From positions 1-64,000 of the forward strand of contig JAHBUV010000001.1 of NCBI GenBank assembly GCA_019637915.1: a stretch of 64,000 nucleotides of DNA, written 5' to 3'. Of the stretch, positions 1 to 64,000 are shown in pieces. The notes under the pieces were generated by a model. The model made no database searches, was not told the DNA's origin, and saw nothing but the letters and a program-made list of their open reading frames with translations. The stretch comes from Pseudobdellovibrionaceae bacterium. Lineage in GTDB: Bacteria; Bdellovibrionota; Bdellovibrionia; Bdellovibrionales; Bdellovibrionaceae. The stretch's first letter is position 1. The number at the start of each line of letters is the position of its first letter. Both the position numbers and the translations under genes were made by a program.

Positions 1-1
1 C

Positions 2-3000
2 TTCACGGGTTGTGGCGCTGGGAAGACGGTGAAGTGGCAATCGGTTCCGGATCGTGTGACTTGTGATGACATCTCCATCACGAAATCCCAGGTGAGTGAC
101 TTTCCGACCCTTGGGACCTTGTCGGCCATGAGCCCGACAGGCACGGCAAGTGGCACGACCTATCTTCGTGGTGACGGCACGTGGGCGGCTTTGCCCACGG
201 CGCCGGCGCCGGACTGGGCGGATATCACCAATAAGCCCACGACCTTCGCTCCGAGTGCGCACACCCACGCGGTGGATGAAATCACCAGCGGTTCGGGGAA
301 GTATTTCACTTACAAGCCGGACAACACTGTTTGCGCGGATGGACAGGTTTTAAAGTGGGGCAACGCGCGTTGGGAGTGCGGCAATGACGACGCCAGTGGC
401 GGCGGCGGTGGTGGTGGCATCACGGATCTGACGGGTGATGTGACGGCCTCGGGCACGGGTTCCGTCACGGCGACGATCGCGACGGACGCGGTGGTGTCGT
501 CGAAGATCAAAGACGGCAATGTCACGGGCGCGAAGCTGGAGGACGTGTCCGGCATGACCGCGAACAGCTTCGGTTCCGGCACGGCGATCCCGGTGATCAC
601 GACGGACACGAAGGGTCGCATCACGGCGATCTCAACGACGGCGGTGACGGGGGTTCTCCCTTCCGGATCGACCGGTCAATTTTTGAAGTACAATGGCTCC
701 TGGGGCGGGGCTTTGATCGACATTGGTGACATCAAGAACTCGGCTGGCAACAGCACTTTTGATTTCACAGGCTGTGCCCCTGGTAAAACCCTGAAATGGC
801 AGACGCTTCCGGACCGCGTGACCTGTGAGGACATTTCCATCACAAAATCGCAAGTGAGTGACTTGGGCACGATCGGCTCTCTGGCCGCCAAAAACTCGAT
901 CGACCTCAGCACCACGGATGCGACGGGGATCCTGACGGTCGCCAAAGGCGGCACAGGCACGAGCACGGGTTCGATCACGGGAACAGGTGCTCTCGCCTTT
1001 GAAGCTGGTGGCAGCAACCAAAACATCACCCTCACTCCGAGTGGCAGCGGGCACACGATCCTGAACGGCAACGTCGGTGTGGGCGCGCCCACACCGAGCT
1101 TTGCTTTGAGCGTGGGGGATGGAGTGGCGAAAGACGGCAGCATCCTGGCCGTGGGTTATGGCAATGCCGGCGTGGATGGGCAAACCTTGACGGCGGCTGG
1201 CGCTGGCACGCGTCTGATTTGGTATCCGAAGAAAGTGGCCTTCCGCGCAGGTGTCGTGACGAGCACGCAGTGGGACGATGCGAACATCGGTTTGATCTCG
1301 ACATCTTTCGGCATGAACTCGGAAGCCCAAGGCACAGCCGCTTTCTCAGCCGGTCAAAACGCCAAAGCGAATGGCTATACGTCGATTGCAATCGGTGAAA
1401 ACGTTGAGGCGACAGGCGGGAACACGGCTGCTATCGGAGCCGGAGCGAAAGCGACAGGAACAGGCTCGATGGCCCTTGGTGCCAACACCACGGCGGATTC
1501 CTATGCTCAGACCACGGTGGGCTGGAACAACGCCTTGAAGGGTTCTGAAGATGCCGCCTCATGGGTCGCGACGGATCCCTTGTTCGTGGTCGGCAATGGG
1601 CAAACGACGGCCGCCCGGTCGAACGCCTTGATGATCTTGAAAAACGGCAGCGTCGGTCTGGGCACCAACAGCCCGGCGGCGAAGCTCGATGTGGCGGGCA
1701 CGATCCGCGCCGAGCAGATCTGCGACGAAACCGGGAACAACTGCCATGACATCTCGACCGGATGGTCGAGTGGGGGGATCACGGCCTTGACCGGCGATGT
1801 GACGGCCTCGGGCACGGGTTCCGTCGCGGCGACTTTGGCGACCGTGTCGGGCATGACGAACAACAGCTTCGGTTCCGGCACGGCGATCCCGGTGATCACG
1901 ACGGACACCAAAGGCCGCATCACGGCCATCAGCACGACCGGCGTGACCGGCACTCTGCCCTCGGGGACAAGCGGTCATTTCCTGAAGTCCGGCGGCGGTT
2001 CTTCCTGGAGCAGTTCGACCATCCAGTTCAGCGACATCAAAAACAGCTTGGGTGGCTCGGCTTTCAACACCGGTTCCTGTGTGGCCAATCAAACGGTCAA
2101 ATGGTCCGCCTTGACGGACAAATTCGAATGCTTGGAAATCAATCTTTTGGATGCGGATAAAATCACGACGGGCACCCTCGATGCCGCGCGCCTGCCGGCT
2201 GCGGCGATCGTTCCCTCGCAGAGCGGCCAGAGTGGAAAGTTCCTGGCGACCAACGGCACGACGGCCTCCTGGGAAAACGTGATCCCGTCCCCGTCCGGTT
2301 TGACGACGCAAATTCAGTACAACAACGCCGGCGCCATGGGAGCCTCATCGGACTTCACTTGGGACAACGCCAACAAGGTCCTGAACGTCAACGGTCAGGT
2401 GCGCACCAAGGACCATTCGCAAGCCACGGGGGCGATCGATTGGAACAACGGGAACGCCATCGTGACGAGTTTTGATTGCGGCAGCAGCATTTCTTTCGCC
2501 AATTTGCGAGCCGGTGGTTCTTACACTTTGGTCGTGACGGGGACGGGAACCACGAAGTGCAGTTTCGCCCGCGCCGTGACCGGCGCTGACGCCGCCACGT
2601 TGACTTACTACTGGACGCCGGCGAACGCGGAGCGGACCGCCAACACCACGACGGTCTATTCCCTCGTGCGCACAGGCAATATGGTTCTCATCGCCTGGGT
2701 GCCGGGCATGGTCAATGACCCTTGTGACGGTGTCGGCCTCGGTGCCGCCTGTGACGGCACCACCGCTCTGGCGGCGGGGACGTTCAATAATCTGAACTAC
2801 ATGACGACACCTGGAAACTGCGCCAACTCCACGCTCAATCCGTCGTGCCCGGGAACGACGGACTCCGTGACCAAAGCGTGGGACAGCGGGTCCAACGGCG
2901 TGACGGGCGCGACGTCGATGACCGACGGGAAGGCCAACTGGACGGCGGTTTCGGGATTCACCCCCGCCCACTTCGCGGCCGCGAAGTACTGCGAGGACCT

Positions 3001-3220
3001 GGTTTACGGCGGCTATTCGGACTGGTACCTGCCCGCCAAGGACGAGCTCAATTTCCTTTACGGCAATCGGGTCGCGTTGGGTGGCTTCGCGAACGCGCTT
3101 TACTACTCCTCGACGGAAAGCAGCGGCACCAACGCCCACGTGCAGCACATGTCGACGGGCGCGGTTTCGACCCCGAGCAGGAGCTCGGCGCGCTTGTATC
3201 GTTGCGTCCGGAGTTATTGA
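2..3220 (+). CDS. Repetitive trimeric fibre/adhesin (mosaic adhesive trimer-like), 5' partial
   Basis: The reading frame is open from the first bases, and the residues before the first ATG (position 29) match a repeat found again at about 764, so the gene starts upstream of the window. The visible ~1070 residues are a mosaic. A Cys-containing unit (FTGC..GKT.KWQ..PDRVTC) occurs twice, with a degenerate third copy near 2060. A longer unit beginning LTGDVTASGTGSV occurs near 428 and 1787. Around residues 425-500 there is a YadA-head-like stretch with repeated (A)IG.NA.A.G..S.A.G spacing. The C-terminal ~130 residues resemble DUF1566/Lcl C-terminal domains, with the signatures DWYLPAKDELN and YYSSTES. 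Families like this form long trimeric surface fibres with a binding tip; Bdellovibrio mosaic adhesive trimers are the closest concept I know. Export and trimer formation are inferred. The next gene overlaps the stop codon. Confidence 0.8.
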   Translation, partial: FTGCGAGKTVKWQSVPDRVTCDDISITKSQVSDFPTLGTLSAMSPTGTASGTTYLRGDGTWAALPTAPAPDWADITNKPTTFAPSAHTHAVDEITSGSGKYFTYKPDNTVCADGQVLKWGNARWECGNDDASGGGGGGGITDLTGDVTASGTGSVTATIATDAVVSSKIKDGNVTGAKLEDVSGMTANSFGSGTAIPVITTDTKGRITAISTTAVTGVLPSGSTGQFLKYNGSWGGALIDIGDIKNSAGNSTFDFTGCAPGKTLKWQTLPDRVTCEDISITKSQVSDLGTIGSLAAKNSIDLSTTDATGILTVAKGGTGTSTGSITGTGALAFEAGGSNQNITLTPSGSGHTILNGNVGVGAPTPSFALSVGDGVAKDGSILAVGYGNAGVDGQTLTAAGAGTRLIWYPKKVAFRAGVVTSTQWDDANIGLISTSFGMNSEAQGTAAFSAGQNAKANGYTSIAIGENVEATGGNTAAIGAGAKATGTGSMALGANTTADSYAQTTVGWNNALKGSEDAASWVATDPLFVVGNGQTTAARSNALMILKNGSVGLGTNSPAAKLDVAGTIRAEQICDETGNNCHDISTGWSSGGITALTGDVTASGTGSVAATLATVSGMTNNSFGSGTAIPVITTDTKGRITAISTTGVTGTLPSGTSGHFLKSGGGSSWSSSTIQFSDIKNSLGGSAFNTGSCVANQTVKWSALTDKFECLEINLLDADKITTGTLDAARLPAAAIVPSQSGQSGKFLATNGTTASWENVIPSPSGLTTQIQYNNAGAMGASSDFTWDNANKVLNVNGQVRTKDHSQATGAIDWNNGNAIVTSFDCGSSISFANLRAGGSYTLVVTGTGTTKCSFARAVTGADAATLTYYWTPANAERTANTTTVYSLVRTGNMVLIAWVPGMVNDPCDGVGLGAACDGTTALAAGTFNNLNYMTTPGNCANSTLNPSCPGTTDSVTKAWDSGSNGVTGATSMTDGKANWTAVSGFTPAHFAAAKYCEDLVYGGYSDWYLPAKDELNFLYGNRVALGGFANALYYSSTESSGTNAHVQHMSTGAVSTPSRSSARLYRCVRSY
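428..1990 (+). repeat. Internal long direct repeat pair in the fibre gene
   Basis: The segment at about 428-690 and the segment at about 1787-1990 are close copies at DNA level. Long identical runs lie around 551-620 and 1851-1920. They encode the same module (LTGDVTASGTGSV through a TTDTKGRITAIS stretch to LPSG..G.FLK). A second repeat class (about 2-100 and 764-862) encodes the FTGC...KSQVSD module. Near-identity in DNA suggests recent duplication or recombination between modules. Confidence 0.85.
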
Positions 3221-4107
3221 TGATGCGCTTGGATCGTCTTGTCATCCGGATGCTGCTCGTCCTGTTCATTCTGGTCGCTGGCCATCCCGCCTGGGCGTTT
3301 CGACCGATGCTCGGCATGTGGTCGGCGAAAACGTCATCATCCGGGCCTGTCGCTTACGGCATCCGGAAATACATCACGCCGAACACCTACACATTCGTGG
3401 TTCCTGCGGGCGTGACCTCGATCACGGTGGATGTGATCGGCGGCGGCGGTGGGGGCGGGGCCAGTGGCGGGGGAAGCGTCTCGAGCGGCAGTCATGGCGG
3501 AGACAGCAGCTTCGGAACGACCTTGATGGTGGCTCAGGGCGGGCGCCGTGGGCTCTGTGAGAACGGATTTTCTTCGACGGGTGGCGCGGGGGGAACAACC
3601 TCCGGGACAATCGGCACGGGGTTTTCCGGTGGCGCTGGCGGCTCGGCCACGTCGACGGGAACCACGGGCGGAGGCGGGGCGGCCGGAATCACGGGCAATG
3701 GCGGAGCCGGTAAAAACACGTATTTCGGCGGCCCGGGAATGGGCGCTGGTGGTGTCGGCGGCGGCGCCGCGGGCGGGGCGGCGGGAAACGGCGGCGGTGG
3801 TTCGAGTTTCAATGCCAATGGGGCGGCCGGGAGCAGCGCCGGGCAAGGCGGCTCGGGCGGAGATGCCTCCAGTTTTCGTGACGGGGCCAAATACGGCGGC
3901 GGCGGGGCGAGTTACGGAGATCCGGGCTACACCTATTATTGCGCAGGTGGTGGCGGCGGCGGGCACCGGCGCGTGACCCAGTATCCTGTGACCCCGGGGC
4001 AATCCTTCACGGTCGTTGTCGGTGAAGGGGGCTATGCTCACTCCTCTTATGACGGCGGTTTGGGCGGCGGCGGCGCCGTCTTCATCCAATGGGGCGAGGG
4101 CTTTTAG
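3220..4107 (+). CDS. Secreted glycine-rich domain protein
   Basis: 295 residues. The ATG at 3220 overlaps the stop of the fibre gene (TGATG), so the two are probably co-translated; a second ATG follows directly. Residues 1-27 look like a signal peptide ending in an AWA motif. After a short linker comes YTFVVPAGVTSITVDVIGGG, then about 200 residues dominated by Gly, Ala and Ser, then PGQSFTVVVGEGG and a C-terminal AVFIQWGEG. This is the pattern of the glycine-rich domain found in phage tail and bacterial surface proteins, thought to pack as polyglycine helices on a beta scaffold. Four Cys are spread through the domain. Its coupling to the fibre gene suggests an accessory surface or tip component; this role is inference. 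Confidence 0.75.
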   Translation: MMRLDRLVIRMLLVLFILVAGHPAWAFRPMLGMWSAKTSSSGPVAYGIRKYITPNTYTFVVPAGVTSITVDVIGGGGGGGASGGGSVSSGSHGGDSSFGTTLMVAQGGRRGLCENGFSSTGGAGGTTSGTIGTGFSGGAGGSATSTGTTGGGGAAGITGNGGAGKNTYFGGPGMGAGGVGGGAAGGAAGNGGGGSSFNANGAAGSSAGQGGSGGDASSFRDGAKYGGGGASYGDPGYTYYCAGGGGGGHRRVTQYPVTPGQSFTVVVGEGGYAHSSYDGGLGGGGAVFIQWGEGF

Positions 4108-4117
4108 AGCCGCCCCT

Positions 4118-5155
4118 TCAGACCTCGAGCTGAATCTTATCCAGCAGATCCGGATCCGCCAGCACCTTCTCGCCTCCCACGGCCAGGGCGAGCAGCGGAT
4201 TTTCCGCGATTCTCACCGGCAGGCGCACTTCGTTGCGGATGCGCAGATCCAGATGACGGATCAAAGCGCCGCCCCCGGCCAGCACCACGCCGTTTTCAAT
4301 GATGTCGGAGACGAGCTCCGGCGGCGTGTTCTCCAGGGCCTGGTGAATGGCGTTGATGATTTCCTGAACGGGTTGATTCATCGCCGCGCCCACGTCCTCG
4401 GAGCTCACCTCCAAAGAACGCGGCAGGCCGCTCTCCATGTCGCGACCCTGCACGGTGGTGGTGCGGATGTCTTTTTTGGGCACGGCGCTGCCGATGGAGA
4501 TCTTGAGCTCTTCCGCCAAAGCCTCCGAGATGATGAGCTTTTTCTCGCGCTTGAAATAGCTGAGGATGGTTTCGTCGATCTTGTGTCCGCCGACGCGGAT
4601 GGCTTTGCAATAAACGATGTCCGCGAGTGCGATGACGGCGATTTCCGTGGTGCCGCCGCCGATGTCGACCACCATGCTGCCGGTGGCGTCCTTGATGGGG
4701 AGCCCGGCACCGATGGCCGCGGCCATCGGTTCATCGATCAGGAACACCTGCTTGGCGCCGGCCTGACGGCAGGCTTCGATGACGGCCTTTTTTTCCACCT
4801 CGGTCACGCCGTAAGGCAGGGACACGACGACGCGGGGGCGCGAGAAGGCCTTTTTCACCTCCGGGCGCAGCAGGAACTCCTTGAGCATTTCATGGGCGAG
4901 ATCGAAGTCGGCGATCACCCCGTCGCGGATCGGCTTTTGCCCGATGACATTGCCGGGCGTGCGCGACAGCACGTCCTTCGCGACACGGCCCACGGCCAGC
5001 ACTTTTTTGCGGCTGCCCTCGCCCTGGGTGTAAGCCACCAGGGAGGGCTCGTTGAGCAAAATCCCGTGCCCCCGCGCCGAAATGATCGTGTTCGCGGTGC
5101 CCAGGTCGATGTAGACGTCAGCCGCCGCTGAGTCCTTGCGGAGAAAAGAGAACAT
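4118..5155 (-). CDS. mreB: Rod shape-determining protein MreB
   Basis: 345 residues, the normal MreB length. The actin-fold signatures are all visible: phosphate-1 motif DLGTANT at residues 17-23, the phosphate-2 motif DIGGGTTEIAV near residue 163, and the adenosine motif LAGGGALIRHLD near the C-terminus. MreB polymerises under the inner membrane and positions elongation-phase peptidoglycan synthesis. The N-terminus MFSFLRK is a likely amphipathic membrane-binding segment. The mreC/mreD genes usually found downstream are absent; the convergent glycine-rich gene ends 10 bases away. The gene upstream on the same strand encodes an outer-membrane protein only 20 bases away, so the two may share a transcript. 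Bdellovibrio has two MreB paralogues; which one this is cannot be told from sequence alone. Confidence 0.97.
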   Translation of the reverse strand: MFSFLRKDSAAADVYIDLGTANTIISARGHGILLNEPSLVAYTQGEGSRKKVLAVGRVAKDVLSRTPGNVIGQKPIRDGVIADFDLAHEMLKEFLLRPEVKKAFSRPRVVVSLPYGVTEVEKKAVIEACRQAGAKQVFLIDEPMAAAIGAGLPIKDATGSMVVDIGGGTTEIAVIALADIVYCKAIRVGGHKIDETILSYFKREKKLIISEALAEELKISIGSAVPKKDIRTTTVQGRDMESGLPRSLEVSSEDVGAAMNQPVQEIINAIHQALENTPPELVSDIIENGVVLAGGGALIRHLDLRIRNEVRLPVRIAENPLLALAVGGEKVLADPDLLDKIQLEV

Positions 5156-5175
5156 CCTGTTCGCTCCTTGCGAAA

Positions 5176-5811
5176 TCAGCGCCGGAAACCCCGGGATCCG
5201 TCAAACGGAAAGGCCACGGAGAAATTCAACGCCGAGTATGAGTCGTTCAGATTGATCGCGAGTTCACCGGTGAAGAGCATGTTGGGCCACTGCGGATTGC
5301 GCCATTCCGTGCCGGCGACGAATTGCGTGCCCGAGAAGTTGCGATCCTTCGTGCTGGTGATGTTCACGGGGATGGCGGCGTAGGGGACGAAGCGCCCGTA
5401 CTCGCTGTCGAGACGGCGGCTGACCAGAGGGGCCAGCTGGATGGTCGTGGTGTTGACCTCGGCGTCCCGGGCGTACCAGGCCCCGAGACGGCCGCCGATG
5501 GCCGGCTGATTGTCGATGTCGGGGAAAGGAATGAATTTGACCGAGCCGCCGATGTGGAAATCCACCGCGCCGAAGCCCGCCATGCCGCGGAAGCTGGTGG
5601 AGTCGTTGTAAGGGGCGTCGACGAAAGCGTCGACGTTGGCGCCGCCCCCTTCATTCAGGAGCAGCTGCGGGGCCAGGCCGAATTGGTATTCGTTGTCCGG
5701 CAGGATCTCGCCGGATTCGCTGATGGCCAGGTAGCCGGCATGAGCGGGGGCGGAAATGAGGAAAAAGACCCCCAGGGTCACGGTCAGAATCCGCGTTGTG
5801 AGTGAGGTCAT
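5176..5811 (-). CDS. Predicted outer-membrane beta-barrel protein
   Basis: 211 residues from the ATG at 5811, chosen because it begins a clean signal peptide (MTSLTTRILTVTLGVFFLIS, cleavage after AHA at about residue 25). The open frame extends further upstream but without a signal-like start. The mature part has alternating hydrophobic/polar strands rich in Gly, Asn, Tyr and Phe, with an ending (ALNFSVAFPF plus a short basic tail) compatible with a small barrel of about eight strands. No family name can be assigned with confidence. It precedes mreB on the same strand. Confidence 0.7.
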   Translation of the reverse strand: MTSLTTRILTVTLGVFFLISAPAHAGYLAISESGEILPDNEYQFGLAPQLLLNEGGGANVDAFVDAPYNDSTSFRGMAGFGAVDFHIGGSVKFIPFPDIDNQPAIGGRLGAWYARDAEVNTTTIQLAPLVSRRLDSEYGRFVPYAAIPVNITSTKDRNFSGTQFVAGTEWRNPQWPNMLFTGELAINLNDSYSALNFSVAFPFDGSRGFRR

Positions 5812-5924
5812 GCGCGCCGTCCTTGTTGCATCGTTGCGGTCGAACTCGGGAACACACAAAAATCGTAGCGGCACCGGACCCTGTTTGACAAGGCTTCGGT
5901 CGAGGCGGGACAATTTGTTTTATC

Positions 5925-6692
5925 ATGGAGAAGCTGCCCCTGTCCGTCGTCGTGATCACCAAAGATGAAGAAAACAGCATTGAGCGCTGTTTGCGCTCCG
6001 CTCCATTCGCCTCGGAACTGCTGGTGGTGGATAGCTTTTCAAAAGATGCGACGGCGGAAACTGCTCAAAGAGCGGGCGCCCGTGTTTTGAGGGAAGCCTG
6101 GCGCGGGTTCGGCGCGCAGAAAAAATTCGCCGTGGATCAGGCCCGGCATGATTGGATCCTGTCCCTGGACGCGGACGAGGCGGTGAGCCCGGAACTCGCC
6201 GAAGAGATCCGTCGCCGCTTTTCCTCCCTGGATGAACAGACGGGCTATCTGATCCCGCGCCGGAGCTACCATTTGGGCCGCTGGATCCTGCACGGCGGAT
6301 GGTTCCCGGATCGCCAGCTGCGGCTCTTTCATCGCGGTCACTCGAACTGGGGCGGCGAGCGTATCCATGAACAGGTGCACTCCCCCCGCCGGGCGTTTTT
6401 CACCTCGCCGATCCTGCACTGGGTGTTCGAGGATCTGAGCGATCAGGTGATCACCAACGATCGCTATGCCGGCCTGCAGGCGCAGGAGCTGCTGCGCCGG
6501 GGGGTGAAATTTTCCGTGTGGCGCCTGGTGACCAAGCCGCCGGTGAAGTTCTTCGAGAACTACGTCTGGAAACGCGGTTTCCTGGACGGCCTGCCGGGTT
6601 TTTTGATCGCCGTGAGCTCGTCCTACTCGGTTTTCCTGAAACACGCCAAACTGTGGGAGCTGGAAAGACGCGCCCGCGTGGAGACGCCATGA
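5925..6692 (+). CDS. Family 2 glycosyltransferase, LPS-core type (WaaE/KdtX-like)
   Basis: 255 residues. The N-terminus LSVVVITKDEENSIERCL and the LSLDADEAVSPEL segment (a DxD-type nucleotide-sugar site around residues 83-90) are typical of GT2 enzymes. The overall layout, including GFGAQKKFAVDQA and the basic C-terminal half with hydrophobic segments, matches the WaaE/KdtX group of lipopolysaccharide core glucosyltransferases, which are of about this size. It probably acts at the cytoplasmic face of the inner membrane on lipid A-core or a related glycolipid. The acceptor is not determinable here. Its stop overlaps the next start (ATGA), indicating coupling with a FecR-like protein. Confidence 0.9.
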   Translation: MEKLPLSVVVITKDEENSIERCLRSAPFASELLVVDSFSKDATAETAQRAGARVLREAWRGFGAQKKFAVDQARHDWILSLDADEAVSPELAEEIRRRFSSLDEQTGYLIPRRSYHLGRWILHGGWFPDRQLRLFHRGHSNWGGERIHEQVHSPRRAFFTSPILHWVFEDLSDQVITNDRYAGLQAQELLRRGVKFSVWRLVTKPPVKFFENYVWKRGFLDGLPGFLIAVSSSYSVFLKHAKLWELERRARVETP

Positions 6693-7642
6693 AGTGGTTG
6701 CTGATGTCGGCTTTGGGTCTCGGGTCGGCGCTCGCCGTCGCTCAAAAACCGTCGTCCGTGAAGGTCCCGGTGGTGACGGAATTCCGCGGGGCTGTGAGCA
6801 TCCTGACGGCGCGGGCGGAAAAGCCGGTGCCGCCCAAGGCGGGCCTGGTGCTGAGGGAGAACGCCGTCCTGGAAACCCCCGCTCACGGGGAGCTCAAGTT
6901 GCGCTTGAGCGACGACGTCATGCTGACCCTGTTCGAATCCTCGCGTATTCGGCTGCCGGGCATCCGCTGGGAGACCGGCGAGGTGCCGGCCGTGGTTCTG
7001 GAGCAGGGAAGCCTGCGCTGGGTCTCCACGGGCAACGCGGCGGGCACGGAGCTGCGTTCGTCTTTGTTCGAGATCAAACCGCCGGCGGGGGATCTGACCT
7101 TCCGCCTGGATCCGAAAACCGCCGAGGCTGAAGTGCGGGTGCTGGACGGGGAAATGAAGTTCGGCGCCATGAACGCGGAGGAGTCGGTGGTGCTGAAGGC
7201 CCGCCAGAAAGTGGTTTTCCGGGGCGTGATCGAAGAGGGCGAGGTCGCCTACGACGTTTTGCTGAAAGGCCGCCGGATCCCCCGGGGCCGCCTGGGCGAG
7301 GTCGCGGCCTTGAGCGAGGCGGATTTGCGGCCCTGGCGGGAAGAGGAAAAACGCCTGGCCGACCAAAAAGCGAAAGAGGCCGCGAACCGTGCTGCCCGGG
7401 TCAAGGAAGATCAACGTCGGGGTTTGATCTGCAAAAACCCGTCGGGCCGTTTCAATGAGTGCGCCTGGGTTTGTGAGGGCAATGTGAAGGGCGCGAAAAC
7501 CTGCCGGCTGGATCACGCCGGGACCCGTTGCGTGCGTCAGCGCTGCAACGCCAACGGCGAGTGGGCGGAGCGCGAGGTCCTGCCGGGGGAAAGCGCCGCC
7601 CGCTGCCGGCCGGCGCCCCGGGTGTCCGCCTGCGATTACTGA
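6689..7642 (+). CDS. FecR-domain-like secreted protein
   Basis: 317 residues from the ATG at 6689, which overlaps the glycosyltransferase stop by four bases. Residues 1-18 form a signal peptide (ending ALAVAQ). Residues ~25-190 read as a FecR-type beta domain: an FRGAVSIL start, LRENAVLETPAHGELKLRLSDD and a later DLTFRLDPKTAEAEVRVLDGEMKF block, the usual pattern of periplasmic FecR folds. A charged alpha-helical stretch (about 210-250) follows. The last ~65 residues carry six Cys, suggesting a small disulfide-bonded module. FecR domains bind cell-wall or outer-membrane partners in many contexts; no sigma factor gene is near, so a classic FecIR role is unlikely. Confidence 0.7.
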   Translation: MKWLLMSALGLGSALAVAQKPSSVKVPVVTEFRGAVSILTARAEKPVPPKAGLVLRENAVLETPAHGELKLRLSDDVMLTLFESSRIRLPGIRWETGEVPAVVLEQGSLRWVSTGNAAGTELRSSLFEIKPPAGDLTFRLDPKTAEAEVRVLDGEMKFGAMNAEESVVLKARQKVVFRGVIEEGEVAYDVLLKGRRIPRGRLGEVAALSEADLRPWREEEKRLADQKAKEAANRAARVKEDQRRGLICKNPSGRFNECAWVCEGNVKGAKTCRLDHAGTRCVRQRCNANGEWAEREVLPGESAARCRPAPRVSACDY

Positions 7643-7814
7643 GCCCTTCCGCGCCGAGGCATTTCGCCAGTTTTCTTCTTTTGTTTAGTCAACACAATTT
7701 CACCGCGCCGGACGATTGTTGGAATCGTGATGGCATTGTGAAGGGTGCGAGGTGAGATCCCGCTCGCTTTCTTGTTTCGCTTTCAACATCACGATGATCT
7801 TTTCCAAAACTTCT

Positions 7815-7840
7815 TAAGTTTTCTTCGAGTCTGTCGAAGA
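7815..7840 (+). promoter_or_regulatory. Possible FliA (sigma-28)-type promoter for the chemoreceptor gene
   Basis: TAAG at 7815-7818, a 14-base spacer, then GTCGAAGA at 7833-7840. This loosely resembles TAAA-N15-GCCGATAA. A short inverted repeat (CTTCGA/TCGAAG) overlaps it and could be the real reason for the pattern. The position 33 bases before a chemotaxis gene is suggestive only. Confidence 0.3.
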
Positions 7841-7872
7841 GACCTGCGATCGTCACCCTTCAAGGAGATTGC

Positions 7873-9591
7873 ATGAGCAAGTTAAGCCTCAATATGAAAT
7901 TCGCGCTGACATTGTCCATTTTCGTCGTCGCGTGCGTCATGATTTCGTTCTTTTCGCTGAAGAAAATGGGCGAGATCCAGAACAGTCAGGAACAGCTCAC
8001 GCAGGTCATCATGAAGCGGCTGAACTATTCCATGCAGATGGACATCCTGGTGAACAGCATCCGCAACCAGGAGAAGATCATGGCCCTGGTGAGCGGCCGC
8101 GAGGAAATCGAGGAAACCGTCCACCGCATCGAGGACATGGAGAAAAAGATCGAGGGCGCCATGGCCGATTACCGGGCGATCGCCAGCGACGAGGGCAAGA
8201 AGAACATCGACGAGCTGAAGGTCTTCCTCGCCCAGTGGAAAAAGCAGGAAACCCAGATCCGTCACCTGGCCCTGGCCGGAAAGCCCAAGGAGGCCGCCGA
8301 GATCGCCATGGGCGCTTCGGCCGTGGCCCTGAAGGAGTTCAGCCACATCCTGGATTCCATGGTTCACCGCAACCAGGAGTTCGTCCTGAAGGAAACCGCC
8401 GCCGTGGATGAGCTGATCTCCAACTCCCGCAACATCATCCTGATGTTGAGCGTCGCGAGCATCCTGGCCGGTTGCACCCTGGCGTTCATCATCCTGCGCG
8501 CCGTCGGCAAGGCCATCGATCAGGTGATCAGCAATCTCGATGACAACTCCGATCAGGTGACGGGTGCGGCCCAGCAGATCGCCTCGAGCTCCGAACAGCT
8601 TTCCCAGGCCTCGGCGGAGCAGGCGTCCTCCCTGCAGGAAACCGCCACGGCCGTCGAGCAGATGAACTCCATGGTGCAGAAGAATTCGGACCACGCGCAG
8701 AGATCCGCCGAGTTCTCGAAATCCAGCCAGGACAGCGCCAACCGCGGCCGTCAGGTGGTGCAGGACATGATCCTGGCCATCGAGGCCATCAACGAAAACA
8801 ACCAGCAGATCTCCGAGATCGTCAAGCTGATCGCCGAGATCGGCGCCAAGACCAAGGTCATCAACGACATCGTCTTCCAGACGAAGCTGCTCTCCTTCAA
8901 CGCCTCGGTCGAAGCGGCCCGCGCCGGCGAACATGGGCAGGGTTTCGCGGTGGTCGCCGAGGAAGTCGGCAAACTCGCCGAGATGAGCGGCAAATCGGCC
9001 CGTCAGATCACGGAACTCCTGGACGGCAGCATCCAGAAAGTGGAGCGCATCGTGAGTGAAACCCGCACGCGCGTTGAGGCCGGCACGCAAGTGGCCCGCC
9101 AGTGCGGCGGCGTCCTGGATGAGATCGTCGAAGGTGTTTCGGCGGTCACCGACATGTCCCTGGAGATCTCGGCCTCCTGCCGCGAACAGGCCAAGGGCGT
9201 GCACGAGATCACCCGCGCCATGCACCTGCTCGACCAGATGACCCAGGAAAACGCCGCCACCTCGGAAGAGGCGGCGAGCACCGCGGAAGAACTCTCCGCC
9301 CAGGCCGATTCCCTGCGGGAAGTCGTCTCCACCCTGATCACCACCATCCGCGGCGGCGAGGGCGAACGCACCCCGATGATCATCGCTCCGCGCATGCCCG
9401 GAAAAAGCGCGAAAATGGCTTCGGTTCAGGCCGCGCAGCCGGCCGCCGGCGCCGAACGGGCCCGCGTGATCAGCCTGAAGGGCGCGCAGAAATCCCTGAC
9501 CCATGAGGAGCATCACGCTCAGGGCGGATTCAAAAAGGCCTCGGGCCTGGATGTCCCCTCGGCCGATGACCCGCGTTTCGGGGATTCATGA
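7873..9591 (+). CDS. Methyl-accepting chemotaxis protein without an evident HAMP domain
   Basis: 572 residues, preceded by a good AAGGAG site. TM1 is about residues 10-30, then a ~155-residue helical periplasmic part (four-helix-bundle type), TM2 about 187-210. The signalling domain starts almost at once (from about 220), so there is no room for a normal ~50-residue HAMP module. The kinase-control hairpin is near residues 333-373: IVFQTKLLSFNASVEAARAG and GQGFAVVAEEVGKLAE, which closely match the family. The Glu/Gln-rich flanks are the likely methylation helices. The C-terminus has a basic linker but no NWETF-like CheR tether. The stop overlaps the start of a truncated cheR. Confidence 0.95.
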   Translation: MSKLSLNMKFALTLSIFVVACVMISFFSLKKMGEIQNSQEQLTQVIMKRLNYSMQMDILVNSIRNQEKIMALVSGREEIEETVHRIEDMEKKIEGAMADYRAIASDEGKKNIDELKVFLAQWKKQETQIRHLALAGKPKEAAEIAMGASAVALKEFSHILDSMVHRNQEFVLKETAAVDELISNSRNIILMLSVASILAGCTLAFIILRAVGKAIDQVISNLDDNSDQVTGAAQQIASSSEQLSQASAEQASSLQETATAVEQMNSMVQKNSDHAQRSAEFSKSSQDSANRGRQVVQDMILAIEAINENNQQISEIVKLIAEIGAKTKVINDIVFQTKLLSFNASVEAARAGEHGQGFAVVAEEVGKLAEMSGKSARQITELLDGSIQKVERIVSETRTRVEAGTQVARQCGGVLDEIVEGVSAVTDMSLEISASCREQAKGVHEITRAMHLLDQMTQENAATSEEAASTAEELSAQADSLREVVSTLITTIRGGEGERTPMIIAPRMPGKSAKMASVQAAQPAAGAERARVISLKGAQKSLTHEEHHAQGGFKKASGLDVPSADDPRFGDS

Positions 9592-9797
9592 TCGCTTTTC
9601 CCTCGGGGCTTTCTTTGGCGCGGGCGGAGTTTGACGACTTCCGCTCGCTGTTGAAATCCCGGACCGGCATCCATCTTTCCGACGCCAAGGTCGGACTCAT
9701 GCAATCGCGACTGCGTCCCCGCCTGAACCAGCTGCGCCTGCAGGCGTGGTCCGAGTACCGGGCTTACCTGAAAAGCCTGCCGCCTGCTCTGCTCTAG
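9588..9797 (+). pseudogene. cheR: Truncated cheR (N-terminal domain only)
   Basis: 69 codons with an ATGA overlap to the chemoreceptor gene. The product (FDDFRSLLKSRTGIHLSDAK then LMQSRLRPRLNQLRL..WSEYRAYLKSLP) matches the small all-helical N-terminal domain of CheR methyltransferases, which are normally about 270 residues. It ends at TAG after LPPALL, exactly where the linker to the catalytic SAM-binding domain should begin; that domain is absent. After the TAG the same frame stays open to a TGA at 9966-9968 (57 codons), but the encoded residues do not resemble CheR. This looks like a deletion that removed the catalytic domain. An expressed N-domain peptide cannot be excluded. Confidence 0.8.
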
Positions 9798-9992
9798 GGG
9801 GCAGAAAGTCTACACGTTGGCGGCGGCCCTACGCAAAGCGCTGGTGGGAAGCTCAATCAAATCGATTTCATGGCGAAATGGGGGTGGGGTGCTTCAGTCT
9901 CAGAGGAGGATTCGCCGCCGCCGTCTCATTTTGAAGCGGAAAAACCGGACCCCGCTCTTGAGATTTGAACGCGCGGCGCCGAAAAGAGAATC

Positions 9993-10319
9993 ATGATTTG
10001 GGGAGTGTTTTTCTCTTTCGCCCTCTTGATCGGCATGTTCGTTTACGAGCTGCAAAGCCGTGCCGTGCAATTCGACATCTTTTCGAGCCGCTTTCGCGAG
10101 AGCAAGACCACTTTGCAGAAAAAAGAGGACATGGCGCGCGCCCTGGCGGGCGGTGGTCTGATCGTGATCAAGCCGGACGAGACCTGCCCGGGTGGCACCC
10201 GCCGCTTCAACCAGTCGGGGAAAAACTTCTGCGTTCATCAATCCTTGCTTTGCAATCGTCAGTCTTCCGAGCGCAGCCGCGATCAGGCCTGTGTCGTCTC
10301 GGTCCGCGGGGGGTCCTGA
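9993..10319 (+). CDS. Small bitopic protein of the pilin-like gene block
   Basis: 108 residues. It starts directly with a hydrophobic helix (about residues 1-20: MIWGVFFSFALLIGMFVYEL) followed by an amphipathic segment and a C-terminal part with four Cys. No prepilin leader is visible: the frame upstream is open only to 9968 and encodes no G-x-S/F-type cleavage site. The stop overlaps the next start (TGATGA). By position it heads a five-gene block with a PilW-type prepilin, so it may be a membrane-anchored component of that apparatus. I do not recognise a family. Confidence 0.65.
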   Translation: MIWGVFFSFALLIGMFVYELQSRAVQFDIFSSRFRESKTTLQKKEDMARALAGGGLIVIKPDETCPGGTRRFNQSGKNFCVHQSLLCNRQSSERSRDQACVVSVRGGS

Positions 10320-11020
10320 TGAGACATGTTTTCTTTTTCCTGATCGTTCTGGGTCTGGGCTCCGGCGCCTCCGCGGCGTCCATTCCGCCCTTCTGGGAGG
10401 GTGACCAGCCCCCGGCTTCACCGTCGCCCTCTCCCTCGCCGTCGCCGTCCCCTTCCCCGAGTCCGGCTCCCTCGCCGGCCCCGTCTCCTGGATTGGCACC
10501 GCCCTCCGAGGCCCCGCCCTCTGTGCCCGGCGGCCCCTCGAACCCCAACGCGGGCGGAGATGAAAACCCCGGTGCGGGACGGGAAGTGACCTCGGTGCGT
10601 TTTTCGCTGCCGTCCTCCTCGGACATCGCCGATCGCTCTTGCTCCTCGGGCTCCACGGCGGACCGCGCCTGCGTGCGCGTCACCGTGTGCATGGAGGAAA
10701 AGGACCCGTGCCCGGCCGCGGATCAGGAGGAGATCGTCGTCAGCATGGAGCCCTCGCCGACGGACTCCGCCTACTATGTTTCCAGTGACAGTTCCGGCGG
10801 CGGCAATGGGGGCGGCAACAACAACAATCAGGATGACGGGGGAACGGATCCCAATGATTTCTGGGGCGGTCTCTTCGGGGGCTTCAAGCCTCCCTGGCTC
10901 GTGGACCTCGACAACCGGGCGAACAACCGCAATCCCAGCTCCGGTTCCAACGACAGCGGATCGAACTCCGGCGGCGACCGCCGCGGCAACGACAATCACA
11001 TCGGGGGCGACTGGCGATGA
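10319..11020 (+). CDS. Secreted Pro-Ser-repeat, Asn/Gly-rich protein
   Basis: 233 residues; the ATG at 10319 overlaps the previous stop. Signal peptide at residues 1-20 (ends SGASA). Residues ~33-60 are an almost perfect Pro-Ser dipeptide repeat, like an extended spacer through peptidoglycan or a surface stalk. Then comes a short folded-looking part with four Cys (about 85-130), and a C-terminal tail very rich in Gly, Asn, Ser and Asp. The stop overlaps the next ATG (ATGA at 11017). The composition suggests a cell-wall-spanning or exposed accessory protein of the pilin-like block. Family unknown. Confidence 0.7.
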   Translation: MRHVFFFLIVLGLGSGASAASIPPFWEGDQPPASPSPSPSPSPSPSPSPAPSPAPSPGLAPPSEAPPSVPGGPSNPNAGGDENPGAGREVTSVRFSLPSSSDIADRSCSSGSTADRACVRVTVCMEEKDPCPAADQEEIVVSMEPSPTDSAYYVSSDSSGGGNGGGNNNNQDDGGTDPNDFWGGLFGGFKPPWLVDLDNRANNRNPSSGSNDSGSNSGGDRRGNDNHIGGDWR

Positions 11021-11775
11021 GGAACGGCGGTTTCACCCTCGTTGAAACGATCATCACGACGGCCTTGGTGAGTTTTCTCGCTTTGGCCGCGTTGACGTTG
11101 GCGACCCGGGTGATGGCCACCGGTTTTTCCGTCAATCAGAAACTCGACGCCATGGAAGAGCAGCGCCTGGCGCTGTGGACGATGGAACGGGCTTTCGCCC
11201 GGGCCGAGCGCGTCAGCTGGTTGAGCTCGAGCCTCGACGGGTCCGCCATGACGGGCGGGCAGGGGGCGGTGGGGGCCTACAACTTCACGCGCCTGTCCCA
11301 CGGGGCCGGCCGCACGAGCCTGCTCGCCGCTTTCGCCCAGAACATCGGCAGCTCCACCAGCGCCTCCTACGTGGGAACGGCTTTGTTTTTCCGTTCGCCC
11401 ACGGCCACGGCTCCAGGGCAGCTGATTTACGTGATGGATTCGGCCCGCACGGGAACCCTCGCGGCCAACCGGCCGACGTCGGTTTTTTCGAACATCGTGG
11501 AGTTTGAGATTTCTCAACCGCGCCTGGCGGCCGGAGGAACCCTGACGGGGATGCATCTGCGCTTCGTCACCCGCTCCTTCGATCAGGGCGTGGCCTTGGG
11601 TTTGCGCCGCTACTGTCCTCAGGCGGACCTGAGCTCCGGGGCCTGTGTCATGGACCCGAGCGTGAAATACCGCGACCTGGAAAGACGGGTCACGGTGCTC
11701 CTGCCGATGAACGCTTCGACAGTTCCGTTTGCCAAATACAATCTTCCTCTGGGAGGATATCTCCATGCTCAATAA
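11017..11775 (+). CDS. PilW-type prepilin-like protein
   Basis: 252 residues. The N-terminus MRNGGFTLVETIITTALVSF is a textbook class III/type IV prepilin signal: cleavage after Gly5 and Glu at mature position 5, followed by a hydrophobic helix. The length and globular C-terminal part fit minor pilins of the PilW/GspJ group, which cap or initiate a type IV pilus or type II secretion pseudopilus. It overlaps the preceding gene by four bases and the following one by 11 bases, so it sits within a coupled operon. The prepilin peptidase is not in this window. Confidence 0.88.
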   Translation: MRNGGFTLVETIITTALVSFLALAALTLATRVMATGFSVNQKLDAMEEQRLALWTMERAFARAERVSWLSSSLDGSAMTGGQGAVGAYNFTRLSHGAGRTSLLAAFAQNIGSSTSASYVGTALFFRSPTATAPGQLIYVMDSARTGTLAANRPTSVFSNIVEFEISQPRLAAGGTLTGMHLRFVTRSFDQGVALGLRRYCPQADLSSGACVMDPSVKYRDLERRVTVLLPMNASTVPFAKYNLPLGGYLHAQ

Positions 11776-13309
11776 TCAAAGGGGAAGTTCCATCGTCCCT
11801 CTTCTGGTGGGCGCGGCGGCCGTGCTCGGCGCGGGGCTTTTGGCGGCGGGCGGCATCTACCAGGCCTATTCCGGTTCCAAGCACATGGTGACCGTGTCGA
11901 CCTGTGACGACCTGGTGCAGTCCTCTCTCAACAATATTCGTTCATTGGGCCTGGCCTCGAGGGTGCAGGTGCTGAAGCCGGGCCGCACGACGATCGCCCC
12001 GGAGGACCTGTGGGTGCCGCCGGGGGTGAATTCCTCGGACCGCTGGCCGGCGGTGAACAGCCGCGAGATCGTGCGTCCGCAAGGATCCCGCGTCGAAGTG
12101 CGCAGCTTCCAGCTTTTGGAAGGCGGCGTGTCCACCCTGAACGCCATCTTGAACAAACGCAACGACGGCTTCGGCAACACGTACTGCGAGAGCGCCATGG
12201 GCGGCCGCTACGTGTCGGATGTGGCCCCGCCCCTGATGGTGGAGGATCAGATTCCGGGTTTCGTTGAATCACCGCGCACCTTCCTGCGCGTTCAGCTCGT
12301 GGATCTGACGACGGGGCAGGTGAGATGCCCGGCCAGCTACCCGGTCTACGTGCGCCCGCCGGCGCCGGCGACGGTCAGCCCCTTGCTGCAGGTCCCGGCC
12401 GACACCTCGGACCGTTGGGCTTTCCTGGTGACGGTGACCACGCAGTACTCCGATCCGGCGCAGCCGGGCGTGACCAAGTCCTGCCGCGCTCAGGCCCGCT
12501 TCCAATACCCGGCCTTGCGCGATGAGGCTCTCAACCAGGCGCGCGTGCAGGTGGATCTCGACAATCCGCGAGTTTGCCAGACCACGCCGATCGGCGGCCG
12601 CGTGACCTTGTCTCCTCCCGGAGACGGTGTTTCCCGCGGTCAGGTGCACCTCTGCCGTGATCTCTCGACGCCCGGCACGGGCGGACCCAACTGCTCCGGC
12701 GGGGTGAGGCCCCAGGCCTTCACGACGTCGAGTGATCCCGTGCCTTGCGAACGGGCCCGTTTCTGCGGGCGTTCGCCGGACAATGCGGAGTGGGTGCTGG
12801 GCTCGGGGGGCAACTGGCAACTGCGTTTGACTTATTCCGGCCTGCCCTGGGGCTGCCGCGGCCGCCTGGACGTGGTGGCCGTCGACCCGGCTTTGAACCG
12901 CAACAATGTGGATATCCTCGGCACGGGCACGGCCCGTTTGCCGGCCTGCCATCAGCCCTCTTGTCCTTGCGGGGGTTGGACCGGTTGCCCGACGGGAGGC
13001 TGTTACGAATGCCCGCCACCGCCGCCACCCCCTCCGCCGCCGGCGGATGATTCTTCGGGTGGTGACAGCAGCGGAACTTGCTCGGGATCCTGCTGCCAGG
13101 GCTGCCAGGCCGATGCGGGTGACATCAGCTGTTGCCGCATCAACTTCGGCTCGGGCGATGAGTCCGCTTGCAACGGCGCCGTTTCCTCCGTGGGTCGCAC
13201 CGGCAGTTGTTCGCCGGGAGGCGGCTGCGGTTCGAACGGTTGCAATCCCTCTTCAGATCCTGGTTGCACGGCGGCCAATCCGGGCTATGGTTATTGTTCG
13301 GATCCTTAG
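11765..13309 (+). CDS. Large Cys-rich PilX-like minor pilin or pilus-associated protein
   Basis: 514 residues from the ATG at 11765, which has GGGAGG six bases upstream. The N-terminus MLNNQRGSSIVPLLVGAAAV resembles PilX-type prepilins (QRG followed by small residues and a hydrophobic helix), with no Glu at position 5, as is common for PilX. Residues ~35-420 are an extended beta-rich region with scattered Cys. A run of 11 Pro follows, and then ~75 residues dense in Cys, Gly and Ser (about 15 Cys), a probable disulfide-locked tip. The size is far above normal PilX, so this could be an adhesin carried on a pilin stem, analogous to PilY1/PilX partnerships. Assignment to prepilins is tentative. 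Confidence 0.65.
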   Translation: MLNNQRGSSIVPLLVGAAAVLGAGLLAAGGIYQAYSGSKHMVTVSTCDDLVQSSLNNIRSLGLASRVQVLKPGRTTIAPEDLWVPPGVNSSDRWPAVNSREIVRPQGSRVEVRSFQLLEGGVSTLNAILNKRNDGFGNTYCESAMGGRYVSDVAPPLMVEDQIPGFVESPRTFLRVQLVDLTTGQVRCPASYPVYVRPPAPATVSPLLQVPADTSDRWAFLVTVTTQYSDPAQPGVTKSCRAQARFQYPALRDEALNQARVQVDLDNPRVCQTTPIGGRVTLSPPGDGVSRGQVHLCRDLSTPGTGGPNCSGGVRPQAFTTSSDPVPCERARFCGRSPDNAEWVLGSGGNWQLRLTYSGLPWGCRGRLDVVAVDPALNRNNVDILGTGTARLPACHQPSCPCGGWTGCPTGGCYECPPPPPPPPPPADDSSGGDSSGTCSGSCCQGCQADAGDISCCRINFGSGDESACNGAVSSVGRTGSCSPGGGCGSNGCNPSSDPGCTAANPGYGYCSDP

Positions 13310-13329
13310 GGAAGCGGGGAGTTCAGGCC

Positions 13330-14607
13330 ATGTCATCACGATTCATCATCTTGTCGGGCCTGCTTCTCATCGCCGTGGGTCTTTATTTCACCAATAAGAG
13401 CTCCGCTCCCGAGGCGGAAAAACCCCCGGTCGCGGCCGCTCCCGTGGCGGCCGCGGCGCCGGACGTGAATGAAATATCCGTGTTTCCGCCGCCTGAGGAC
13501 GTGAAAGTGGTGCGGGACGTCGTGGCTCCCGCCGTGGAAGAGGAAGCAAACGTCCCTTCCGTGGATCTTCTGGATTATTTCCAGACCGCCATCTATCGCA
13601 GCCGCGCGGGACTTCCCGGCGGCGGGCGCTTCGATCTCGTCGAAGAGTCCTGGCTCGGCCGCGTTTTCCCGGCGATTTTTTTCATGTCCTCGGTGAACGA
13701 AGGGGATCTGTCGGTTTTCGATTTCGATGAACAACAGATTTACTTGCGCTATGAAGCCGTCGCCAAAAGCCAGGCTTACGTCCGCTATGAAGAGGCGGAG
13801 ACGCCTTCCGAGAAAATCCAGGCGGAGTACCTGAAAGCTCCCGAGGGCCGCGGCCGGGTGTTCTTCCCGCGCCGGCTGACGCCGAAAAACACCGACAGGC
13901 TTTTCCAGACAAGCTATGTGACGGACCGTTTCTGGTGGAAGAAGAACCAGGGCGTCGCGGATGACAAAAAACCGGTTCCCCAGCATGTCGCTTTCTGGGC
14001 CGAGATCGTGCCGGGCGATTACGTCGATCAGAAAACCGGCGCCAAGTACCCCTTCGTCATCCGTCTTTCCCAGCAGGAATCGCCGTGTTTCGTGAAGCAG
14101 TGGGATCTCGCGTACCGCATCGGCGTGCGCGCGCAGCGCACTTTGCAGAACATCGATTCGTCCTGCATTCCGGCGCTGAATGTGCCGGGTCATAAAATGA
14201 AGGGGACTTTCGCCGTCAACGGCGAACCGATGGAAGTGAAAACCGATATCCAGGGGTTCAAGAGCGCCACTCTCTCGGGCAAAGAGGCGGAAGTGATTTC
14301 CCAGGTCAACCGCCTGACCGGCCAAAGATCCGACTGGATCCTGCTGGAACCGGCGGTCCTGAAGTCCCCGAACCCGAAGTACCCCGAGTTCCGCCCGCCG
14401 GGTTTCAAGATCCTCTACGGCCCGAACCTGCGCGAACTGCCGTACCGCCACACCAAGCTCAGCCGCGAAGAGCACGACGCCTTGAAAAAATCCCTGCACG
14501 ATTGCCGCCAGGGTCTGTCGGAGGAGAAAATCGAAGCCCTGATCAAAAAAGACTTCATGGCCGAGGGCCGGGGACTCTCACAGCTCTGCAAGACCGCGGA
14601 GAAGTGA
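13330..14607 (+). CDS. Membrane-anchored periplasmic protein closing the pilin-like block
   Basis: 425 residues from the ATG at 13330, 20 bases after the Cys-rich gene. Residues ~5-20 form one hydrophobic segment, then an Ala/Pro-rich linker (about 25-60). The remaining ~350 residues are soluble and charged with few Cys. I recognise no domain. The segments YVTDRFWWKK and FWAEIVPGDYVDQKTG are well ordered, suggesting real folded domains. Context argues for a role in assembly or anchoring of the pilin-like structure. Confidence 0.65.
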   Translation: MSSRFIILSGLLLIAVGLYFTNKSSAPEAEKPPVAAAPVAAAAPDVNEISVFPPPEDVKVVRDVVAPAVEEEANVPSVDLLDYFQTAIYRSRAGLPGGGRFDLVEESWLGRVFPAIFFMSSVNEGDLSVFDFDEQQIYLRYEAVAKSQAYVRYEEAETPSEKIQAEYLKAPEGRGRVFFPRRLTPKNTDRLFQTSYVTDRFWWKKNQGVADDKKPVPQHVAFWAEIVPGDYVDQKTGAKYPFVIRLSQQESPCFVKQWDLAYRIGVRAQRTLQNIDSSCIPALNVPGHKMKGTFAVNGEPMEVKTDIQGFKSATLSGKEAEVISQVNRLTGQRSDWILLEPAVLKSPNPKYPEFRPPGFKILYGPNLRELPYRHTKLSREEHDALKKSLHDCRQGLSEEKIEALIKKDFMAEGRGLSQLCKTAEK

Positions 14608-14625
14608 GGGCTTTCGTACAAGCCC
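14608..14625. terminator. Possible hairpin terminator between convergent units
   Basis: GGGCTT at 14608-14613 and AAGCCC at 14620-14625 form a short stem at the end of the pilin-like block, facing the toxin-antitoxin pair. There is only a weak T tract, so factor-independent termination is uncertain. Confidence 0.35.
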
Positions 14626-14637
14626 CCGTGGTTTTGA

Positions 14638-14937
14638 TCAGACGGCCTGCTTCAGGATCCGATGAATGAAACTTTGGTATTTTTCGGATCTTCTTTTCGC
14701 TTCCGTTTTGATCTTCTGAAGAACTTCTTTCTCGATCCGGATCGTGATGGGCACTCGGGGCGAGCTCCCGAGAAGAGGGCGCCCGACGCGCTTGAGTTTT
14801 TTCAGCTTTTCCGCGCTGAGCTCCGGCATATCCGAAAAATCGATCTCGCTGTCAGGGGGCTGGCGCTTTGAAGTACCTTTGCCTTTCCTTTTTGCTCGCA
14901 GCTCTTGCACTGAGTATTCGACATATTTCTTCTTCAT
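14638..14937 (-). CDS. brnA: BrnA-type antitoxin
   Basis: 99 residues from the ATG at 14937, which has GGAGG ten bases upstream; a longer frame to 15000 lacks such a site. The N-terminal part is basic and flexible. The C-terminal ~40 residues (RVPITIRIEKEVLQKIKTEAKR then YQSFIHRILKQAV) form a ribbon-helix-helix DNA-binding domain, as in BrnA antitoxins. BrnA neutralises the RNase BrnT and represses the operon. The coding sequence overlaps brnT by 86 bases, more than the few bases usual for such pairs, so tight coupling is likely. Confidence 0.85.
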   Translation of the reverse strand: MKKKYVEYSVQELRAKRKGKGTSKRQPPDSEIDFSDMPELSAEKLKKLKRVGRPLLGSSPRVPITIRIEKEVLQKIKTEAKRRSEKYQSFIHRILKQAV

Positions 14938-15154
14938 GGCTTTTTGACCTCCGCTCCGTAAATACGACAAAAAGGACTCGATCCGCATCCGATTCTCCAA
15001 TGGCGATCAACCGAAGCTCGTCCCTGGAGTGTTTCTCATCTTCGTGAAGAAGCAATAACGGGTCGTCAAAAATCGTCGCCGCTTCCTCGAACGAAACCCC
15101 GTGTTTTTCCTCATTCGCCCTCGCTTTGGCCGGGTCCCATTGAAGATATCTCAT
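14852..15154 (-). CDS. brnT: BrnT-type RNase toxin
   Basis: 100 residues, preceded by AAGGAG. The N-terminus YLQWDPAKARANEEKHGVSF followed by EEAATIFDDP is the hallmark of BrnT. LRLIAIGESDADRVLFVVFTERR and the C-terminal RILSARAASKKERQRYF complete the RelE-like fold, with the conserved Arg and Ser/Arg residues of the active region. BrnT is a ribosome-independent RNase. The toxin gene precedes its antitoxin, as is normal for this family. Confidence 0.92.
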   Translation of the reverse strand: MRYLQWDPAKARANEEKHGVSFEEAATIFDDPLLLLHEDEKHSRDELRLIAIGESDADRVLFVVFTERRSKSHEEEICRILSARAASKKERQRYFKAPAP

Positions 15155-15170
15155 GGGAACTCCTTTCTAT

Positions 15171-15180
15171 TATGTACATA
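15171..15180. promoter_or_regulatory. Palindrome upstream of brnT, candidate BrnA operator
   Basis: TATGTACATA is a perfect 10-base palindrome 16 bases before the brnT start, within an AT-rich patch (the following bases are CATAAATAAA) that could hold the promoter. Ribbon-helix-helix antitoxins usually bind short palindromes of this kind at their own promoter. Confidence 0.5.
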
Positions 15181-15373
15181 CATAAATAAAACGCCAGCGA
15201 AAAATCCTTCAAAGGATTTCGCTGGTGCCAGAACCGCCGCAAAGATCAAACCGCGACAAACAAGAGAGAGAAAAGAGCGCGAACAAAGGTGATGTCCGAA
15301 GAGCGAACGGCAAGACCACGGAGCTCACTCCGGCTTCAGAACCCGATTTTCAATTTCCGAGGAACGATTTTCG

Positions 15374-15394
15374 ATTTCGCCCGAAGGGCGAAAT
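15374..15394 (-). terminator. Hairpin directly after tRNA-His
   Basis: ATTTCGCCC (15374-15382), loop GAA, GGGCGAAAT (15386-15394): a perfect 9-bp stem abutting the encoded CCA end of tRNA-His on the minus strand. It could act in 3' processing or termination. No strong U tract follows. Confidence 0.5.
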
Positions 15395-15470
15395 GGGGTG
15401 ACCGACGGGGTTTGAACCCGCGACCCGCGGAATCACAATCCGCTGCTCTGCCAACTGAGCTACGGTCACC
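15394..15470 (-). tRNA. tRNA-His (anticodon GTG)
   Basis: Read on the minus strand it starts with an extra 5' G (position 15470) before GTGACCG, which pairs with CGGTCAC; the discriminator is C, giving the G-1:C73 pair unique to tRNA-His. The D arm (AGCTCAGTTGGCAGAGC), the anticodon loop around GTG, the T arm (GGTTCAAAC) and an encoded CCA end are all present. Confidence 0.95.
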
Positions 15471-15656
15471 ACGAACGAGTCGAAAGGCTTTTTCTTATAC
15501 GCAATTTCACCCTAAAATGGAAACGAAATATTTTGCCCTGTTTTTGGGCACTTACGGGGTCCGGGGAGTGAAATCCGGCTTGACCCCGAGGGGCGGCTCC
15601 GGTGACCTCGAGGGAGACCCGCACAGAGCAACGACCTTTTCCGGAAGAGGCCCCTC

Positions 15657-16028
15657 ATGCATGTCGTGAACCGCACCGCCGCCATCGTCACCATGAAACA
15701 GCCCTTCGCGGACTGGCTGAATTCCCTGCAGGAGCAGGGCGGGGTGGACTGGAATGAAGCCGCCTTGCGCACGCCTCATGTGATTTTGTTGCCGGACAAT
15801 TCCCTCGACGATGAGGAACAGACGGGCGAGATGATCTCGCAATACTGGTCCCGGATCGCGACGGCGATCTTCGGGGAGTGGGTGCCCGACCCGGAGGACT
15901 GGCCGTCAGAATTTTCGGCAGAGCAGTTCTTCGAATGGTTTCAGATTGATCTGCTGGACAGCACGGTGATGGATCTGGTGCCGGAGCCCCTGCAGCGCCA
16001 ATCAGACGCATCTGGCGTTTCCCACTGA
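15657..16028 (+). CDS. Small acidic cytoplasmic protein of unknown function
   Basis: 123 residues; a GAAGAGG lies upstream of the ATG. No signal peptide or membrane segment. The N-terminus MHVVNRTAAIVTMKQPFADWLNSL, with many Trp, Phe, Asp and Glu later (SAEQFFEWFQIDLLDSTVMDL), is reminiscent of a small conserved bacterial family whose role is not known. It stands alone between tRNA-His and a lipoprotein gene. Confidence 0.7.
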   Translation: MHVVNRTAAIVTMKQPFADWLNSLQEQGGVDWNEAALRTPHVILLPDNSLDDEEQTGEMISQYWSRIATAIFGEWVPDPEDWPSEFSAEQFFEWFQIDLLDSTVMDLVPEPLQRQSDASGVSH

Positions 16029-16252
16029 ACCGTTTTGAAACGGAATCCGTTCCGGTCTGAGGCGTTTCCGGCGCCCCGGAGCTTGTTGAAAATCCTGACA
16101 ACCTCGAAGGATGTGGACGTCCTATTTTGCGTTTTCCGGCCCCAGTTCCAGCCTGATTGCAGCTTGCGGCGGATCTTCCCGTCCTGAGACAGGCCCCCGT
16201 CTTGCAATTCCATCCGGCAGAGCGTGGATGCTCTTCACCTGGGGAGGGGAAG

Positions 16253-17047
16253 ATGTTCCAAGGAGTCAAATCTCAAAAGATGTCGCTGGTGACGGTCCTG
16301 ATGGGCGTGTTCCTGGTCGGTTGCGCCGATCAGATGAATCCCGGTCAAGGCGAGGAGCTGGCGAGCGCGATCCAGACGGATCTCTCCCAGGGCGATGATT
16401 ACCGTCCCTTCATCTACAGCGTCGAAAACGCCAACAAAACGATTTGCGACAACGAAGCCAGCATGCGCTTGGGAACCAACTACGCGTGCAGCATGGGCGG
16501 CGGTTGCACGATCTCCAACACGCGTCCCTCGAGCTCGGCTCCGGCGGCCCGCCCGAATCTTTATGGCGCCTGCATCCTGGCCCGCGCCGACGGCGGCTGG
16601 ACGGCCGCTCAGCGCGCCCAGTACCAGGCCGCGCAGGACGCTCAACGTCCCGAGGTCGCTCGGCTCGCCACGTACCTGCACGGCCTGTACACGGGCTTCC
16701 TCGGCCGTCAGCCGGATCTGCTGGGTTTCTATAGCTGGTTGAACGTTTACAACGGCGCGGATTACGGCGCCGCGAAGCTCGGCAAAGCCCTGATGGTGGG
16801 CGCGGAGAACACGACCCGCGCCACCGCCAAGATCGACAGCGGCTCGACGACCAGCGTGCGCAACTACCTGGCCCGCGTCTATGTCGCGGTCATGGGCCGC
16901 CCCGGAGCCGAGAGCGAGATCGGCTACTGGACGCGCGAGATCACGGTCTACGGCCGTTCGATCGACGCCATCGAGGACGAGTTCCTGACCAGCGCCGAAT
17001 TCGTGAACCGCGTGCAGGGATTGGGTCTGGTGGTCGGGAATCTTTAA
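16253..17047 (+). CDS. Lipoprotein with a DUF4214-like domain
   Basis: 264 residues from the ATG at 16253, which follows GGGAGGGGAAG. The signal peptide ends in a lipobox (LVGC, Cys at about residue 24), so it should be lipidated. The C-terminal ~120 residues contain LYTGFLGRQPDLLGFYSWLN and VYVAVMGRPGAESEIGYWTR, two copies of the helical unit found in DUF4214 proteins, ending with a LTSAEFVNRV motif. DUF4214 modules occur in large secreted and S-layer-associated proteins; their function is unclear. Related modules appear twice more in this window (26.9 and 52.1 kb). The gene converges on the next with a four-base overlap. Confidence 0.82.
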   Translation: MFQGVKSQKMSLVTVLMGVFLVGCADQMNPGQGEELASAIQTDLSQGDDYRPFIYSVENANKTICDNEASMRLGTNYACSMGGGCTISNTRPSSSAPAARPNLYGACILARADGGWTAAQRAQYQAAQDAQRPEVARLATYLHGLYTGFLGRQPDLLGFYSWLNVYNGADYGAAKLGKALMVGAENTTRATAKIDSGSTTSVRNYLARVYVAVMGRPGAESEIGYWTREITVYGRSIDAIEDEFLTSAEFVNRVQGLGLVVGNL

Positions 17048-17526
17048 CTGAGTCTTTGCAGCTGGCCGCGCTCGTTGGCGGTGTACACGCCCGAACGGGC
17101 GATGACGATGCGGCCGGCGCGTTTCTTCAGCCCCGGGTGGGATTTTTCCAGATGCCCCATCAGCGAACGGGTCAGGGGCAACTTCTTCATCGGCAGATAG
17201 GTGCGTTCTTTCAGCAGGCTGCGGCCCGCCTTGCGGGTCAGGAACCAGCCGCGCTTGGGATCGCGCCACACGCGCAAGGTCAGATCCAGCTCGCGGTCTT
17301 TGAAGATGCCGGCGGCCACGGCCTTTTTGCCCATGGACGATTCCAGTTCAAACAGCACGTGGGCGAAGCCCGGCACGTCGGGATTTTTCGGGGCGGCCTT
17401 GGCGGCGCGACCCGCGGTCTTGCGGCGGCGGCCGGCCGGGACGGGTTTCGGGAACAGCAGCTCGCGGCCCAGGAAATAAGCGACCCCACCGAGCAGCAGG
17501 AGGGAAACGATCAACGTGATTTGCAT
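17044..17526 (-). CDS. Single-pass membrane protein of unknown function
   Basis: 160 residues from the ATG at 17526. The frame extends to 17610, but the chosen start places the membrane helix (MQITLIVSLLLLGGVAYFLG) at the N-terminus with a GGAAGG upstream. A basic linker follows (FPKPVPAGRRRK), then a ~110-residue soluble domain: HVLFELESSMGKKAVAAGIF, DRELDLTLRVWRDPKRGW and a C-terminal GRIVIARSGVYTANERG. No family recognised. The 3' end overlaps that of the convergent lipoprotein gene. Confidence 0.65.
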   Translation of the reverse strand: MQITLIVSLLLLGGVAYFLGRELLFPKPVPAGRRRKTAGRAAKAAPKNPDVPGFAHVLFELESSMGKKAVAAGIFKDRELDLTLRVWRDPKRGWFLTRKAGRSLLKERTYLPMKKLPLTRSLMGHLEKSHPGLKKRAGRIVIARSGVYTANERGQLQRLS

Positions 17527-17644
17527 GGCCCACCACCTTCCGTGAGCCTTTGGTTTTAACATGAAGGGGCGGGGGACCGTGAGGACTCCCGAGGTGTCAG
17601 GATTCTGCACACCCCTTCTTTCATGATTTCTCGCGAGGAGGGAA

Positions 17645-18244
17645 TCAGGGCTGTTTCAGCAGGCTGTTCTTGAGGTCCGCCATGGTGCTTTCGGTGGTCT
17701 GACCGAACCAGATGGAGAGGATCTGCTTCAGAAAACCCGTCGTGCCCTTGATGGTGGCCACCTGACTCTGGCCGTTTTCAAAGAGCAGGGTTTCGCCCTG
17801 CGGATCGCGCAGGCCGATCAGGGTCAGGGTCTGCCCCTCTTTCACCTCGCCGCCGACCTCGACGGTTTTCAGGAACTCTTTCACGCCGGGGCCTTCGAGG
17901 TCGATCTTGTTGGCGGTCAGGGCCTCTTTGAAACTGCCGATCACGCGGTCCGCCGGCACGTCCCGCAGGAACTTCAGCACCATGGCGAAACGCTTTTGCT
18001 GGTCGGTGGAATCCAGGGCCTCCGCGGCGGTGCGCTTGAAGGCGGCGGCATCGCCCACGTAAAAAGACGCGTCGTAAACCTTCACGGAAATGAAGGCGAC
18101 TTTCTTCAGACGTCGTCCCTGGCCGGCCAGGGTGAGCGGCGTTTTTTCCTTCTGCCACTCGAAGGTGGTGGAGGGGGCGCCCGGTTGTCCGGTGAGGAGG
18201 GCGGCGGAGACGACGGTGGGCACAAGCCAGCTGAGGATCATCAT
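17645..18244 (-). CDS. Periplasmic chalcone isomerase-like protein
   Basis: 199 residues with a short N-terminal signal peptide (about 1-20). The body matches the bacterial chalcone isomerase-like family: KTPLTLAGQGRRLKKVAFISVKVYDASFYV is the family-defining N-terminal block, followed by FAMVLKFLRDVPADRVIGSF and GQTLTLIGL. Bacterial members are periplasmic and not known to act on flavonoids; fatty-acid binding has been proposed for the fold. It is divergent from the next gene. Confidence 0.85.
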   Translation of the reverse strand: MMILSWLVPTVVSAALLTGQPGAPSTTFEWQKEKTPLTLAGQGRRLKKVAFISVKVYDASFYVGDAAAFKRTAAEALDSTDQQKRFAMVLKFLRDVPADRVIGSFKEALTANKIDLEGPGVKEFLKTVEVGGEVKEGQTLTLIGLRDPQGETLLFENGQSQVATIKGTTGFLKQILSIWFGQTTESTMADLKNSLLKQP

Positions 18245-18332
18245 GCTTCAAGGATTCTGTCCGCCCGTGAAATTGTCAATGGATTTGAAATCCCCCGCCG
18301 GGCGTGCTGAACTTGGCCTCAAGGGGGAATCC

Positions 18333-18887
18333 ATGTTGAAGATGTTTGTTTTGCCGTTGCTGCTGGGGCCTTTTTTCAGTTTCGCTCAAAGCCGAGTCGC
18401 CATGAATTTGAGCTGCGTCACTTCGCCCGCCCCCACCACCAGCTACTTCATGCGCGAACAACAGCAGGACGTGTGGGTGCATGTTTATCACCACAATGAC
18501 TTGGACTACATGCCGATCCACGAAGGGGTCATCGTGCCCCGCGATCTCGTCCGCCTGGCGGAGCGCGTGGGTCCTTTGCGCGATCTGGGGGACAGTTTGA
18601 GCTTCCGTTTCCCTTTGTCGAAGTGCGGGGACAAGGGCCCGATGATTTTGCAGTGCACGGACTTCAAGGCCGAGCCCCAGGACATCAACGGCCATCGGGT
18701 CGCGGCCCTGTCATTCCACACGAGCCGCAGCACGGAAACGAGTTTCGCCGGCACTTACGAGTATTTGAGCACGCAGCTGTATCTGGAAATCGACGGCAAA
18801 TCCTTTTCCCTGCCGATGAAGTACTCTTGGAATGATTGCTCGACGTTGAAACGCGGCTTGCCGGCGCCGCGGTCGATCGGGCGTTGA
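18333..18887 (+). CDS. Small secreted protein of unknown function
   Basis: 184 residues from the ATG at 18333 after AAGGGGG. Signal peptide at 1-19 (ends FSFAQS). The mature part has four Cys (about residues 27, 91, 100, 169) likely to form disulfides, and beta-rich segments (LYLEIDGKSFSLPMKYSW). No family recognised. Confidence 0.65.
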   Translation: MLKMFVLPLLLGPFFSFAQSRVAMNLSCVTSPAPTTSYFMREQQQDVWVHVYHHNDLDYMPIHEGVIVPRDLVRLAERVGPLRDLGDSLSFRFPLSKCGDKGPMILQCTDFKAEPQDINGHRVAALSFHTSRSTETSFAGTYEYLSTQLYLEIDGKSFSLPMKYSWNDCSTLKRGLPAPRSIGR

Positions 18888-18921
18888 CAAGCTCCGCGGA
18901 AATGATTTGGATGAACGGGTG

Positions 18922-19227
18922 ATGAGACTTCTGCTCGGTCTGTGCGCCTTGCTGTTCGTGATGCTGACGGTGACCCCGTCCTTGTCGCCGGCCTTTTGCC
19001 ACGACTGCGTCACCCATTCCGATGCTGATGGCGGCGTTCCCTCCCACGAGAAGACCCCTGGCGATTGCCCTTGCGTGTGGCACCACCACGGCTGTCGTCT
19101 GTCCATGTTGATGACGGAAGTGGGATTGCCGCATCCCTGGATCCCGTCCCGCGCCTACTCGCGGGTGATTTTCCGCTCTTTGCCTTTCCCTGACCTGGAA
19201 GGGCCTTTTCAGCCTCCCCGGGCGTGA
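18922..19227 (+). CDS. His/Cys-rich small exported protein before the RND pump
   Basis: 101 residues from the ATG at 18922. A hydrophobic N-terminal segment (about 2-22) is followed by a short region dense in potential metal ligands: CHDC, two His, CPC, and a WHHHGC motif within ~35 residues. It lies 47 bases before a heavy-metal efflux gene on the same strand, which suggests metal binding or sensing in the periplasm. I do not recognise a named family. Confidence 0.62.
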   Translation: MRLLLGLCALLFVMLTVTPSLSPAFCHDCVTHSDADGGVPSHEKTPGDCPCVWHHHGCRLSMLMTEVGLPHPWIPSRAYSRVIFRSLPFPDLEGPFQPPRA

Positions 19228-19274
19228 TTTCTTTGTTCTGAAGGAATCGTGTTTCTTTTTTTCGGGAGGTTTTT

Positions 19275-22200
19275 TTGCTCAATCGATGCATTCGATGGGC
19301 GCTGTCGAACCGGCTCCTTGTGGTGGCCGCCGCGGCGCTGATCCTGGTTTATGGGGCGATGACTCTGCGGAGTCTGCCCATTGACGTGTTTCCCGATCTC
19401 ACCAAACCGACGGTGACGATCATGACCGAGGGCCACGGCCGCGCGCCGGAGGAGATGGAGACCCTCATCACCCTGCCTTTGGAAAACGCCCTGAAGGGCC
19501 TGCCGGGTTTGGAGCGCGTGCGCTCCACCTCCGGCATCGGGTTGTCCGTGGTGTGGCTGGAGTTCGACTGGCGCACGGACCTTTTCCGCAGCCGCCAGCT
19601 GGTGGCCGAAAAGCTCCAGCTCGTGCGCGAGCAGATGCCCGCCGACGCCCAGCCGGTGATGGCGCCAGTGGCGAGCCTGATGGGGCAGATCCAGCAGATC
19701 GCTTTGTCTTCGCCGCAAGGGGAGGTGTCGCCCATCGAGCTGCGCACCCTGGCGGAGTGGGTGATCCGGCCGCGCCTGATGTCGATCCCGGGCGTCGCCC
19801 AGGTGATCTCCATCGGGGGCGGGCTCAAGCAATATCAGATCCTGGTGTCGGCGGATAAAATGAACCAGCGCCAGATCACCCTGGAGCAGCTCAATCGCGC
19901 CCTGAGCGGCATCAGCCAGAACACGACCGGCGGTTTCCTCGAGGACGGCCCCAAAGAGATGCTGGTCCGGAACATCGGCGCGGTGGGATCGCTCGAGGAC
20001 ATCCGCGGCACCGTCGTGGGCCTGCACTTCGGCCGTCCGGTTCTGGTGAGGGACATCGCCGAGGTGAAAGAGGGCGCGCGCGTGAAGCGCGGGGACGGCG
20101 GTTACCGCGCCCAACCCGCCGTCGTCATGGTCGTGCAGAAACAGCCCGGCGCCGACACCGTGGGCGTGACCCGCGAGGTGGACGCCGCCATCGCGGCCTT
20201 GTCCTCCTCGCTGCCGAAGGGCGTGGTGGTCGACGCCGACGTGTTCAAGCAGGCGAACTTCATCGAGGCCGCCATCCACGGCATCCTCGGCAAACTGCAA
20301 TGGGGAACGGTGCTGGTCTTTCTGGTGCTGCTCGTTTTCCTCGCCAATCTGCGCATGAGCCTGATCACCCTGACGGCGATCCCGCTGTCGTTCTTTGTGA
20401 CCTTCATCGTCTTCCGCTGGTTCGGCCTGTCGGTGAACACGATGACCCTCGGGGGGTTGGCGATCGCCATCGGGGAACTCGTCGACGACTCCATCGTCGA
20501 CGTGGAGAACATCCACCGCCGGCTGCGCGAAAACCGCGCGCTGGCGCGTCCCTGGCCGGTTCTGCGCGTGGTCTACGAGGCATCGAGCGAAGTCCGCAAC
20601 TCCATCATCCTCGCGACCCTGATCATCGCCCTCGTCTTTTTGCCGCTGTTCCAGCTTTCGGGCCTCGAGGGCCGGCTGTTCACGCCCTTGGCGGTGGCCT
20701 ATCTGTCGGCGCTCTTCGCTTCGCTGGTCGTGTCGCTGACGGTGACGCCGGTGCTGTCGTCGTTCTTTCTGAAGAATTCCGGGACCGGCCGCGATCACGG
20801 GGACACGCGCTTCGTGGGCTGGCTGAAAAAAATCGACCGCCGCGCCCTGGAGAAGGTCCTCGACCGTCCCCGGGCCGTGGTGGGCACGACGCTCGTGCTG
20901 CTGGTGGCGGCCTTGAGTTTGTGGCCCTTCATGGGGCGCGATTTCCTGCCGACCTTCAACGAGGGCACGGCCATGGTGTCGGTCTTCGCGCCGCCGGGGA
21001 TCTCGCTGACCGAGGCGAATCGCCTGGGCGTGGAGGCCGAGAGAAAAATCATGGAGGTGCCGGAAGTGAAGTCGGTCTCGCGGCGCACGGGCCGCGCCGA
21101 GCAGGACGAACACGCCATGGGGGTCAACGTCAGCGAGATGGACGTGGATTTCCACCGCGACGCCAAAAGGTCGCGCCAGGAGATCCTCGATGATCTGCGC
21201 GGGCGTCTGGAAGGACTGCCAGGCGTGGGGGTGAACATCGGGCAGCCGATCTCGCACCTGATTGATCACTTGCTCTCGGGCGTGAGCGCCCAGATCGCCA
21301 TCAAGATTTTCGGCCCGGATCTGTCCGTTTTGCGCGGCAAGGCCGCGGAGATCAAAAGCGCCCTGGAGGGAACCCCGGGGCTCGTGGACCTGCGCATCGA
21401 GCAGCAGGGCCTGATCCCGCAATTGAAGATCCACGTCCTGCGCGAGGAGGCGGCGAGGCACGGCCTCGGCGCCGGCGAGGTGACGGAGCTTCTGGAGTCC
21501 GCCTTCAACGGCCACATCGTCGCCCAAGTGATCGAGGAGCAGCGCTTTTTCGATCTCTTCTATCGTTTTGACGAGGAGTCGCGCCGCTCGGCCGAGGCCA
21601 TGGGCAAAACGGTTCTGAAGACCATGCCCGACGGCCGCAAGATCCGTCTGGAGGAAGTGGCCGACATCTACGACACCGAGGGCCCGAACGAGATCAGCCG
21701 CGAGGACGGTCGCCGCCGGATCATCATCTCGGCCAACGTTTCGGGCCGCGATCTGGGAAGCGCGATCGCCGAGATCCGCCAGCGCCTGCGGGACAAGGTG
21801 AGCCTGCCGCCGGGCTATGAGATCATCGACGGCGGGCAGTTCCAGGCCCAGGAGGAAGCGGCCCGCAACATCCTGATCTTCGGGATCTTGTCCCTGATCG
21901 GGGTGGGGATCGTCCTCTTCGCGCATTTCCGCCAGGCGTGGATCGTGGCCCAGGTCATGCTGACCATTCCTTTCGCGTTCATCGGCGGCCTCGTCCTGCT
22001 CTTCCTCACGGACCGCAGCGTGACGGTGGCAAGCCTCGTGGGCTTCATCACCCTGTGCGGGATCGCCAGCCGCAACGGCATCATGATGATCTCCCACTAC
22101 CTGCACCTGATGAAGCACGAGGGGGAGTCCTTCAGCAAGGAGATGATCATCCGCGGTTCCCTGGAGCGGCTCGTGCCCGTGCTGATGACGGCGACGGTGG

Positions 22201-22415
22201 CGACCCTGGCGCTGTTGCCTTTGGTCTTCGCGAAGGGCCAGCCGGGCAGCGAGATCCTGCATCCCGTGGCCGTCGTGATCGTCGGCGGTCTGCTGAGCTC
22301 GACATTGCTGGATGTCCTGGTCACGCCCACGGTGTTTTACAACTACGGCCGCCAGGCCGCCCTCCGTTCCCTGGAGGAAAAACCGGACGAATGGTCCGAA
22401 GGAGAAAGACAATGA
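19275..22415 (+). CDS. Heavy-metal RND efflux pump inner-membrane subunit (CzcA/CusA family)
   Basis: 1046 residues with a TTG start and GGGAGG eight bases upstream. N-terminal TM1 leads into SLPIDVFPDLTKPTVTI, typical of the family. The TM4 signature (IGELVDDSIVDVENIHRRLR, about residues 400-420) carries the paired Asp and the Glu needed for proton relay in heavy-metal RND pumps. Two large periplasmic loops and the second TM block (near 860-1020, with GIASRNGIMMISHYLHL) are complete. It exports metal cations across the envelope as a trimer, normally with an adaptor (CzcB) and an outer-membrane channel (CzcC). A TolC-like channel gene is downstream, but no adaptor gene is. The substrate cannot be read from the sequence. 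Confidence 0.93.
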   Translation: MLNRCIRWALSNRLLVVAAAALILVYGAMTLRSLPIDVFPDLTKPTVTIMTEGHGRAPEEMETLITLPLENALKGLPGLERVRSTSGIGLSVVWLEFDWRTDLFRSRQLVAEKLQLVREQMPADAQPVMAPVASLMGQIQQIALSSPQGEVSPIELRTLAEWVIRPRLMSIPGVAQVISIGGGLKQYQILVSADKMNQRQITLEQLNRALSGISQNTTGGFLEDGPKEMLVRNIGAVGSLEDIRGTVVGLHFGRPVLVRDIAEVKEGARVKRGDGGYRAQPAVVMVVQKQPGADTVGVTREVDAAIAALSSSLPKGVVVDADVFKQANFIEAAIHGILGKLQWGTVLVFLVLLVFLANLRMSLITLTAIPLSFFVTFIVFRWFGLSVNTMTLGGLAIAIGELVDDSIVDVENIHRRLRENRALARPWPVLRVVYEASSEVRNSIILATLIIALVFLPLFQLSGLEGRLFTPLAVAYLSALFASLVVSLTVTPVLSSFFLKNSGTGRDHGDTRFVGWLKKIDRRALEKVLDRPRAVVGTTLVLLVAALSLWPFMGRDFLPTFNEGTAMVSVFAPPGISLTEANRLGVEAERKIMEVPEVKSVSRRTGRAEQDEHAMGVNVSEMDVDFHRDAKRSRQEILDDLRGRLEGLPGVGVNIGQPISHLIDHLLSGVSAQIAIKIFGPDLSVLRGKAAEIKSALEGTPGLVDLRIEQQGLIPQLKIHVLREEAARHGLGAGEVTELLESAFNGHIVAQVIEEQRFFDLFYRFDEESRRSAEAMGKTVLKTMPDGRKIRLEEVADIYDTEGPNEISREDGRRRIIISANVSGRDLGSAIAEIRQRLRDKVSLPPGYEIIDGGQFQAQEEAARNILIFGILSLIGVGIVLFAHFRQAWIVAQVMLTIPFAFIGGLVLLFLTDRSVTVASLVGFITLCGIASRNGIMMISHYLHLMKHEGESFSKEMIIRGSLERLVPVLMTATVATLALLPLVFAKGQPGSEILHPVAVVIVGGLLSSTLLDVLVTPTVFYNYGRQAALRSLEEKPDEWSEGERQ

Positions 22416-22798
22416 TGAAAATGATTTTGGCTTCGCTGTGGCTGGGTCTTGCGGTTTCCGCCCATGAGGGTCACGATGCGCCGGGCGCGATCACGGCCCC
22501 GAAGGGCGGCATCGTGCGCAGTCTCGAGGAGGTGCACCTGGAACTGCTCGCCGAAGGGAAAACGCTGCGCTTGTACGCCTACTCGACGGACCTGAAGCCG
22601 GCCGACGTGACGAAGTACCCGGTGTCGGCGACGGTGACCCTGCCGAAGAAAAAAGCCGTGGCTTTGCCCTTGGTGGCGAAGGGCGATCACTGGGAGGCGC
22701 AGTTCGATGCCAAGGGCGCCCACCGCTACAAACTTGAAATCCGCATTCAGCAAGGCGGACATGACGACAAGGTGTCTTACAATGTGGAACCCAAATAA
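22412..22798 (+). CDS. Small periplasmic protein between pump and channel genes
   Basis: 128 residues; the ATG at 22412 overlaps the pump's stop (ATGA). Signal peptide at about 1-17, then HEGHDAPG, a possible metal-binding patch. PKGGIVRSLEEVHLELLAEG resembles the N-terminal piece found ahead of, or fused to, some CzcB-type adaptors. There are no lipoyl, hairpin or membrane-proximal domains, so it is not a full adaptor. It occupies the position where czcB usually sits. Its last 17 bases overlap the next gene. Confidence 0.72.
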   Translation: MMKMILASLWLGLAVSAHEGHDAPGAITAPKGGIVRSLEEVHLELLAEGKTLRLYAYSTDLKPADVTKYPVSATVTLPKKKAVALPLVAKGDHWEAQFDAKGAHRYKLEIRIQQGGHDDKVSYNVEPK

Positions 22799-24041
22799 GT
22801 GTTTTCTGGTTCTGGTCCTCGCGTTCGCCGGCGCCGCGCCGGCGGGCGCCGCGGAGACTTTGTCCCTGCGGTCCGAGGATCTGAAACCCCGTTTGGAAGA
22901 AAAAAACGCCCGCGTGCGGGCGCAAAAAAGCCGTGAAGAAGGGGCTCTCGAGGGTTCGACGGCGCGGTCTTTTTTGCCCCGCCTGGAGTTGCGCGCTTCG
23001 CAGGAGCAGTTCCGTCTGGGCCGTCGCCCGACTCTCAGCGAGCCGTCTTACGGCGCCGAGTTGAGCGTGAATCTCTACAACGGCGGCCGTGATGCGCTGG
23101 CGGAAGAGACTTTGGACAAACGCCGGGAACGCCGGCGGGCGGAGACGAAACTCACCTTGAGCGAGGAGCTGCGGAGCGCGCGGGAGTCCTATTACCGGCT
23201 GTTGTTTCTGCGCGACTCCGTGGCCGTGCTGCAGGACCTTGCCCGGCGCAACCAAGACAACGCCGGCGCGGCCGAACGCCGGGTGAAGAGCGGCGTGGGT
23301 CTGCAAACCGACCGCATCGAGTTCGAGATGCGCGGGGTGGAGCTGAAGCAAAACCTCGAGCGGGTCGAACTGGATCGCCGGAACGAGGCGCGGCTGCTTC
23401 TGCGGAGCCTGGGATGGCCGGAGACGACGAAGCTCGAACTGCCCGAAACCCTCGATCACGAACATGATTGGGAGAAGATCGTGGAGGCGTCGAAGCCCGA
23501 TCGCGAGATGCTGGTGAGGTCCGATCTGTTGGCGGCGGAGGAGAACGAGCTCTCCGCCCGCCGGGAAAGCCGTGGCTGGTGGCCGCGGCTGGACGCCTAC
23601 GCCGGATGGAACCAGTTCAATCAGCGGGAAGAGGACGGCGCGGAGCCGGAGGACCGCCGCTGGTCGGTGGTGGGCGTGCGCGTGACCATGGATCTGTTCG
23701 ACGGTTTTCGCCAGCGCCCCGAGACGAGCGCCTTGCGGGCAGAGGCCCTGGCGACGCGTCTTGAAGCCGAGGACCGCCGCGCCCGGGTTGGCGTGGTCCT
23801 GGACAACGAGCGCGAGGAACTGCGTTTGTTGCACGCGCAGATCCACGAGGCGGATGAGAACATCCGTCGGGCGGAGCGCTATGCCGGCCTCACCCAGTCC
23901 GAGTATGCGCGCGGGGTGAAAAACTCCCCGGACGTGCTGGGGGCGACGGGCAAGGTTTTCGAGATGAAGATGCGGCGCCTGGAAATCCTCCGCGACTTTC
24001 AGGTGACGCGGGGGCTGTGGCTCGCCAAAATGGGATTATGA
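22782..24041 (+). CDS. TolC-family outer-membrane efflux channel (CzcC-like)
   Basis: 419 residues from the ATG at 22782. Signal peptide at about 1-25. Long amphipathic helices, with repeated heptad-like stretches, and two barrel-type segments with an LYNGG motif (AELSVNLYNGGRDALAEETL) and LDAYAGWNQFN...VTMDLFDGFRQR, match the internally duplicated TolC fold. It provides the outer-membrane exit for the RND pump encoded upstream. The start overlaps the preceding gene by 17 bases. Confidence 0.9.
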   Translation: MWNPNKCFLVLVLAFAGAAPAGAAETLSLRSEDLKPRLEEKNARVRAQKSREEGALEGSTARSFLPRLELRASQEQFRLGRRPTLSEPSYGAELSVNLYNGGRDALAEETLDKRRERRRAETKLTLSEELRSARESYYRLLFLRDSVAVLQDLARRNQDNAGAAERRVKSGVGLQTDRIEFEMRGVELKQNLERVELDRRNEARLLLRSLGWPETTKLELPETLDHEHDWEKIVEASKPDREMLVRSDLLAAEENELSARRESRGWWPRLDAYAGWNQFNQREEDGAEPEDRRWSVVGVRVTMDLFDGFRQRPETSALRAEALATRLEAEDRRARVGVVLDNEREELRLLHAQIHEADENIRRAERYAGLTQSEYARGVKNSPDVLGATGKVFEMKMRRLEILRDFQVTRGLWLAKMGL

Positions 24042-24050
24042 CAAGATCGC

Positions 24051-24075
24051 GCACCCGGTCCCTCGGACCGGGTGC
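24051..24075 (+). terminator. Hairpin at the end of the efflux operon
   Basis: GCACCCGGTCC (24051-24061), loop CTC, GGACCGGGTGC (24065-24075): a perfect 11-bp GC-rich stem ten bases after the channel gene. A TTTT run comes ten bases later. Confidence 0.6.
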
Positions 24076-24165
24076 ATCAACGTCCTTTTGATGACTTGCG
24101 ATTCCGCGAAAAACTCCCCAGAATTCCCCCCACGTTCCCTTCAAACATTCCCACGGAGAGTTCAC

Positions 24166-25233
24166 GTGAAAAGACTTCTTTTGCTGACGGCCACCTTGTT
24201 CGCCACCCAGGCTCACGCGGTCAATTTGTCGCTCGATCTGCGCGGCGATCTGGATGCGGCTTCCTACAACAAGGCTTCGAAAAAACCCGACAACACCTTC
24301 TTCACCCTGCACACGGCCCGCGTCGACCTGAAGGGCGAGATGAACGAGGAGCTGTCGTACCGCCTGCGGTTCCGCCTCAATGACGAGAGCGCCGCCCAGG
24401 GTTACGACAAGCTGTCGAACCGCGTGGATTACGCCTATATCTCCCAAAAAATGGAAGGCATCGATCTGACTTTGGGGAAAATGCTCGCGGACGTCGGCGG
24501 CCACGAGACTCTCCAGGACTCCATCAACCTGTATTACAAGTCGGAAGCCAACAAGGCCCTGACCGGCGATTACAAAGACATCGCGACGGGGACCGTGAGC
24601 TACTTCTTCCCGATCAAGTACATGACGGGGGCGAAGATCGGCGCCAAGCTGGGGGATTCCGAATTCGCGATCATGGGTTTCAACAATCCGGACACGGACA
24701 ATTCGGCCACGACCCCGCAGAGCCGCTTCATGTCGGGCGCCGTCTTCAAGGGCAAGTTCCTCGACAAGCAGTTGCAGCCGGTGCTGTCGTATCATCAGGT
24801 GTCTTACGGCTCGGAGGCGGCGGCGGCGGATCCCGATCACAAGGCGCAGCTCCTGGCCGCGGGTCTGAAGTGGGACGCGGACAGCTTCTACGCTCAAGCC
24901 GATTACATCGATCTGAAATCCGGTCCGTTGTTGGTGACCGCGGTGAAGAACGACCTGCACATCCAGACCACGGTGGCCGAAGGGGGCCTGAAAATGGGCC
25001 GCTACCTGCCGAAGCTCACCATCGAGTCCTCCGTGGTGAAGCAAAAGCCCGACACGGGGGCCGAGCTCGAGAAGAAGTTCCTGGGCGGTGGCGTGGCGCT
25101 GGAGTACAAACCTTTCGAAGACAAAAACATGCGCTACCACATCGCCTACACGCAAAAAACCGCCCAGCAGGACGGCGCCGACGACAAAATCGAAAACCAT
25201 CTCATCCTGGGGTTCATGCTCTCGGTGAAATAG
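24166..25233 (+). CDS. Porin-like outer-membrane protein (OprO/OprP-type)
   Basis: 355 residues from a GTG start at 24166, preceded by GGAGAG; the frame is open upstream but the signal peptide (KRLLLLTATLFATQAHA) begins here. The body is a series of amphipathic beta strands: LSLDLRGDLDAASY, LHTARVDLKGEMNEELSYRL and RVDYAYISQKM...GKMLADVGGHE resemble phosphate-selective porin O/P proteins. The C-terminal strand (HLILGFMLSVK) closes the barrel but ends in Lys rather than an aromatic residue. It has its own hairpin terminator downstream. Confidence 0.8.
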   Translation: MKRLLLLTATLFATQAHAVNLSLDLRGDLDAASYNKASKKPDNTFFTLHTARVDLKGEMNEELSYRLRFRLNDESAAQGYDKLSNRVDYAYISQKMEGIDLTLGKMLADVGGHETLQDSINLYYKSEANKALTGDYKDIATGTVSYFFPIKYMTGAKIGAKLGDSEFAIMGFNNPDTDNSATTPQSRFMSGAVFKGKFLDKQLQPVLSYHQVSYGSEAAAADPDHKAQLLAAGLKWDADSFYAQADYIDLKSGPLLVTAVKNDLHIQTTVAEGGLKMGRYLPKLTIESSVVKQKPDTGAELEKKFLGGGVALEYKPFEDKNMRYHIAYTQKTAQQDGADDKIENHLILGFMLSVK

Positions 25234-25294
25234 GTTCCTGCTTTTCCTTCTACGGACCTGGTGGGTGCCAAAGGGGGGGGGACGGCTTTGAAAG

Positions 25295-25328
25295 AAAAAC
25301 CGCGGGCCCGAGGGGTGCCGCGGTTTTT
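25295..25328. terminator. Bidirectional rho-independent terminator
   Basis: AAAAACCGCGG (25295-25305) and CCGCGGTTTTT (25318-25328) form a stem with A and T tracts on both sides. It lies between the porin gene and the convergent small secreted protein gene and can serve both. Confidence 0.85.
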
Positions 25329-25338
25329 TATTTCCGTC

Positions 25339-25656
25339 TCAAGGACGAATCACTTTGCGCAACGTGATGCCGCGGCCGAGGGCCGAGGCCTGGCGGTAAT
25401 CATCGCGGTTCAAGTTCACTTTGGCCGGATCGATGTGATAGAGCTCGACCATGTAAACGCCCGGAGTGGGGGCGAGGGACCAGCGGATCAGGTGGAAGCC
25501 CTGCTTGAAGTAGGGGTTCAGGGCTTTTTCCAGCTGCGGGGGCAAATTCGTGAGGTCGCCCGCCGCCGGTGTCGAATTGTTGGACGGAAGAGCGTGTCCA
25601 GTCACGCTGAACACGGCGGAAATCCCCAGAATCAACGTCAGCAAGTATTTTCCCAT
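25339..25656 (-). CDS. Small secreted protein of unknown function
   Basis: 105 residues from the ATG at 25656, which has GAGG about seven bases upstream; a GTG three codons earlier overlaps that site. Signal peptide at about 1-22 (ends GHALP). The mature domain (about 80 residues) is dominated by PQLEKALNPYFKQGFHLIRW and GVYMVELYHIDPAKVNL; no Cys. Family unknown. Confidence 0.68.
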   Translation of the reverse strand: MGKYLLTLILGISAVFSVTGHALPSNNSTPAAGDLTNLPPQLEKALNPYFKQGFHLIRWSLAPTPGVYMVELYHIDPAKVNLNRDDYRQASALGRGITLRKVIRP

Positions 25657-25754
25657 GATTATCACCTCGTGCCGGGAGGGGATCCAAAATCCACGCCAGC
25701 CGGGGCTTTGTCAGGAAATCCGAACATGGGTGGGCCGGCGGGTCGGTTCGCGCC

Positions 25755-26663
25755 TCAGGGCTCTTTTTTCGCGGAGATTTCTTTGAAGAAGTCCCACATC
25801 AGCTGGGTGGCGTTCGGGCCGGTGTCGCTGAAGAAAGGCAGCCGGGTGGGGAATTTGGCGCCCGGCCCGAGCAAGTGTCCCAGCCGCAAATTCTTGCTGA
25901 AACCCGACCACGCGTGACCCAGGCCCATGATCATGACGACACGGCCCCGCGTGCCTTTCTCCGAATCGAAATCGAAGACCGTGGCGGGATGATCGAGGTC
26001 TTTCATTTCTTGTTGGGAGGAGGGGGGATTTTTCGTCACGAAGTCGGCGATGAGGCGCCAGGCGTTTTGCGGATGCACGACGGTGTCGAGGGATCCGTGC
26101 ACCACCATCAGGGAGCCCGTGAATCTTTCCGGCCGGCAAGGGCCCCGGGAGGTGGCGGTCGAGGGGCCTTCTTTCAAGACCTTCTCGGCCTCTTCCAGGG
26201 TCCGGGCCAGACCGTAGGAGGCGCCGGAGTGCAGGGCGCCCGCTGTGAAGTCGTCGGGAAAGCAGGCCAGCAGTCCCGCCGCGGTCACGGCGCCGGAGGA
26301 AAGACCGACGACGAAGGTGTCGGGATTTTTCAGGCGCAAGGACTCTTTCAGGGAGTTCACCTCCTCGTGAATCCCGCGCAGCTGCCCGGAGTCGGGCCGT
26401 TGATTTTCCGGCAAAAACCAGCTCCAGCAATTCAAGGGATTCGACCCCGCGGGCACTTGCAGGTAAAGCACCACGATGTTCCCGGCGTCAGCGAGCTGGT
26501 TCCATCCGGTCCCGAGCGCCATCGCCTCCGCCGATTGCAGGCATCCGTGCAGGACGACCACGAGTTTCGCCGTCTCCGGTTTCATTGCGACCGGCACATA
26601 AACCATGCCCGCCTTCGCCGACAACCCCATCCCCATCATCAAAAAAACCAACAAGCTCTTCAT
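25755..26663 (-). CDS. PHB-depolymerase-family secreted esterase
   Basis: 302 residues from the ATG at 26663, chosen because a signal peptide (about 1-18) starts there. Upstream in-frame sequence is a palindromic repeat. LVVVLHGCLQSAEAMALGTGW is the oxyanion region of the poly(3-hydroxybutyrate) depolymerase-like esterase family. The nucleophile is Ser122 in GLSSGA. The acid is the Asp in HGSLDTVVHPQNA, and the His is in GLGHAWSG. Members hydrolyse polyesters or ester-linked sugars (for example feruloyl groups) outside the cell; the substrate here is unknown. Confidence 0.88.
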   Translation of the reverse strand: MKSLLVFLMMGMGLSAKAGMVYVPVAMKPETAKLVVVLHGCLQSAEAMALGTGWNQLADAGNIVVLYLQVPAGSNPLNCWSWFLPENQRPDSGQLRGIHEEVNSLKESLRLKNPDTFVVGLSSGAVTAAGLLACFPDDFTAGALHSGASYGLARTLEEAEKVLKEGPSTATSRGPCRPERFTGSLMVVHGSLDTVVHPQNAWRLIADFVTKNPPSSQQEMKDLDHPATVFDFDSEKGTRGRVVMIMGLGHAWSGFSKNLRLGHLLGPGAKFPTRLPFFSDTGPNATQLMWDFFKEISAKKEP

Positions 26664-26714
26664 GCCCCCAGCATCCCCTCGACCCCCCTGGAGCAACAAC
26701 CCCAGCCGCACCGC

Positions 26715-26775
26715 AAAAGGTGCCAGGTCCTGTTTGGAGATGCGCTGCATCTCCAAACAGGACCTGGCACCTTTT
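26715..26775. repeat. Long perfect palindrome (REP-like element)
   Basis: Left arm 26715-26743, loop GCT 26744-26746, right arm 26747-26775: 29 bp without mismatch, starting AAAAGGTGCCAGGTCCTG. It sits upstream of the esterase gene, between divergent genes. It is not a standard terminator, since no gene ends here. The form, a small dispersed imperfect-to-perfect hairpin with a GGTGCC edge, is that of REP elements mobilised by RAYT transposases. Confidence 0.8.
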
Positions 26776-26902
26776 GGGGAGGGGTGTTTCAAGGTGAGAT
26801 GGAGGGTGTTTTCCCTTGAGACGTTTCAACATTTTTCCTTGGGGAAGCCGCCATTTGTGACGATTCTCACTTAGACTGAAAGAGTGTGGACGGGGGAGTG
26901 TC

Positions 26903-28810
26903 ATGCCCAGGACGATTCGTCTGGCGATGTCGGTGGTCGTGGTCGGTTTGCAGCTGGTCGCGTTCTTGAATTGTTCGGGCGGCATGCAGAGCCTGCTTGA
27001 TGCGGAAAACGCCTCCCTCTCGAATCTCCAGCCTCAAATCATTAACAATCAGTATCGTTTGCTGGGCGACATGCTTGTGCAGGTGGATGTTTATGACCGC
27101 TGGCAGGCCGGCCTCATGGACGGTGAGGTCAGCCGTGAGTTCGACGTGCAATCCGCCCACTACAACATCGGCATGAAGTACTGGCCGGGCGGCATCATCC
27201 CGGTCAAATATGATTACAACGAAGCGACCTTCACCGCCGCCGAGAGCCAGGATTTCAAAAACAAAATCCAGATGGCCTGCAATGCCTGGGGTCAGCACGC
27301 CAACATCCGTTGCGTCGAGTACAACGGCACGCAGGAGTATTACCTGGCGGCCATTCTCGCCACGTACGACGAGATGAAGGCCGGCTGCGGCACTTTCGCC
27401 GGCGCCTGCGCGACCTATCCTCTGGGAACCGCGCGCCGTTTCCTTTATGCCCTCACCACGGCCGGGGCCGCGACCGTTTTGCACGAGTTCGGCCATGCCT
27501 TGGGCTTCGTGCACGAGCACCAGCGCCCCGACCTCGACACGTACTACACCTATCCCGCCACCTTGCCGCCGGGGGTGAGCCAGGCGCAGTACAACGCCGT
27601 GAAGCCGGTGAGCGCCTCGCGACCGCTGGGGGAGTATGACCCTCAGTCCATCATGCACTACGCTTACAACGTCTTGAAAGACAGCAGCGTCCTGCTCAAG
27701 AACGAGTACAGCTCGATGGCCCTGGTCATGCGCACCTCGGCGGACATGCGCCTTTCCCCTTTCGACGCCGAGGGCGTGCAGCGTTTGTACGGCGCTCCGA
27801 CCCAGGCCGCGGGCCGCGCTTGTGAAACGCCGTCCGCGACGAAATTCGTTTTCCCGCACAACACGCAGTACGCCTTCTTCGAGAGCGAAACCGCCGTGAA
27901 CGCGAGCTGCAAATACCAGGTGCGCACCTGCCAGAACGGCACGCTCTCCGGCGGGGAAACCTACCGCCACGCCCGTTGCGTCTCCGTCTGCCAGACCCGA
28001 GACGGCGGGCAATTCATGGGAACCCAGCGCGTGTACGCGGCCATCCCGGGCGAAACGGCGTACTACAGCCTGGAGCTGAATTGCGAGGGCAGCATCGCCC
28101 GCATCCGCACGGACAGCATCCGCCTTTGCACGGCCTCCGGTCAGTGCCAGGCGACGAGCTACCTGGAGGCCGGTGAGAAGATCACCCTCACGAACCGAGC
28201 GTCGGATTACCTCTCGAAAGCTCCGGGCGCGCAGGCGATGTCCTGCACCTTCGGGGGGCAGACGGTGAACGACGGTTCCCGCGTCACCGCCTACCGGGTG
28301 GCGAGCGTGCCCTCCGGCAAATCGTGCAGTTCCGAGTCGGAATTGCGTCAATGCAGCAATGGCACCCTGTCGGGCTCCTTCGCGTATTCATCCTGCCAGG
28401 TGGAAGCCGCGCCGAGCGTGATGGACTACCTGACGCCGCAGGAGCAGAAGCGCGCCAAGTACATCATCCAGGTCTACAAGAAAGCCCTGCTGCGCGAGCC
28501 GGATGACCGCGGCCTGATCTTCTGGTCCCGTGATTACGAGGGCTACAACGGCTGCCGCAACGTCACGAAGGCTTTCCTGACCTCGCCGGAAGCGCTGCAA
28601 GTGCAGAGCAAGCTGAACAACCGCGATTTCGTTCACTACGCTTACGACCTCATCCTGATCCGCGACAGCTATCAGGATGCGGCGGGCGCCGCGTTCTGGA
28701 CGGGCATCCTCGATCGCGGCGAGGCGAGCCGCGCCGACGTCCTCAATGAGTTCTTCAAAAGCGCGGAGCTCGGCACTCTCTGCACCCAAACCTACGGTAT
28801 TGAGCCGTGA
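26903..28810 (+). CDS. Astacin-type (M12A) metalloprotease lipoprotein with a DUF4214-like tail
   Basis: 635 residues. The signal peptide ends with a lipobox-like FLNC (Cys about residue 24). The protease domain, about 90-300, has the full astacin zinc site HEFGHALGFVHEHQRPD with H194, E195, H198, H204 and R208, and a Met-turn SIMHY (M251, Y253). Two Cys-rich repeats follow (each with a C.NGTLSG core, near 345 and 480). The C-terminal ~125 residues (VYKKALLREPDDRGLIFWSR, YDLILIRDSYQDAAGAAFWTG, DVLNEFFKSAEL) are DUF4214-like. A probable surface or periplasmic endopeptidase; in a predator it could act on prey or self envelope proteins (inference). A strong hairpin follows. Confidence 0.92.
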   Translation: MPRTIRLAMSVVVVGLQLVAFLNCSGGMQSLLDAENASLSNLQPQIINNQYRLLGDMLVQVDVYDRWQAGLMDGEVSREFDVQSAHYNIGMKYWPGGIIPVKYDYNEATFTAAESQDFKNKIQMACNAWGQHANIRCVEYNGTQEYYLAAILATYDEMKAGCGTFAGACATYPLGTARRFLYALTTAGAATVLHEFGHALGFVHEHQRPDLDTYYTYPATLPPGVSQAQYNAVKPVSASRPLGEYDPQSIMHYAYNVLKDSSVLLKNEYSSMALVMRTSADMRLSPFDAEGVQRLYGAPTQAAGRACETPSATKFVFPHNTQYAFFESETAVNASCKYQVRTCQNGTLSGGETYRHARCVSVCQTRDGGQFMGTQRVYAAIPGETAYYSLELNCEGSIARIRTDSIRLCTASGQCQATSYLEAGEKITLTNRASDYLSKAPGAQAMSCTFGGQTVNDGSRVTAYRVASVPSGKSCSSESELRQCSNGTLSGSFAYSSCQVEAAPSVMDYLTPQEQKRAKYIIQVYKKALLREPDDRGLIFWSRDYEGYNGCRNVTKAFLTSPEALQVQSKLNNRDFVHYAYDLILIRDSYQDAAGAAFWTGILDRGEASRADVLNEFFKSAELGTLCTQTYGIEP

Positions 28811-28823
28811 TCAAACATCAGTT

Positions 28824-28871
28824 CACCGCAATCAAAAGCAGCGGGATCACCCGCTGCTTTTGATTGCGGTG
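28824..28871 (+). terminator. Long hairpin after the astacin gene
   Basis: CACCGCAATCAAAAGCAGCGGG (28824-28845), loop ATCA, and its exact complement (28850-28871): a 22-bp perfect stem starting 13 bases after the stop. The stem contains internal A and T runs, as in many long factor-independent terminators. It could also be a dispersed palindrome. Confidence 0.7.
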
Positions 28872-29069
28872 AGCGATCCTGTCCCTCGAGTCAGCGGCGA
28901 TAAGGTCATTTATCCTTAACAGGGCCTTCTAGCGCTCCGATGGCAAGTTTTCCTGGACTCATCCATAGTCCAACTTTTCACGAAAAATCCCCATAATGAA
29001 TGATCTTCGGGAAAAATTCCCCAAATATGAAAACGCAACCAACATTCAAAGATGGAAAAAGGAGGTTTC

Positions 29070-29651
29070 ATGTCGTTTTCCAAGTATCTCGTTGCGGCTT
29101 TCTTGACGGTGGGTGGTTCCCTGGCGCAAGCGGCTTCCGGCAAGGGTGGTTTCGGCTTCAATGTGGGCATGGGTCTCCCGTACACGCAGCAGGCCGGCTT
29201 GAATTACCAATTCTCGGAGCGTTTCGGTGTGGCGGTCGGTTACAATCTTTTTGATTTCAGCATCGACAAGTCCGGTTTGAAGCTCTCGATGCCGGAGCTG
29301 ATGTTCAATTACCATCCCTTCGCCGGCTCTTTCTTCATCGGTCTTGGCGCCGGTCAGGAAAAACTCGAGGTCGTCTCGACCGACACGGTCGCCAACAAGA
29401 GCTTGAAAATCGAAGTTTCCGCCATGACGACCATTCTGAAAACCGGTTGGATGTGGGGTCTTGCGAACGGCGGTTTCTGGTTCGGGATGGACGTCGCCTA
29501 CGTCAAGCCGGGCAGCTCGGACCCGACCGTGACCTCCACGGGTTTCACCCCCACGGATCAGCAGTACCTCGATGCCATTGACGCGGCCAAAAAGTTCGGT
29601 GAAACCGCTTACACGAACATCACCTTCGCCCGTTTGGGCTGGATTTTCTGA
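29070..29651 (+). CDS. Small outer-membrane beta-barrel protein
   Basis: 193 residues from the ATG at 29070 after a strong AAGGAGG. Signal peptide at about 1-21 (ends LAQA). Alternating strands rich in Gly, Phe and Tyr (GGFGFNVGMGLPY, FGVAVGYNLFDF, FFIGLGAGQE, FWFGMDVAYVKPG) and a C-terminal aromatic residue (ARLGWIF) are the signature of an 8-10 strand barrel recognised by the BAM complex. It is monocistronic, with its own terminator. Confidence 0.82.
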   Translation: MSFSKYLVAAFLTVGGSLAQAASGKGGFGFNVGMGLPYTQQAGLNYQFSERFGVAVGYNLFDFSIDKSGLKLSMPELMFNYHPFAGSFFIGLGAGQEKLEVVSTDTVANKSLKIEVSAMTTILKTGWMWGLANGGFWFGMDVAYVKPGSSDPTVTSTGFTPTDQQYLDAIDAAKKFGETAYTNITFARLGWIF

Positions 29652-29677
29652 GATCAAGAATCTTCCTGATTTCACCA

Positions 29678-29703
29678 CAGCGGCCCGCTGGCCGCTGTTT
29701 TTT
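29678..29703 (+). terminator. Rho-independent terminator
   Basis: CAGCGGCC (29678-29685), loop CGCT, GGCCGCTG (29690-29697), followed by six T. It ends the barrel protein gene. Confidence 0.88.
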
Positions 29704-29777
29704 GAGGGCCCCGCGGAGCTCATTCTCAAGAGGTTCCATCGTTGACCGTGAGCCTTCCTTTCTGCTGAGATCAAAAG

Positions 29778-30440
29778 ATGAAAGTTTACGTTTTCAAATC
29801 ATTGCCGCCGTTTCTCTGGGGTTACACGCGCGATCTGCGGGCCCTGTGGACTCTCGAGGAGTGCGGGATCCCCTACGAAACGATCGGGCTCGACTGCGGG
29901 CCGAATGGCCTGGCGGATGAAACTTGGTTCGAGCCGATTTCGCCCTTCAAACAGGTCCCGGTGATCGACGACGACGGCTACATCCTGACGGAGTCGGGGG
30001 CGATCCTTTTTTACCTCGCGGAGAAGTCGGGGAAATTGATCCCTCGGGATCTTCCGGCGCGTGCGCAGGTTTACCGCTGGGGAATCACGTCGTTGAGCAA
30101 CGTCGAGCTGATGGGGCTGCCGGTCCTGCTCGCCGATCTTCAGGGCGATTCGAACCCGCACGCCCAGGCATTGCGTCCCTGGCATGTTGAAATGCTCGGG
30201 CGTTTCCTGGAGCCCATCGACCGGATGCTGACGTCCCAAGCTTTCGCGACCGGCCCTGACTTCACCGTCGCCGACGTCCTTCTCACCTGCGTGCTGCGCG
30301 AACTCCGCAAGACGGAGATCTTGCGCCAATACCCGCACGTCGAAAGCTACCGCCTCCGTTGTGAAACCCGCCCGGCGTTCGTCAAAACGCTCAGCGAGTA
30401 CGAAGACCGCCTTGGCATCCCCCGCGGCAGCGCGAAGTAG
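29778..30440 (+). CDS. Glutathione S-transferase family protein
   Basis: 220 residues. The thioredoxin-fold N-domain is clear: the start MKVYVFKSLPPFLWGYTRDL, then FKQVPVIDDDGYILTESGAI, which has the cis-Pro (VPV) and the glutathione-contacting ES motif. A helical C-domain follows, with the family's TVADVLLTCVLREL segment holding the N-capping Asp. GSTs conjugate or reduce substrates with glutathione; whether this one is catalytic is unknown. It converges on map. Confidence 0.88.
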   Translation: MKVYVFKSLPPFLWGYTRDLRALWTLEECGIPYETIGLDCGPNGLADETWFEPISPFKQVPVIDDDGYILTESGAILFYLAEKSGKLIPRDLPARAQVYRWGITSLSNVELMGLPVLLADLQGDSNPHAQALRPWHVEMLGRFLEPIDRMLTSQAFATGPDFTVADVLLTCVLRELRKTEILRQYPHVESYRLRCETRPAFVKTLSEYEDRLGIPRGSAK

Positions 30441-30496
30441 TTTCCGGCCGTGAGATCGACGGGCCCTCGCCGTGAAAAAAGGCGATCCGCCGCCCC

Positions 30497-31246
30497 TTAG
30501 GCGGGCAGAGTCATGATGAGCGGTTTCCCCTTCGTGATCACGATCGTGTGCTCGTATTGCGCGGTGAAGACCCCGGGGCTCGTCACCAGCGTCCAGCCAT
30601 CGCCGTTTTCGGAGACTTCCCGGGCCCCGGAGGAGACGAAGGGTTCGATCGTGATCACCTGATTCTCGCGCAGCACGCGCCGGTCCTTCTTGTCGTAGTA
30701 TCCCGCGATGAAGCCGGGCTCTTCGTGAAGAGCGCGGCCGACGCCGTGGCTGCCGAGGTTTTCGATGACGGTGAGTCCGTGCCGGCGGGCCTCCGTCTCG
30801 ATGGCGAGGCCGATGCGGTTCAACTTCGCCCCGGCGCGGGCTTCGAGCAGGGCGTTCTCCAGGGCTTGGCGGGTGACGTCACAGAGTTGCCGGTGAAGCT
30901 TCGACTCGGGAGGCACGATCGCGGAGCCGCCGGTGTCGGCGAAGTAGCCATCCAGCTCGGCGGACACGTCGATGTTCACGAGATCCCCGGCGCGAATGAC
31001 CCGGACCCCCGGAATGCCGTGAGCCGCCTCTTCATTGACGCTGATGCAGGTGTCACCCGGAAAGTCGTAGGTGAGCCGCGGCGCCGACCGCGCCCCCTGC
31101 GACGCCAGAAAAGCGCCGCCCAGGGCATCGAGCTCGGCCGTCGTGATGCCCGGCTCCAGCTTTGAGTGCATTAACTGAAGGCAACGGGCGACGATGCGCC
31201 CGATCCGGCGGAGGCCATCCAGGTCTTTTTCCGAAGTGATCGACAT
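30497..31246 (-). CDS. map: Methionine aminopeptidase, type I
   Basis: 249 residues, the usual length of type Ia MetAP. The five metal ligands can be placed: Asp in NIDVSAELDGYF, Asp in ADTGGS, His in SHGVGRALHE, Glu in ITIEPFV and Glu in QYEHTIVI. It removes N-terminal Met from nascent proteins in the cytoplasm. It lies just left of the AT-rich insertion, with its start at 31246, so the promoter region abuts the island boundary. Confidence 0.95.
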   Translation of the reverse strand: MSITSEKDLDGLRRIGRIVARCLQLMHSKLEPGITTAELDALGGAFLASQGARSAPRLTYDFPGDTCISVNEEAAHGIPGVRVIRAGDLVNIDVSAELDGYFADTGGSAIVPPESKLHRQLCDVTRQALENALLEARAGAKLNRIGLAIETEARRHGLTVIENLGSHGVGRALHEEPGFIAGYYDKKDRRVLRENQVITIEPFVSSGAREVSENGDGWTLVTSPGVFTAQYEHTIVITKGKPLIMTLPA

Positions 31247-31380
31247 GGGTTGATTCTACCCGGAAACAGGGGATTTGGCTATCCAACCAGCTCATAGGCG
31301 ATTGGAAGTGTACACCCTGAAGCAGGAGGACTTATTGTGAGCCGGTCGGAAATTTGTCTGAATGAAATGTGATATGAAAT

Positions 31381-31809
31381 TTGGTGGACCAAACAAGACA
31401 CGGGGCGAACGAGTTCCATCTTGTTGATTTCATTACCATCTACTTCAGTCCCAAACATCTCGATTCCACCGAAATCAAACGTTTATACGTTAACGAAGCC
31501 CTTTCCGCATCTCAAATTGCCGGAAAATTTGGAGTCTCCAAAACTTTCATTGTGGGCGTAATCAACCGCTTGAAAATTGGGCCAAAATCTTCCGTTGGAA
31601 GAAAAACCAACCCAAATAACTACCGGCATCATAATCCGCCTTATGGCTATGCGGTGAGAAACGGAAAACTCGTTCTGAATAATGCGGAAGTCAAAATCTG
31701 TCGGGCTGTCGTGGAACTCATGGGCCGAAAAAAACAAGGAGCTCGAAGTGCTGCTCGTGTCCTAGAGGAAAAGGGCTTCAAGAATAATCACGCGTGCCCC
31801 TTCATATAG
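31381..31809 (+). pseudogene. Recombinase-like fragment with a helix-turn-helix
   Basis: 142 codons from a TTG; no convincing ribosome binding site. Residues ~28-66 contain an HTH (ALSASQIAGKFGVSKTFIVG). NPPYGYAVRNGKLVLNNAEVK and the segment RSAARVLEEKGFKNN resemble the recombinase domain that follows the catalytic domain in large serine recombinases. The catalytic domain and zinc ribbon are missing. Probably a remnant; a small intact regulator is the alternative. Confidence 0.5.
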
Positions 31810-31815
31810 GCTCAG

Positions 31816-32250
31816 TTAAAGGGTTAGGCTGGCTTTATATTGTGCGAACTCATCTAGTAGTATTTGACGGCCTTCTGGGTCCGTTATCCGAAGTAACATA
31901 TCTCTAATCTGAAGATAGGCTTGCTTCTGATATTTTAGAATAAGGTCGCCAAATTCATTTAAGAGAAAAATACGACGTGCTTCTTGATCAGTCTCAGGAA
32001 TGAGCGGCGAAAGAATAATAAGACACCTCTTCTCCGGCTCCTTTTTAAGCTCAACCTCTTTAACAGCAGGCGAGAACTCCACTTTTGCGCCTGTTATAAG
32101 AAACGCGCCAAGATCAGGGACATCACCCTTGCTCGAATCCGAATACCGCTTGTGCACGAAATATAAGAGGGCATCTAGCTCCTTTGCTGATTCTTCAGGA
32201 GTGGGTAGTCCCGTTCTGTAGCCACTTCTTTTATGACCGTCCGCCGCCAA
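31816..32250 (-). CDS. Hypothetical protein in the AT-rich insertion
   Basis: 144 residues from a TTG at 32250 (an in-frame TAG lies five codons upstream; no ATG is available). The product is soluble, charged, and helical in its second half (RRIFLLNEFGDLILKYQKQA). No signal peptide, membrane segment or known motif. It ends seven bases from the convergent recombinase fragment. Base composition is like the island. Confidence 0.5.
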   Translation of the reverse strand: MAADGHKRSGYRTGLPTPEESAKELDALLYFVHKRYSDSSKGDVPDLGAFLITGAKVEFSPAVKEVELKKEPEKRCLIILSPLIPETDQEARRIFLLNEFGDLILKYQKQAYLQIRDMLLRITDPEGRQILLDEFAQYKASLTL

Positions 32251-32320
32251 TTTCAGTAGGCACTAAATCTGCATAAGTGCATTTGAAACCTAGAAGTCTA
32301 ATTTAAAAAGGAATGAAACC

Positions 32321-32674
32321 ATGAAATTGTCGATCTTTTTTGCACTCTTTGCAGTTATGAGCGTAGCCCACGCTGGTGAATTAAGTGCGGGTGACTACTC
32401 CGTAGGTAAATGCGCCCAAGGGGTAAAGGACTGGGCTTATGGTCCAGCGATGGATTTGCGTTGGAGTGAGTTGCGGACGGTTCAAGAGGTTCAGAACGGT
32501 AACTACTGCCTTTTCTTTGTAGGCGCAGACGATTTTTCAGGGAGTGGACGTTCGCTTATTTCATATCTTTTGGAAGTTGATTCAAATAACTGCAAAGTGA
32601 CTAAACTTCTTAAGTACGGTTATGAAACCCAAGGTGGCTTAGACGAATGTAAATTCTCACAGGTTAAAAAGTAA
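32321..32674 (+). CDS. Small secreted protein in the AT-rich insertion
   Basis: 117 residues with a clean signal peptide (MKLSIFFALFAVMSVAHA, cleaved about residue 18) and AAGGAA upstream. Four Cys in the mature part suggest two disulfides. No family recognised. It is likely intact cargo of the insertion. Confidence 0.65.
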   Translation: MKLSIFFALFAVMSVAHAGELSAGDYSVGKCAQGVKDWAYGPAMDLRWSELRTVQEVQNGNYCLFFVGADDFSGSGRSLISYLLEVDSNNCKVTKLLKYGYETQGGLDECKFSQVKK

Positions 32675-32891
32675 GTAGAGCTGCTTCGCACAGTTATCTG
32701 CCGATTGCTAATCACTGCCTTAAAAATTATCATGAAAACAAAAATTCTCGGCAAGCCCGAGCATTTTTCATTCTAGAGGCTGAATATTTTCTCGCGCTTT
32801 TCTGGTCAAACATAAATCAGGTGATCAGGTTTTATTCAGCTCCTAAAGGAACAAAGAATTCTGTTCGGATTGATTTTCGCCCGATCTTTAA

Positions 32892-34169
32892 AGCAGTACG
32901 AGTGGATGGAATATTTCTAGCGTCGATAACCGCAATGAGGCTTGGGGTGAGATTGTAGAGTGGTACGTTGATAAGGATTACTCGGGAAAGGACACCAATC
33001 GTCCGGGGTTCCAAAAAATGATGGGCGACATAGCCGCCGGAAGAATCAACGCTGTGATTGTGACGGAGCTGTCACGTTTGAGTAGAAGTGTGAAAGACTT
33101 CTGCGATCTTTATGAATTCTTGAAGCTCCATAAAATCACCTTCTTTTCCTTGCGAGAAAACTTTGACACATCGACGCCTGCCGGTGAACTCATGATCATG
33201 CAGTCAATTGCATTTGCTCAATTTGAACGTCATTCAATTGTAGACCGGATTCGCAAGGGCGCTAGAGCGAGAGCCGAAAGAGGCTTGGGTCACGGCTATG
33301 TGGCCCTAGGGTTTAAGTTGGTTGAGCACCGCCCAAATCACCGTGAGATTGACCCTAAAGAGAAACCTTATGTGCAGTTGATCTTTGATAAAATGCTTGA
33401 ACTAAAGCGTTTGTCGAAAGTTGTGGACTTTCTAAATGGTGAAGGCCTCAAAACGAAAGAGTTCATAACCAAGGACGGAAAAAAACGTGGTGGGAATCGG
33501 TGGACCAGAGGAAGCCTGCACTCCCGAAAGCTTCGCTCATCTGGTAACCAGCATCTTCACCGCTGTAAGGTGGAGAACGTTCCTGCCGTTCAGGTGGAAG
33601 AGGCCGTAGTAGGTCGCTTAAAGGAGTTGGCTAAGGATAAATTGTTAATTGAGGAGCTTGCGAGGGAGTCCGCAAAACTGTCCTTACGAAGCACGAAATC
33701 GAATAGTGATATGCTGGAGCTTCGCGAATCCGAAGCGGTCAAACTGCGTACAAAAGTGCATAACCTAGTTGAAGCTATTGAGGATGAAAGTGATAAGGTT
33801 GCACGGAAGGGCCTGACGGCTCGCTTAAGCAACCTGCAAGTTCAGCTCGAGCAATGCGAAGGCTATATTTTAAAGGCGCGGGAAGAGTTAAATCGCAATA
33901 GTAATGTGGTGGACGTAAAGTCTGTTTTTTCTTTGTTGAAAGCATTCAGAAGTGAGTTCGACAAAATTGACATATCCATGCAGGCAGAAGTTTTAAAGGA
34001 CATAGTAGCAGAGATCGAAGTTCACCCAGACGGAATCCAGGTGAAATACATAGGCTTAGGCAGTGGGAACACGAAAGGACCGGCATCGAGCCGGTCTTTC
34101 GTTCGTTCCGTGTCTAAATTGGTGGACCTGGACGGGATCGAACCGACGACCTCTAACATGCCATGCTAG
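32892..34169 (+). pseudogene. Decayed large serine recombinase
   Basis: The open frame from 32892 encodes EIVEWYVDKDYSGKDTNRPGF before the first ATG (33018), so the true N-terminus, including the catalytic Ser region (RVS..Q), lies upstream and is broken by a TAA at 32889-32891 and an apparent frameshift; VRVDGIFLASI in another frame may be its relic. The resolvase core is good: VIVTELSRLSRS, FDTSTPAGELMIMQSIAFAQ. Next comes the recombinase domain with NRWTRGSLHS. It then jumps directly to HRCKVENVPAVQVEEAV, so the first half of the zinc ribbon and ~60-80 residues are deleted. A coiled-coil stretch follows. The last 17 or so codons are read through tRNA-Ala. Inactive by inference. Confidence 0.8.
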
Positions 34170-34195
34170 CGCTCTCCCAGCTGAGCTACAGGCCC
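34120..34195 (-). tRNA. tRNA-Ala (anticodon GGC)
   Basis: Minus strand: acceptor GGGCCTG pairs with CAGGTCC (one G-U), D arm AGCTCAGCTGGGAGAGC, anticodon stem CTAGC/GTTAG with loop ATGGCAT, T arm GTCGG-TTCGATC-CCGTC, discriminator A and encoded CCA. It marks the right edge of the AT-rich insertion and overlaps the 3' end of the recombinase frame. Confidence 0.95.
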
Positions 34196-34331
34196 ACACC
34201 TTCTGGAACAATCTGAGAACAACGTTTCTATCCGAACTCCCCATCGCTTGCAAGCGCTGATTTTGCAAAAATGACATTGCTCTTTGCCGCGGGCTGGTTT
34301 TCAATACTTCGGTTTTATCAGGAGGTTACGG

Positions 34332-34835
34332 ATGTTTCGTCGTGGAATGCTGTTTTCGGTTCTCGGATTGATGGCCGGAGTGGCCACGTTGTTGTTGTCC
34401 CAGGATGTGCTCGCCAAGGATCTGACCAGCCGTCTCGGCGTCGGGATCAAGAGCAACTCCCTCGATATCCCGGCCTTGGCCGTCGTCTATTATCCGAATG
34501 CGGATTTCGGCATCACGGGCGGCTTGGGGATCGACACGCAGAAGGACGCCTCGCGCCTGACGGCGAACGGCGGTTTCCGCCGCATCCTCTTCCGCGAAGA
34601 ACACATGAATTTCTACTTCGGCGGACAGGCGGCCATCGTCAATTACGAGACGGTCGGCAACAAGCAGTCGGGTTTCGAGCTGAACGCCGTCTTCGGTGCG
34701 GAGTTCTTCTTCACGGGTCTCGACTCCCTGGCTTTCACTTTCGAGGGCGGGGCGGGCGTGACGTCGATGAAGGACGTGCGTTTCCACACCATCGCCGACC
34801 ATCCGTTCAAAGCCGGCATCATCTTTTACTTCTAA
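34332..34835 (+). CDS. Small outer-membrane beta-barrel protein
   Basis: 167 residues from the ATG at 34332 with GGAGG seven bases upstream. Signal peptide at about 1-28 (ends VLAKD). Strand-like segments LGVGIKSNSLDIPALAVVYY, FGITGGLGIDTQ, FYFGGQAAIVNYE, FEGGAGVTSM and the C-terminal FKAGIIFYF with terminal Phe fit an eight-stranded barrel. The following ridA start is 13 bases downstream, so the genes may be co-transcribed. Confidence 0.78.
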   Translation: MFRRGMLFSVLGLMAGVATLLLSQDVLAKDLTSRLGVGIKSNSLDIPALAVVYYPNADFGITGGLGIDTQKDASRLTANGGFRRILFREEHMNFYFGGQAAIVNYETVGNKQSGFELNAVFGAEFFFTGLDSLAFTFEGGAGVTSMKDVRFHTIADHPFKAGIIFYF

Positions 34836-34848
34836 GAAGGAGCCCCCG

Positions 34849-35229
34849 ATGAAAAAAGTCATCTTCACCGACAGCGCCCCGGCCGCCGTGGGCCCGTACT
34901 CGCAAGCCATCCAGCTGGGCGACTTCCTGTTCTGCTCGGGCCAGATCGCCATCAATCCGGCCACCAACGAAGTCCTGAAAGGGGACGTGAAGGCCCAGGC
35001 CGAGCAGGTGATGAAGAACATCAAGGCCGTGCTGAACGCCGGCGGCCTGGATTTCAGCCACATCGTGAAGACCACGATCTTCCTGACCGACATGAACGAC
35101 TTCGCCGCCGTCAATGAAGTCTACGGCCGCCATTTCGTCGGCGAACCGCCGGCCCGTTCCACCGTGGCCGTGAGCGGTCTGCCCAAAGGCGTGAATGTTG
35201 AAATCGAAGTTCTCGCTCATCGCGGCTAA
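34849..35229 (+). CDS. ridA: RidA-family enamine/imine deaminase
   Basis: 126 residues, the standard size. The family motif is visible throughout: APAAVGPYSQAIQLGDFLFCSGQIAI, NIKAVLNAGGLDFSHIVKTTIF and PARSTVAVSGLP, with the substrate-binding Arg of the ARS motif. RidA hydrolyses reactive 2-aminoacrylate and similar imines made by PLP enzymes. The next gene overlaps it by 35 bases. Confidence 0.95.
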   Translation: MKKVIFTDSAPAAVGPYSQAIQLGDFLFCSGQIAINPATNEVLKGDVKAQAEQVMKNIKAVLNAGGLDFSHIVKTTIFLTDMNDFAAVNEVYGRHFVGEPPARSTVAVSGLPKGVNVEIEVLAHRG

Positions 35230-35788
35230 GCTCGTCCGCCAACCTTTGTTTTGGGGGGCGATCCTGGTGATCGCCGCCATGGCTCTGCGTTTGGCCGGCG
35301 AGATGCGCGCCATCCGCACCACGCCGCTCAGCTCCTGGGACAAGGAAGTGAACGCCGACTGCGCCGTCGTGCTGACCGGCGGGCCGGGCCGGGTGCGCGA
35401 GGGCTTTGATCTGCTGGCCGACCGCCATGTGAAGAAGCTCATCATTTCCGGCGTCCACCCGGACGCGCGCTTGCGCGATCTGATGCCGAACTGGACTTTC
35501 CACCATGGGTTGAAGGAAGAGGACGTCGTCCTGGAGAAGCGCTCCGAAACGACCTGGGGGAACGCCCAGCAAAGCCTGCCCATCGTCGAGGCCCTGCGCT
35601 GCCGCGACATCGTGCTCGTGACCTCGCGGGCCCATATGCGCCGGGCGTTCCGGACTTTCCGCTCGGCTTTTCCCGAGAGCATCCTGATCCAGACTCAGGC
35701 CGTGGTTGGGACGCGCGCCCAGCCGGCTTTCCTCGAGACGGTGGTCGAGGCCCTGAAATCCATGTTCTACTCCCTCTGGGCCTATTGA
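35195..35788 (+). CDS. YdcF/ElyC/SanA-type (DUF218) membrane protein
   Basis: 197 residues. One N-terminal membrane helix (about 15-33), then the DUF218 fold: CAVVLTGGPGRVREGFDLLA, VKKLIISGVHP, RSETTWGNAQQSLPIV (the conserved Glu-Thr-x-x-N-A motif) and LVTSRAHMRRAFRTF. Relatives (ElyC, SanA) influence envelope integrity and lipid carrier or peptidoglycan metabolism. It ends 28 bases before an Mla-like permease gene, so it may belong to the same envelope operon. Confidence 0.88.
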   Translation: MLKSKFSLIAAKLVRQPLFWGAILVIAAMALRLAGEMRAIRTTPLSSWDKEVNADCAVVLTGGPGRVREGFDLLADRHVKKLIISGVHPDARLRDLMPNWTFHHGLKEEDVVLEKRSETTWGNAQQSLPIVEALRCRDIVLVTSRAHMRRAFRTFRSAFPESILIQTQAVVGTRAQPAFLETVVEALKSMFYSLWAY

Positions 35789-35816
35789 AACCCGTTCCCC
35801 GCACCGATAGCGGGAC

Positions 35817-36641
35817 ATGGGAGTTTTGCTCGGACGGATCGATGACCTCGGCCGCTTCGTCACATCGAATATCGAATACACCATGAGAGTTCTCCTCATG
35901 GTGTACCTGTCCTTGCGCGCCACGATCCTCGATCAGGCGCAAGGGCTGCGCACCATCGTGAGCGTGCTCGCGGCACAGGTGTACTTCACCGGCTGGCAGG
36001 CCCTGCCCCTGATCACGACGCTCGCGCTCACCACCGGCAGCGTCCTCGTGCTGCAGGGCCTGAGCAACCTGACCATGGTGGGCGGCTCCGACATGATCGG
36101 CAGCTTCCTCGTCATCGCGCTGTCGCGGGAGACGGGGCCTTTGCTGACGGCCCTCGTGGTCATCGCACGCTCGGGCACGGCGGTGGCGAGCGAGGTCGGC
36201 AACATGCGCGCCAACCGCGAGATCGAGGCCCTGGAAAGCATGGGCATCAACCCCTTGTCGTTCATCGTGTTCCCGCGCGTCTTCGGCGGCGTGATCTCGG
36301 TGCTCTGCCTGGCGTTTTATTTCAACGTCATCGCCCTGCTGGGCGGGTTTTTCGTCACCCGCTTCCTGCACGACATCCCGTTCAATTTCTACGCGGACTC
36401 CCTGCTGCAGGCCTTCACCATGGACGACGTGCTGATCTTCCTGCTGAAGAACTCCTTCAGCGGCATGATCATCTTCATCGTCTGCTGCTACCAGGGCCTG
36501 TCGGTGAAAAAGAGCCCCCACGAGGTCCCGCAGGTGACGACGCAAGCGGTGGTGAACAGCATCATCTACGTCACGGTCTTCAACCTCACGGTGACCGCCG
36601 TCTTCTACATGAACCAACTGCGCAATATGGGAGTGATCTGA
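35817..36641 (+). CDS. MlaE-type ABC permease
   Basis: 274 residues with five to six hydrophobic segments. The MlaE signature EVGNMRANREIEALESMGIN (near residue 130) and LSRETGPLLTALVVIARSGTA are clear. MlaE homologues form the inner-membrane core of phospholipid or sterol transporters together with an MlaF ATPase and an MCE protein; both of those follow here with TGATG and ATGA overlaps. It acts between inner and outer membrane lipid pools. Confidence 0.93.
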   Translation: MGVLLGRIDDLGRFVTSNIEYTMRVLLMVYLSLRATILDQAQGLRTIVSVLAAQVYFTGWQALPLITTLALTTGSVLVLQGLSNLTMVGGSDMIGSFLVIALSRETGPLLTALVVIARSGTAVASEVGNMRANREIEALESMGINPLSFIVFPRVFGGVISVLCLAFYFNVIALLGGFFVTRFLHDIPFNFYADSLLQAFTMDDVLIFLLKNSFSGMIIFIVCCYQGLSVKKSPHEVPQVTTQAVVNSIIYVTVFNLTVTAVFYMNQLRNMGVI

Positions 36642-37372
36642 TGAACGCCGCCCAATTCCCCCGCATCGAGTCCCTGCGTTTCGAAGGTGTGAGTTTCAAG
36701 CACGAGAACCACGATCCGACGCTGCAGAACTGCGACTTCGAATTCCCCACGGGCCGCGTCGTGTGGTTCAAATCCCCTGAGGGCGCCGGCAAGTCGACGC
36801 TGCTGCAGATCATGGCGGGCCTGCTCTTGCCGGACCGCGGGGCCTTCTACATGAACGACAAAAACGTCATCGACATGAGCTTCGAGGAGTTCCTGCCCTA
36901 TCGCCTGCAGATCGGCTTCACTTTCGATTACGGCGGCCTGATCAACAACCGCAGCATCGAGGACAACCTGCTCCTGCCGCTGCTGTACCATAAAATCGTG
37001 CCCGAGGGGGACGCCCACGCGCGCGTGAGAAGTTTGGTCGAGCGCTTTGAAATCAAAAAATTCGCCAACGAACGCCCCGCTCACGTGCCGGGCCGCGTGC
37101 GCAAACTCGCCGTCCTGTTGCGCGGTCTCGTGACTCATCCCCAGGTCTTGCTCCTGGACGACCCTTCCGTGGGTCTCGGCGAAGGCACGCAGAACGCCTT
37201 CGTCGACGTGCTGAACGAGATGCGCGCGCAGGGGCATTTGAAGCACATCTTCATCAGCTCTTACGATGAGCGTTTCATGTCTCTGATGTCCCATGACATC
37301 GTTCACTTGGACGGCGGTCTTTTGTACCACCAGCCCGGTGAAGAGGCGGCGCCCCGGGCGGTGGGGCAATGA
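36641..37372 (+). CDS. MlaF-like ABC protein with degenerate catalytic motifs
   Basis: 243 residues, position and length as MlaF. Walker A is largely kept (SPEGAGKST, residues 45-53, K51), though its first Gly is Ser. Other motifs are lost: the Q-loop Gln is Asp (D96 in IGFTFDYGG); the LSGG signature reads VPGRV (149-153); the catalytic Glu after Walker B is Asp (LLLDDPS, D174); the switch His is Tyr (SSYDER, Y208). It may bind nucleotide but hydrolysis should be weak or absent unless it works in an unusual way. Coupled by overlap to the permease upstream and the MCE gene downstream. Confidence 0.88.
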   Translation: MNAAQFPRIESLRFEGVSFKHENHDPTLQNCDFEFPTGRVVWFKSPEGAGKSTLLQIMAGLLLPDRGAFYMNDKNVIDMSFEEFLPYRLQIGFTFDYGGLINNRSIEDNLLLPLLYHKIVPEGDAHARVRSLVERFEIKKFANERPAHVPGRVRKLAVLLRGLVTHPQVLLLDDPSVGLGEGTQNAFVDVLNEMRAQGHLKHIFISSYDERFMSLMSHDIVHLDGGLLYHQPGEEAAPRAVGQ

Positions 37373-38343
37373 GGCCGCTGCAGCTCAATCGCTATGAACG
37401 CGTGGCGGGATTGTTCATCCTGTTCGCCATCGGCGGCGCTTTGGTGTCAGCCCTGTCCGTCGCCATCAAGCAGGGTTGGTTCGAGCCGCGCATCCGCTAC
37501 CAGACGACTTTTGAGGACGCCGACGGCGTGCACGCCGGGACCAGCGTCAAGATGGCCGGCCTGCAGGCCGGTTCCGTCGAGGGCGTCGAATTGCTCGCCG
37601 ACAACCGCGTGCGCGTGAACTTTTACGTGCTCGGCAAATTCCGCGAGCGCATCCGCCAGGACTCCAAAGCCATGCTGATCCGCCCTTTCATCATCGGCGA
37701 CCGCGTGCTCGAGATCAGCGTCGGCAATGAAAGCCTGCCGGCCGTGGCCGAGCACGAGCACGTCACTTCCGAAGAGGCCATGGACCTGATGGCCTTCATG
37801 AGCGGCAAGCGCATGAACGACGCCATGGGCCGCCTGGGCCTGGTCCTCGACAACCTACAAACGGTCATGGAGGCCTTCTCGAACAAGGAGCGCGTGCAAT
37901 CCGCCATCCGCATGTTCGACCGCATGGAACCGATGTTGGAGCGCGTGACGGCGATGAGCTCGGAAGTGACGAAGCTCTCCAGGCAAGCCACCAAGGACGA
38001 CAATCTGGCGAAGCTCCTGGCCCAGGTGAACGTGCTGAGCCGCGAATTGAATCAGATCCTGCCGGCCCTGAACGAGCAGAACCCGGAGCTCGGCAAGGAC
38101 ATGGCGGGCATGATGAAGAGCCTGAGCCGCCTGACCGGCGAAATGGACCGTTCCTTCGCGGAAGTCGGCCAGGAAATGCCCGGCACCGTTCGTCGCGCGG
38201 TGGAAGCCCTGAACGAGGCCACGGTTTTGATCAAGGCCATGCAGAAATCCATGTTCGTGCGAGGTTCCGTGCGCGAAGTGCACGAGGAGGAGGCGAAGGA
38301 AAAGCAACGCCTCCCCGCAGCGAAAGAGGCCACTGTCCCTTAA
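37369..38343 (+). CDS. MCE (MlaD-type) lipid-binding protein
   Basis: 324 residues. N-terminal membrane anchor at about 13-32. The MCE domain is about 40-125 (YQTTFEDADGVHAGTSVKMAGLQAGSV). A long helical C-terminal part with heptad character is next (residues ~150-300), then a charged tail. MCE proteins form hexamers that carry lipids across the periplasm; longer helical forms build needles or tunnels. The start overlaps the ATPase stop (ATGA). Confidence 0.93.
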   Translation: MRPLQLNRYERVAGLFILFAIGGALVSALSVAIKQGWFEPRIRYQTTFEDADGVHAGTSVKMAGLQAGSVEGVELLADNRVRVNFYVLGKFRERIRQDSKAMLIRPFIIGDRVLEISVGNESLPAVAEHEHVTSEEAMDLMAFMSGKRMNDAMGRLGLVLDNLQTVMEAFSNKERVQSAIRMFDRMEPMLERVTAMSSEVTKLSRQATKDDNLAKLLAQVNVLSRELNQILPALNEQNPELGKDMAGMMKSLSRLTGEMDRSFAEVGQEMPGTVRRAVEALNEATVLIKAMQKSMFVRGSVREVHEEEAKEKQRLPAAKEATVP

Positions 38344-38381
38344 GGCTTGCCAAAGAGCGAGCCCCCTGAAATCTTCAAGGG

Positions 38382-39647
38382 ATGCTGTTCTGGCACCTCT
38401 TCCGTCAGCTGGTTTTTTCCTCCCGCGCCGGAGCTCTGGTCCGGCGCATCGCCTGGCTGTCGACCTCGGCGATTTTTCTGAGTGTCTTCGCCTTTCTCAT
38501 CGTGCTTTTCGTCATGAAGGGCATGAACCGCAGCATCGAGCAGCGCGTGATCGCGCTGGAGCCCCATCTGGTGGCGGAAGTGAGCGGCGCGACCAGTGCC
38601 GTCGCCGCTGAGAGGAATCCCCTTTGGGACGTCGTCCGTGAAAAACAACCCCAGGCCCGCATCGCTTTTTATGAAAGCCAGGACGTGATCCTGCGCAGCC
38701 TCGACGGGCAGTTCCAGGGCGTGGTCGCCAAGGGTCTGGATCCCGACGGCCTGCGGGATTTCCTGTCTGAGATGAGCCGCCTGCGCCGTGAAGAGCTGCG
38801 CAAAAAGGGCCGGCCCGTTCCGGATGAGCCTTTGCTGGACCCGTCCGAAGAGCCCGGGGAAGGAGAAGTGCTGGTGGGCACGGATCTCGCCCGCAGTCTG
38901 AACCTGATCGAGGGCGATCCGGTGACGGTGATCGCGCCGGAAAGCCTGCTCCTGCCCGTGGACGAGGCCCCCCGCACCGAGCGCTTGCGCGTGAAGCGGG
39001 TCGTGTCGACGAATCTCGCCGATCTCGACGCCAAGTTGTTCCTCTATGCCCGCGGCCATGCTCTGCGCAAATTGCGCGACAGTCCCGGTCGTCACAGTGG
39101 GGCGGAGATCCGCATCCCTGACGGCATGAAGGCCAATGCCGTGAAAAAATCCCTGGGGGACACGCCGGGCGTGATCGTGCAGACCTGGGGAGAGCGCAAT
39201 TCCGATTTATTTTTTGCTTTGTTGATGGAAAAAATCGTCATCGGTACCTTCCTCGCCCTGGCGGGATTGGTGGCGGGCAGCTCGATCCTGACGGTGATGG
39301 TGCTCCTGCTGATGCAAAAACGCCGCGACATCGCCCTGCTGCGCGTGCTGGGGTTGTCCAATCGGGGATCGGTGCAGCTTTTCACCCGCATCGGCCTGCT
39401 CCTGGGCGGCAGCGGCATTTTGGCGGGCACGGTGCTGGGCTTGATCGCGGGCTCGTGGATCGAGACTCATCCTTTGCAGGTGCTGCCGGATATTTATTAC
39501 GATTCCGAAATCCCGGCCCAGGTGGACGGGGTGCTGGTGTTTTTCACCTTGTGTGTGGCTTTTTTGCTGGCCTTCCTCGGGGCTTGGCTGCCGTCGCGGT
39601 CTTTGGCCTCTCTGGCCCCCAACGACGTTCTGCGCGGCAAGAACTGA
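38382..39647 (+). CDS. LolC/LolE-type FtsX-family permease
   Basis: 421 residues. Four membrane segments in the family layout: one N-terminal (LSTSAIFLSVFAFLIVLFVM), a ~220-residue periplasmic domain, then two segments around LMQKRRDIALLRVLGLSNRG, the typical FtsX coupling sequence, and a C-terminal one with LAFLGAWLPSRSLASLAPNDVLRG. LolC/E release lipoproteins from the inner membrane with the ATPase LolD; lolD is not visible here. It is 38 bases after the MCE gene, perhaps part of the operon. Confidence 0.88.
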   Translation: MLFWHLFRQLVFSSRAGALVRRIAWLSTSAIFLSVFAFLIVLFVMKGMNRSIEQRVIALEPHLVAEVSGATSAVAAERNPLWDVVREKQPQARIAFYESQDVILRSLDGQFQGVVAKGLDPDGLRDFLSEMSRLRREELRKKGRPVPDEPLLDPSEEPGEGEVLVGTDLARSLNLIEGDPVTVIAPESLLLPVDEAPRTERLRVKRVVSTNLADLDAKLFLYARGHALRKLRDSPGRHSGAEIRIPDGMKANAVKKSLGDTPGVIVQTWGERNSDLFFALLMEKIVIGTFLALAGLVAGSSILTVMVLLLMQKRRDIALLRVLGLSNRGSVQLFTRIGLLLGGSGILAGTVLGLIAGSWIETHPLQVLPDIYYDSEIPAQVDGVLVFFTLCVAFLLAFLGAWLPSRSLASLAPNDVLRGKN

Positions 39648-39757
39648 GAATGATCTCGATTTTTGCTCGGACGAGCAGTGCGTCGAATTCATCTTTTGAC
39701 TCTCGAGGGACGCCTGCCCAAAATTTGCCGGATTTGCAACTTTCAACGGAGATGGCC

Positions 39758-40288
39758 GTGAAAAAAATGATGTCTTTGACCTTCTTGCTCTTGTTGGTTT
39801 CGGGGGTTTCCTCCGCCGCGAGTTTTTCGGACATGATCACGCTGACGGTGGACAGCCCTTCGCCGGTGGTGATTGATTCGGACACCACGGTCCGTGGACG
39901 GGTGTTCCGCGCCCCCTGGTACAGCCTGATGCTGCATGTGAACAATCAATCTCCGAAAACCCTGGTGGTGAAGTCGGTGCGCGTGACGTCCACGCTGGTG
40001 GGGGAAGATCAAGAGCCGCGCATCATGGATTTCACGCCGGAGGGCATGAGTTTCCCGAATTGCCCGCTCACGCATTTTACGGATTTTCAGCCGGGTCAGG
40101 CGGGCTTCATCATGGTGGAAGGCATCAACTGCACTTTTCCCCGCGTGAATTTTTACGTGCACGGCAACGCGGTGTCAGCCACGGACAGCCGCGTTTACGA
40201 AGTGAAAGTCCAGGTTTTTGCCACTGCCGCAGGCGCCGGCGAGACGCCGGTGGACATTGAAGCCCGCGCCACGGCCTATACTCACTGA
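39758..40288 (+). CDS. Small secreted protein of unknown function
   Basis: 176 residues from a GTG at 39758, chosen because GGAG lies seven bases upstream; the ATG at 39752 is too close to that site. Signal peptide at about 1-21 (ends VSSAAS). The mature part is beta-rich (ITLTVDSPSPVVIDSDTTV, WYSLMLHVNNQS, TLVVKSVRVTSTLV), like an immunoglobulin-type fold, with two Cys. No family recognised. Confidence 0.65.
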   Translation: MKKMMSLTFLLLLVSGVSSAASFSDMITLTVDSPSPVVIDSDTTVRGRVFRAPWYSLMLHVNNQSPKTLVVKSVRVTSTLVGEDQEPRIMDFTPEGMSFPNCPLTHFTDFQPGQAGFIMVEGINCTFPRVNFYVHGNAVSATDSRVYEVKVQVFATAAGAGETPVDIEARATAYTH

Positions 40289-40296
40289 GGAAAGGG

Positions 40297-40905
40297 GTGC
40301 CCGTGCCGCGCGACCCTCAAGAGTTGATTCGGTTCTGGTTCGGCGATCTGTCCAGCGAGTCGTTGCGCGCCTCCCATCTCATGGCGAAGTGGTTCACCTC
40401 GTCGGCGGAATTCGACGAAGAGCTGCGTTCGCGTTTTGGAGCTTGGCTTGAGGATCTCGAAGAGGGTCATCTGGAGTCCTGGCTGGAGACCCCGCGCGGG
40501 CGTCAGGCCTGGGTGCTGCTCACGGACCAAGTGCCGCGCAACATCTTCCGCGGCACGCCGCGGGCCTTCCGCTACGATGGCCTGAGCCGCGAGGTCGCGC
40601 GCTCCATGGTCCGTCAGAGCTGGGATCTGGAGTTCCATCCGCTCGAACGTGTTTTCCTTTATCTGCCTTTCGAGCACAGCGAGGCCTTGGAGGATCAGAA
40701 CCTCAGCGTCGAGCTGTTTGAGAACCTGGCCGCGCAAGCGCCGCCGGCGCTGACGGACACCCTGCAGGGAGCTTTGGATTATGCCCACCGGCATCTGGAG
40801 CCGATCCGGAAATTCGGGCGCTTTCCCCACCGCAATGAGATCCTTGGCCGTGAATCCACGCCCGAGGAACAGGCCTATCTCGCCTCCGGTGAGGGCCGCT
40901 TTTAA
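40297..40905 (+). CDS. DUF924 family protein
   Basis: 202 residues from GTG (40297 or 40303; GAGGAAAG precedes). The family layout is clear: IRFWFG near the start, KWFTSSAEFDEELRSRFG, WVLLTDQVPRNIFRGTPRAF, ERVFLYLPFEHSE, and HLEPIRKFGRFPHRNEILGR at the end. A cytoplasmic all-helical protein of unknown biochemical role. Its 3' end overlaps that of dapD by four bases. Confidence 0.9.
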   Translation: MPVPRDPQELIRFWFGDLSSESLRASHLMAKWFTSSAEFDEELRSRFGAWLEDLEEGHLESWLETPRGRQAWVLLTDQVPRNIFRGTPRAFRYDGLSREVARSMVRQSWDLEFHPLERVFLYLPFEHSEALEDQNLSVELFENLAAQAPPALTDTLQGALDYAHRHLEPIRKFGRFPHRNEILGRESTPEEQAYLASGEGRF

Positions 40906-41738
40906 ACCGACACCTGATGGTCGCGCAGGGCTTCCGTGAGGGAAGTCTTGAGATCCGTGCTGGCTTTGCGCTGGCCGATGATCAGCGCGCAGGGCACACC
41001 GTAGGTGCCCGCGGCGAACTCCTTCGGCGTGGTGCCGGGGATGACGACGCTGTTCTTCGGCACGCGGCCGACGTGGACGCGGGCCTCTTTCGAGGTCACA
41101 TCAATGATTTTCGTTGAAGCGGTGAGGACCACGCCGGCGCCGAGCACGGCGCCCTCTTCGACGAGGACCCCTTCCACGACGATGGCCCGCGATCCGAGGA
41201 AGGCGTTGTCCTCGATGATCACCGGACGAGCCTGCACGGGCTCGAGCACGCCGCCCAGGCCCACGCCGCCGGACAGGTGCACGTTGCTGCCCACCTGCGC
41301 GCAGGAGCCCACCGTGGCCCAGGTGTCGACCATGGTGCCGGCGCCCACATAGGCGCCGATGTTGACATAAGAGGGCATGAGGATCGCGCCCTTTTCCACG
41401 AAGCTGCCCTTGCGGGCGATGGCGTGGGGAACCGCGCGAACGCCTTCGGTGCCGTTCCAGCGCTTCACCGGGATCTTGTCGTAGTAACTGAAGGAGCCCG
41501 CCTCCATCACGCTCATCGATTGCAGGCGGAAGTACATCAGGATGGCTTTTTTCAGCCACTCATGAACCTGCCACTCGCCGTTGATTTTCTCGCAGACGCG
41601 TCGGCGGCCCTGATCAAGGTCCTCGATGAGGGCGAGGACGCCCTCGCGGTCGTGGGGTTTCACTTCGTCGTTTTTCAGGCCGTTTTTGAATTCCTGATCC
41701 AGGCGTTGAATGAGGCTGACGGGGTCGATGTGGCTCAT
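40902..41738 (-). CDS. dapD: Tetrahydrodipicolinate N-succinyltransferase
   Basis: 278 residues. An N-terminal helical domain precedes a left-handed beta-helix made of hexapeptide repeats (VNIGAYVGAGTMVDTWATVG, VHLSGGVGLGGVLEP, PVIIEDNAFLGSRAIVVEGV), the DapD signature. It transfers succinyl from succinyl-CoA to tetrahydrodipicolinate in the route to meso-diaminopimelate and lysine. It overlaps the upstream MpaA-like gene by four bases. Confidence 0.95.
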   Translation of the reverse strand: MSHIDPVSLIQRLDQEFKNGLKNDEVKPHDREGVLALIEDLDQGRRRVCEKINGEWQVHEWLKKAILMYFRLQSMSVMEAGSFSYYDKIPVKRWNGTEGVRAVPHAIARKGSFVEKGAILMPSYVNIGAYVGAGTMVDTWATVGSCAQVGSNVHLSGGVGLGGVLEPVQARPVIIEDNAFLGSRAIVVEGVLVEEGAVLGAGVVLTASTKIIDVTSKEARVHVGRVPKNSVVIPGTTPKEFAAGTYGVPCALIIGQRKASTDLKTSLTEALRDHQVSV

Positions 41739-42394
41739 GACGGAATCCTTTCGGTGGCTTGCAGGGCGGCCCGCACGGCGGGCACGTGGATTTTCAAAAT
41801 CTCGGGCACGCTTTGACCGCGTTCGATCTCGTAGGTGAGCGTGGCGTGCGGGCGCTCAAGCCCCGCGTAAGTGCCCAGGCAGCCCGGCGTCGGGTAACCG
41901 ATGTCGTCGTCGATCTTGTAGCCGGTCAGCCGCGCGATGGCCTCGGCCTGGGGACGGCACGGGCCGTTGACGTTCAAGACCGGGTGCCAGGAGTGCAGGG
42001 ACAAAACGAAGACCGGCTTTTTTTCCTCGAGGAGACGCATCAGCACCTGATTCTCGATCTCGCTGCCGGCCCGGGGACCGGGGTTGTAGCGGGGATTTTT
42101 GATCTCGGGCGACCAGTCCTTGGTGGGCAGGTTGCGGTTCAGATCGACGCCCTGGCCGTTGCTGCGCGTGCGCAGGAGGACGCCATCGGGATTGGCCCGG
42201 GGGATCAGGGTGATGCTCAGGCGAAAGGGATTGTCCTGGAGCAAGGATTCCAGGAGGCCGTCCGCCGTCGCCACACCCTCGTACTCATCGCCGTGGATGC
42301 CGCCCAGGACCAGGACCTCGGGGCCGTCGCCGGCGAATTCGTAACCGACGATGGGCAGATTGAAGGAACTGTGGCCAAAGACGCGGACTTTCAT
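41735..42394 (-). CDS. M14 zinc carboxypeptidase, MpaA-like murein peptide amidase
   Basis: 219 residues, no signal peptide. Zinc ligands H34 and E37 in GGIHGDEYEG, substrate-binding RANPDG and LNRNLPTKDW, third His in LSLHSWHPVLN and a Glu-containing YEIERG near the C-terminus. Small cytoplasmic M14 enzymes of this type cleave the gamma-D-Glu-DAP bond of murein tripeptides. Clustering with dapD and lysA fits recycling of diaminopimelate, which in a predator could come from prey peptidoglycan (inference). Confidence 0.85.
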   Translation of the reverse strand: MKVRVFGHSSFNLPIVGYEFAGDGPEVLVLGGIHGDEYEGVATADGLLESLLQDNPFRLSITLIPRANPDGVLLRTRSNGQGVDLNRNLPTKDWSPEIKNPRYNPGPRAGSEIENQVLMRLLEEKKPVFVLSLHSWHPVLNVNGPCRPQAEAIARLTGYKIDDDIGYPTPGCLGTYAGLERPHATLTYEIERGQSVPEILKIHVPAVRAALQATERIPS

Positions 42395-42409
42395 GTATCC
42401 TTCTTTCAG

Positions 42410-43606
42410 ATGAAAAAAAGCTTTCTCTTCTATGAGGATGACTCCCTCTGTTTCGGCGAAAAGTCAATTCGCCTGGCCGACTTCGCCGCCCGCGCCGAGG
42501 GCCCGGTTTACGTTTATCACCTGGGCATTGCGGAATCCCGATTCCGCGAAATGAAAGACGCCCTGCCGCCGGCGCATCTGCATTACGCTCTCAAAGCCAA
42601 CAGCCACCCGCAGCTGCTCCGTCGCCTGAAGCAGGCCGGCGCTGGCGCCGACGTCGTCTCCGGTGGCGAGATCCGGCGGGCCTTGGAATGCGGTTTCGCG
42701 CCCGCGGACATCATCTACAGCGGCGTGGGCAAAACGGAAAAAGAGATCACCTTGGCGCTGGACGTGGACATCGCGCAGTTCAACGTCGAAAGCCTGCCGG
42801 AGCTGGAGCGCATCGGCGAGATCGCGCGCCGTCGGGGGCAGGTGGCCCGCGTCGGTTTCCGTTTGAACCCCGACGTCGACATCAACACGCACAAGTACAT
42901 CGCGACCGGTTTGGCCGAAAACAAATTCGGCATGGAGCTGTCGCTGATCCCGCGTCTGGAGGAAGTGCTGGCGAAGTTCGCGGGCTCTTTGCGGTTCCAG
43001 GCGGTGAGTTTGCATCTGGGTTCGCAGATGCTCGATCTGTCGGGCCTGCGCGAGGGGCTGCGCCGCCTGAAACCGGTTTTCCGCGAGCTGCGCGGCCGCC
43101 ACGAAGGCTTGAACATCTTCGACGCCGGCGGCGGCCTGGGCATCCATTACCAGGAGGACAAGATCGACGCCGAAAGCGCTCTCTTGCGGCAGTACGCGGC
43201 CCTCATCCGCGAGGAACTCGGCGACCTGGGCGCGGAGCTGCAGTTCGAGCCCGGCCGTTGGATCGTCGCCCACGCGGGCGTGCTGTTGACGCAAGTCCAG
43301 TACGTCAAAGAGACCTCGCAAAGAACGTTCGTCATCGTCGACACGGGGATGAACCACCTGATCCGTCCGGCCCTGTACGAGGCCCATCACCGCATCCTGC
43401 CGCTGCGGGTGACGTCAAAATCACAAAAAGTTTATGATGTCGTGGGTCCGATCTGCGAATCGGCGGATTTCCTGGCGAAGGAGCGCGGGCTGCCGCCGGT
43501 GAATCAAGGCGACTGGCTCGCCATCGCCGACTCCGGCGCCTACGGATTTTCGATGTCGAACACCTACAACCTGCAGGACCTGCCGCGGGAAATCGTGGTG
43601 GGGTGA
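42410..43606 (+). CDS. lysA: Diaminopimelate decarboxylase
   Basis: 398 residues from the ATG at 42410. PLP lysine is K62 in HYALKANSHPQ. GGEIRRALECGF, LHLGSQ, the glycine loop DAGGGLGI, FEPGR, and the cross-subunit motif GPICESADF, followed by DSGAYGFSMSNTYN, define the fold-III decarboxylase. It makes lysine from meso-DAP. Only 15 bases separate its start from that of the divergent mpaA-like gene, so promoters must lie inside the opposing coding regions. No strong ribosome binding site is visible. Confidence 0.94.
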   Translation: MKKSFLFYEDDSLCFGEKSIRLADFAARAEGPVYVYHLGIAESRFREMKDALPPAHLHYALKANSHPQLLRRLKQAGAGADVVSGGEIRRALECGFAPADIIYSGVGKTEKEITLALDVDIAQFNVESLPELERIGEIARRRGQVARVGFRLNPDVDINTHKYIATGLAENKFGMELSLIPRLEEVLAKFAGSLRFQAVSLHLGSQMLDLSGLREGLRRLKPVFRELRGRHEGLNIFDAGGGLGIHYQEDKIDAESALLRQYAALIREELGDLGAELQFEPGRWIVAHAGVLLTQVQYVKETSQRTFVIVDTGMNHLIRPALYEAHHRILPLRVTSKSQKVYDVVGPICESADFLAKERGLPPVNQGDWLAIADSGAYGFSMSNTYNLQDLPREIVVG

Positions 43607-43640
43607 GCCCGGGGTCCGCCAAGGGCCAGCGGCGCGTTCA

Positions 43641-44033
43641 TCAGAAAGTCAGACGGCAGGAGATCCCCTGGCTGTTTTTCTTGCCGGGCGGAGTGAAGCT
43701 GACGCGAAACCAGGACGATTCGTCCGTCTCCCATTTGATTGGATAGGATTTGTTTTTCTCAAAGGCGTCGATGCCGGCCCAGGGCGAGATTTTGAGGATG
43801 GTTTTCCCCGTTTTGAGGTCTTTGACGTTGAGAACTTTGGATTCGGATTCGGGAAGAACCACGCCGGTCCTGTCGGGGCCGAGGATGATCTCCTCTTTGC
43901 CGGCATGGCGGGGGGAGGGGATGGTGACAAAAGCCTCGGAAAGCCTGCCCATGCAATCCAGACGGTCAAAGCCCCAGGCGGTGGGGGCGCAGAGGAGGGT
44001 GATCAATCCAAGGACCAAGATTCTCATCGGCAT
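43641..44033 (-). CDS. Small secreted protein of unknown function
   Basis: 130 residues from the ATG at 44033, with AAAAGGA eight bases upstream; ATGs at 44042 and 44027 are alternatives. Signal peptide (ILVLGLITLLCAPTAWG). Mature part has two Cys and ordered beta segments (EEIILGPDRTGVVLP, WFRVSFTPPGKK). No family recognised. Confidence 0.65.
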   Translation of the reverse strand: MPMRILVLGLITLLCAPTAWGFDRLDCMGRLSEAFVTIPSPRHAGKEEIILGPDRTGVVLPESESKVLNVKDLKTGKTILKISPWAGIDAFEKNKSYPIKWETDESSWFRVSFTPPGKKNSQGISCRLTF

Positions 44034-44147
44034 TTCGTTCATCCTTTTGATCTCTTCGGAAAACGGGGTTCGGGCGGAGACCGGAAAAAGGTCCAGAAAT
44101 GAGATTTTCTCCTGAGGAAACAGGCGTTTTAGCCGATTTCGAAAGAC

Positions 44148-45845
44148 ATGACCGCCGTTCTTTTCTTTCTGCTTTTGATGTCCCCCGCCTCCGCCATTCA
44201 ATTTCAAGGCGCGAAGAGTTTTGATATGGACTCCGCGCCCATCGTGGGCGCGGCGCCGGCCGCCGAGTCCTGTCCGAGCTGCGTGGCGTACAAGCCCGCG
44301 CCGGAGTCCCCGACGGGGCGGATCGCGCAAGCGAGTCAGGCCCTGGAGACGCTGGTCAAAAACATGCCGGAAGGCGAAAACAAAAAAGGCCTGCAATCCT
44401 ACCTGAGGATCGTCAGGCCCACGTCTTATCTTTCGGACCGCGAAGTGGCCGGCAGCAATCGCGGACTGCAGGCCTTCCTGGACGAGAAAATGGCCCGTCC
44501 TCAAAACGCTTGCCTGATGTCGGCGGCGGTGAATTTCTATGAGGAGGTCGAAAAGGTCTCCCGCTCCCGCGCCGCTCGACCGAATCTGGATCAAACCGCG
44601 GGCGAGGGTGAAAACCGTTATCTGAAGGCCGGCTGGCTTTGGGAGCTGGCGCTGAAACACGCCCACCAGGACGCCAACGCGGCGATGACCCTCATCGGCA
44701 TGTGCGGTCATGACGACCGGATGCAGAGCATTTACCCCTATCGCGACAAATCGGCGAAGACCCGCGATGAGCTGATGGAAAAACGCCAGCGCCTGAAATC
44801 CGAACAGCGGGATTTGTTGAACGACGTCAGCGTGCCGTCGGACCCGGAACGCCAGCGGCGCGACGACAGGGCCAAGGAGTTGCGGGAGTCCATCGCGGAG
44901 CTGGACCAGCATCTTCAGAACGGTCAGCCGCGGGACCTGATGTGCCCCGATGATTTCAGGGATTTCTTCCTGGCCGGCAGCCTGGGGGTGGACGCGGACA
45001 TTCCCGTCGCCCTCAAGGAGAAGATCAAGACGGTTCAGGGCGAGGCCTCCCGGGTGCCTCCGTCCAAATCTTACCATGTTTATGGCGCCGCCCTGATGGT
45101 TTGCCAGATGGTCGAGGACGGCGTGGCCCCGGACAAGGCGGAGCAGATCGAGGTCCTGGCGTCCCGGCTGTACCGCGGGATCCGCGTGTGCCAGGTCAGT
45201 TCGGACTTGCTGCAGAAAAAAGAATCCCTGCGGAAAGCTTATCTCGCGGATCAAAAAGGCTTCCTGCCGAGCCTCGATGAAGGCGATTTCGAGAAGACAT
45301 TCCGCGAGTCCGTGCGCCGGTACGTCATGCTGGAGCTGGATTGCCAGCGCCTCAAAAATCCGAGCGCCTGGGACCGGAAGTTCTGCGAGACCTACAAGTC
45401 GGAGTCTTTTCAGTACCGCGACCCGGAGTACGCGAAAAGAAAAGCCGCTCATCTGCTGATGAGGATGGACACGGCCACGCTGTACAATCAGTGGTACGCG
45501 GGCGGCGGCGAGGTGGCCGGCATCAAGGTGCCCTGCAGCGACATTCGCCTCACCGGGCCTTCGGATCTGATGAAACCCGACGCGTCCTGGCTGGACCGCG
45601 CGAAAAAACCCGTGCGCTGGTCGGATGAACGTTATGTGAACGCCGCCAAGCACCTCGCCACCTGGGACATCGATTTCGAGTGGACCAAGGCGCAGCACCG
45701 GGCCGGCGCGGAGTTCGCGAAAAAGCGCTGCCGGAAGCGCGCGGGCCCGGAGTCGGATGACCGCCGTCTTTGCCGCGCTCCTGACGAGGGCGCTGGGCTT
45801 CCGTCCGCCGCGCCGAAAGCGCCGCCGAGCGAAGGAATCAGATAA
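44148..45845 (+). CDS. Large secreted protein of unknown function
   Basis: 565 residues with an N-terminal signal peptide (about 1-16, ends PASA). It is helical and charged, with about twelve Cys, an internal coiled-coil-like stretch (MEKRQRLKSEQRDLLNDV...DRAKELRESIAELDQHL, about 200-260), and a basic, Pro/Ala-rich C-terminus. Segments such as KAGWLWELALKHAHQDANAA suggest a folded helical domain. I recognise no family or catalytic motif. It probably acts in the periplasm or outside the cell. Confidence 0.7.
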   Translation: MTAVLFFLLLMSPASAIQFQGAKSFDMDSAPIVGAAPAAESCPSCVAYKPAPESPTGRIAQASQALETLVKNMPEGENKKGLQSYLRIVRPTSYLSDREVAGSNRGLQAFLDEKMARPQNACLMSAAVNFYEEVEKVSRSRAARPNLDQTAGEGENRYLKAGWLWELALKHAHQDANAAMTLIGMCGHDDRMQSIYPYRDKSAKTRDELMEKRQRLKSEQRDLLNDVSVPSDPERQRRDDRAKELRESIAELDQHLQNGQPRDLMCPDDFRDFFLAGSLGVDADIPVALKEKIKTVQGEASRVPPSKSYHVYGAALMVCQMVEDGVAPDKAEQIEVLASRLYRGIRVCQVSSDLLQKKESLRKAYLADQKGFLPSLDEGDFEKTFRESVRRYVMLELDCQRLKNPSAWDRKFCETYKSESFQYRDPEYAKRKAAHLLMRMDTATLYNQWYAGGGEVAGIKVPCSDIRLTGPSDLMKPDASWLDRAKKPVRWSDERYVNAAKHLATWDIDFEWTKAQHRAGAEFAKKRCRKRAGPESDDRRLCRAPDEGAGLPSAAPKAPPSEGIR

Positions 45846-45848
45846 GGC

Positions 45849-46637
45849 TTAAACCAGCTCCACGGCCGGCGCGTCCGGTCCGAGGATCCGTCTCGACATC
45901 TCCTGAAAAGAACTGCCCGCGTCCGTCACGCAGAGCTTGAGCGTGCCGGTTTTCGAGGCATCCCCCGCCGGCACGCGGCCGGCCTTGAAGTCCGAGGCCA
46001 TCATTTGCGCGATGGCCTCTCCGGAATCCACCAGGGTCACGGACGATCCCGTCACGCGGCTGATCGAGCCTTCCAACAGCGGATAGTGCGTGCAGCCCAT
46101 GATCAGCACATCGATCTGGTGCTGCATCACGGCCTGGAGGTAGCGATACACGATCAGGTTCGCCACCGGATCGCCGTCCCAGCCTTCTTCCGCCAGGGGG
46201 ACGAGCAGGGGGCAGGCTTGGGTGAAGACCTCGGCGGAAGGATCCAGGCGCCGGATCTCGTCCTCGTAAGCGCGGCTCAGGACGGTGGCGCGCGTGCCGA
46301 TCAGGCCGATGCGTTTGCGCGGGCTCGCGGCCAGGGCGGCGCGGGCGCCGGGTTCGATGACGTTGTACAAGGGCAGGCCGTCGATCTCGGACTCGCGCAT
46401 TTGCGTCGAGGCCGAATTGCACGCCACGATGACGGCCTTCACGCCCATCTGCGTGAGGAAGTGCAGGTTCTGCTCCGAGTAGCGGCGGATGATCTGCGGT
46501 GATTTGCTCCCGTAGGGCAGGCGCGCGGTGTCGCCGAGGTAAACGAAGTTCTCGTGGGGAAAGCGGTCGCGCAGCACACGCAGGACGGTGAGTCCTCCCA
46601 GACCGGAATCAAAGACGCCGATCGGCCGCGCGTCCAT
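45849..46637 (-). CDS. murI: Glutamate racemase
   Basis: 262 residues. Both catalytic Cys motifs are present: VACNSAS (about residue 74) and GCTHYPLLE (about 185); the N-terminal IGVFDSGLGGLTVL is diagnostic. It converts L- to D-glutamate for peptidoglycan. Its start is two bases from the stop of the IMPDH-family gene upstream on the same strand, so they are co-transcribed. Confidence 0.95.
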   Translation of the reverse strand: MDARPIGVFDSGLGGLTVLRVLRDRFPHENFVYLGDTARLPYGSKSPQIIRRYSEQNLHFLTQMGVKAVIVACNSASTQMRESEIDGLPLYNVIEPGARAALAASPRKRIGLIGTRATVLSRAYEDEIRRLDPSAEVFTQACPLLVPLAEEGWDGDPVANLIVYRYLQAVMQHQIDVLIMGCTHYPLLEGSISRVTGSSVTLVDSGEAIAQMMASDFKAGRVPAGDASKTGTLKLCVTDAGSSFQEMSRRILGPDAPAVELV

Positions 46638-46639
46638 CG

Positions 46640-47689
46640 TCAGGTCCTCGCGCCGTGGGCATGGGACTCGCCGATGCCGGAGGCGGACATTTCGATGAAG
46701 CGCGCTTTCTCGCGGATCTCGTCGATGCTGGTGGCGTTGATGTAGCTCATGCCGCTGCGCAGGCCGCCGGCGAGCTCCGACAGAACATCCTTCACGTGGC
46801 CCTTGATGGCGACGGAGGTCGACTCCCCTTCGGGAGCCATGCCCTCCGGCACGCCGCCGCGCCACGAGTCCTGGGCCGCGCGCGAGGCCATGCCCCGGTA
46901 CATCTTGCGGCCGTTTTTGATCTCCCCGGGCGTTTCGATCGTGCCCGACAGCATCCCGCCCAGCATGACGACATCGGCGCCCGCCGCGAGGGCCTTGACG
47001 ATGTCGCCCGAGGTGCGCAGGCCCCCGTCGGCGATGACCGGCACGCCCTTCGGGCGCGCCACCTGGGCGCACAGGGCGATGGCGGTCAGCTGCGGCACGC
47101 CGCAACCGGTGATGATGCGCGTGGTGCACATCGAGCCCGGCCCGATACCGACCTTGATGGCGTCAGCGCCGGCCTCGATGAGCTCTTCGGCGGCGTCGGG
47201 GGTCGCCATGTTGCCGGCGATGATCTCGACCTGCGGGAAGCGGTCCTTGATCCACTTCATCATCTCGAGCATCTGCACGGAGTGGCCGTGGGCGATGTCG
47301 ATGGTGAGGATCTGCGCGCCGGCCTTCACCAGGGCTTCGGCGCGGGCGCGCTCGTCGGTGGTCACGCCGACGCTGGCCGAAATCAGGGTGACGCCGGCCT
47401 CGCGGGCCTTCCCGATCTGGCGGACCTGCTCGGCCGCGTCGATGAACCGGTGCAGGATCCCGAGACCGCCCAGCTGGTGCATGGCGATCATCATCTCGCA
47501 CTCGGTGATGGTGTCCATGTTGGCGCTGAGGACGGGCAGTTTCAGGCGGTGTTTGCGCGTGACCTTGGAGGTCAGCTCGGGATCGCGGCGCGAGCGCACG
47601 TCCGAGCGGCCGGGGACGATGAGGACATCGTCGAAAGTGAGGCCCTTAGGCCGCAGAGGGATCTCTTTCCACGGGAAAAACAGATTCAT
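46640..47689 (-). CDS. IMP dehydrogenase/GMP reductase family enzyme without CBS domains
   Basis: 349 residues. TIM-barrel family motifs: LTFDDVLIVPGRSD at the start, the catalytic loop GIGPGSMCTTRIITGCGVPQ with its Cys, DGGLRTSGDIVKALAAGADVVMLG, and the phosphate site. The Bateman (two-CBS) module of typical IMPDH is absent, and the length equals GMP reductase. The flap region (GMASRAAQDSWRGGVPEGMAPEGESTSV) has the EG.S..V element seen in GMP reductases, so GuaC-type activity is possible. IMPDH would make XMP for GTP synthesis; GMPR would do the reverse. Confidence 0.88.
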   Translation of the reverse strand: MNLFFPWKEIPLRPKGLTFDDVLIVPGRSDVRSRRDPELTSKVTRKHRLKLPVLSANMDTITECEMMIAMHQLGGLGILHRFIDAAEQVRQIGKAREAGVTLISASVGVTTDERARAEALVKAGAQILTIDIAHGHSVQMLEMMKWIKDRFPQVEIIAGNMATPDAAEELIEAGADAIKVGIGPGSMCTTRIITGCGVPQLTAIALCAQVARPKGVPVIADGGLRTSGDIVKALAAGADVVMLGGMLSGTIETPGEIKNGRKMYRGMASRAAQDSWRGGVPEGMAPEGESTSVAIKGHVKDVLSELAGGLRSGMSYINATSIDEIREKARFIEMSASGIGESHAHGART

Positions 47690-48362
47690 CGCCAAGCTCC
47701 TTGCGCGTGCGCTCGAACAGCCGATACAGGGTTTGCAGCGACAGGATGAGCACGACCAGATCCAGCGCCGTGCAGCCGATGGCGGCGACGGGGGTGCTGT
47801 CATAGGCGCGCCAGCTGTCGAGCAGGCTGGTCAGCGTCAAAGGGATCACCAGATAAAACAGCACGAGGTAGCCCAGCAAGCGAAAAGGGTGGCGTCGGGT
47901 ATAAGTTCCAGAGGTGCGCAAGGCATCGGCCTCGCCCTCGTCATAGGCGCGGTGGAAAACGACGATCAGGGGCACGAACATCAGCTGGATCATGCGGATG
48001 AAGCCCGGGAGGATGAGGAGCAAGCCCCAGGTCAGGGCCGATCCCCAGGAGCGCAGCACCTCGATGTAGATCTGATTGAGGACGCGCTCAAGGAAATCCA
48101 GGGGGGCCTCGGCGTCACCCCGGGTCCGCGCCAGGCCGTAGAGGACGCAGGCCGTGGCGAAGATCGGGAAGAGCAGGCCGTTGAAGAGCGAGGCCCCCGC
48201 CAGCAGCCAGAGCTGGGTGCCGGGGCCGTCCTCGTTCATGAGCAGGGCCTCGAGCTGCTGGTTGATCTGTTGGTCGATGACCGCGCTGAGAATGAGAGCG
48301 ATCAGGGCCGGAAAGCCGGCGACACGCAGGATTTGACAGGTCTCTTTCAACCAGGACTTCAT
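47646..48362 (-). CDS. Polytopic inner-membrane protein of unknown function
   Basis: 238 residues from the ATG at 48362, which has AGGGGG just upstream. Four to five hydrophobic segments: VAGFPALIALILSAVI, LWLLAGASLFNGLLFPIFA, ALTWGLLLILPGFIRMIQLMFVPLIVVF, LLGYLVLFYLVIPLTL, and a C-terminal one. The RAYDEGEADALRTSGTYTRRHPF loop is typical of a small family of DUF975-like/YciC-like membrane proteins, but I cannot name it. It overlaps the IMPDH-family gene by 44 bases. Confidence 0.75.
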   Translation of the reverse strand: MKSWLKETCQILRVAGFPALIALILSAVIDQQINQQLEALLMNEDGPGTQLWLLAGASLFNGLLFPIFATACVLYGLARTRGDAEAPLDFLERVLNQIYIEVLRSWGSALTWGLLLILPGFIRMIQLMFVPLIVVFHRAYDEGEADALRTSGTYTRRHPFRLLGYLVLFYLVIPLTLTSLLDSWRAYDSTPVAAIGCTALDLVVLILSLQTLYRLFERTRKELGDESVFPVERDPSAA

Positions 48363-48470
48363 CCCCCTATGGAAGCGCGAATCGCGCAGCCAGTCAATTG
48401 CCCCGCGGGCTGCCAAGGAGCGTTGGCAGGGGGTGAGCGAACTGCTAGAACAAGGGGAAAGACTTCCTCC

Positions 48471-48562
48471 CCCCGAGTGGCGAAATTGGTAGACGCAGCA
48501 GACTTAAAATCTGCAGCTTCGGTGAAACGGGCGTGCCGGTTCAAGTCCGGCCTCGGGGACCA
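48471..48562 (+). tRNA. tRNA-Leu (anticodon TAA)
   Basis: Acceptor CCCCGAG pairs with CTCGGGG; D arm TGGCGAAATTGGTAGACGC; anticodon stem GCAGA/TCTGC with loop CTTAAAA (anticodon TAA); a long variable arm (GCTTCGGTGAAACGGGC region), as in class II tRNAs; T arm GCCGG-TTCAAGT-CCGGC; discriminator A and encoded CCA. Confidence 0.95.
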
Positions 48563-48583
48563 TCCTCCGGGGTCACCCCGGGA

Positions 48584-49603
48584 TCAATCCCCGAACGCTT
48601 TTCCGCAACGGATCCGCATGACTTTGTTCTTCTGCTGGATCACCCGTTTCAGGATTCTTTCCCCGAGTTCGTTTTCCATCAGTTCCGGATGGAATTGCAG
48701 GAGCAGGCCGCGGCCGTTTTTGAATTCGGTGGCTTCGGTGATGCCGTCGGCGCTTTGGGCGGCGAGTTCCAGCGGGCCGCCCTCCTTATGCACGACGGAC
48801 TGATGATGAAGGGAGTTGACCCGCAGCTGATCCGCCGATCCCGCGAGGTCTTTCAACAAATTGTGTGTCGTCGCGTGGACCTGGATCGGATGCCAGTCAT
48901 TCGCGTGTGGCACCTGAGAGCCTTTTTGATAAGGCACATCCTGCAGCAGCTGATAACCCAGAGCCACGGCCGTCAGTTGCGAACCACGGCAGATGCCCAG
49001 GACAAAACCCTTCTCCTGCGCAACATAATGCTTGATCAGTTGCAGTTCGAATTGATCGCGCGTGGGGTTGAGGTCCCGAGCGTGCACCGTCTGTTGGCCG
49101 TAGAAATGCGGATCCACATCGGCGCCGCCCATGGGAACGAGCAGGGGGAATTTCTCCGAGATCTGCTGGAAAAAATCGAGAGTCTCGGCGCGGCTCAGGC
49201 CGAGATCCGCCGTCATCGGTAGAATGTAAGAGTCGTTCTGCTGCTGCTTGAAAGCATGGATGAGATTCCGCAGCGGTCGATAGGACGGTTGCAAAGCTCT
49301 CGGGTTGTTGGCGATCATCAAGGCTCGTCTCTCGCGATCCGGCTCGGGCAAGACTTTGAAGTTCTCCGACGGCAGGTGTGGCAGACGGCCTTCGAAAAGC
49401 TCCATCAGGTCGGGGTTCTTTCCCAGCTCCCGCAGGTAGCGATGGGCTGCCTGCTCCGGGGTTTCCGATGCGCGCACCGGGATGATCAAGGGCGCGAGAG
49501 TCGTGCCCGGGCTCCAGGCGTAAAGCTCAACGCCGCGGGCGAAAGCGCCAGGCGCGAAAATCAAAAGAGAGAAAATACCGAGCAGGAGGCGGTGCAAAGC
49601 CAT
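48584..49603 (-). CDS. Secreted peptidase C26 (gamma-glutamyl hydrolase-like) protein
   Basis: 339 residues from the ATG at 49603, where a signal peptide begins (ALHRLLLGIFSLLIFAPGAFA). Residues ~110-320 form a class I glutamine amidotransferase-like domain: LVPMGGADVDPHFYG, the nucleophile elbow GICRGSQ (Cys about residue 205) and the catalytic His-Glu pair in LLLQFHPELMEN. Relatives (PuuD and similar) hydrolyse gamma-glutamyl bonds, usually in the cytoplasm; export is unusual and could mean attack on gamma-glutamyl bonds in peptidoglycan or folates outside the cytoplasm (inference). Confidence 0.85.
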   Translation of the reverse strand: MALHRLLLGIFSLLIFAPGAFARGVELYAWSPGTTLAPLIIPVRASETPEQAAHRYLRELGKNPDLMELFEGRLPHLPSENFKVLPEPDRERRALMIANNPRALQPSYRPLRNLIHAFKQQQNDSYILPMTADLGLSRAETLDFFQQISEKFPLLVPMGGADVDPHFYGQQTVHARDLNPTRDQFELQLIKHYVAQEKGFVLGICRGSQLTAVALGYQLLQDVPYQKGSQVPHANDWHPIQVHATTHNLLKDLAGSADQLRVNSLHHQSVVHKEGGPLELAAQSADGITEATEFKNGRGLLLQFHPELMENELGERILKRVIQQKNKVMRIRCGKAFGD

Positions 49604-49657
49604 CGAAGGAAGCAACTGCAAAAGAGATGCACGAAAATGAAGCTCAAGACGCCGCCA

Positions 49658-49698
49658 TTTCGCGGAGAGCGCCGCGAAACTGTCTCAAAATGAGACAG
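49658..49698. repeat. Two small tandem hairpins
   Basis: TTTCGCGG/CCGCGAAA (49658-49665 and 49672-49679) is followed directly by CTGTCTCA/TGAGACAG (49680-49687 and 49691-49698). They lie upstream of the C26 gene and just before a larger palindrome, so three stems follow one another in about 100 bases. Function unknown; no gene ends here on the plus strand. Confidence 0.7.
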
Positions 49699-49708
49699 GC
49701 CGTTTTTG

Positions 49709-49761
49709 GGTAACAGTTCCCCTTTTGTCGCGCACGGTGCGACAAAAGGGGAACTGTTACC
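49709..49761. repeat. Long perfect palindrome (REP-like element)
   Basis: GGTAACAGTTCCCCTTTTGTCGC (49709-49731) and its exact complement (49739-49761), 23-bp stem with a 7-base loop. The right arm supplies the TAA stop codon of the CxxCH protein gene on the minus strand, so it also lies at a transcript end and may act as a terminator for it. A decayed half-copy occurs at 51493-51516. Confidence 0.85.
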
Positions 49762-50908
49762 TCGGCATCTGCCGCAGGACTTCCAGGCTTTCATTCACTG
49801 TGCGCGGGGAGATGATCGGGTCTCTGTCAAAATACCCGAAAGCCCGCAGCACCTGCGCCCGACCGGGCTGAAGGGTCGTGTTGGCGGACGGGCCTCGCGG
49901 GGGATAGGCGTCTTTGCTGAAGAGTTGCTGCCAGTTCCAGGTCGGAAACTGGCGTGCCGACCAAAAACTCACCGTGGGCGCCACATGGCAGCTCACACAA
50001 TCGGCGGTGCCGGTGTTGTGGCGGCGGGGATTCAGCAAATGCAAAGCCTCGCGCGTCCCGGATTGCAGTTCCTCGGCCGTCATGTCCTGGCGGGCCTGCA
50101 CGGAGTTGAACAGGATCCGCCTCAAGCCGGGCTCGCTGTCGGGCGAGGGATTCATGGCGGCGCGGATCACGTCCTGTCCCATCGCTCCCGGATCGGTGAA
50201 GAAGCCTTGGGTCTCTTCGGGAACGCGCGGGATTTTCAAGCGGCTCCATTGGCCGTTGCTGGCATTGATGCCGCTGAAAAACCAAAAGGTGCCCAGCGGG
50301 TTCACCGACATGGCGGTGGCCCTCACGATTTTGCGCGCGCCCAAAAAGGGCAGCAAAGCCCCGCTCAGATTTTTCCAGGCCGGTCCTTGCAAGCCTTCGC
50401 GCGCGATCGCCGGATGCACTTGCAGAGGCAAACCCATGGTGAGAGAGCGTCCATCCGCCGGCCGGAGTTTCGTGACGAGCTCCATCCACTCGCGGTCCGA
50501 CAAAGCATAGAACACATGCAGGGCCGCATCGAGGGTGGTCCACTGACCGCTCTCAAGGACCAAGGGCTGCATCACCACACGCACCTGGCGCTGGCAAGCG
50601 CGGGCCGCGGGCCCTTCGGCGAAGCAAGGGTCCAGGCGGATCGACACGACCTTCAGCGCCTTCGTGTACAGAGTCTGCGCATCCAGGTCCGAACTGATGC
50701 GCGGGAGGATTTTGTACAAGCTCGGCGGCAGCAGGGGGCCCTGGCCGCCTTCCGTCACCGGGCTCCAAAGCAGGGCATCCTCCGCGGAGCCGCGGGGCAA
50801 AGGCAGCAGGATCGAAACGTCGTTCAGGTTCCAGATGGCGAGGGCCTGGCCCGCGAAAAACACAATCAAGATCGAAAGCAAAAAGATCCGCAAAAGAAGG
50901 TCCCTCAA
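49757..50908 (-). CDS. Secreted protein with one c-type heme motif
   Basis: 383 residues with an N-terminal hydrophobic signal (LLLRIFLLSILIVFFAGQALA). A single CVSCH heme-binding motif sits near residue 308, with ADC before it and a possible distal Met in LRQMPR at the very end. The N-terminal ~280 residues carry no recognised domain. The last codons and the stop are inside a REP-like palindrome, so the original C-terminus may have been trimmed by its insertion. Role in electron transfer is inferred from the heme motif only. Confidence 0.72.
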   Translation of the reverse strand: MRDLLLRIFLLSILIVFFAGQALAIWNLNDVSILLPLPRGSAEDALLWSPVTEGGQGPLLPPSLYKILPRISSDLDAQTLYTKALKVVSIRLDPCFAEGPAARACQRQVRVVMQPLVLESGQWTTLDAALHVFYALSDREWMELVTKLRPADGRSLTMGLPLQVHPAIAREGLQGPAWKNLSGALLPFLGARKIVRATAMSVNPLGTFWFFSGINASNGQWSRLKIPRVPEETQGFFTDPGAMGQDVIRAAMNPSPDSEPGLRRILFNSVQARQDMTAEELQSGTREALHLLNPRRHNTGTADCVSCHVAPTVSFWSARQFPTWNWQQLFSKDAYPPRGPSANTTLQPGRAQVLRAFGYFDRDPIISPRTVNESLEVLRQMPR

Positions 50909-51045
50909 TGAAAAGGCCCGGGATAGCTCGAAAATGAAAGTGGCACAAGAAGGGGGTTCCCCATTCTCTTTTCGTTTTCAACGAGGCTTTTTACGCATTG
51001 ACAGAAGGCCTTCGGGCATCGCCCAATTGAAGAGGAGGTTCAGGG

Positions 51046-51393
51046 ATGAGACAGCAAGGCAGCTGCCACTGCGGCAAAGTGCGGTTCGAAGCGGACGTGG
51101 ATGTCAGCAGCGGGGTCGCTTGCAACTGCTCGATCTGTTTGAAACGCGGCACGGTCCTCGCGTTCACGCCCGAAATGAATTTCAAACTGCTCTCGGGTGA
51201 AAACGATCTGACCGATTATCAATTCAACAAGAAAGTCATCCATCACACCTTCTGCTCCACCTGCGGCATTCTGGCCTTTGCCGCCGGCGCCATGCCGGAT
51301 GGAACGAAAATGCGCGCCATCAACCTGCGTTGCGTGGACGGCATTGATCTCGACAAGGTGAAAATTCAAGCCTTTGACGGGCGCAATCACTAG
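51046..51393 (+). CDS. GFA (CENP-V/glutathione-dependent formaldehyde-activating) family protein
   Basis: 115 residues with GGAGG upstream. Zinc-binding Cys of the Mss4-like fold are all present: SCHCGKVRF (C7, C9), ACNCSICLK (C26, C28, C31) and FCSTCGI (near 70). In the prototype the fold binds glutathione adducts; most small homologues have no tested function. Divergent from the heme-motif protein gene. Confidence 0.93.
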   Translation: MRQQGSCHCGKVRFEADVDVSSGVACNCSICLKRGTVLAFTPEMNFKLLSGENDLTDYQFNKKVIHHTFCSTCGILAFAAGAMPDGTKMRAINLRCVDGIDLDKVKIQAFDGRNH

Positions 51394-51492
51394 AGCTCGT
51401 TCGCTTTTCTTCAAGAGGGGACCTCTCAAAACCGCGATTGCTGAAAATTCAGGCAGTCTTTTTTTGCCCCGGTCTCCTCGACGGCGCGCCGC

Positions 51493-51516
51493 GCGACAAA
51501 AAGGGAACTGTTCCCC
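51493..51516. repeat. Half-copy of the 49.7-kb palindrome
   Basis: GCGACAAAAAGGGAACTGTTCCCC differs by few bases from the right arm at 49739-49761 (one extra A, and TTCC for TTAC). The partner arm is missing, as expected for a decayed element. Confidence 0.6.
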
Positions 51517-51568
51517 CTTGAGTTCGTGGCGGAAGAGACTTATCAACGGCCCTCATGAAGGAGAAGCC

Positions 51569-51943
51569 ATGAAGAAGCTGTCTGTTTTGTTGTTCGCTGT
51601 TTTTTCGATGTCCCTGGCCTCGGTGATGGCCGAAGCTCGTGGCGCCATTGGCCAGGAGGTGCGTTGGACCCGCAGTTATTGCGCCTGGGCGCCCCGTGAT
51701 CCCAGCGTGTGCGCCGCCCGCAAATACTGCCAGGTGGACAACACCACGCGCGCTTGCGCTAAGTACTGCCGTGTGAATCCGCAGGATGTGGTTTGCGGTG
51801 AGTTCTACAATCCGACGCCGCGTCCGACCCCGCCGTGGGTGAACGACAGCCCCTATCCGTGGGCCCGCTCGGGCGGCGGCTTCTGCCGTCAGAACCCGTG
51901 GAATATGGCCTGTCAGAGCGATTACCTGCTCTGGTGGGAGTGA
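51569..51943 (+). CDS. Small Cys-rich secreted protein
   Basis: 124 residues from the ATG at 51569 after AAGGAG. Signal peptide (MKKLSVLLFAVFSMSLASVM, ends AEA). The mature ~100 residues contain eight Cys in a regular spread (YCAW, VCAA, YCQV, ACAKYC, VCGE, FCRQ, ACQS) and a Pro-rich middle, so it is probably disulfide-stabilised. No family recognised. A strong terminator follows. Confidence 0.72.
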   Translation: MKKLSVLLFAVFSMSLASVMAEARGAIGQEVRWTRSYCAWAPRDPSVCAARKYCQVDNTTRACAKYCRVNPQDVVCGEFYNPTPRPTPPWVNDSPYPWARSGGGFCRQNPWNMACQSDYLLWWE

Positions 51944-51946
51944 TCC

Positions 51947-51975
51947 AAAAAGCCGCTCTTCGGAGCGGTTTTTTT
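51947..51975 (+). terminator. Rho-independent terminator
   Basis: AAAAAGCCGCTC (51947-51958), loop TTCG, GAGCGGTTTTTTT (51963-51975): a classic UUCG-capped stem with U tract right after the Cys-rich protein gene. Confidence 0.93.
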
Positions 51976-52084
51976 ATTTGGGAACATGACGGAACACTCC
52001 GGTGCGAAAAGACACCGACATCCTTGGCTTTGAGCTTGCAATGGATCCCCTCGAGGCTCATTTTGAACCAGAAGGAGAACCATC

Positions 52085-52657
52085 ATGTCTTTCTTGAAGT
52101 CCTTTTCGCAAGTGATGTTGGCCAGCGGAATCGTGTTCGGTGCCTTGAGCGCTGAAGCCCGTCCCGGCCGTGATGACCGTGGCCAAGGCCGCGGGGGATA
52201 TGATCGCGGTGAACAAGACCGCGGCCGTGATCGTGACGGCGATTTCGGTCGTGGCGGCGGTCGTCCTGGACCCGGCGGCCCGATCGATCAAGGTTTCTAC
52301 GATCAGCGTGTTCGTCGCAATGCTGACTGGATCGTCAATCAAATTTACCGCGCCGTTTTGTTCCGCGATACCGACGCCCAGGGCGCCTGGCATTCGATCC
52401 GCATCGTGCGCGAGCAAGGGTTGGCGGGCTTGGTGGCGGTGGCCCGCTCGGTCGGCAACTCGCCCGAGTACTACCGCAATATCCACAACAGCCGTCGCGC
52501 CGGTGAGATCGTGAACAACATCTATTGGCAGATTCTCGGCCGTCAGCCGGACGCCGAAGGCTTCCGCAGCGCCATCTCGCAGGTTCGTCAGGGCCGCACC
52601 GGCGATCTGCTGGCCGGCATGGTGAGCTCGCCGGAATTTCTGCAAAGACTGCGCTAA
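52085..52657 (+). CDS. Secreted protein with Arg/Gly/Asp-rich region and DUF4214-like domain
   Basis: 190 residues; AGAAGGAGA precedes the ATG. Signal peptide about 1-25 (ends LSAEA). Residues ~27-68 are low-complexity, rich in Arg, Asp and Gly. The rest is a two-copy helical module: VNQIYRAVLFRDTDAQGAWH and NNIYWQILGRQPDAEGFRSA, with VGNSPEYY and VSSPEFLQRL endings, like the DUF4214 domains of the lipoprotein at 16.3 kb and the astacin at 26.9 kb. Function unknown; the basic/acidic tail might bind envelope polymers. Confidence 0.78.
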   Translation: MSFLKSFSQVMLASGIVFGALSAEARPGRDDRGQGRGGYDRGEQDRGRDRDGDFGRGGGRPGPGGPIDQGFYDQRVRRNADWIVNQIYRAVLFRDTDAQGAWHSIRIVREQGLAGLVAVARSVGNSPEYYRNIHNSRRAGEIVNNIYWQILGRQPDAEGFRSAISQVRQGRTGDLLAGMVSSPEFLQRLR

Positions 52658-55600
52658 TCAGCGCAGTCCCAGCAGCAGATCGAAATCCTCTTTGCTGAGA
52701 GCGGCGCTGCCCGCGCCGATCTCGACATCGTTCTCGGTGGTCGAAAACAAGGACTGGAACTTCCGGTCCTTCCGGTCTTTGAGCAGCTCGATCTTCTCTT
52801 CCAACGATTCATGCATGATGTAGCGGAACACCTGCACGGCCTTGCTCTGGCCGAGGCGGTGGGCACGGTCCGTCGCCTGGTTCTCCACGGACGGGTTCCA
52901 CCAGGGCTCGAGGTGGAAAACATAGCTGGCCTTTGTCAGGTTCAAACCAACGCCGCCGGTTTTCAGGGTCATCACCAGCACGGCGCCGCCGGGCATGCCG
53001 TGGAAATCCGCCAGGATTCTTTGCCGCTGCTTCGTGGGAATCCCCCCGTGCAAGACGAAAACCGGGATGCCGGCCTCTTTTAAGAGGCTCGAGGTGTGCT
53101 CCAATGTCTGCAGGAACTGCGTGAACACCAGGGCGCTTTCGCCGGACTCCACGATCTCGCGCAGGGAGTCCATCAGCGTTTCCAGCTTCGGCGGCACTTT
53201 GTTGTAACGGACGTTCGGCAGCGCCGCCGGGTCGGAGCAGGCCTGGCGCAGGCGCAACAGCGCCGTCAGCATCTGCAGCTGCACGCTGGCCTCGCCCTGA
53301 ACGGCCATGGTCTCCTGCACGCGCTGATTGTAGGCCAGCGCGATGTCGCGGTAGATCTCTTTTTGTTTTTCCTCGAAGGCGATGCTGACCTTGGTCTCCT
53401 GCTTGTCCGGCAGCTGATCGAGGATTTCTTTTTTGGTCCGGCGCAGGAGCAGGGGCCTGATCTTCAGCTTCAGGTCGTCCATCTCCTCGCGGGTCACGAG
53501 ATCCGTGTTCACGAAGCGGCGGCGGAAATCCTCGATGCGCCCGAGGCTGCCGGGGACCAGCAGGTCCACCAGGGAGTAGAACTCACCGTAGTGGTTCTCC
53601 ATGGGCGTGCCGGTCAGGCAGATCTTGAACTGCGCCCGCAGGGACCTCGCGGCGCTCGTGCGCTTGGTGGAGATGTTTTTCAGGTTCTGCGCCTCATCGA
53701 AGATCAGCACCCGCCATTTGTACTGATTGAGGAAATCCTCGTGCTCCATCAGGAGCCCGTAGGTGGTGACCAGCACCATCTCGTCCCGGGCCTCGAGGCG
53801 GCGCGCGATGGTTTCGCGGTCGCGGTTCGAGAACACGCACAGGGGCAGTTGCGGCGTGAATTTCTCCACCTCGGACTGCCAGTTGAAAATCAATGACGAG
53901 GGAACGACGATCAGCGCCTGGTGCAGTTCGCCCTTGGCGCGCAGGTCATCCAGGAAGCAAAGGGTCTGCAGGGTTTTCCCCAGACCCATGTCATCGGCGA
54001 GCAAGGCCCCCAGGCGCAGGCGATCCAGGTCCTGCAGCCACTGCGCGCCGGTGTTTTGATAAGGTTTCAGATCGGCCTTCATTGAGGCGGGCCAGGTGAC
54101 CGGCCCTTTCGGCTCGCCCAGGCGGTCGTAAAATTCGCACAGGCTGTCCCATTCCGCGTCGCCGCGGATGCCGACGCCGGAGGCGCGCAAGGCCAGCAGT
54201 TCCAGCGTCTGGTGGCGGGGCAGCTGGTAAACGCGGTCACCGCCGCGGCGCTTGGAGGCTTCGCTCTTTCCCTGCTGCAGCTTGCGCCAGAAATGCTCCA
54301 GGCGGCGCAGCGAGGGCATCTGCTTTTGCGGCACCAGGAAGAGTTTGCCCTCGTACTCGATGACGCCGCCGGCCCCCAGGCTCAGGAAACGATCCGGGTC
54401 GACCTCTTCGCCGCGCAGGAAGAATTTCGGGTTGAGTTCGAACCAGTTGAAGTTTTTCTGCTGACCGTCGGTGCTGAGCAGGAAGTCGACGCGGAATTCG
54501 TCCTCCTCGAGCTCCTGCAGGGGCTGATCCTTGTAGAAAATCCGCAGGCCGTGGGGGAGCAGGCCCTGCAGGGGTTCCAAAGCCCCGTGCACGCCCTGGG
54601 CGCCGCTCAGGTCCGTGCCGGGGAAATGAAAGTGCGCCCGGCTGAGGTCGGCGTCCTGGGCCGGGTCGGCATCGGAGATCTTCGCCAGCAGTCCCGTGCG
54701 GGACTTGCGGAAGGCCTCGCCGTGGGTGGACAGGGCCAGGCGTTGCAGGAGGGCGTGGATCAGACGGAACTCGCGCTCGACCGCGCCCTCCAGCACCACT
54801 TCGCCGGACTCCGAGTAAAAGGCTTCCGGCTGGGCGAGGGATTTGAACGTCAGGTCCACGAAGTCTTCAAAGCAGGCGAGCACCGATTTCGAGCACAGCT
54901 CCGGCAGCGGCAGGTCGCGCACGAAGGTCCCGGCGCCGCCGGCCACCAGCAGCGCGCGGATCTGGCCGTGCAGGGAGGAAAAGAGCTCGGACTTCGCGAC
55001 CACCCGGCCGTCGGTGAGTTGACCGTCGAAGTGCAGGGACAGCGTTTCCAGCAGGACATACTGCAAAATCCCCAGGTGCTTGAGGAGCTTCATGTCCCAC
55101 TCGCGTTTGCTGCGGCTGCGGGCGGCGATCTCACGGGCCTCCGAGCGCAGTAAAAACGGCAAACCCTCCGACAGCGCGCGCAGGTAAACCGCCGATTTCG
55201 TCGTCCAGCCGCGACGGAGCAGGTCCTTCTGGCCCTCGACGCGCGCTTCGTGCTGCAGGTAAAAAGAGCCGTTGTCGCGCAGGCGGATCTCCAGGCGGCT
55301 GCGCTCCGGGGCCAGCGTGACCGAACCGCCGGTGATTTTAACCGGGACCGGCCGGGTCCGCAGGTAGCGCAAGAAAGCCTTCGCCGCCATCTCGCCCCGC
55401 AGGTTCACCGACGGCATGTCCTGAGTGCCCGGCAGCATCTCGTCGGAAACGCCGGACAGGACCTGCTGCATCTGGCTGAATTCATGGAGCCAGGAGTGCA
55501 CGAGCACGACGCCGTCCTCCGCGGCCACCGCGAAGGATTCGAAAAAGCGCAAAGGCCGGCGGCGGAAGCTCACGAGCTTGAATTCGCCGAGGAGTTCTTT

Positions 55601-56218
55601 CCTCTCCTGGAACTCGACCCGCCAGTCGATCTCCTGGGACAGGTCGAATTCCACGGACTGGAGCTTCAGCGCCGCCCCGTCGGTGCCGCGGGCCTGCAGG
55701 TGGAGTTCCACCTGCCTGCGCCGGTGATGCTCGCACACCTGGGCGAGCAAAGCCTGCATGATGGCTTCGAGCTCCGTCAGGGCCTGGCTGATGAAGAGAT
55801 GCGGATCCGTCGGCAGCAGCGGCCAGCGGCCGAAGGGCAGCGGGGTCGGTTGCCCTTGCGGCAGCAAAGCCCCGGGCACGGCGCGGTGATAGGGGTGGCG
55901 GAGGATGTCCTTGGCGCTCATCTGCACGCCGTTGCTGAAATTGTAACGGACCAGGTCGGCCAGGCGGTTCTGGCGGTTCACCTCGTGCAGGGTGTTTTCG
56001 GAGTAGCCGACGATTTTTTTGCGGAACACCTCGGGCAGGTTCCACAGCCGCGGTGAGGACTGGCGCTCTTCCGATTTCTGCACTTCATGATGGCGGTAGC
56101 GCTCGAAGTTGTGGGGGAGGAGGGAGGCGAGCGACGGGCCCTTGAGCAACGGCGGCTCGTCGAAGACGAGGCTGATCGAATCCAATTGGGGCAAGGGCGC
56201 TTCTGACAAGATCTCCAT
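52658..56218 (-). CDS. SNF2/SWI2-family (HepA-like) DNA-dependent ATPase
   Basis: 1186 residues. The C-terminal ~480 residues form a two-lobe SNF2 motor: LLADDMGLGKTLQTLCFL (motif I, about 740), DEAQNLKN (DEAH-box-like motif II, about 840), LTGTPMENHYGEFYSLVDLL (III), VFTQFLQTLEH, FVLHGGIPTKQRQ, LKTGGVGLNLTKASYV and ATDRAHRLGQSKAVQVFRY (V-VI). The N-terminal 700 residues are the less conserved region usual in bacterial SNF2 proteins; no SWIM zinc motif seen. Such proteins remodel nucleoprotein complexes, recycle RNA polymerase or act in defence islands; no defence partner genes lie nearby. Confidence 0.93.
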   Translation of the reverse strand: MEILSEAPLPQLDSISLVFDEPPLLKGPSLASLLPHNFERYRHHEVQKSEERQSSPRLWNLPEVFRKKIVGYSENTLHEVNRQNRLADLVRYNFSNGVQMSAKDILRHPYHRAVPGALLPQGQPTPLPFGRWPLLPTDPHLFISQALTELEAIMQALLAQVCEHHRRRQVELHLQARGTDGAALKLQSVEFDLSQEIDWRVEFQERKELLGEFKLVSFRRRPLRFFESFAVAAEDGVVLVHSWLHEFSQMQQVLSGVSDEMLPGTQDMPSVNLRGEMAAKAFLRYLRTRPVPVKITGGSVTLAPERSRLEIRLRDNGSFYLQHEARVEGQKDLLRRGWTTKSAVYLRALSEGLPFLLRSEAREIAARSRSKREWDMKLLKHLGILQYVLLETLSLHFDGQLTDGRVVAKSELFSSLHGQIRALLVAGGAGTFVRDLPLPELCSKSVLACFEDFVDLTFKSLAQPEAFYSESGEVVLEGAVEREFRLIHALLQRLALSTHGEAFRKSRTGLLAKISDADPAQDADLSRAHFHFPGTDLSGAQGVHGALEPLQGLLPHGLRIFYKDQPLQELEEDEFRVDFLLSTDGQQKNFNWFELNPKFFLRGEEVDPDRFLSLGAGGVIEYEGKLFLVPQKQMPSLRRLEHFWRKLQQGKSEASKRRGGDRVYQLPRHQTLELLALRASGVGIRGDAEWDSLCEFYDRLGEPKGPVTWPASMKADLKPYQNTGAQWLQDLDRLRLGALLADDMGLGKTLQTLCFLDDLRAKGELHQALIVVPSSLIFNWQSEVEKFTPQLPLCVFSNRDRETIARRLEARDEMVLVTTYGLLMEHEDFLNQYKWRVLIFDEAQNLKNISTKRTSAARSLRAQFKICLTGTPMENHYGEFYSLVDLLVPGSLGRIEDFRRRFVNTDLVTREEMDDLKLKIRPLLLRRTKKEILDQLPDKQETKVSIAFEEKQKEIYRDIALAYNQRVQETMAVQGEASVQLQMLTALLRLRQACSDPAALPNVRYNKVPPKLETLMDSLREIVESGESALVFTQFLQTLEHTSSLLKEAGIPVFVLHGGIPTKQRQRILADFHGMPGGAVLVMTLKTGGVGLNLTKASYVFHLEPWWNPSVENQATDRAHRLGQSKAVQVFRYIMHESLEEKIELLKDRKDRKFQSLFSTTENDVEIGAGSAALSKEDFDLLLGLR

Positions 56219-56537
56219 CCTTCATGGCCCCGTTTCAAAGGCCATTCTCGAGGATGCCCCATGCCGCTCCCTCTGTCACCCGATGATCCGCCGGCGGGCT
56301 TTTTTGCCGGTGGGAGGCGCACCGGAAAGAATTTTCAAAGGGCCGCGACGGGCGATCGCGAAGCGGAGGAATTCCTCAGGTTGACAAAATGCCAGGGATG
56401 GTGGCGGTCGCCAGATCGCTTTTCGTTGAGGGCAGCTGAAAAAAAATCAACAAAGCCTATATCTTGAAAACAGCACATGACTCACAGTGTCCTCGTCTTT
56501 ATAAACAAGCACCCTCGAACTGAGATGGGAGCTGTTG
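56219..56537. other. Intergenic region between divergent SNF2 and polysaccharide genes
   Basis: This 319-base stretch has no convincing gene. A TTGACA hexamer occurs near 56380 on the plus strand but without a good -10 at normal spacing; a TTTATAA occurs near 56500 and could be a -10 for the downstream operon. A GC-rich stem with a T run in its loop lies near 56290-56315. It must hold promoters for both directions, but I cannot fix them. Confidence 0.5.
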
Positions 56538-57077
56538 ATGAGGACTTTGATTTCGATTGTGACGGCCGCTGTGTTCTGCACCCAAACCGTCTGGGCCCAG
56601 TCTTCCCTGTTGGGGATTTCCGACGCCGACGTGCGCGCGTCGTCCACCACCTCGGAGTATGTGTTCCGCTCCACTTATCGTGAAAACCTGGTTCCCGTGC
56701 AACTGCTGGGCGCGGTCAGCAAGCCGGGCCTTTATTTCGTTCCGCCGCGCACGGATCTGGTGAAGCTGCTGGCCCTGGCCGGCGGCACGCAGAACAGCGC
56801 CAGCGAAGAGGTCATGGTCCGCAAAGCCGATCAGAGCTGGAAAAAGCTCGACGTGGCGGGCGTGCGCCCCAAAGACCGCTCTTACGAAGTCGACATGAAG
56901 AAGGTCCTCGAGCAGAGCGACTACACGGCCCTGACCATGTCCGCCCAGGACGTGGTGTACGTGCCGCCGAAGGAACCCTGGATCAGCCAGGATCTTTTCC
57001 GCACGGTCTCGGTGGTGTCCCTCGTGATGAGCATCGTCCTCACCGGCGTGCTCATCGATCAGAACCAGAGGAGATGA
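56538..57077 (+). CDS. SLBB-domain exopolysaccharide protein with C-terminal membrane helix
   Basis: 179 residues from the ATG at 56538, with GGAG six bases upstream; TTG one codon earlier is an alternative. Signal peptide about 1-21. The SLBB (beta-grasp) motif VQLLGAVSKPGLYFVPPRTDL and LLALAGG is clear (about 50-85), then ALTMSAQDVVYVPP. The C-terminus carries a hydrophobic helix (TVSVVSLVMSIVLTGVLI). The poly-export domain of Wza is absent, so it is not a full outer-membrane export channel. Coupled to the next gene by ATGA. Confidence 0.8.
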   Translation: MRTLISIVTAAVFCTQTVWAQSSLLGISDADVRASSTTSEYVFRSTYRENLVPVQLLGAVSKPGLYFVPPRTDLVKLLALAGGTQNSASEEVMVRKADQSWKKLDVAGVRPKDRSYEVDMKKVLEQSDYTALTMSAQDVVYVPPKEPWISQDLFRTVSVVSLVMSIVLTGVLIDQNQRR

Positions 57078-58390
57078 GTTTGGAATCCGCCCGTCCCGCG
57101 CTGACCCGATTGGAAACATGGCTGGTGGCCCTGCTGCTGCTGATGCCTTTCCTTTCGAAGATCACGCTGCGGGCCCTGGGCCTGCCCGACCGCTTCGGGT
57201 TGATCTGGTGGCAGGGGGGCCTGCACCCGGTGATGAACTCGGTGCTGACGACGGGGCTGCTCTTCGCCCTGGGGATTTTGTTCATCCGCCGCTCGCCCTC
57301 CTCGACGTCCCGTGAAAAAATCTATCTCAGCGTCCTGATCGCCTTCATGGCGGTGATGGGCGTGCAGGCCATCCTGCAGGCCGCTTTCCAGGACCTGAAC
57401 GTCAATTTGCTTCTGCACTTTTCCGGCCTGGCCCTGACGAGCCTGCTGATTTTCGGCTACGGCTGGCTGGTGCCGCGTTTGGGCGCGGTCGGCACGCTGT
57501 TTCAGCTGCTGACCGTCACCGTGCGCGTGCTGCTGGCGGTGAGTTTCCTGATCCTTCTGCTGCGCCCCGAGTTCGCCTTCAAGGGCAGCCGCTTCATCGG
57601 CGTGTTCAAGCACATTCCCTACATGGTGACCTGCGCCCAGCTGGGCCTGCTCGTGGAGTGGAACAACATCGTCTCCCGGTGCGGCTGGCGGCGGGTCCTG
57701 GCGGGTTTCTTCCTGATGCTCGCGTGGGTCGGCATCGCCTTGACGGGGACGCGCTCGGCGGCGCTTTGCGGTTTGGTGTTTTTGCTCCTCGCCGCTTACA
57801 AATGGCCGATCAAATCCGAGGGCATGACGTGGCTGCGCCGCGGGCTCGTCTACCTGAGCCTGGTTTTCGCGGTCACTCTGGGCCCCTTCGCGGCCTCCGC
57901 CCTGGAATCCTTCCTGCGCGGCGAATCCTCCTTCCTGCTGCGGCCCGCCCAGGACGGCATCGCCAGCCGTCTGGAAGAGGTCGAGCGCGGCTGGGCGACG
58001 GTGGAAAAAAGTCCTCTCCTCGGCCAGGGTCTGTTGTACCGTTTCGGCTCCGAGTCCATGGAGACGGCCGGCTCCTACAACTCCTTCCGCGATCCGCACA
58101 ACATTTTCGTCTCGGCGGGCGTGATCGGCGGCTGGCCGCTGATCATCGTTTTGTCGCTGGCCTTGGGATCGCTGGGGGCCTTCCTGATCTCGCGGTTGCG
58201 GGGGCCGGTGCGCGGCCAGGAAGATTATCAAGTTTTGTTGTTGAGCATTTACCTGCTGTCCCACCTGCCGATCCTGCTGGTGTATCACCTGCATCTGTCG
58301 CTGGGCGGGCTGGCGGACCGGATTTATTGGTTGTTTATGGGCTGCGTGTTTTCCGCGCGGACCGCGAAATCATCAGAGGAGCATGTATGA
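57074..58390 (+). CDS. O-antigen polymerase/ligase-like membrane protein (Wzy/WaaL family)
   Basis: 438 residues, about 10-12 membrane segments. The large periplasmic loop contains GTRSAALCGLVFLLLA and the family His motif FRDPHNIFVSAGVIGGWPL, as in Wzy_C/WaaL-type proteins. It either polymerises undecaprenyl-linked repeat units or ligates them. Located between an SLBB protein and a chain-length protein, polymerase is favoured. Overlaps both neighbours by four bases. Confidence 0.88.
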   Translation: MSLESARPALTRLETWLVALLLLMPFLSKITLRALGLPDRFGLIWWQGGLHPVMNSVLTTGLLFALGILFIRRSPSSTSREKIYLSVLIAFMAVMGVQAILQAAFQDLNVNLLLHFSGLALTSLLIFGYGWLVPRLGAVGTLFQLLTVTVRVLLAVSFLILLLRPEFAFKGSRFIGVFKHIPYMVTCAQLGLLVEWNNIVSRCGWRRVLAGFFLMLAWVGIALTGTRSAALCGLVFLLLAAYKWPIKSEGMTWLRRGLVYLSLVFAVTLGPFAASALESFLRGESSFLLRPAQDGIASRLEEVERGWATVEKSPLLGQGLLYRFGSESMETAGSYNSFRDPHNIFVSAGVIGGWPLIIVLSLALGSLGAFLISRLRGPVRGQEDYQVLLLSIYLLSHLPILLVYHLHLSLGGLADRIYWLFMGCVFSARTAKSSEEHV

Positions 58391-59631
58391 GGGACTTCGT
58401 GTTGAGCTGGCGAAAACACATCTTGTATTTCGCGATTCCCGCCGTCGCCGGGGTGGCGCTGTTCACGGCGATTTATTTCGCCTTCAACCGCATCGAGGCC
58501 GAGGCGCAGCTGATCTCGACCACGTCGTACCGGAGTTCGGCCTCGAAGCTCCCCTGGGATTCCCCGGTGGCTTCGGCCGATGACCGCTCCCGCGGCGGCG
58601 AACTCAAGGACCTGGGCGTCTGGCTGCGCTCGTATGACTTCCTGAAGGACTTCCTCACCAGCCGTTGCGCGGTGAAAAAGCCCGCCTCGTTCTGCGATGA
58701 TTTCAAGCGCGACAAGGACCGGGCGCCCTTGCGTTTGATGGGCCTGGTCGGCTCGCAAGTCGAGGACGGCCGCATCCTGCGCGTCAAGGCCGGCGCCGTC
58801 AACGCCCAGCAGGCCAGCGACCTCGCCAACGCCCTGGCCAAGGAGCTCGTCGATCAGCAGCGCAAGCTCGAGGAGCTCGAGAGCAAGCGCCTGGAGGAGG
58901 CCCTGCGCGCCAAGCGGGCCGAACTCGAGGACCGCCTGCGCAACGGCCTGAAGCGCATGTCGAAGCTCGTGGACACGGGCAACACCGCCGCCATGACCTA
59001 CGACGGCAGCAAGCAGCTGGGTTTCCTGACGGACCTGCAGAACAAGGTCGCCGAGATCGACCTGCAGATCGCCGACAACGAGCGCGTGATCCGCCTGATC
59101 CGCGCCGAAGCGGGCGGCCGTTCCAATCCGAATTCGGATTACGGCGTGGCCCTGCGCATCCGCAGCCTCAAGTCGGACAACCAGATCCTCTCGGAGCGCA
59201 AGAAATCCCTGGCCGCGCAGATGCGCCGTCAACTGTCGTCGCAGTACATGAAGGCCTCGGGCGGCGTCGCCGCCACCCCGTTGATGGAGCAGGTGCGCGC
59301 CGACGCGGAAAACCACAGCTCCGTGGTGAAGGCCCTGGCCAAAGCGCAAATCACCTTGAGCATGAACGAGCAGCCGGTGGAGTTCTTCCAGAAAGCCAGC
59401 CCGGCCCTGGCCCGCGATCGCTGGAGCCTGCCTTTGATGATCGCCATGGGGCTCTTCCTGTCGCAGCTTTTGGCGGTGAGCGCTTTCTGGTTGCTGCGCC
59501 TGTGGCGCCGGGAAGAAGGGGTCGCGGTGGACGTGACGGAAGAGAGCGTCGTGGTCCGCGCCCACGCCCATCGTCCGGAGCCCTTCGCTCCGCCGATCTC
59601 CCTGTCGCGGTTCAGCGACTCGAATCACTGA
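58387..59631 (+). CDS. Polysaccharide co-polymerase/chain-length (Wzz-like) protein
   Basis: 414 residues from the ATG at 58387 (ATGA overlap). TM1 about 12-34 (ILYFAIPAVAGVALFTAIYF), a periplasmic domain with long helices (KELVDQQRKLEELESKRLEE and further heptads, about 150-220), and TM2 about 345-370 (LMIAMGLFLSQLLAVSAFWLL). This is the PCP layout. It lacks the Walker kinase domain of PCP-2a proteins. It sets chain length or couples polymerase to export. Confidence 0.85.
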   Translation: MRDFVLSWRKHILYFAIPAVAGVALFTAIYFAFNRIEAEAQLISTTSYRSSASKLPWDSPVASADDRSRGGELKDLGVWLRSYDFLKDFLTSRCAVKKPASFCDDFKRDKDRAPLRLMGLVGSQVEDGRILRVKAGAVNAQQASDLANALAKELVDQQRKLEELESKRLEEALRAKRAELEDRLRNGLKRMSKLVDTGNTAAMTYDGSKQLGFLTDLQNKVAEIDLQIADNERVIRLIRAEAGGRSNPNSDYGVALRIRSLKSDNQILSERKKSLAAQMRRQLSSQYMKASGGVAATPLMEQVRADAENHSSVVKALAKAQITLSMNEQPVEFFQKASPALARDRWSLPLMIAMGLFLSQLLAVSAFWLLRLWRREEGVAVDVTEESVVVRAHAHRPEPFAPPISLSRFSDSNH

Positions 59632-59658
59632 GATCACGGATCCATCGGCTCATCGGAT

Positions 59659-59697
59659 CGGCCGGAGGCGCGGAAAAAACCGCGCTCCGGCCGTTTT
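59659..59697. terminator. Terminator after the polysaccharide operon
   Basis: CGGCCGGAGGCGCGG (59659-59673), an A6 loop, CCGCGCTCCGGCCG (59680-59693), then TTTT. One bulged G. It lies between the convergent polysaccharide operon and the deacetylase-like gene. Confidence 0.8.
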
Positions 59698-59740
59698 GCG
59701 TTGGGGGCTCGGGCCCTCACCGCGACATCGCGCGCGGGCT

Positions 59741-61177
59741 TTATCTTTCGTCGTGGGCGCCGGGCAGATCGCCTTGCAGGGCCTGGGCCTCGAGAGGCAC
59801 GGGCGCGAGGGCCGGGTGAACGTGCCCGAGGCCTTTGACTTCGTGGGTGGCGGTGGCGATTTCAACGCCGTGGCGGTTCAGGAGGCGGGCCTGCACGAGG
59901 ACGGATTCAACGGGGCCGGCGGCCTGGCGGAGTTGCGTCCAGCTGAGCTGCCCGCCCTCGAAGACGCGATCGTTCAGGACGATCTCGCGGCGGTAGGTGG
60001 CTTGATCGGGCTCCGAGGTGCGCACGTTCATGCGCACGCCGTCCATCCGGCTTTCCAGGCGCAACGACAGATCGTAAATGCGGTCCGCGTCCAGACCGCG
60101 GGACGAGGCCTGGGCCAGGGGCAGGGGACGGCGGTAGGGCGGGAAGCGGCCGGCGCGGTAGTCGCTCAGCGCTTCCGGCGTCTGGCGGTCGAGCCAGTCG
60201 GCGTACTCTTTGTAAGTCACGCAATAAACTTCCGGCTGGCCGCAGACCTGCTGCGCGAATTCCTGCATGGCGTCCCAGTAGGCGCCGCCGTTCCACAGGG
60301 AAAAGTGATGGCCGATGTGCAAGGGCGCGCGGTTGCCGTAGTAGTTGTCGCGGAAATACTTCAGGTAGGACTGCAGCATTTGGTCCTGGAAAACCTCTTT
60401 CATCTCGGGCCGCGGGCGGGCCGCCGATTGCGACACGTAGAAATTGTAGTCCATGGACAGGGTGCGCTTGGCGGTGCCGACGATGGGCAGTTGCGCCAGC
60501 GGGAAGTTCCACAGGCCGTACGGGGTTTTTTCGGGCCAGTAAGTCGGCGCCGAAACGCGGGAGGTGTCGTAGCGGAAACGGAAACGCTGCAGGGTGGGCC
60601 ACAGGCCCTGGGTCACGCCCAGCTGCGGGGCCCGGAAACCCACCACGTCCGCGGGCTTCAGCAGCCAGCCTTGCGGGCGCACGGGCTTCACGCGGTTCAG
60701 GCGGAAGGTGTTGAAGATCAGGTTGTTGAACTGCGTGAACTCGGACAACCAATCCTGTTGAGTCCATTTCTCGACGCCGGCGTCGTAGTGACCGTTGGCG
60801 TGGGAACCCATCTCGTGGCCTTCGAGGAAGGCGAGGTTCACCTGTTCGACCCGCAAGGGGAGGCTTTCCGCGCCGCCGCCGAAACCGATGGCGCTCTGGC
60901 CGGCGTCGTGGGTGGGGGCGGTGTAGAGTTTTTTATTGGCGTTCGCGAGGAAGTAGACGCCGCTCAGGAAGTAGGTGAACTTCACGGTGCGCTGCCGGGA
61001 GCGCTGGCGAAGGGCGAAACCGCGCGAGGCCTGCCAGAAATTCAGGTTCAACGATCCGTCGAAGGCGAGCAGCACGAACTGCGGCGGGCGCGGCGGTTCC
61101 GCGCTTCGCGTCTCCGCGGGGACGGGCGGAGTCATCAACGTCAAAGCGGCGATCACCGGTAAAAAACGACGGATCAT
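59741..61177 (-). CDS. Secreted polysaccharide deacetylase-like protein
   Basis: 478 residues from the ATG at 61177 with GGGAGG upstream; earlier ATGs lack a site. Signal peptide about 1-22. NodB-fold elements: VLLAFDGSLNLNFW (first Asp of the TFDD motif, second replaced), VKFTYFLSGVYFL, and EGHEMGSHANGHYD (the two-His motif 2, HxxxH). Later HHFSLWNGGAYWDAMQEF and EYADWLDRQ. A C-terminal beta domain follows. It could deacetylate chitin-, peptidoglycan- or exopolysaccharide-linked GlcNAc; the altered first motif makes activity uncertain. It lies beside, but on the opposite strand from, the polysaccharide operon. Confidence 0.83.
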   Translation of the reverse strand: MIRRFLPVIAALTLMTPPVPAETRSAEPPRPPQFVLLAFDGSLNLNFWQASRGFALRQRSRQRTVKFTYFLSGVYFLANANKKLYTAPTHDAGQSAIGFGGGAESLPLRVEQVNLAFLEGHEMGSHANGHYDAGVEKWTQQDWLSEFTQFNNLIFNTFRLNRVKPVRPQGWLLKPADVVGFRAPQLGVTQGLWPTLQRFRFRYDTSRVSAPTYWPEKTPYGLWNFPLAQLPIVGTAKRTLSMDYNFYVSQSAARPRPEMKEVFQDQMLQSYLKYFRDNYYGNRAPLHIGHHFSLWNGGAYWDAMQEFAQQVCGQPEVYCVTYKEYADWLDRQTPEALSDYRAGRFPPYRRPLPLAQASSRGLDADRIYDLSLRLESRMDGVRMNVRTSEPDQATYRREIVLNDRVFEGGQLSWTQLRQAAGPVESVLVQARLLNRHGVEIATATHEVKGLGHVHPALAPVPLEAQALQGDLPGAHDER

Positions 61178-61281
61178 GCATCCTCCCATCAACTGTGGCG
61201 CTCAGCTCAGATTGTCGCCGGCGATGAGTCTTGTCAACTCGATGGAAGCCGTGCTCTGATGGCCTCCGGCGGAGGTCTGTG

Positions 61282-62973
61282 ATGAGGTGTTGGTTGATTT
61301 TTGGCGCCGTCTGGGGCGTCGGAATATCCGTTCAGGCAGGACCTTTCTTCAAAAGCGAAAGTGCCGTGAGCGCGCGCTGGCAATCCCAGGGGGCGGGGGG
61401 CCGGGTCACCATCGACGTCGGTCCGGGTTTTCACGTCAACGAGAAGGCGCCGAACAGCCTGACGATCCTGCCGCGGGAAAGCCTCGTCGAGCCCGCCCTG
61501 CAGTCGGCGCGGTCCCTGCGCTTCGATTGGAAAGAAGCTCTGAAACCGGACGAAAGTGTGTTGGTCTCGGTTTACGTCTGCGATGACGGCCTGACCGTCT
61601 GCGAGAACCGCGAGTGGAAATGGGATTCGACGGGCTCCCTGCTGAAAGAGGTCGAAGGCGAGGCCTCGCGCACGACCTCGCCGCGTCCCGTGGTGCCGGC
61701 GGTGAAGGACGGTTTCTACCAGGAGGCCCTGGATGTGGCCCTGAAGGACTGCAAGGCCCTCAAAAAGCGCGTTCTTCTCTTGTTCTCGGCGCGCTGGTGC
61801 CCGGGCTGCATCCGCCTCGAGCAGGAAGTGTGGAGCCACGCCTTCATGAGGAAAACTTTGAGCGAGTTCGTGCGGGTCAAGCTCGACGCCGACCGTTTTG
61901 AAAACAAACCTCGCATGAAGGAGTACGGCGTCGCCGGCATCCCCGCCGTCCTGGTGTTGAACTGCGAGGGGGAGGAGCTCGGCCGCGTGGTCGATTACCT
62001 CGATCGTGCGGAGATGAAGAGCGCCCTCGACGTGCTGGCGAAAAAGAAACTGGACACGCGCGCCCAGCTCGAGAAAAAAGCCTCGGGCGGCGACGTGGCG
62101 GCGGCGTTGGAACTCGCGCAGCGGGCGGCGCAGTCCTATCAGATTGAAACGGCGCTGAAATGGTTCGCCCTGCTGCCGGACCGCGCCGAGCACCGCGAGT
62201 ACTGGGTGATGAGAATCGCCGATCTCGCCGAGCGCTCCGGCAAGGACCCGAAGAGCGAAAAGGGGAGGAGGGAATGGCAGGACGCCCTGGCCGCCGCCCT
62301 CCGGAAATTCCCCCGCACCATGAGCTCCCTGGATTGGCGTTTGTCCCTGGCGCAGCTGCAGGCGCCCGCCGCCGCCCAGGGGACCTTGCGGGACCTCGTC
62401 AAGATGAGCGACGAACTGATCGCGGACCGGGCGCGCATGGCGGAGGTGATCCGCAGCGAACCCAGCGGTGATTACCTGGGCATCGAGTCCCTGCGCGTTT
62501 TCCAGGCGAAGGCCGAAGCCCTCGAAGCCCTGCAGCGGCCGGCGGACGCCCTGGCGGCGTGGAAAGCGGCCGCGGAAGAGGGGCGCCGCCTGGCGATCCG
62601 GGAGGAGCCGAGCGGCCCGTACTACCGCTTCCTGGTGATTCTCAAAAAGGCCGGCGAGCACGAGCGGCTGAAACGCTTTTTCGCGCGCCACGCGGCCTTG
62701 CCGAAAACCGACGGGGAACTCCTCCGCCGTTACGCGAAATACCTGCTCGAGCAGGGGGATTACACCCAGGCCGTCCGCGTTTCGGAGCGGGCCTTGAAGG
62801 ACTCCTACGGCCGCAACGAGGTCCTGGCCGCCATCGTGCACGCCCAGGCCCTGGGGAAAATGGGCAAAGTCGCCGAGGCGAAACAATTTTTATTGAAGTA
62901 CCAGACGCGCAAGGATTTGACCGACGACGCCCGCCAGCAGATCGAAAGCGTTTTCAAAACCCTGGGTTCCTAG
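61282..62973 (+). CDS. DsbD-N-like, thioredoxin and TPR-like secreted protein
   Basis: 563 residues from the ATG at 61282 with GGAGG upstream. Signal peptide about 1-19. Residues ~25-110 resemble the N-terminal beta domain of DsbD (VTIDVGPGFHVNEKAPNSLT). A thioredoxin fold follows (about 150-270) with the redox site ARWCPGCIRLEQEVW (CPGC) and cis-Pro in VAGIPAVLVL. The remaining ~290 residues are helical repeats (TPR-like: RRYAKYLLEQGDYTQAVRVSERAL). It is probably a periplasmic thiol-disulfide protein. The membrane part of DsbD is missing. Its end overlaps the convergent DUF72 gene. Confidence 0.82.
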   Translation: MRCWLIFGAVWGVGISVQAGPFFKSESAVSARWQSQGAGGRVTIDVGPGFHVNEKAPNSLTILPRESLVEPALQSARSLRFDWKEALKPDESVLVSVYVCDDGLTVCENREWKWDSTGSLLKEVEGEASRTTSPRPVVPAVKDGFYQEALDVALKDCKALKKRVLLLFSARWCPGCIRLEQEVWSHAFMRKTLSEFVRVKLDADRFENKPRMKEYGVAGIPAVLVLNCEGEELGRVVDYLDRAEMKSALDVLAKKKLDTRAQLEKKASGGDVAAALELAQRAAQSYQIETALKWFALLPDRAEHREYWVMRIADLAERSGKDPKSEKGRREWQDALAAALRKFPRTMSSLDWRLSLAQLQAPAAAQGTLRDLVKMSDELIADRARMAEVIRSEPSGDYLGIESLRVFQAKAEALEALQRPADALAAWKAAAEEGRRLAIREEPSGPYYRFLVILKKAGEHERLKRFFARHAALPKTDGELLRRYAKYLLEQGDYTQAVRVSERALKDSYGRNEVLAAIVHAQALGKMGKVAEAKQFLLKYQTRKDLTDDARQQIESVFKTLGS

Positions 62974-63857
62974 CAGGACACCCACTGCAGGGGCGGCAGG
63001 CCCGCCCCGGTGGTGTCGTTCAGGTCGCGGATCACCTGGTTCGCCATTTCCGGCGCGCTCACGTCGTCGGGTTCGTGCACGAAGAAAAAGATCTCTTTCA
63101 ATCCCCGACGGGACCATTGCGCGAGCCGTTCGCTCCAGGCCTGGCAGCGCGTGAAGTCGCTCTCGTGCAGATTGTTGCCGATGAAGCGCAGGAGCACGAA
63201 ATCGGCGCTGATCGAGGTGTGCAGGACGTCCCGCCGCCCCGCTACGTCGGTGATGACAAGGCCGATGCCGCGGCTTTGCAGGTAGCGGGTCAGGGCCGGG
63301 CGCACGCGGCCTTCCTCGAACCAGCAGGGGTGGCGCAACTCCAGCGACAGGGGGAGGTCGTCGGGCCAGGATTTCAAAAAGTGAAAAAGCTCGGCCTTGC
63401 GGACATCGCTGAAAGTCGGAGGCAGCTGCAGAAAGCAGGGGCCCAGATGGGGGCCGAAGTGGGCGATGGACTCCAGCCAGCGGCGCAGCTCGGCGGCGTC
63501 GGTGAGTCCCCCGGCGCTGTGGGAAATGCTTTGCGGGATTTTCGGGCAAAATAAAAATGATTCAGGCACTTTCGAGACCCAGGTCCGCACCTGCTCGGCG
63601 GTGGGAATGCGGTAGTGCGTGGTGTTGAGCTCGATGGTGGCGAAGTTCTTCGCGTAGAAGCTCAGGTAATCAATGGCCTTGGTGCCGGGGGGATAGATCT
63701 TTCCCACCCACTCCTTGTGCCCCCAGGCGGGAGTGCCCAAACGAATCTGAGTTTCCCCGGCGGCGGGCCGGCGGCCGAGGAACTCCAGGCTCAGCGGATC
63801 GTCCGCCGGCAGGCTCCAATCAACATCGTTGAGAAGGGGGGTTTTGCCGAACTCCAT
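62970..63857 (-). CDS. DUF72 (YecE-like) family protein
   Basis: 295 residues from the ATG at 63857 (GGGAGA upstream; ATG at 63875 is possible). Family motifs: IRLGTPAWGHKEWVGKIYPPGTKAIDYLSFYAKNF, TIELNTTHYRIP, FLFCPKIPQSISH, LGPCFLQLPPTF, LSLELRHPCWF, and FFFVHEPDDVSAPEMANQV. TIM-barrel-like cytoplasmic protein of unknown reaction, widespread in bacteria. Confidence 0.92.
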   Translation of the reverse strand: MEFGKTPLLNDVDWSLPADDPLSLEFLGRRPAAGETQIRLGTPAWGHKEWVGKIYPPGTKAIDYLSFYAKNFATIELNTTHYRIPTAEQVRTWVSKVPESFLFCPKIPQSISHSAGGLTDAAELRRWLESIAHFGPHLGPCFLQLPPTFSDVRKAELFHFLKSWPDDLPLSLELRHPCWFEEGRVRPALTRYLQSRGIGLVITDVAGRRDVLHTSISADFVLLRFIGNNLHESDFTRCQAWSERLAQWSRRGLKEIFFFVHEPDDVSAPEMANQVIRDLNDTTGAGLPPLQWVSC

Positions 63858-63968
63858 GTCTTTTTTCTCCCGCATCCACCGCGTCCCGGCTGTGAAGAAT
63901 TCTTCCCTTCAGATACGGATTTTTCTCCGTAAGATGAATTTTCCACGAAAGGGACACGGAGGGGGACT

Positions 63969-64000
63969 GTGCTCACGATGGAAAATCAATTCAATCAGCA
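63969..64000 (+). CDS. Start of an unidentified gene, 3' partial
   Basis: GGAGGGGG precedes a GTG at 63969 (an in-frame ATG follows at 63978), opening a frame MLTMENQFNQ that continues past the window. Too short to identify. Confidence 0.45.
   Translation, partial: MLTMENQFNQ

Follow-up and report, generated by a model that had tools for sequence, protein, structure and literature searches.

A probable MAT-type fibre gene with a YadA-type head and an Lcl_C-type lectin-fold tip in a Pseudobdellovibrionaceae bacterium

The window analysed here comprises the first 64,000 bases of contig C1 (C1:1-64000), which accounts for 3,257,933 bases of a 3.32 Mb genome assembled in 14 contigs. Positions 2-3220 of the forward strand hold an open frame of 1072 codons, F0, that lacks a 5′ boundary, as the contig begins inside the gene. 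Alignment to paralogues, and a matching gene start at the other end of C1, identify the frame as the 3′ portion of a fibre gene of the MAT type. Residue r of F0, as numbered below, starts at base 2+3(r-1), and all features of this gene and of its downstream neighbour lie on the forward strand. A gene start, MRTSNWISICTFFVLAATTCLVIPNTAQAQSSQGITFQ, with a signal peptide lies within the final ~100 bases of C1; it is on the same strand and continues past the contig edge. The product, MRTSNW...AQAQSSQGITFQ, agrees in position and wording with two paralogues, F1 and F2: AQSSQGITFQ at the contig end corresponds to AQSSQGLTFQ in F1 (L025) and AQSSQGFTFQ in F2 (L026). Since a signal peptide and start that fit F0 are found at the far end of C1, it is probably F0 that the assembly gap interrupts, and the simplest reading is that the chromosome is circular, with the two contig ends joined through this gene. 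QSSQG is separated from CGAGKT(V/L)KW by 524 residues in F1 and 523 in F2, so about 520 residues would be missing from F0 and the complete protein would have about 1,600. Of the N-terminal domain, only the signal peptide and 10 mature residues (AQSSQGITFQ) are assembled, and this 38-residue piece gave no family match.

Immediately downstream, positions 3220-4107 encode a protein with a signal peptide and a glycine-rich domain (31% Gly) of the kind found in phage tails. Its ATG overlaps the F0 stop codon (TGATG) and is preceded by GGAG; the match to Gly_rich_2 is weak, and matches to PHROG tail families reach E 1.6e-5. Several further observations were made in the window and beyond it. Positions 26903-28810 encode an astacin-type metallopeptidase with a DUF4214 C-terminus, a similar end being visible by eye in the gene that follows the paralogue F4 (L028:4272-6551). 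A serine recombinase with a Resolvase domain (33018-34169) may belong to a mobile element. Just upstream of the fibre start on C1, L032:8659-9660 encodes a secreted protein with propeller-like repeats and a weak DUF6242 match. Contig C7 of G000 (L233, L234; 39,350 bp) is lower in GC (54% over the initial 8 kb), with no terminal repeat found, and reads as phage-like from a terminase-like GARGGGKTD frame, an S74 end and a Gly-rich protein; it could represent either a phage belonging to this bacterium or contamination of the bin.

F0 is built from repeated connector modules, a head, a pre-tip domain and a tip. From its N-terminal side, the order is module B (residues 1-46), a collar-like module with the wording GDGTWA/FAPSAHTH (about 42-100), module A (about 137-229), module B again (255-300), an AKGGTG linker, a YadA-type head (357-565), a second module A (about 590-662), a linker, the pre-tip domain (795-900) and an Lcl_C tip (about 924-1072). 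The collar-like wording recurs in tail proteins of Streptomyces phages. The copies of module B (CGAGKTVKW...SQVSD) occupy positions 2-137 and 764-899 and are 73% identical. Module A (ITDLTGDVTASG...NSFGSGTAIPVITTDTKGRITAIS) occupies 411-689 and 1770-1988, with 85% identity between 411-483 and 1770-1842 and 78% between 530-689 and 1829-1988; the longest exact match between its copies is 47 nt. The two internal module classes described in the initial annotation were thus recovered, but at 73-85% identity and with an exact run of 47 nt at most, the copies are not near-identical as it had put it. The same annotation had proposed a collagen-like stalk. The longest Gly-X-Y run in F0 is three triplets, and a collagen stalk was rejected.

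The YadA-like module, with its leading motif WYPKKVAFRAG..TQWDDANIG, spans positions 1070-1696 and contains 14-residue repeats at about 1286-1537. Its repeats scored below the Pfam cut-off (18.2 versus 25 bits), so that the YadA-like part anticipated from sequence did not find support from Pfam; it did find support from structure prediction. The AlphaFold2 model shows a beta-roll that repeats every 14 residues; its mean pLDDT is 80, with block values of 92-98 over model residues 71-150 and strands at 78, 92, 106, 120, 134 and 148. Structure prediction here drew on homologues from viruses and named genomes. Every one of the nine best PDB matches to the model was the head of a trimeric adhesin (BpaC, AtaA, BoaA, CbpF), with Foldseek E-values just above 0.001 and probability 1.00. 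As modelled, the F0 shaft holds a YadA-type head with the 14-residue beta-roll. A scan of genome contigs with F0 returned mainly relatives of this module in Bacteroidota, Gemmatimonadota, Micavibrio and others. The module has 33 relatives in other phyla. Ahead of YadA-type repeats, the motif WYPxKAAFRAG..TQWDDANIG is strongly conserved across these groups (window 1070-1696; L095-L129).

The C-terminal part of F0 comprises two domains. The pre-tip domain (2384-2701), probably a beta-sandwich, is homologous by alignment score to the C-terminus of L147, a B. bacteriovorus fibre of 1964 aa (score 104, shuffled maximum 62, z 11.8). It was modelled by AlphaFold2 with low confidence that leaves the fold unresolved, and a PDB search with it gave no real match. 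The tip proper (2771-3217; Pfam match 2894-3211) scored 38.5 bits against Lcl_C/DUF1566 (PF07603), above the gathering cut-off of 34.9, and 42.3 bits in the genome search, which bears out the DUF1566/Lcl-type C-terminal domain proposed initially. Sequence comparison with the PDB matched it to the C-terminal domain of Legionella Lcl (Lcl-CTD, 8q4e; E=1.7e-9, 27-29% identity). In the tip model, confidence was high only in the Lcl_C part (blocks 78-95). The model aligned to Lcl-CTD with Foldseek E 6.4e-6 and Z 11.5 (3.2 Å, 111 residues), to a Bacteroides fimbrial protein (4eps) with Z 11.6, and to the Bdellovibrio tip Bd2740 (PDB 8oks) with Z 9.1 (2.9 Å over 96 residues). The predicted fold of the F0 tip is the C-type-lectin-like fold of Lcl-CTD.

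Six paralogues (F1, F2, F3, F4, F5 and F8) bring the number of fibres in this genome to seven. F0 is 35% identical to F1 (780 aligned columns, E 5e-113) and 33% identical to F2 (715 columns), and it shares with other MATs a long fibre shaft. The curated NCBI model Bdello_MAT_N (NCBIfam NF053851, cut-off 60 bits) describes a conserved N-terminal domain, some 130 aa long, that follows the signal peptide. Against it, five of the six paralogues passed (F1, 119 bits; F2, 114; F3, 72; F5, 104; F8, 117), with F4 below at 18 bits. The model matched in 103 of 291 genomes of the phylum and in none of 14 control genomes. F0 is tied to the MAT family by its shaft and by the start at the contig end. The tips of the seven fibres fall into four classes: Lcl_C type in F0, F1 and F4, Peptidase_S74 in F3 and F5, a short Cys-rich end in F2 and a Gly-rich end in F8. 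Tip alignments gave z 32 for F0-F1 and z 18 for F0-F4, the Pfam match of F4 reaching only E 0.024.

A profile built from the aligned N-domains of five paralogues of this genome matched in 50 of 60 relatives and identified 21 genes in genome G036. A gene of G036 (L152:6211-8109) has a tip identical to PDB 8oks, named Bd2740 in the structure library, which identifies G036 as B. bacteriovorus. For searching named genomes with the N-domain alignment, its conservation was too low. The 21 genes of G036 equal the published number of MATs in strain HD100 (21; PMC10769870). At least seven genes from six related genomes (G001, G023 with two genes, G057, G052, G020 and G046) combine a MAT N-domain and an Lcl_C-type end within a single frame, while Pfam detected no Lcl_C domain in B. 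bacteriovorus G036. Together, the family model, the paralogues, the relatives and the fold comparison support the initial view that F0 is a mosaic adhesive trimer whose tip is lectin-like. The trimeric state would follow that of Bd2740 and Lcl-CTD, the tips of both having been solved as trimers (Bd2740: PMC10769870), as have relatives of the head.

That view had also included ongoing exchange of modules. Sharing with paralogues elsewhere in the genome was confirmed, both in the shaft common to F0 and F1 and in a tract at 1688-1776 (LDVAGTIRAEQICDETGNNCHDISTGWS) that is 93% identical to F1 by blastn. The fraction of identical codons at residues shared by two copies was compared with an expectation calculated on codon usage in five fibre genes, a test that treats codons as independent and was applied to several windows. 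For module A (~430/~1790), codon identity was 0.62 against 0.42 expected (p=0.0005), rising to 0.75-0.85 in the core windows, and for the 1688-1776 tract it was 0.85 against 0.48. Module B (2-137/764-899) was saturated, at 0.41 against 0.46 expected, and the shaft shared by F0 and F1, at 0.50 against 0.45, was no different from unrelated codons. The bases of F1 and F2 showed an excess (0.63 against 0.43 expected), whereas their tips are unrelated. Since codon identity is at saturation outside the two short tracts, most shared modules are ancient and have been retained through selection on protein sequence. The 430/1790 core and the tract shared with F1 look comparatively recent, arising by gene conversion or duplication. 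Exchange of modules is thus real but of small extent, and the idea that it is ongoing was supported only in part, the remaining shared shaft being at synonymous saturation.

These data make it very probable that F0 is a MAT fibre of a Bdellovibrio-family bacterium, with a MAT base, a phage-like and YadA-type shaft and an Lcl_C tip, in a repertoire whose tips are swapped without a retroelement. The signal peptide and the conserved N-terminal MAT domain, most of which falls in the assembly gap, would hold the fibre on the cell surface. Connector modules of phage-tail type and the YadA-type beta-roll would trimerise and project it, and tips and short shaft tracts would be swapped between paralogues over evolutionary time. 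Pieces of the shaft do give matches among minor tail proteins of phages and among PHROG tail families, and relatives of the Lcl_C-type tip were confirmed in 422 IMG/VR stretches of viral contigs (the best 80 of the 422 being kept), as would be expected if F0 were instead the tail fibre of a resident phage or prophage. This is very unlikely on account of the signal peptide; the paralogues carry signal peptides and the MAT N-domain, they sit singly and scattered over the chromosome, and F0 itself adjoins mreB and a glycosyltransferase rather than phage structural genes.

The MAT reading also fares better than two alternatives that concern the tip. The C-type-lectin fold occurs in established targets of retroelements, Mtd among them. 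Bd2740 has been noted to resemble Mtd (PMC10769870). The initial annotation had raised DUF1566-type ends as targets, and the F0 tip could then be the variable region of a diversity-generating retroelement. A search for the reverse transcriptase RVT_1 (PF00078) found no match in the genome, some 18 kb masked in small contigs being unread, while 3 of 14 control genomes were positive; with no reverse transcriptase found in the sequence read, diversification by this route is very unlikely. Clear homology to Lcl_C and a common fold could likewise suggest a host adhesin whose tip binds sulphated glycosaminoglycans (GAGs) as Legionella Lcl does. In Lcl, mutation of the heparin-binding lysines K369, K380, K385 and K391 lowers GAG binding, and R342 stabilises the trimer. 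In the phmmer alignment, these four lysines face Ser1040, Ser1051, Ser1056 and Ser1062 of F0, and Arg342 faces Lys1013. With all four replaced by serine, a GAG ligand for the F0 tip appears unlikely, an Lcl-like adhesin is most improbable, and the ligand probably differs from that of Lcl. Our best guess, drawn from an analogy to the MAT Bd2439, is a glycan of a bacterial surface.

Whether the tip has a second component was considered for the downstream Gly-rich gene. In some T-even phages, the long tail fibre carries a cap formed by the gp38 adhesin, and the secreted protein of 3220-4107 could by analogy be a separately made subunit capping the F0 fibre in a bipartite tip, a hypothesis we regard as improbable. 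A similar Gly-rich domain forms the end of F8 (a short alignment, barely above shuffles) and of a fibre-like frame in G013; there it is fused, whereas here it is a separate gene with its own signal peptide. The idea that the gene is a conserved partner of MATs was rejected: it occurs in two of 60 genomes, its own included, and no gene of this kind was seen right after F1-F4.

In comparison with known systems, F0 is an example of tip swapping within the MAT family rather than a new kind of system. It agrees with the B. bacteriovorus MATs (PMC10769870; NF053851) in the signal peptide, the N-domain (seen on the paralogues), the long modular phage-like shaft and the swapped tips, and its pre-tip domain is homologous to one of their fibre ends. 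It differs from them in its Lcl_C/DUF1566 tip and in the YadA-type head within the shaft; the main text of PMC10769870 does not contain 'DUF1566', 'Lcl' or 'YadA'. Bd2740, with its trimeric C-type-lectin tip, shares family and tip fold with F0, but its tip is only 10% identical and has no Lcl_C match, and the F0 shaft is longer and unlike. Legionella Lcl has a homologous C-terminal domain; its collagen stalk and helical N-region are both absent from F0. Trimeric autotransporter adhesins (YadA, BpaC, AtaA) have the head repeats found in the F0 shaft, yet F0 ends in an Lcl_C tip, and Pfam found no YadA membrane anchor domain in it.

The MAT repertoire has been proposed as the prey-recognition system of Bdellovibrio, and the F0 fibre may likewise serve in adhesion to prey. 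Lcl_C-type lectin-fold tips are used repeatedly by the MAT repertoire in related genera, and constitute a class for which Pfam gives no match in the model strain. As bases, shafts and swapped tips all occur in one genome, the specificity of these tips could be tested on glycan arrays.
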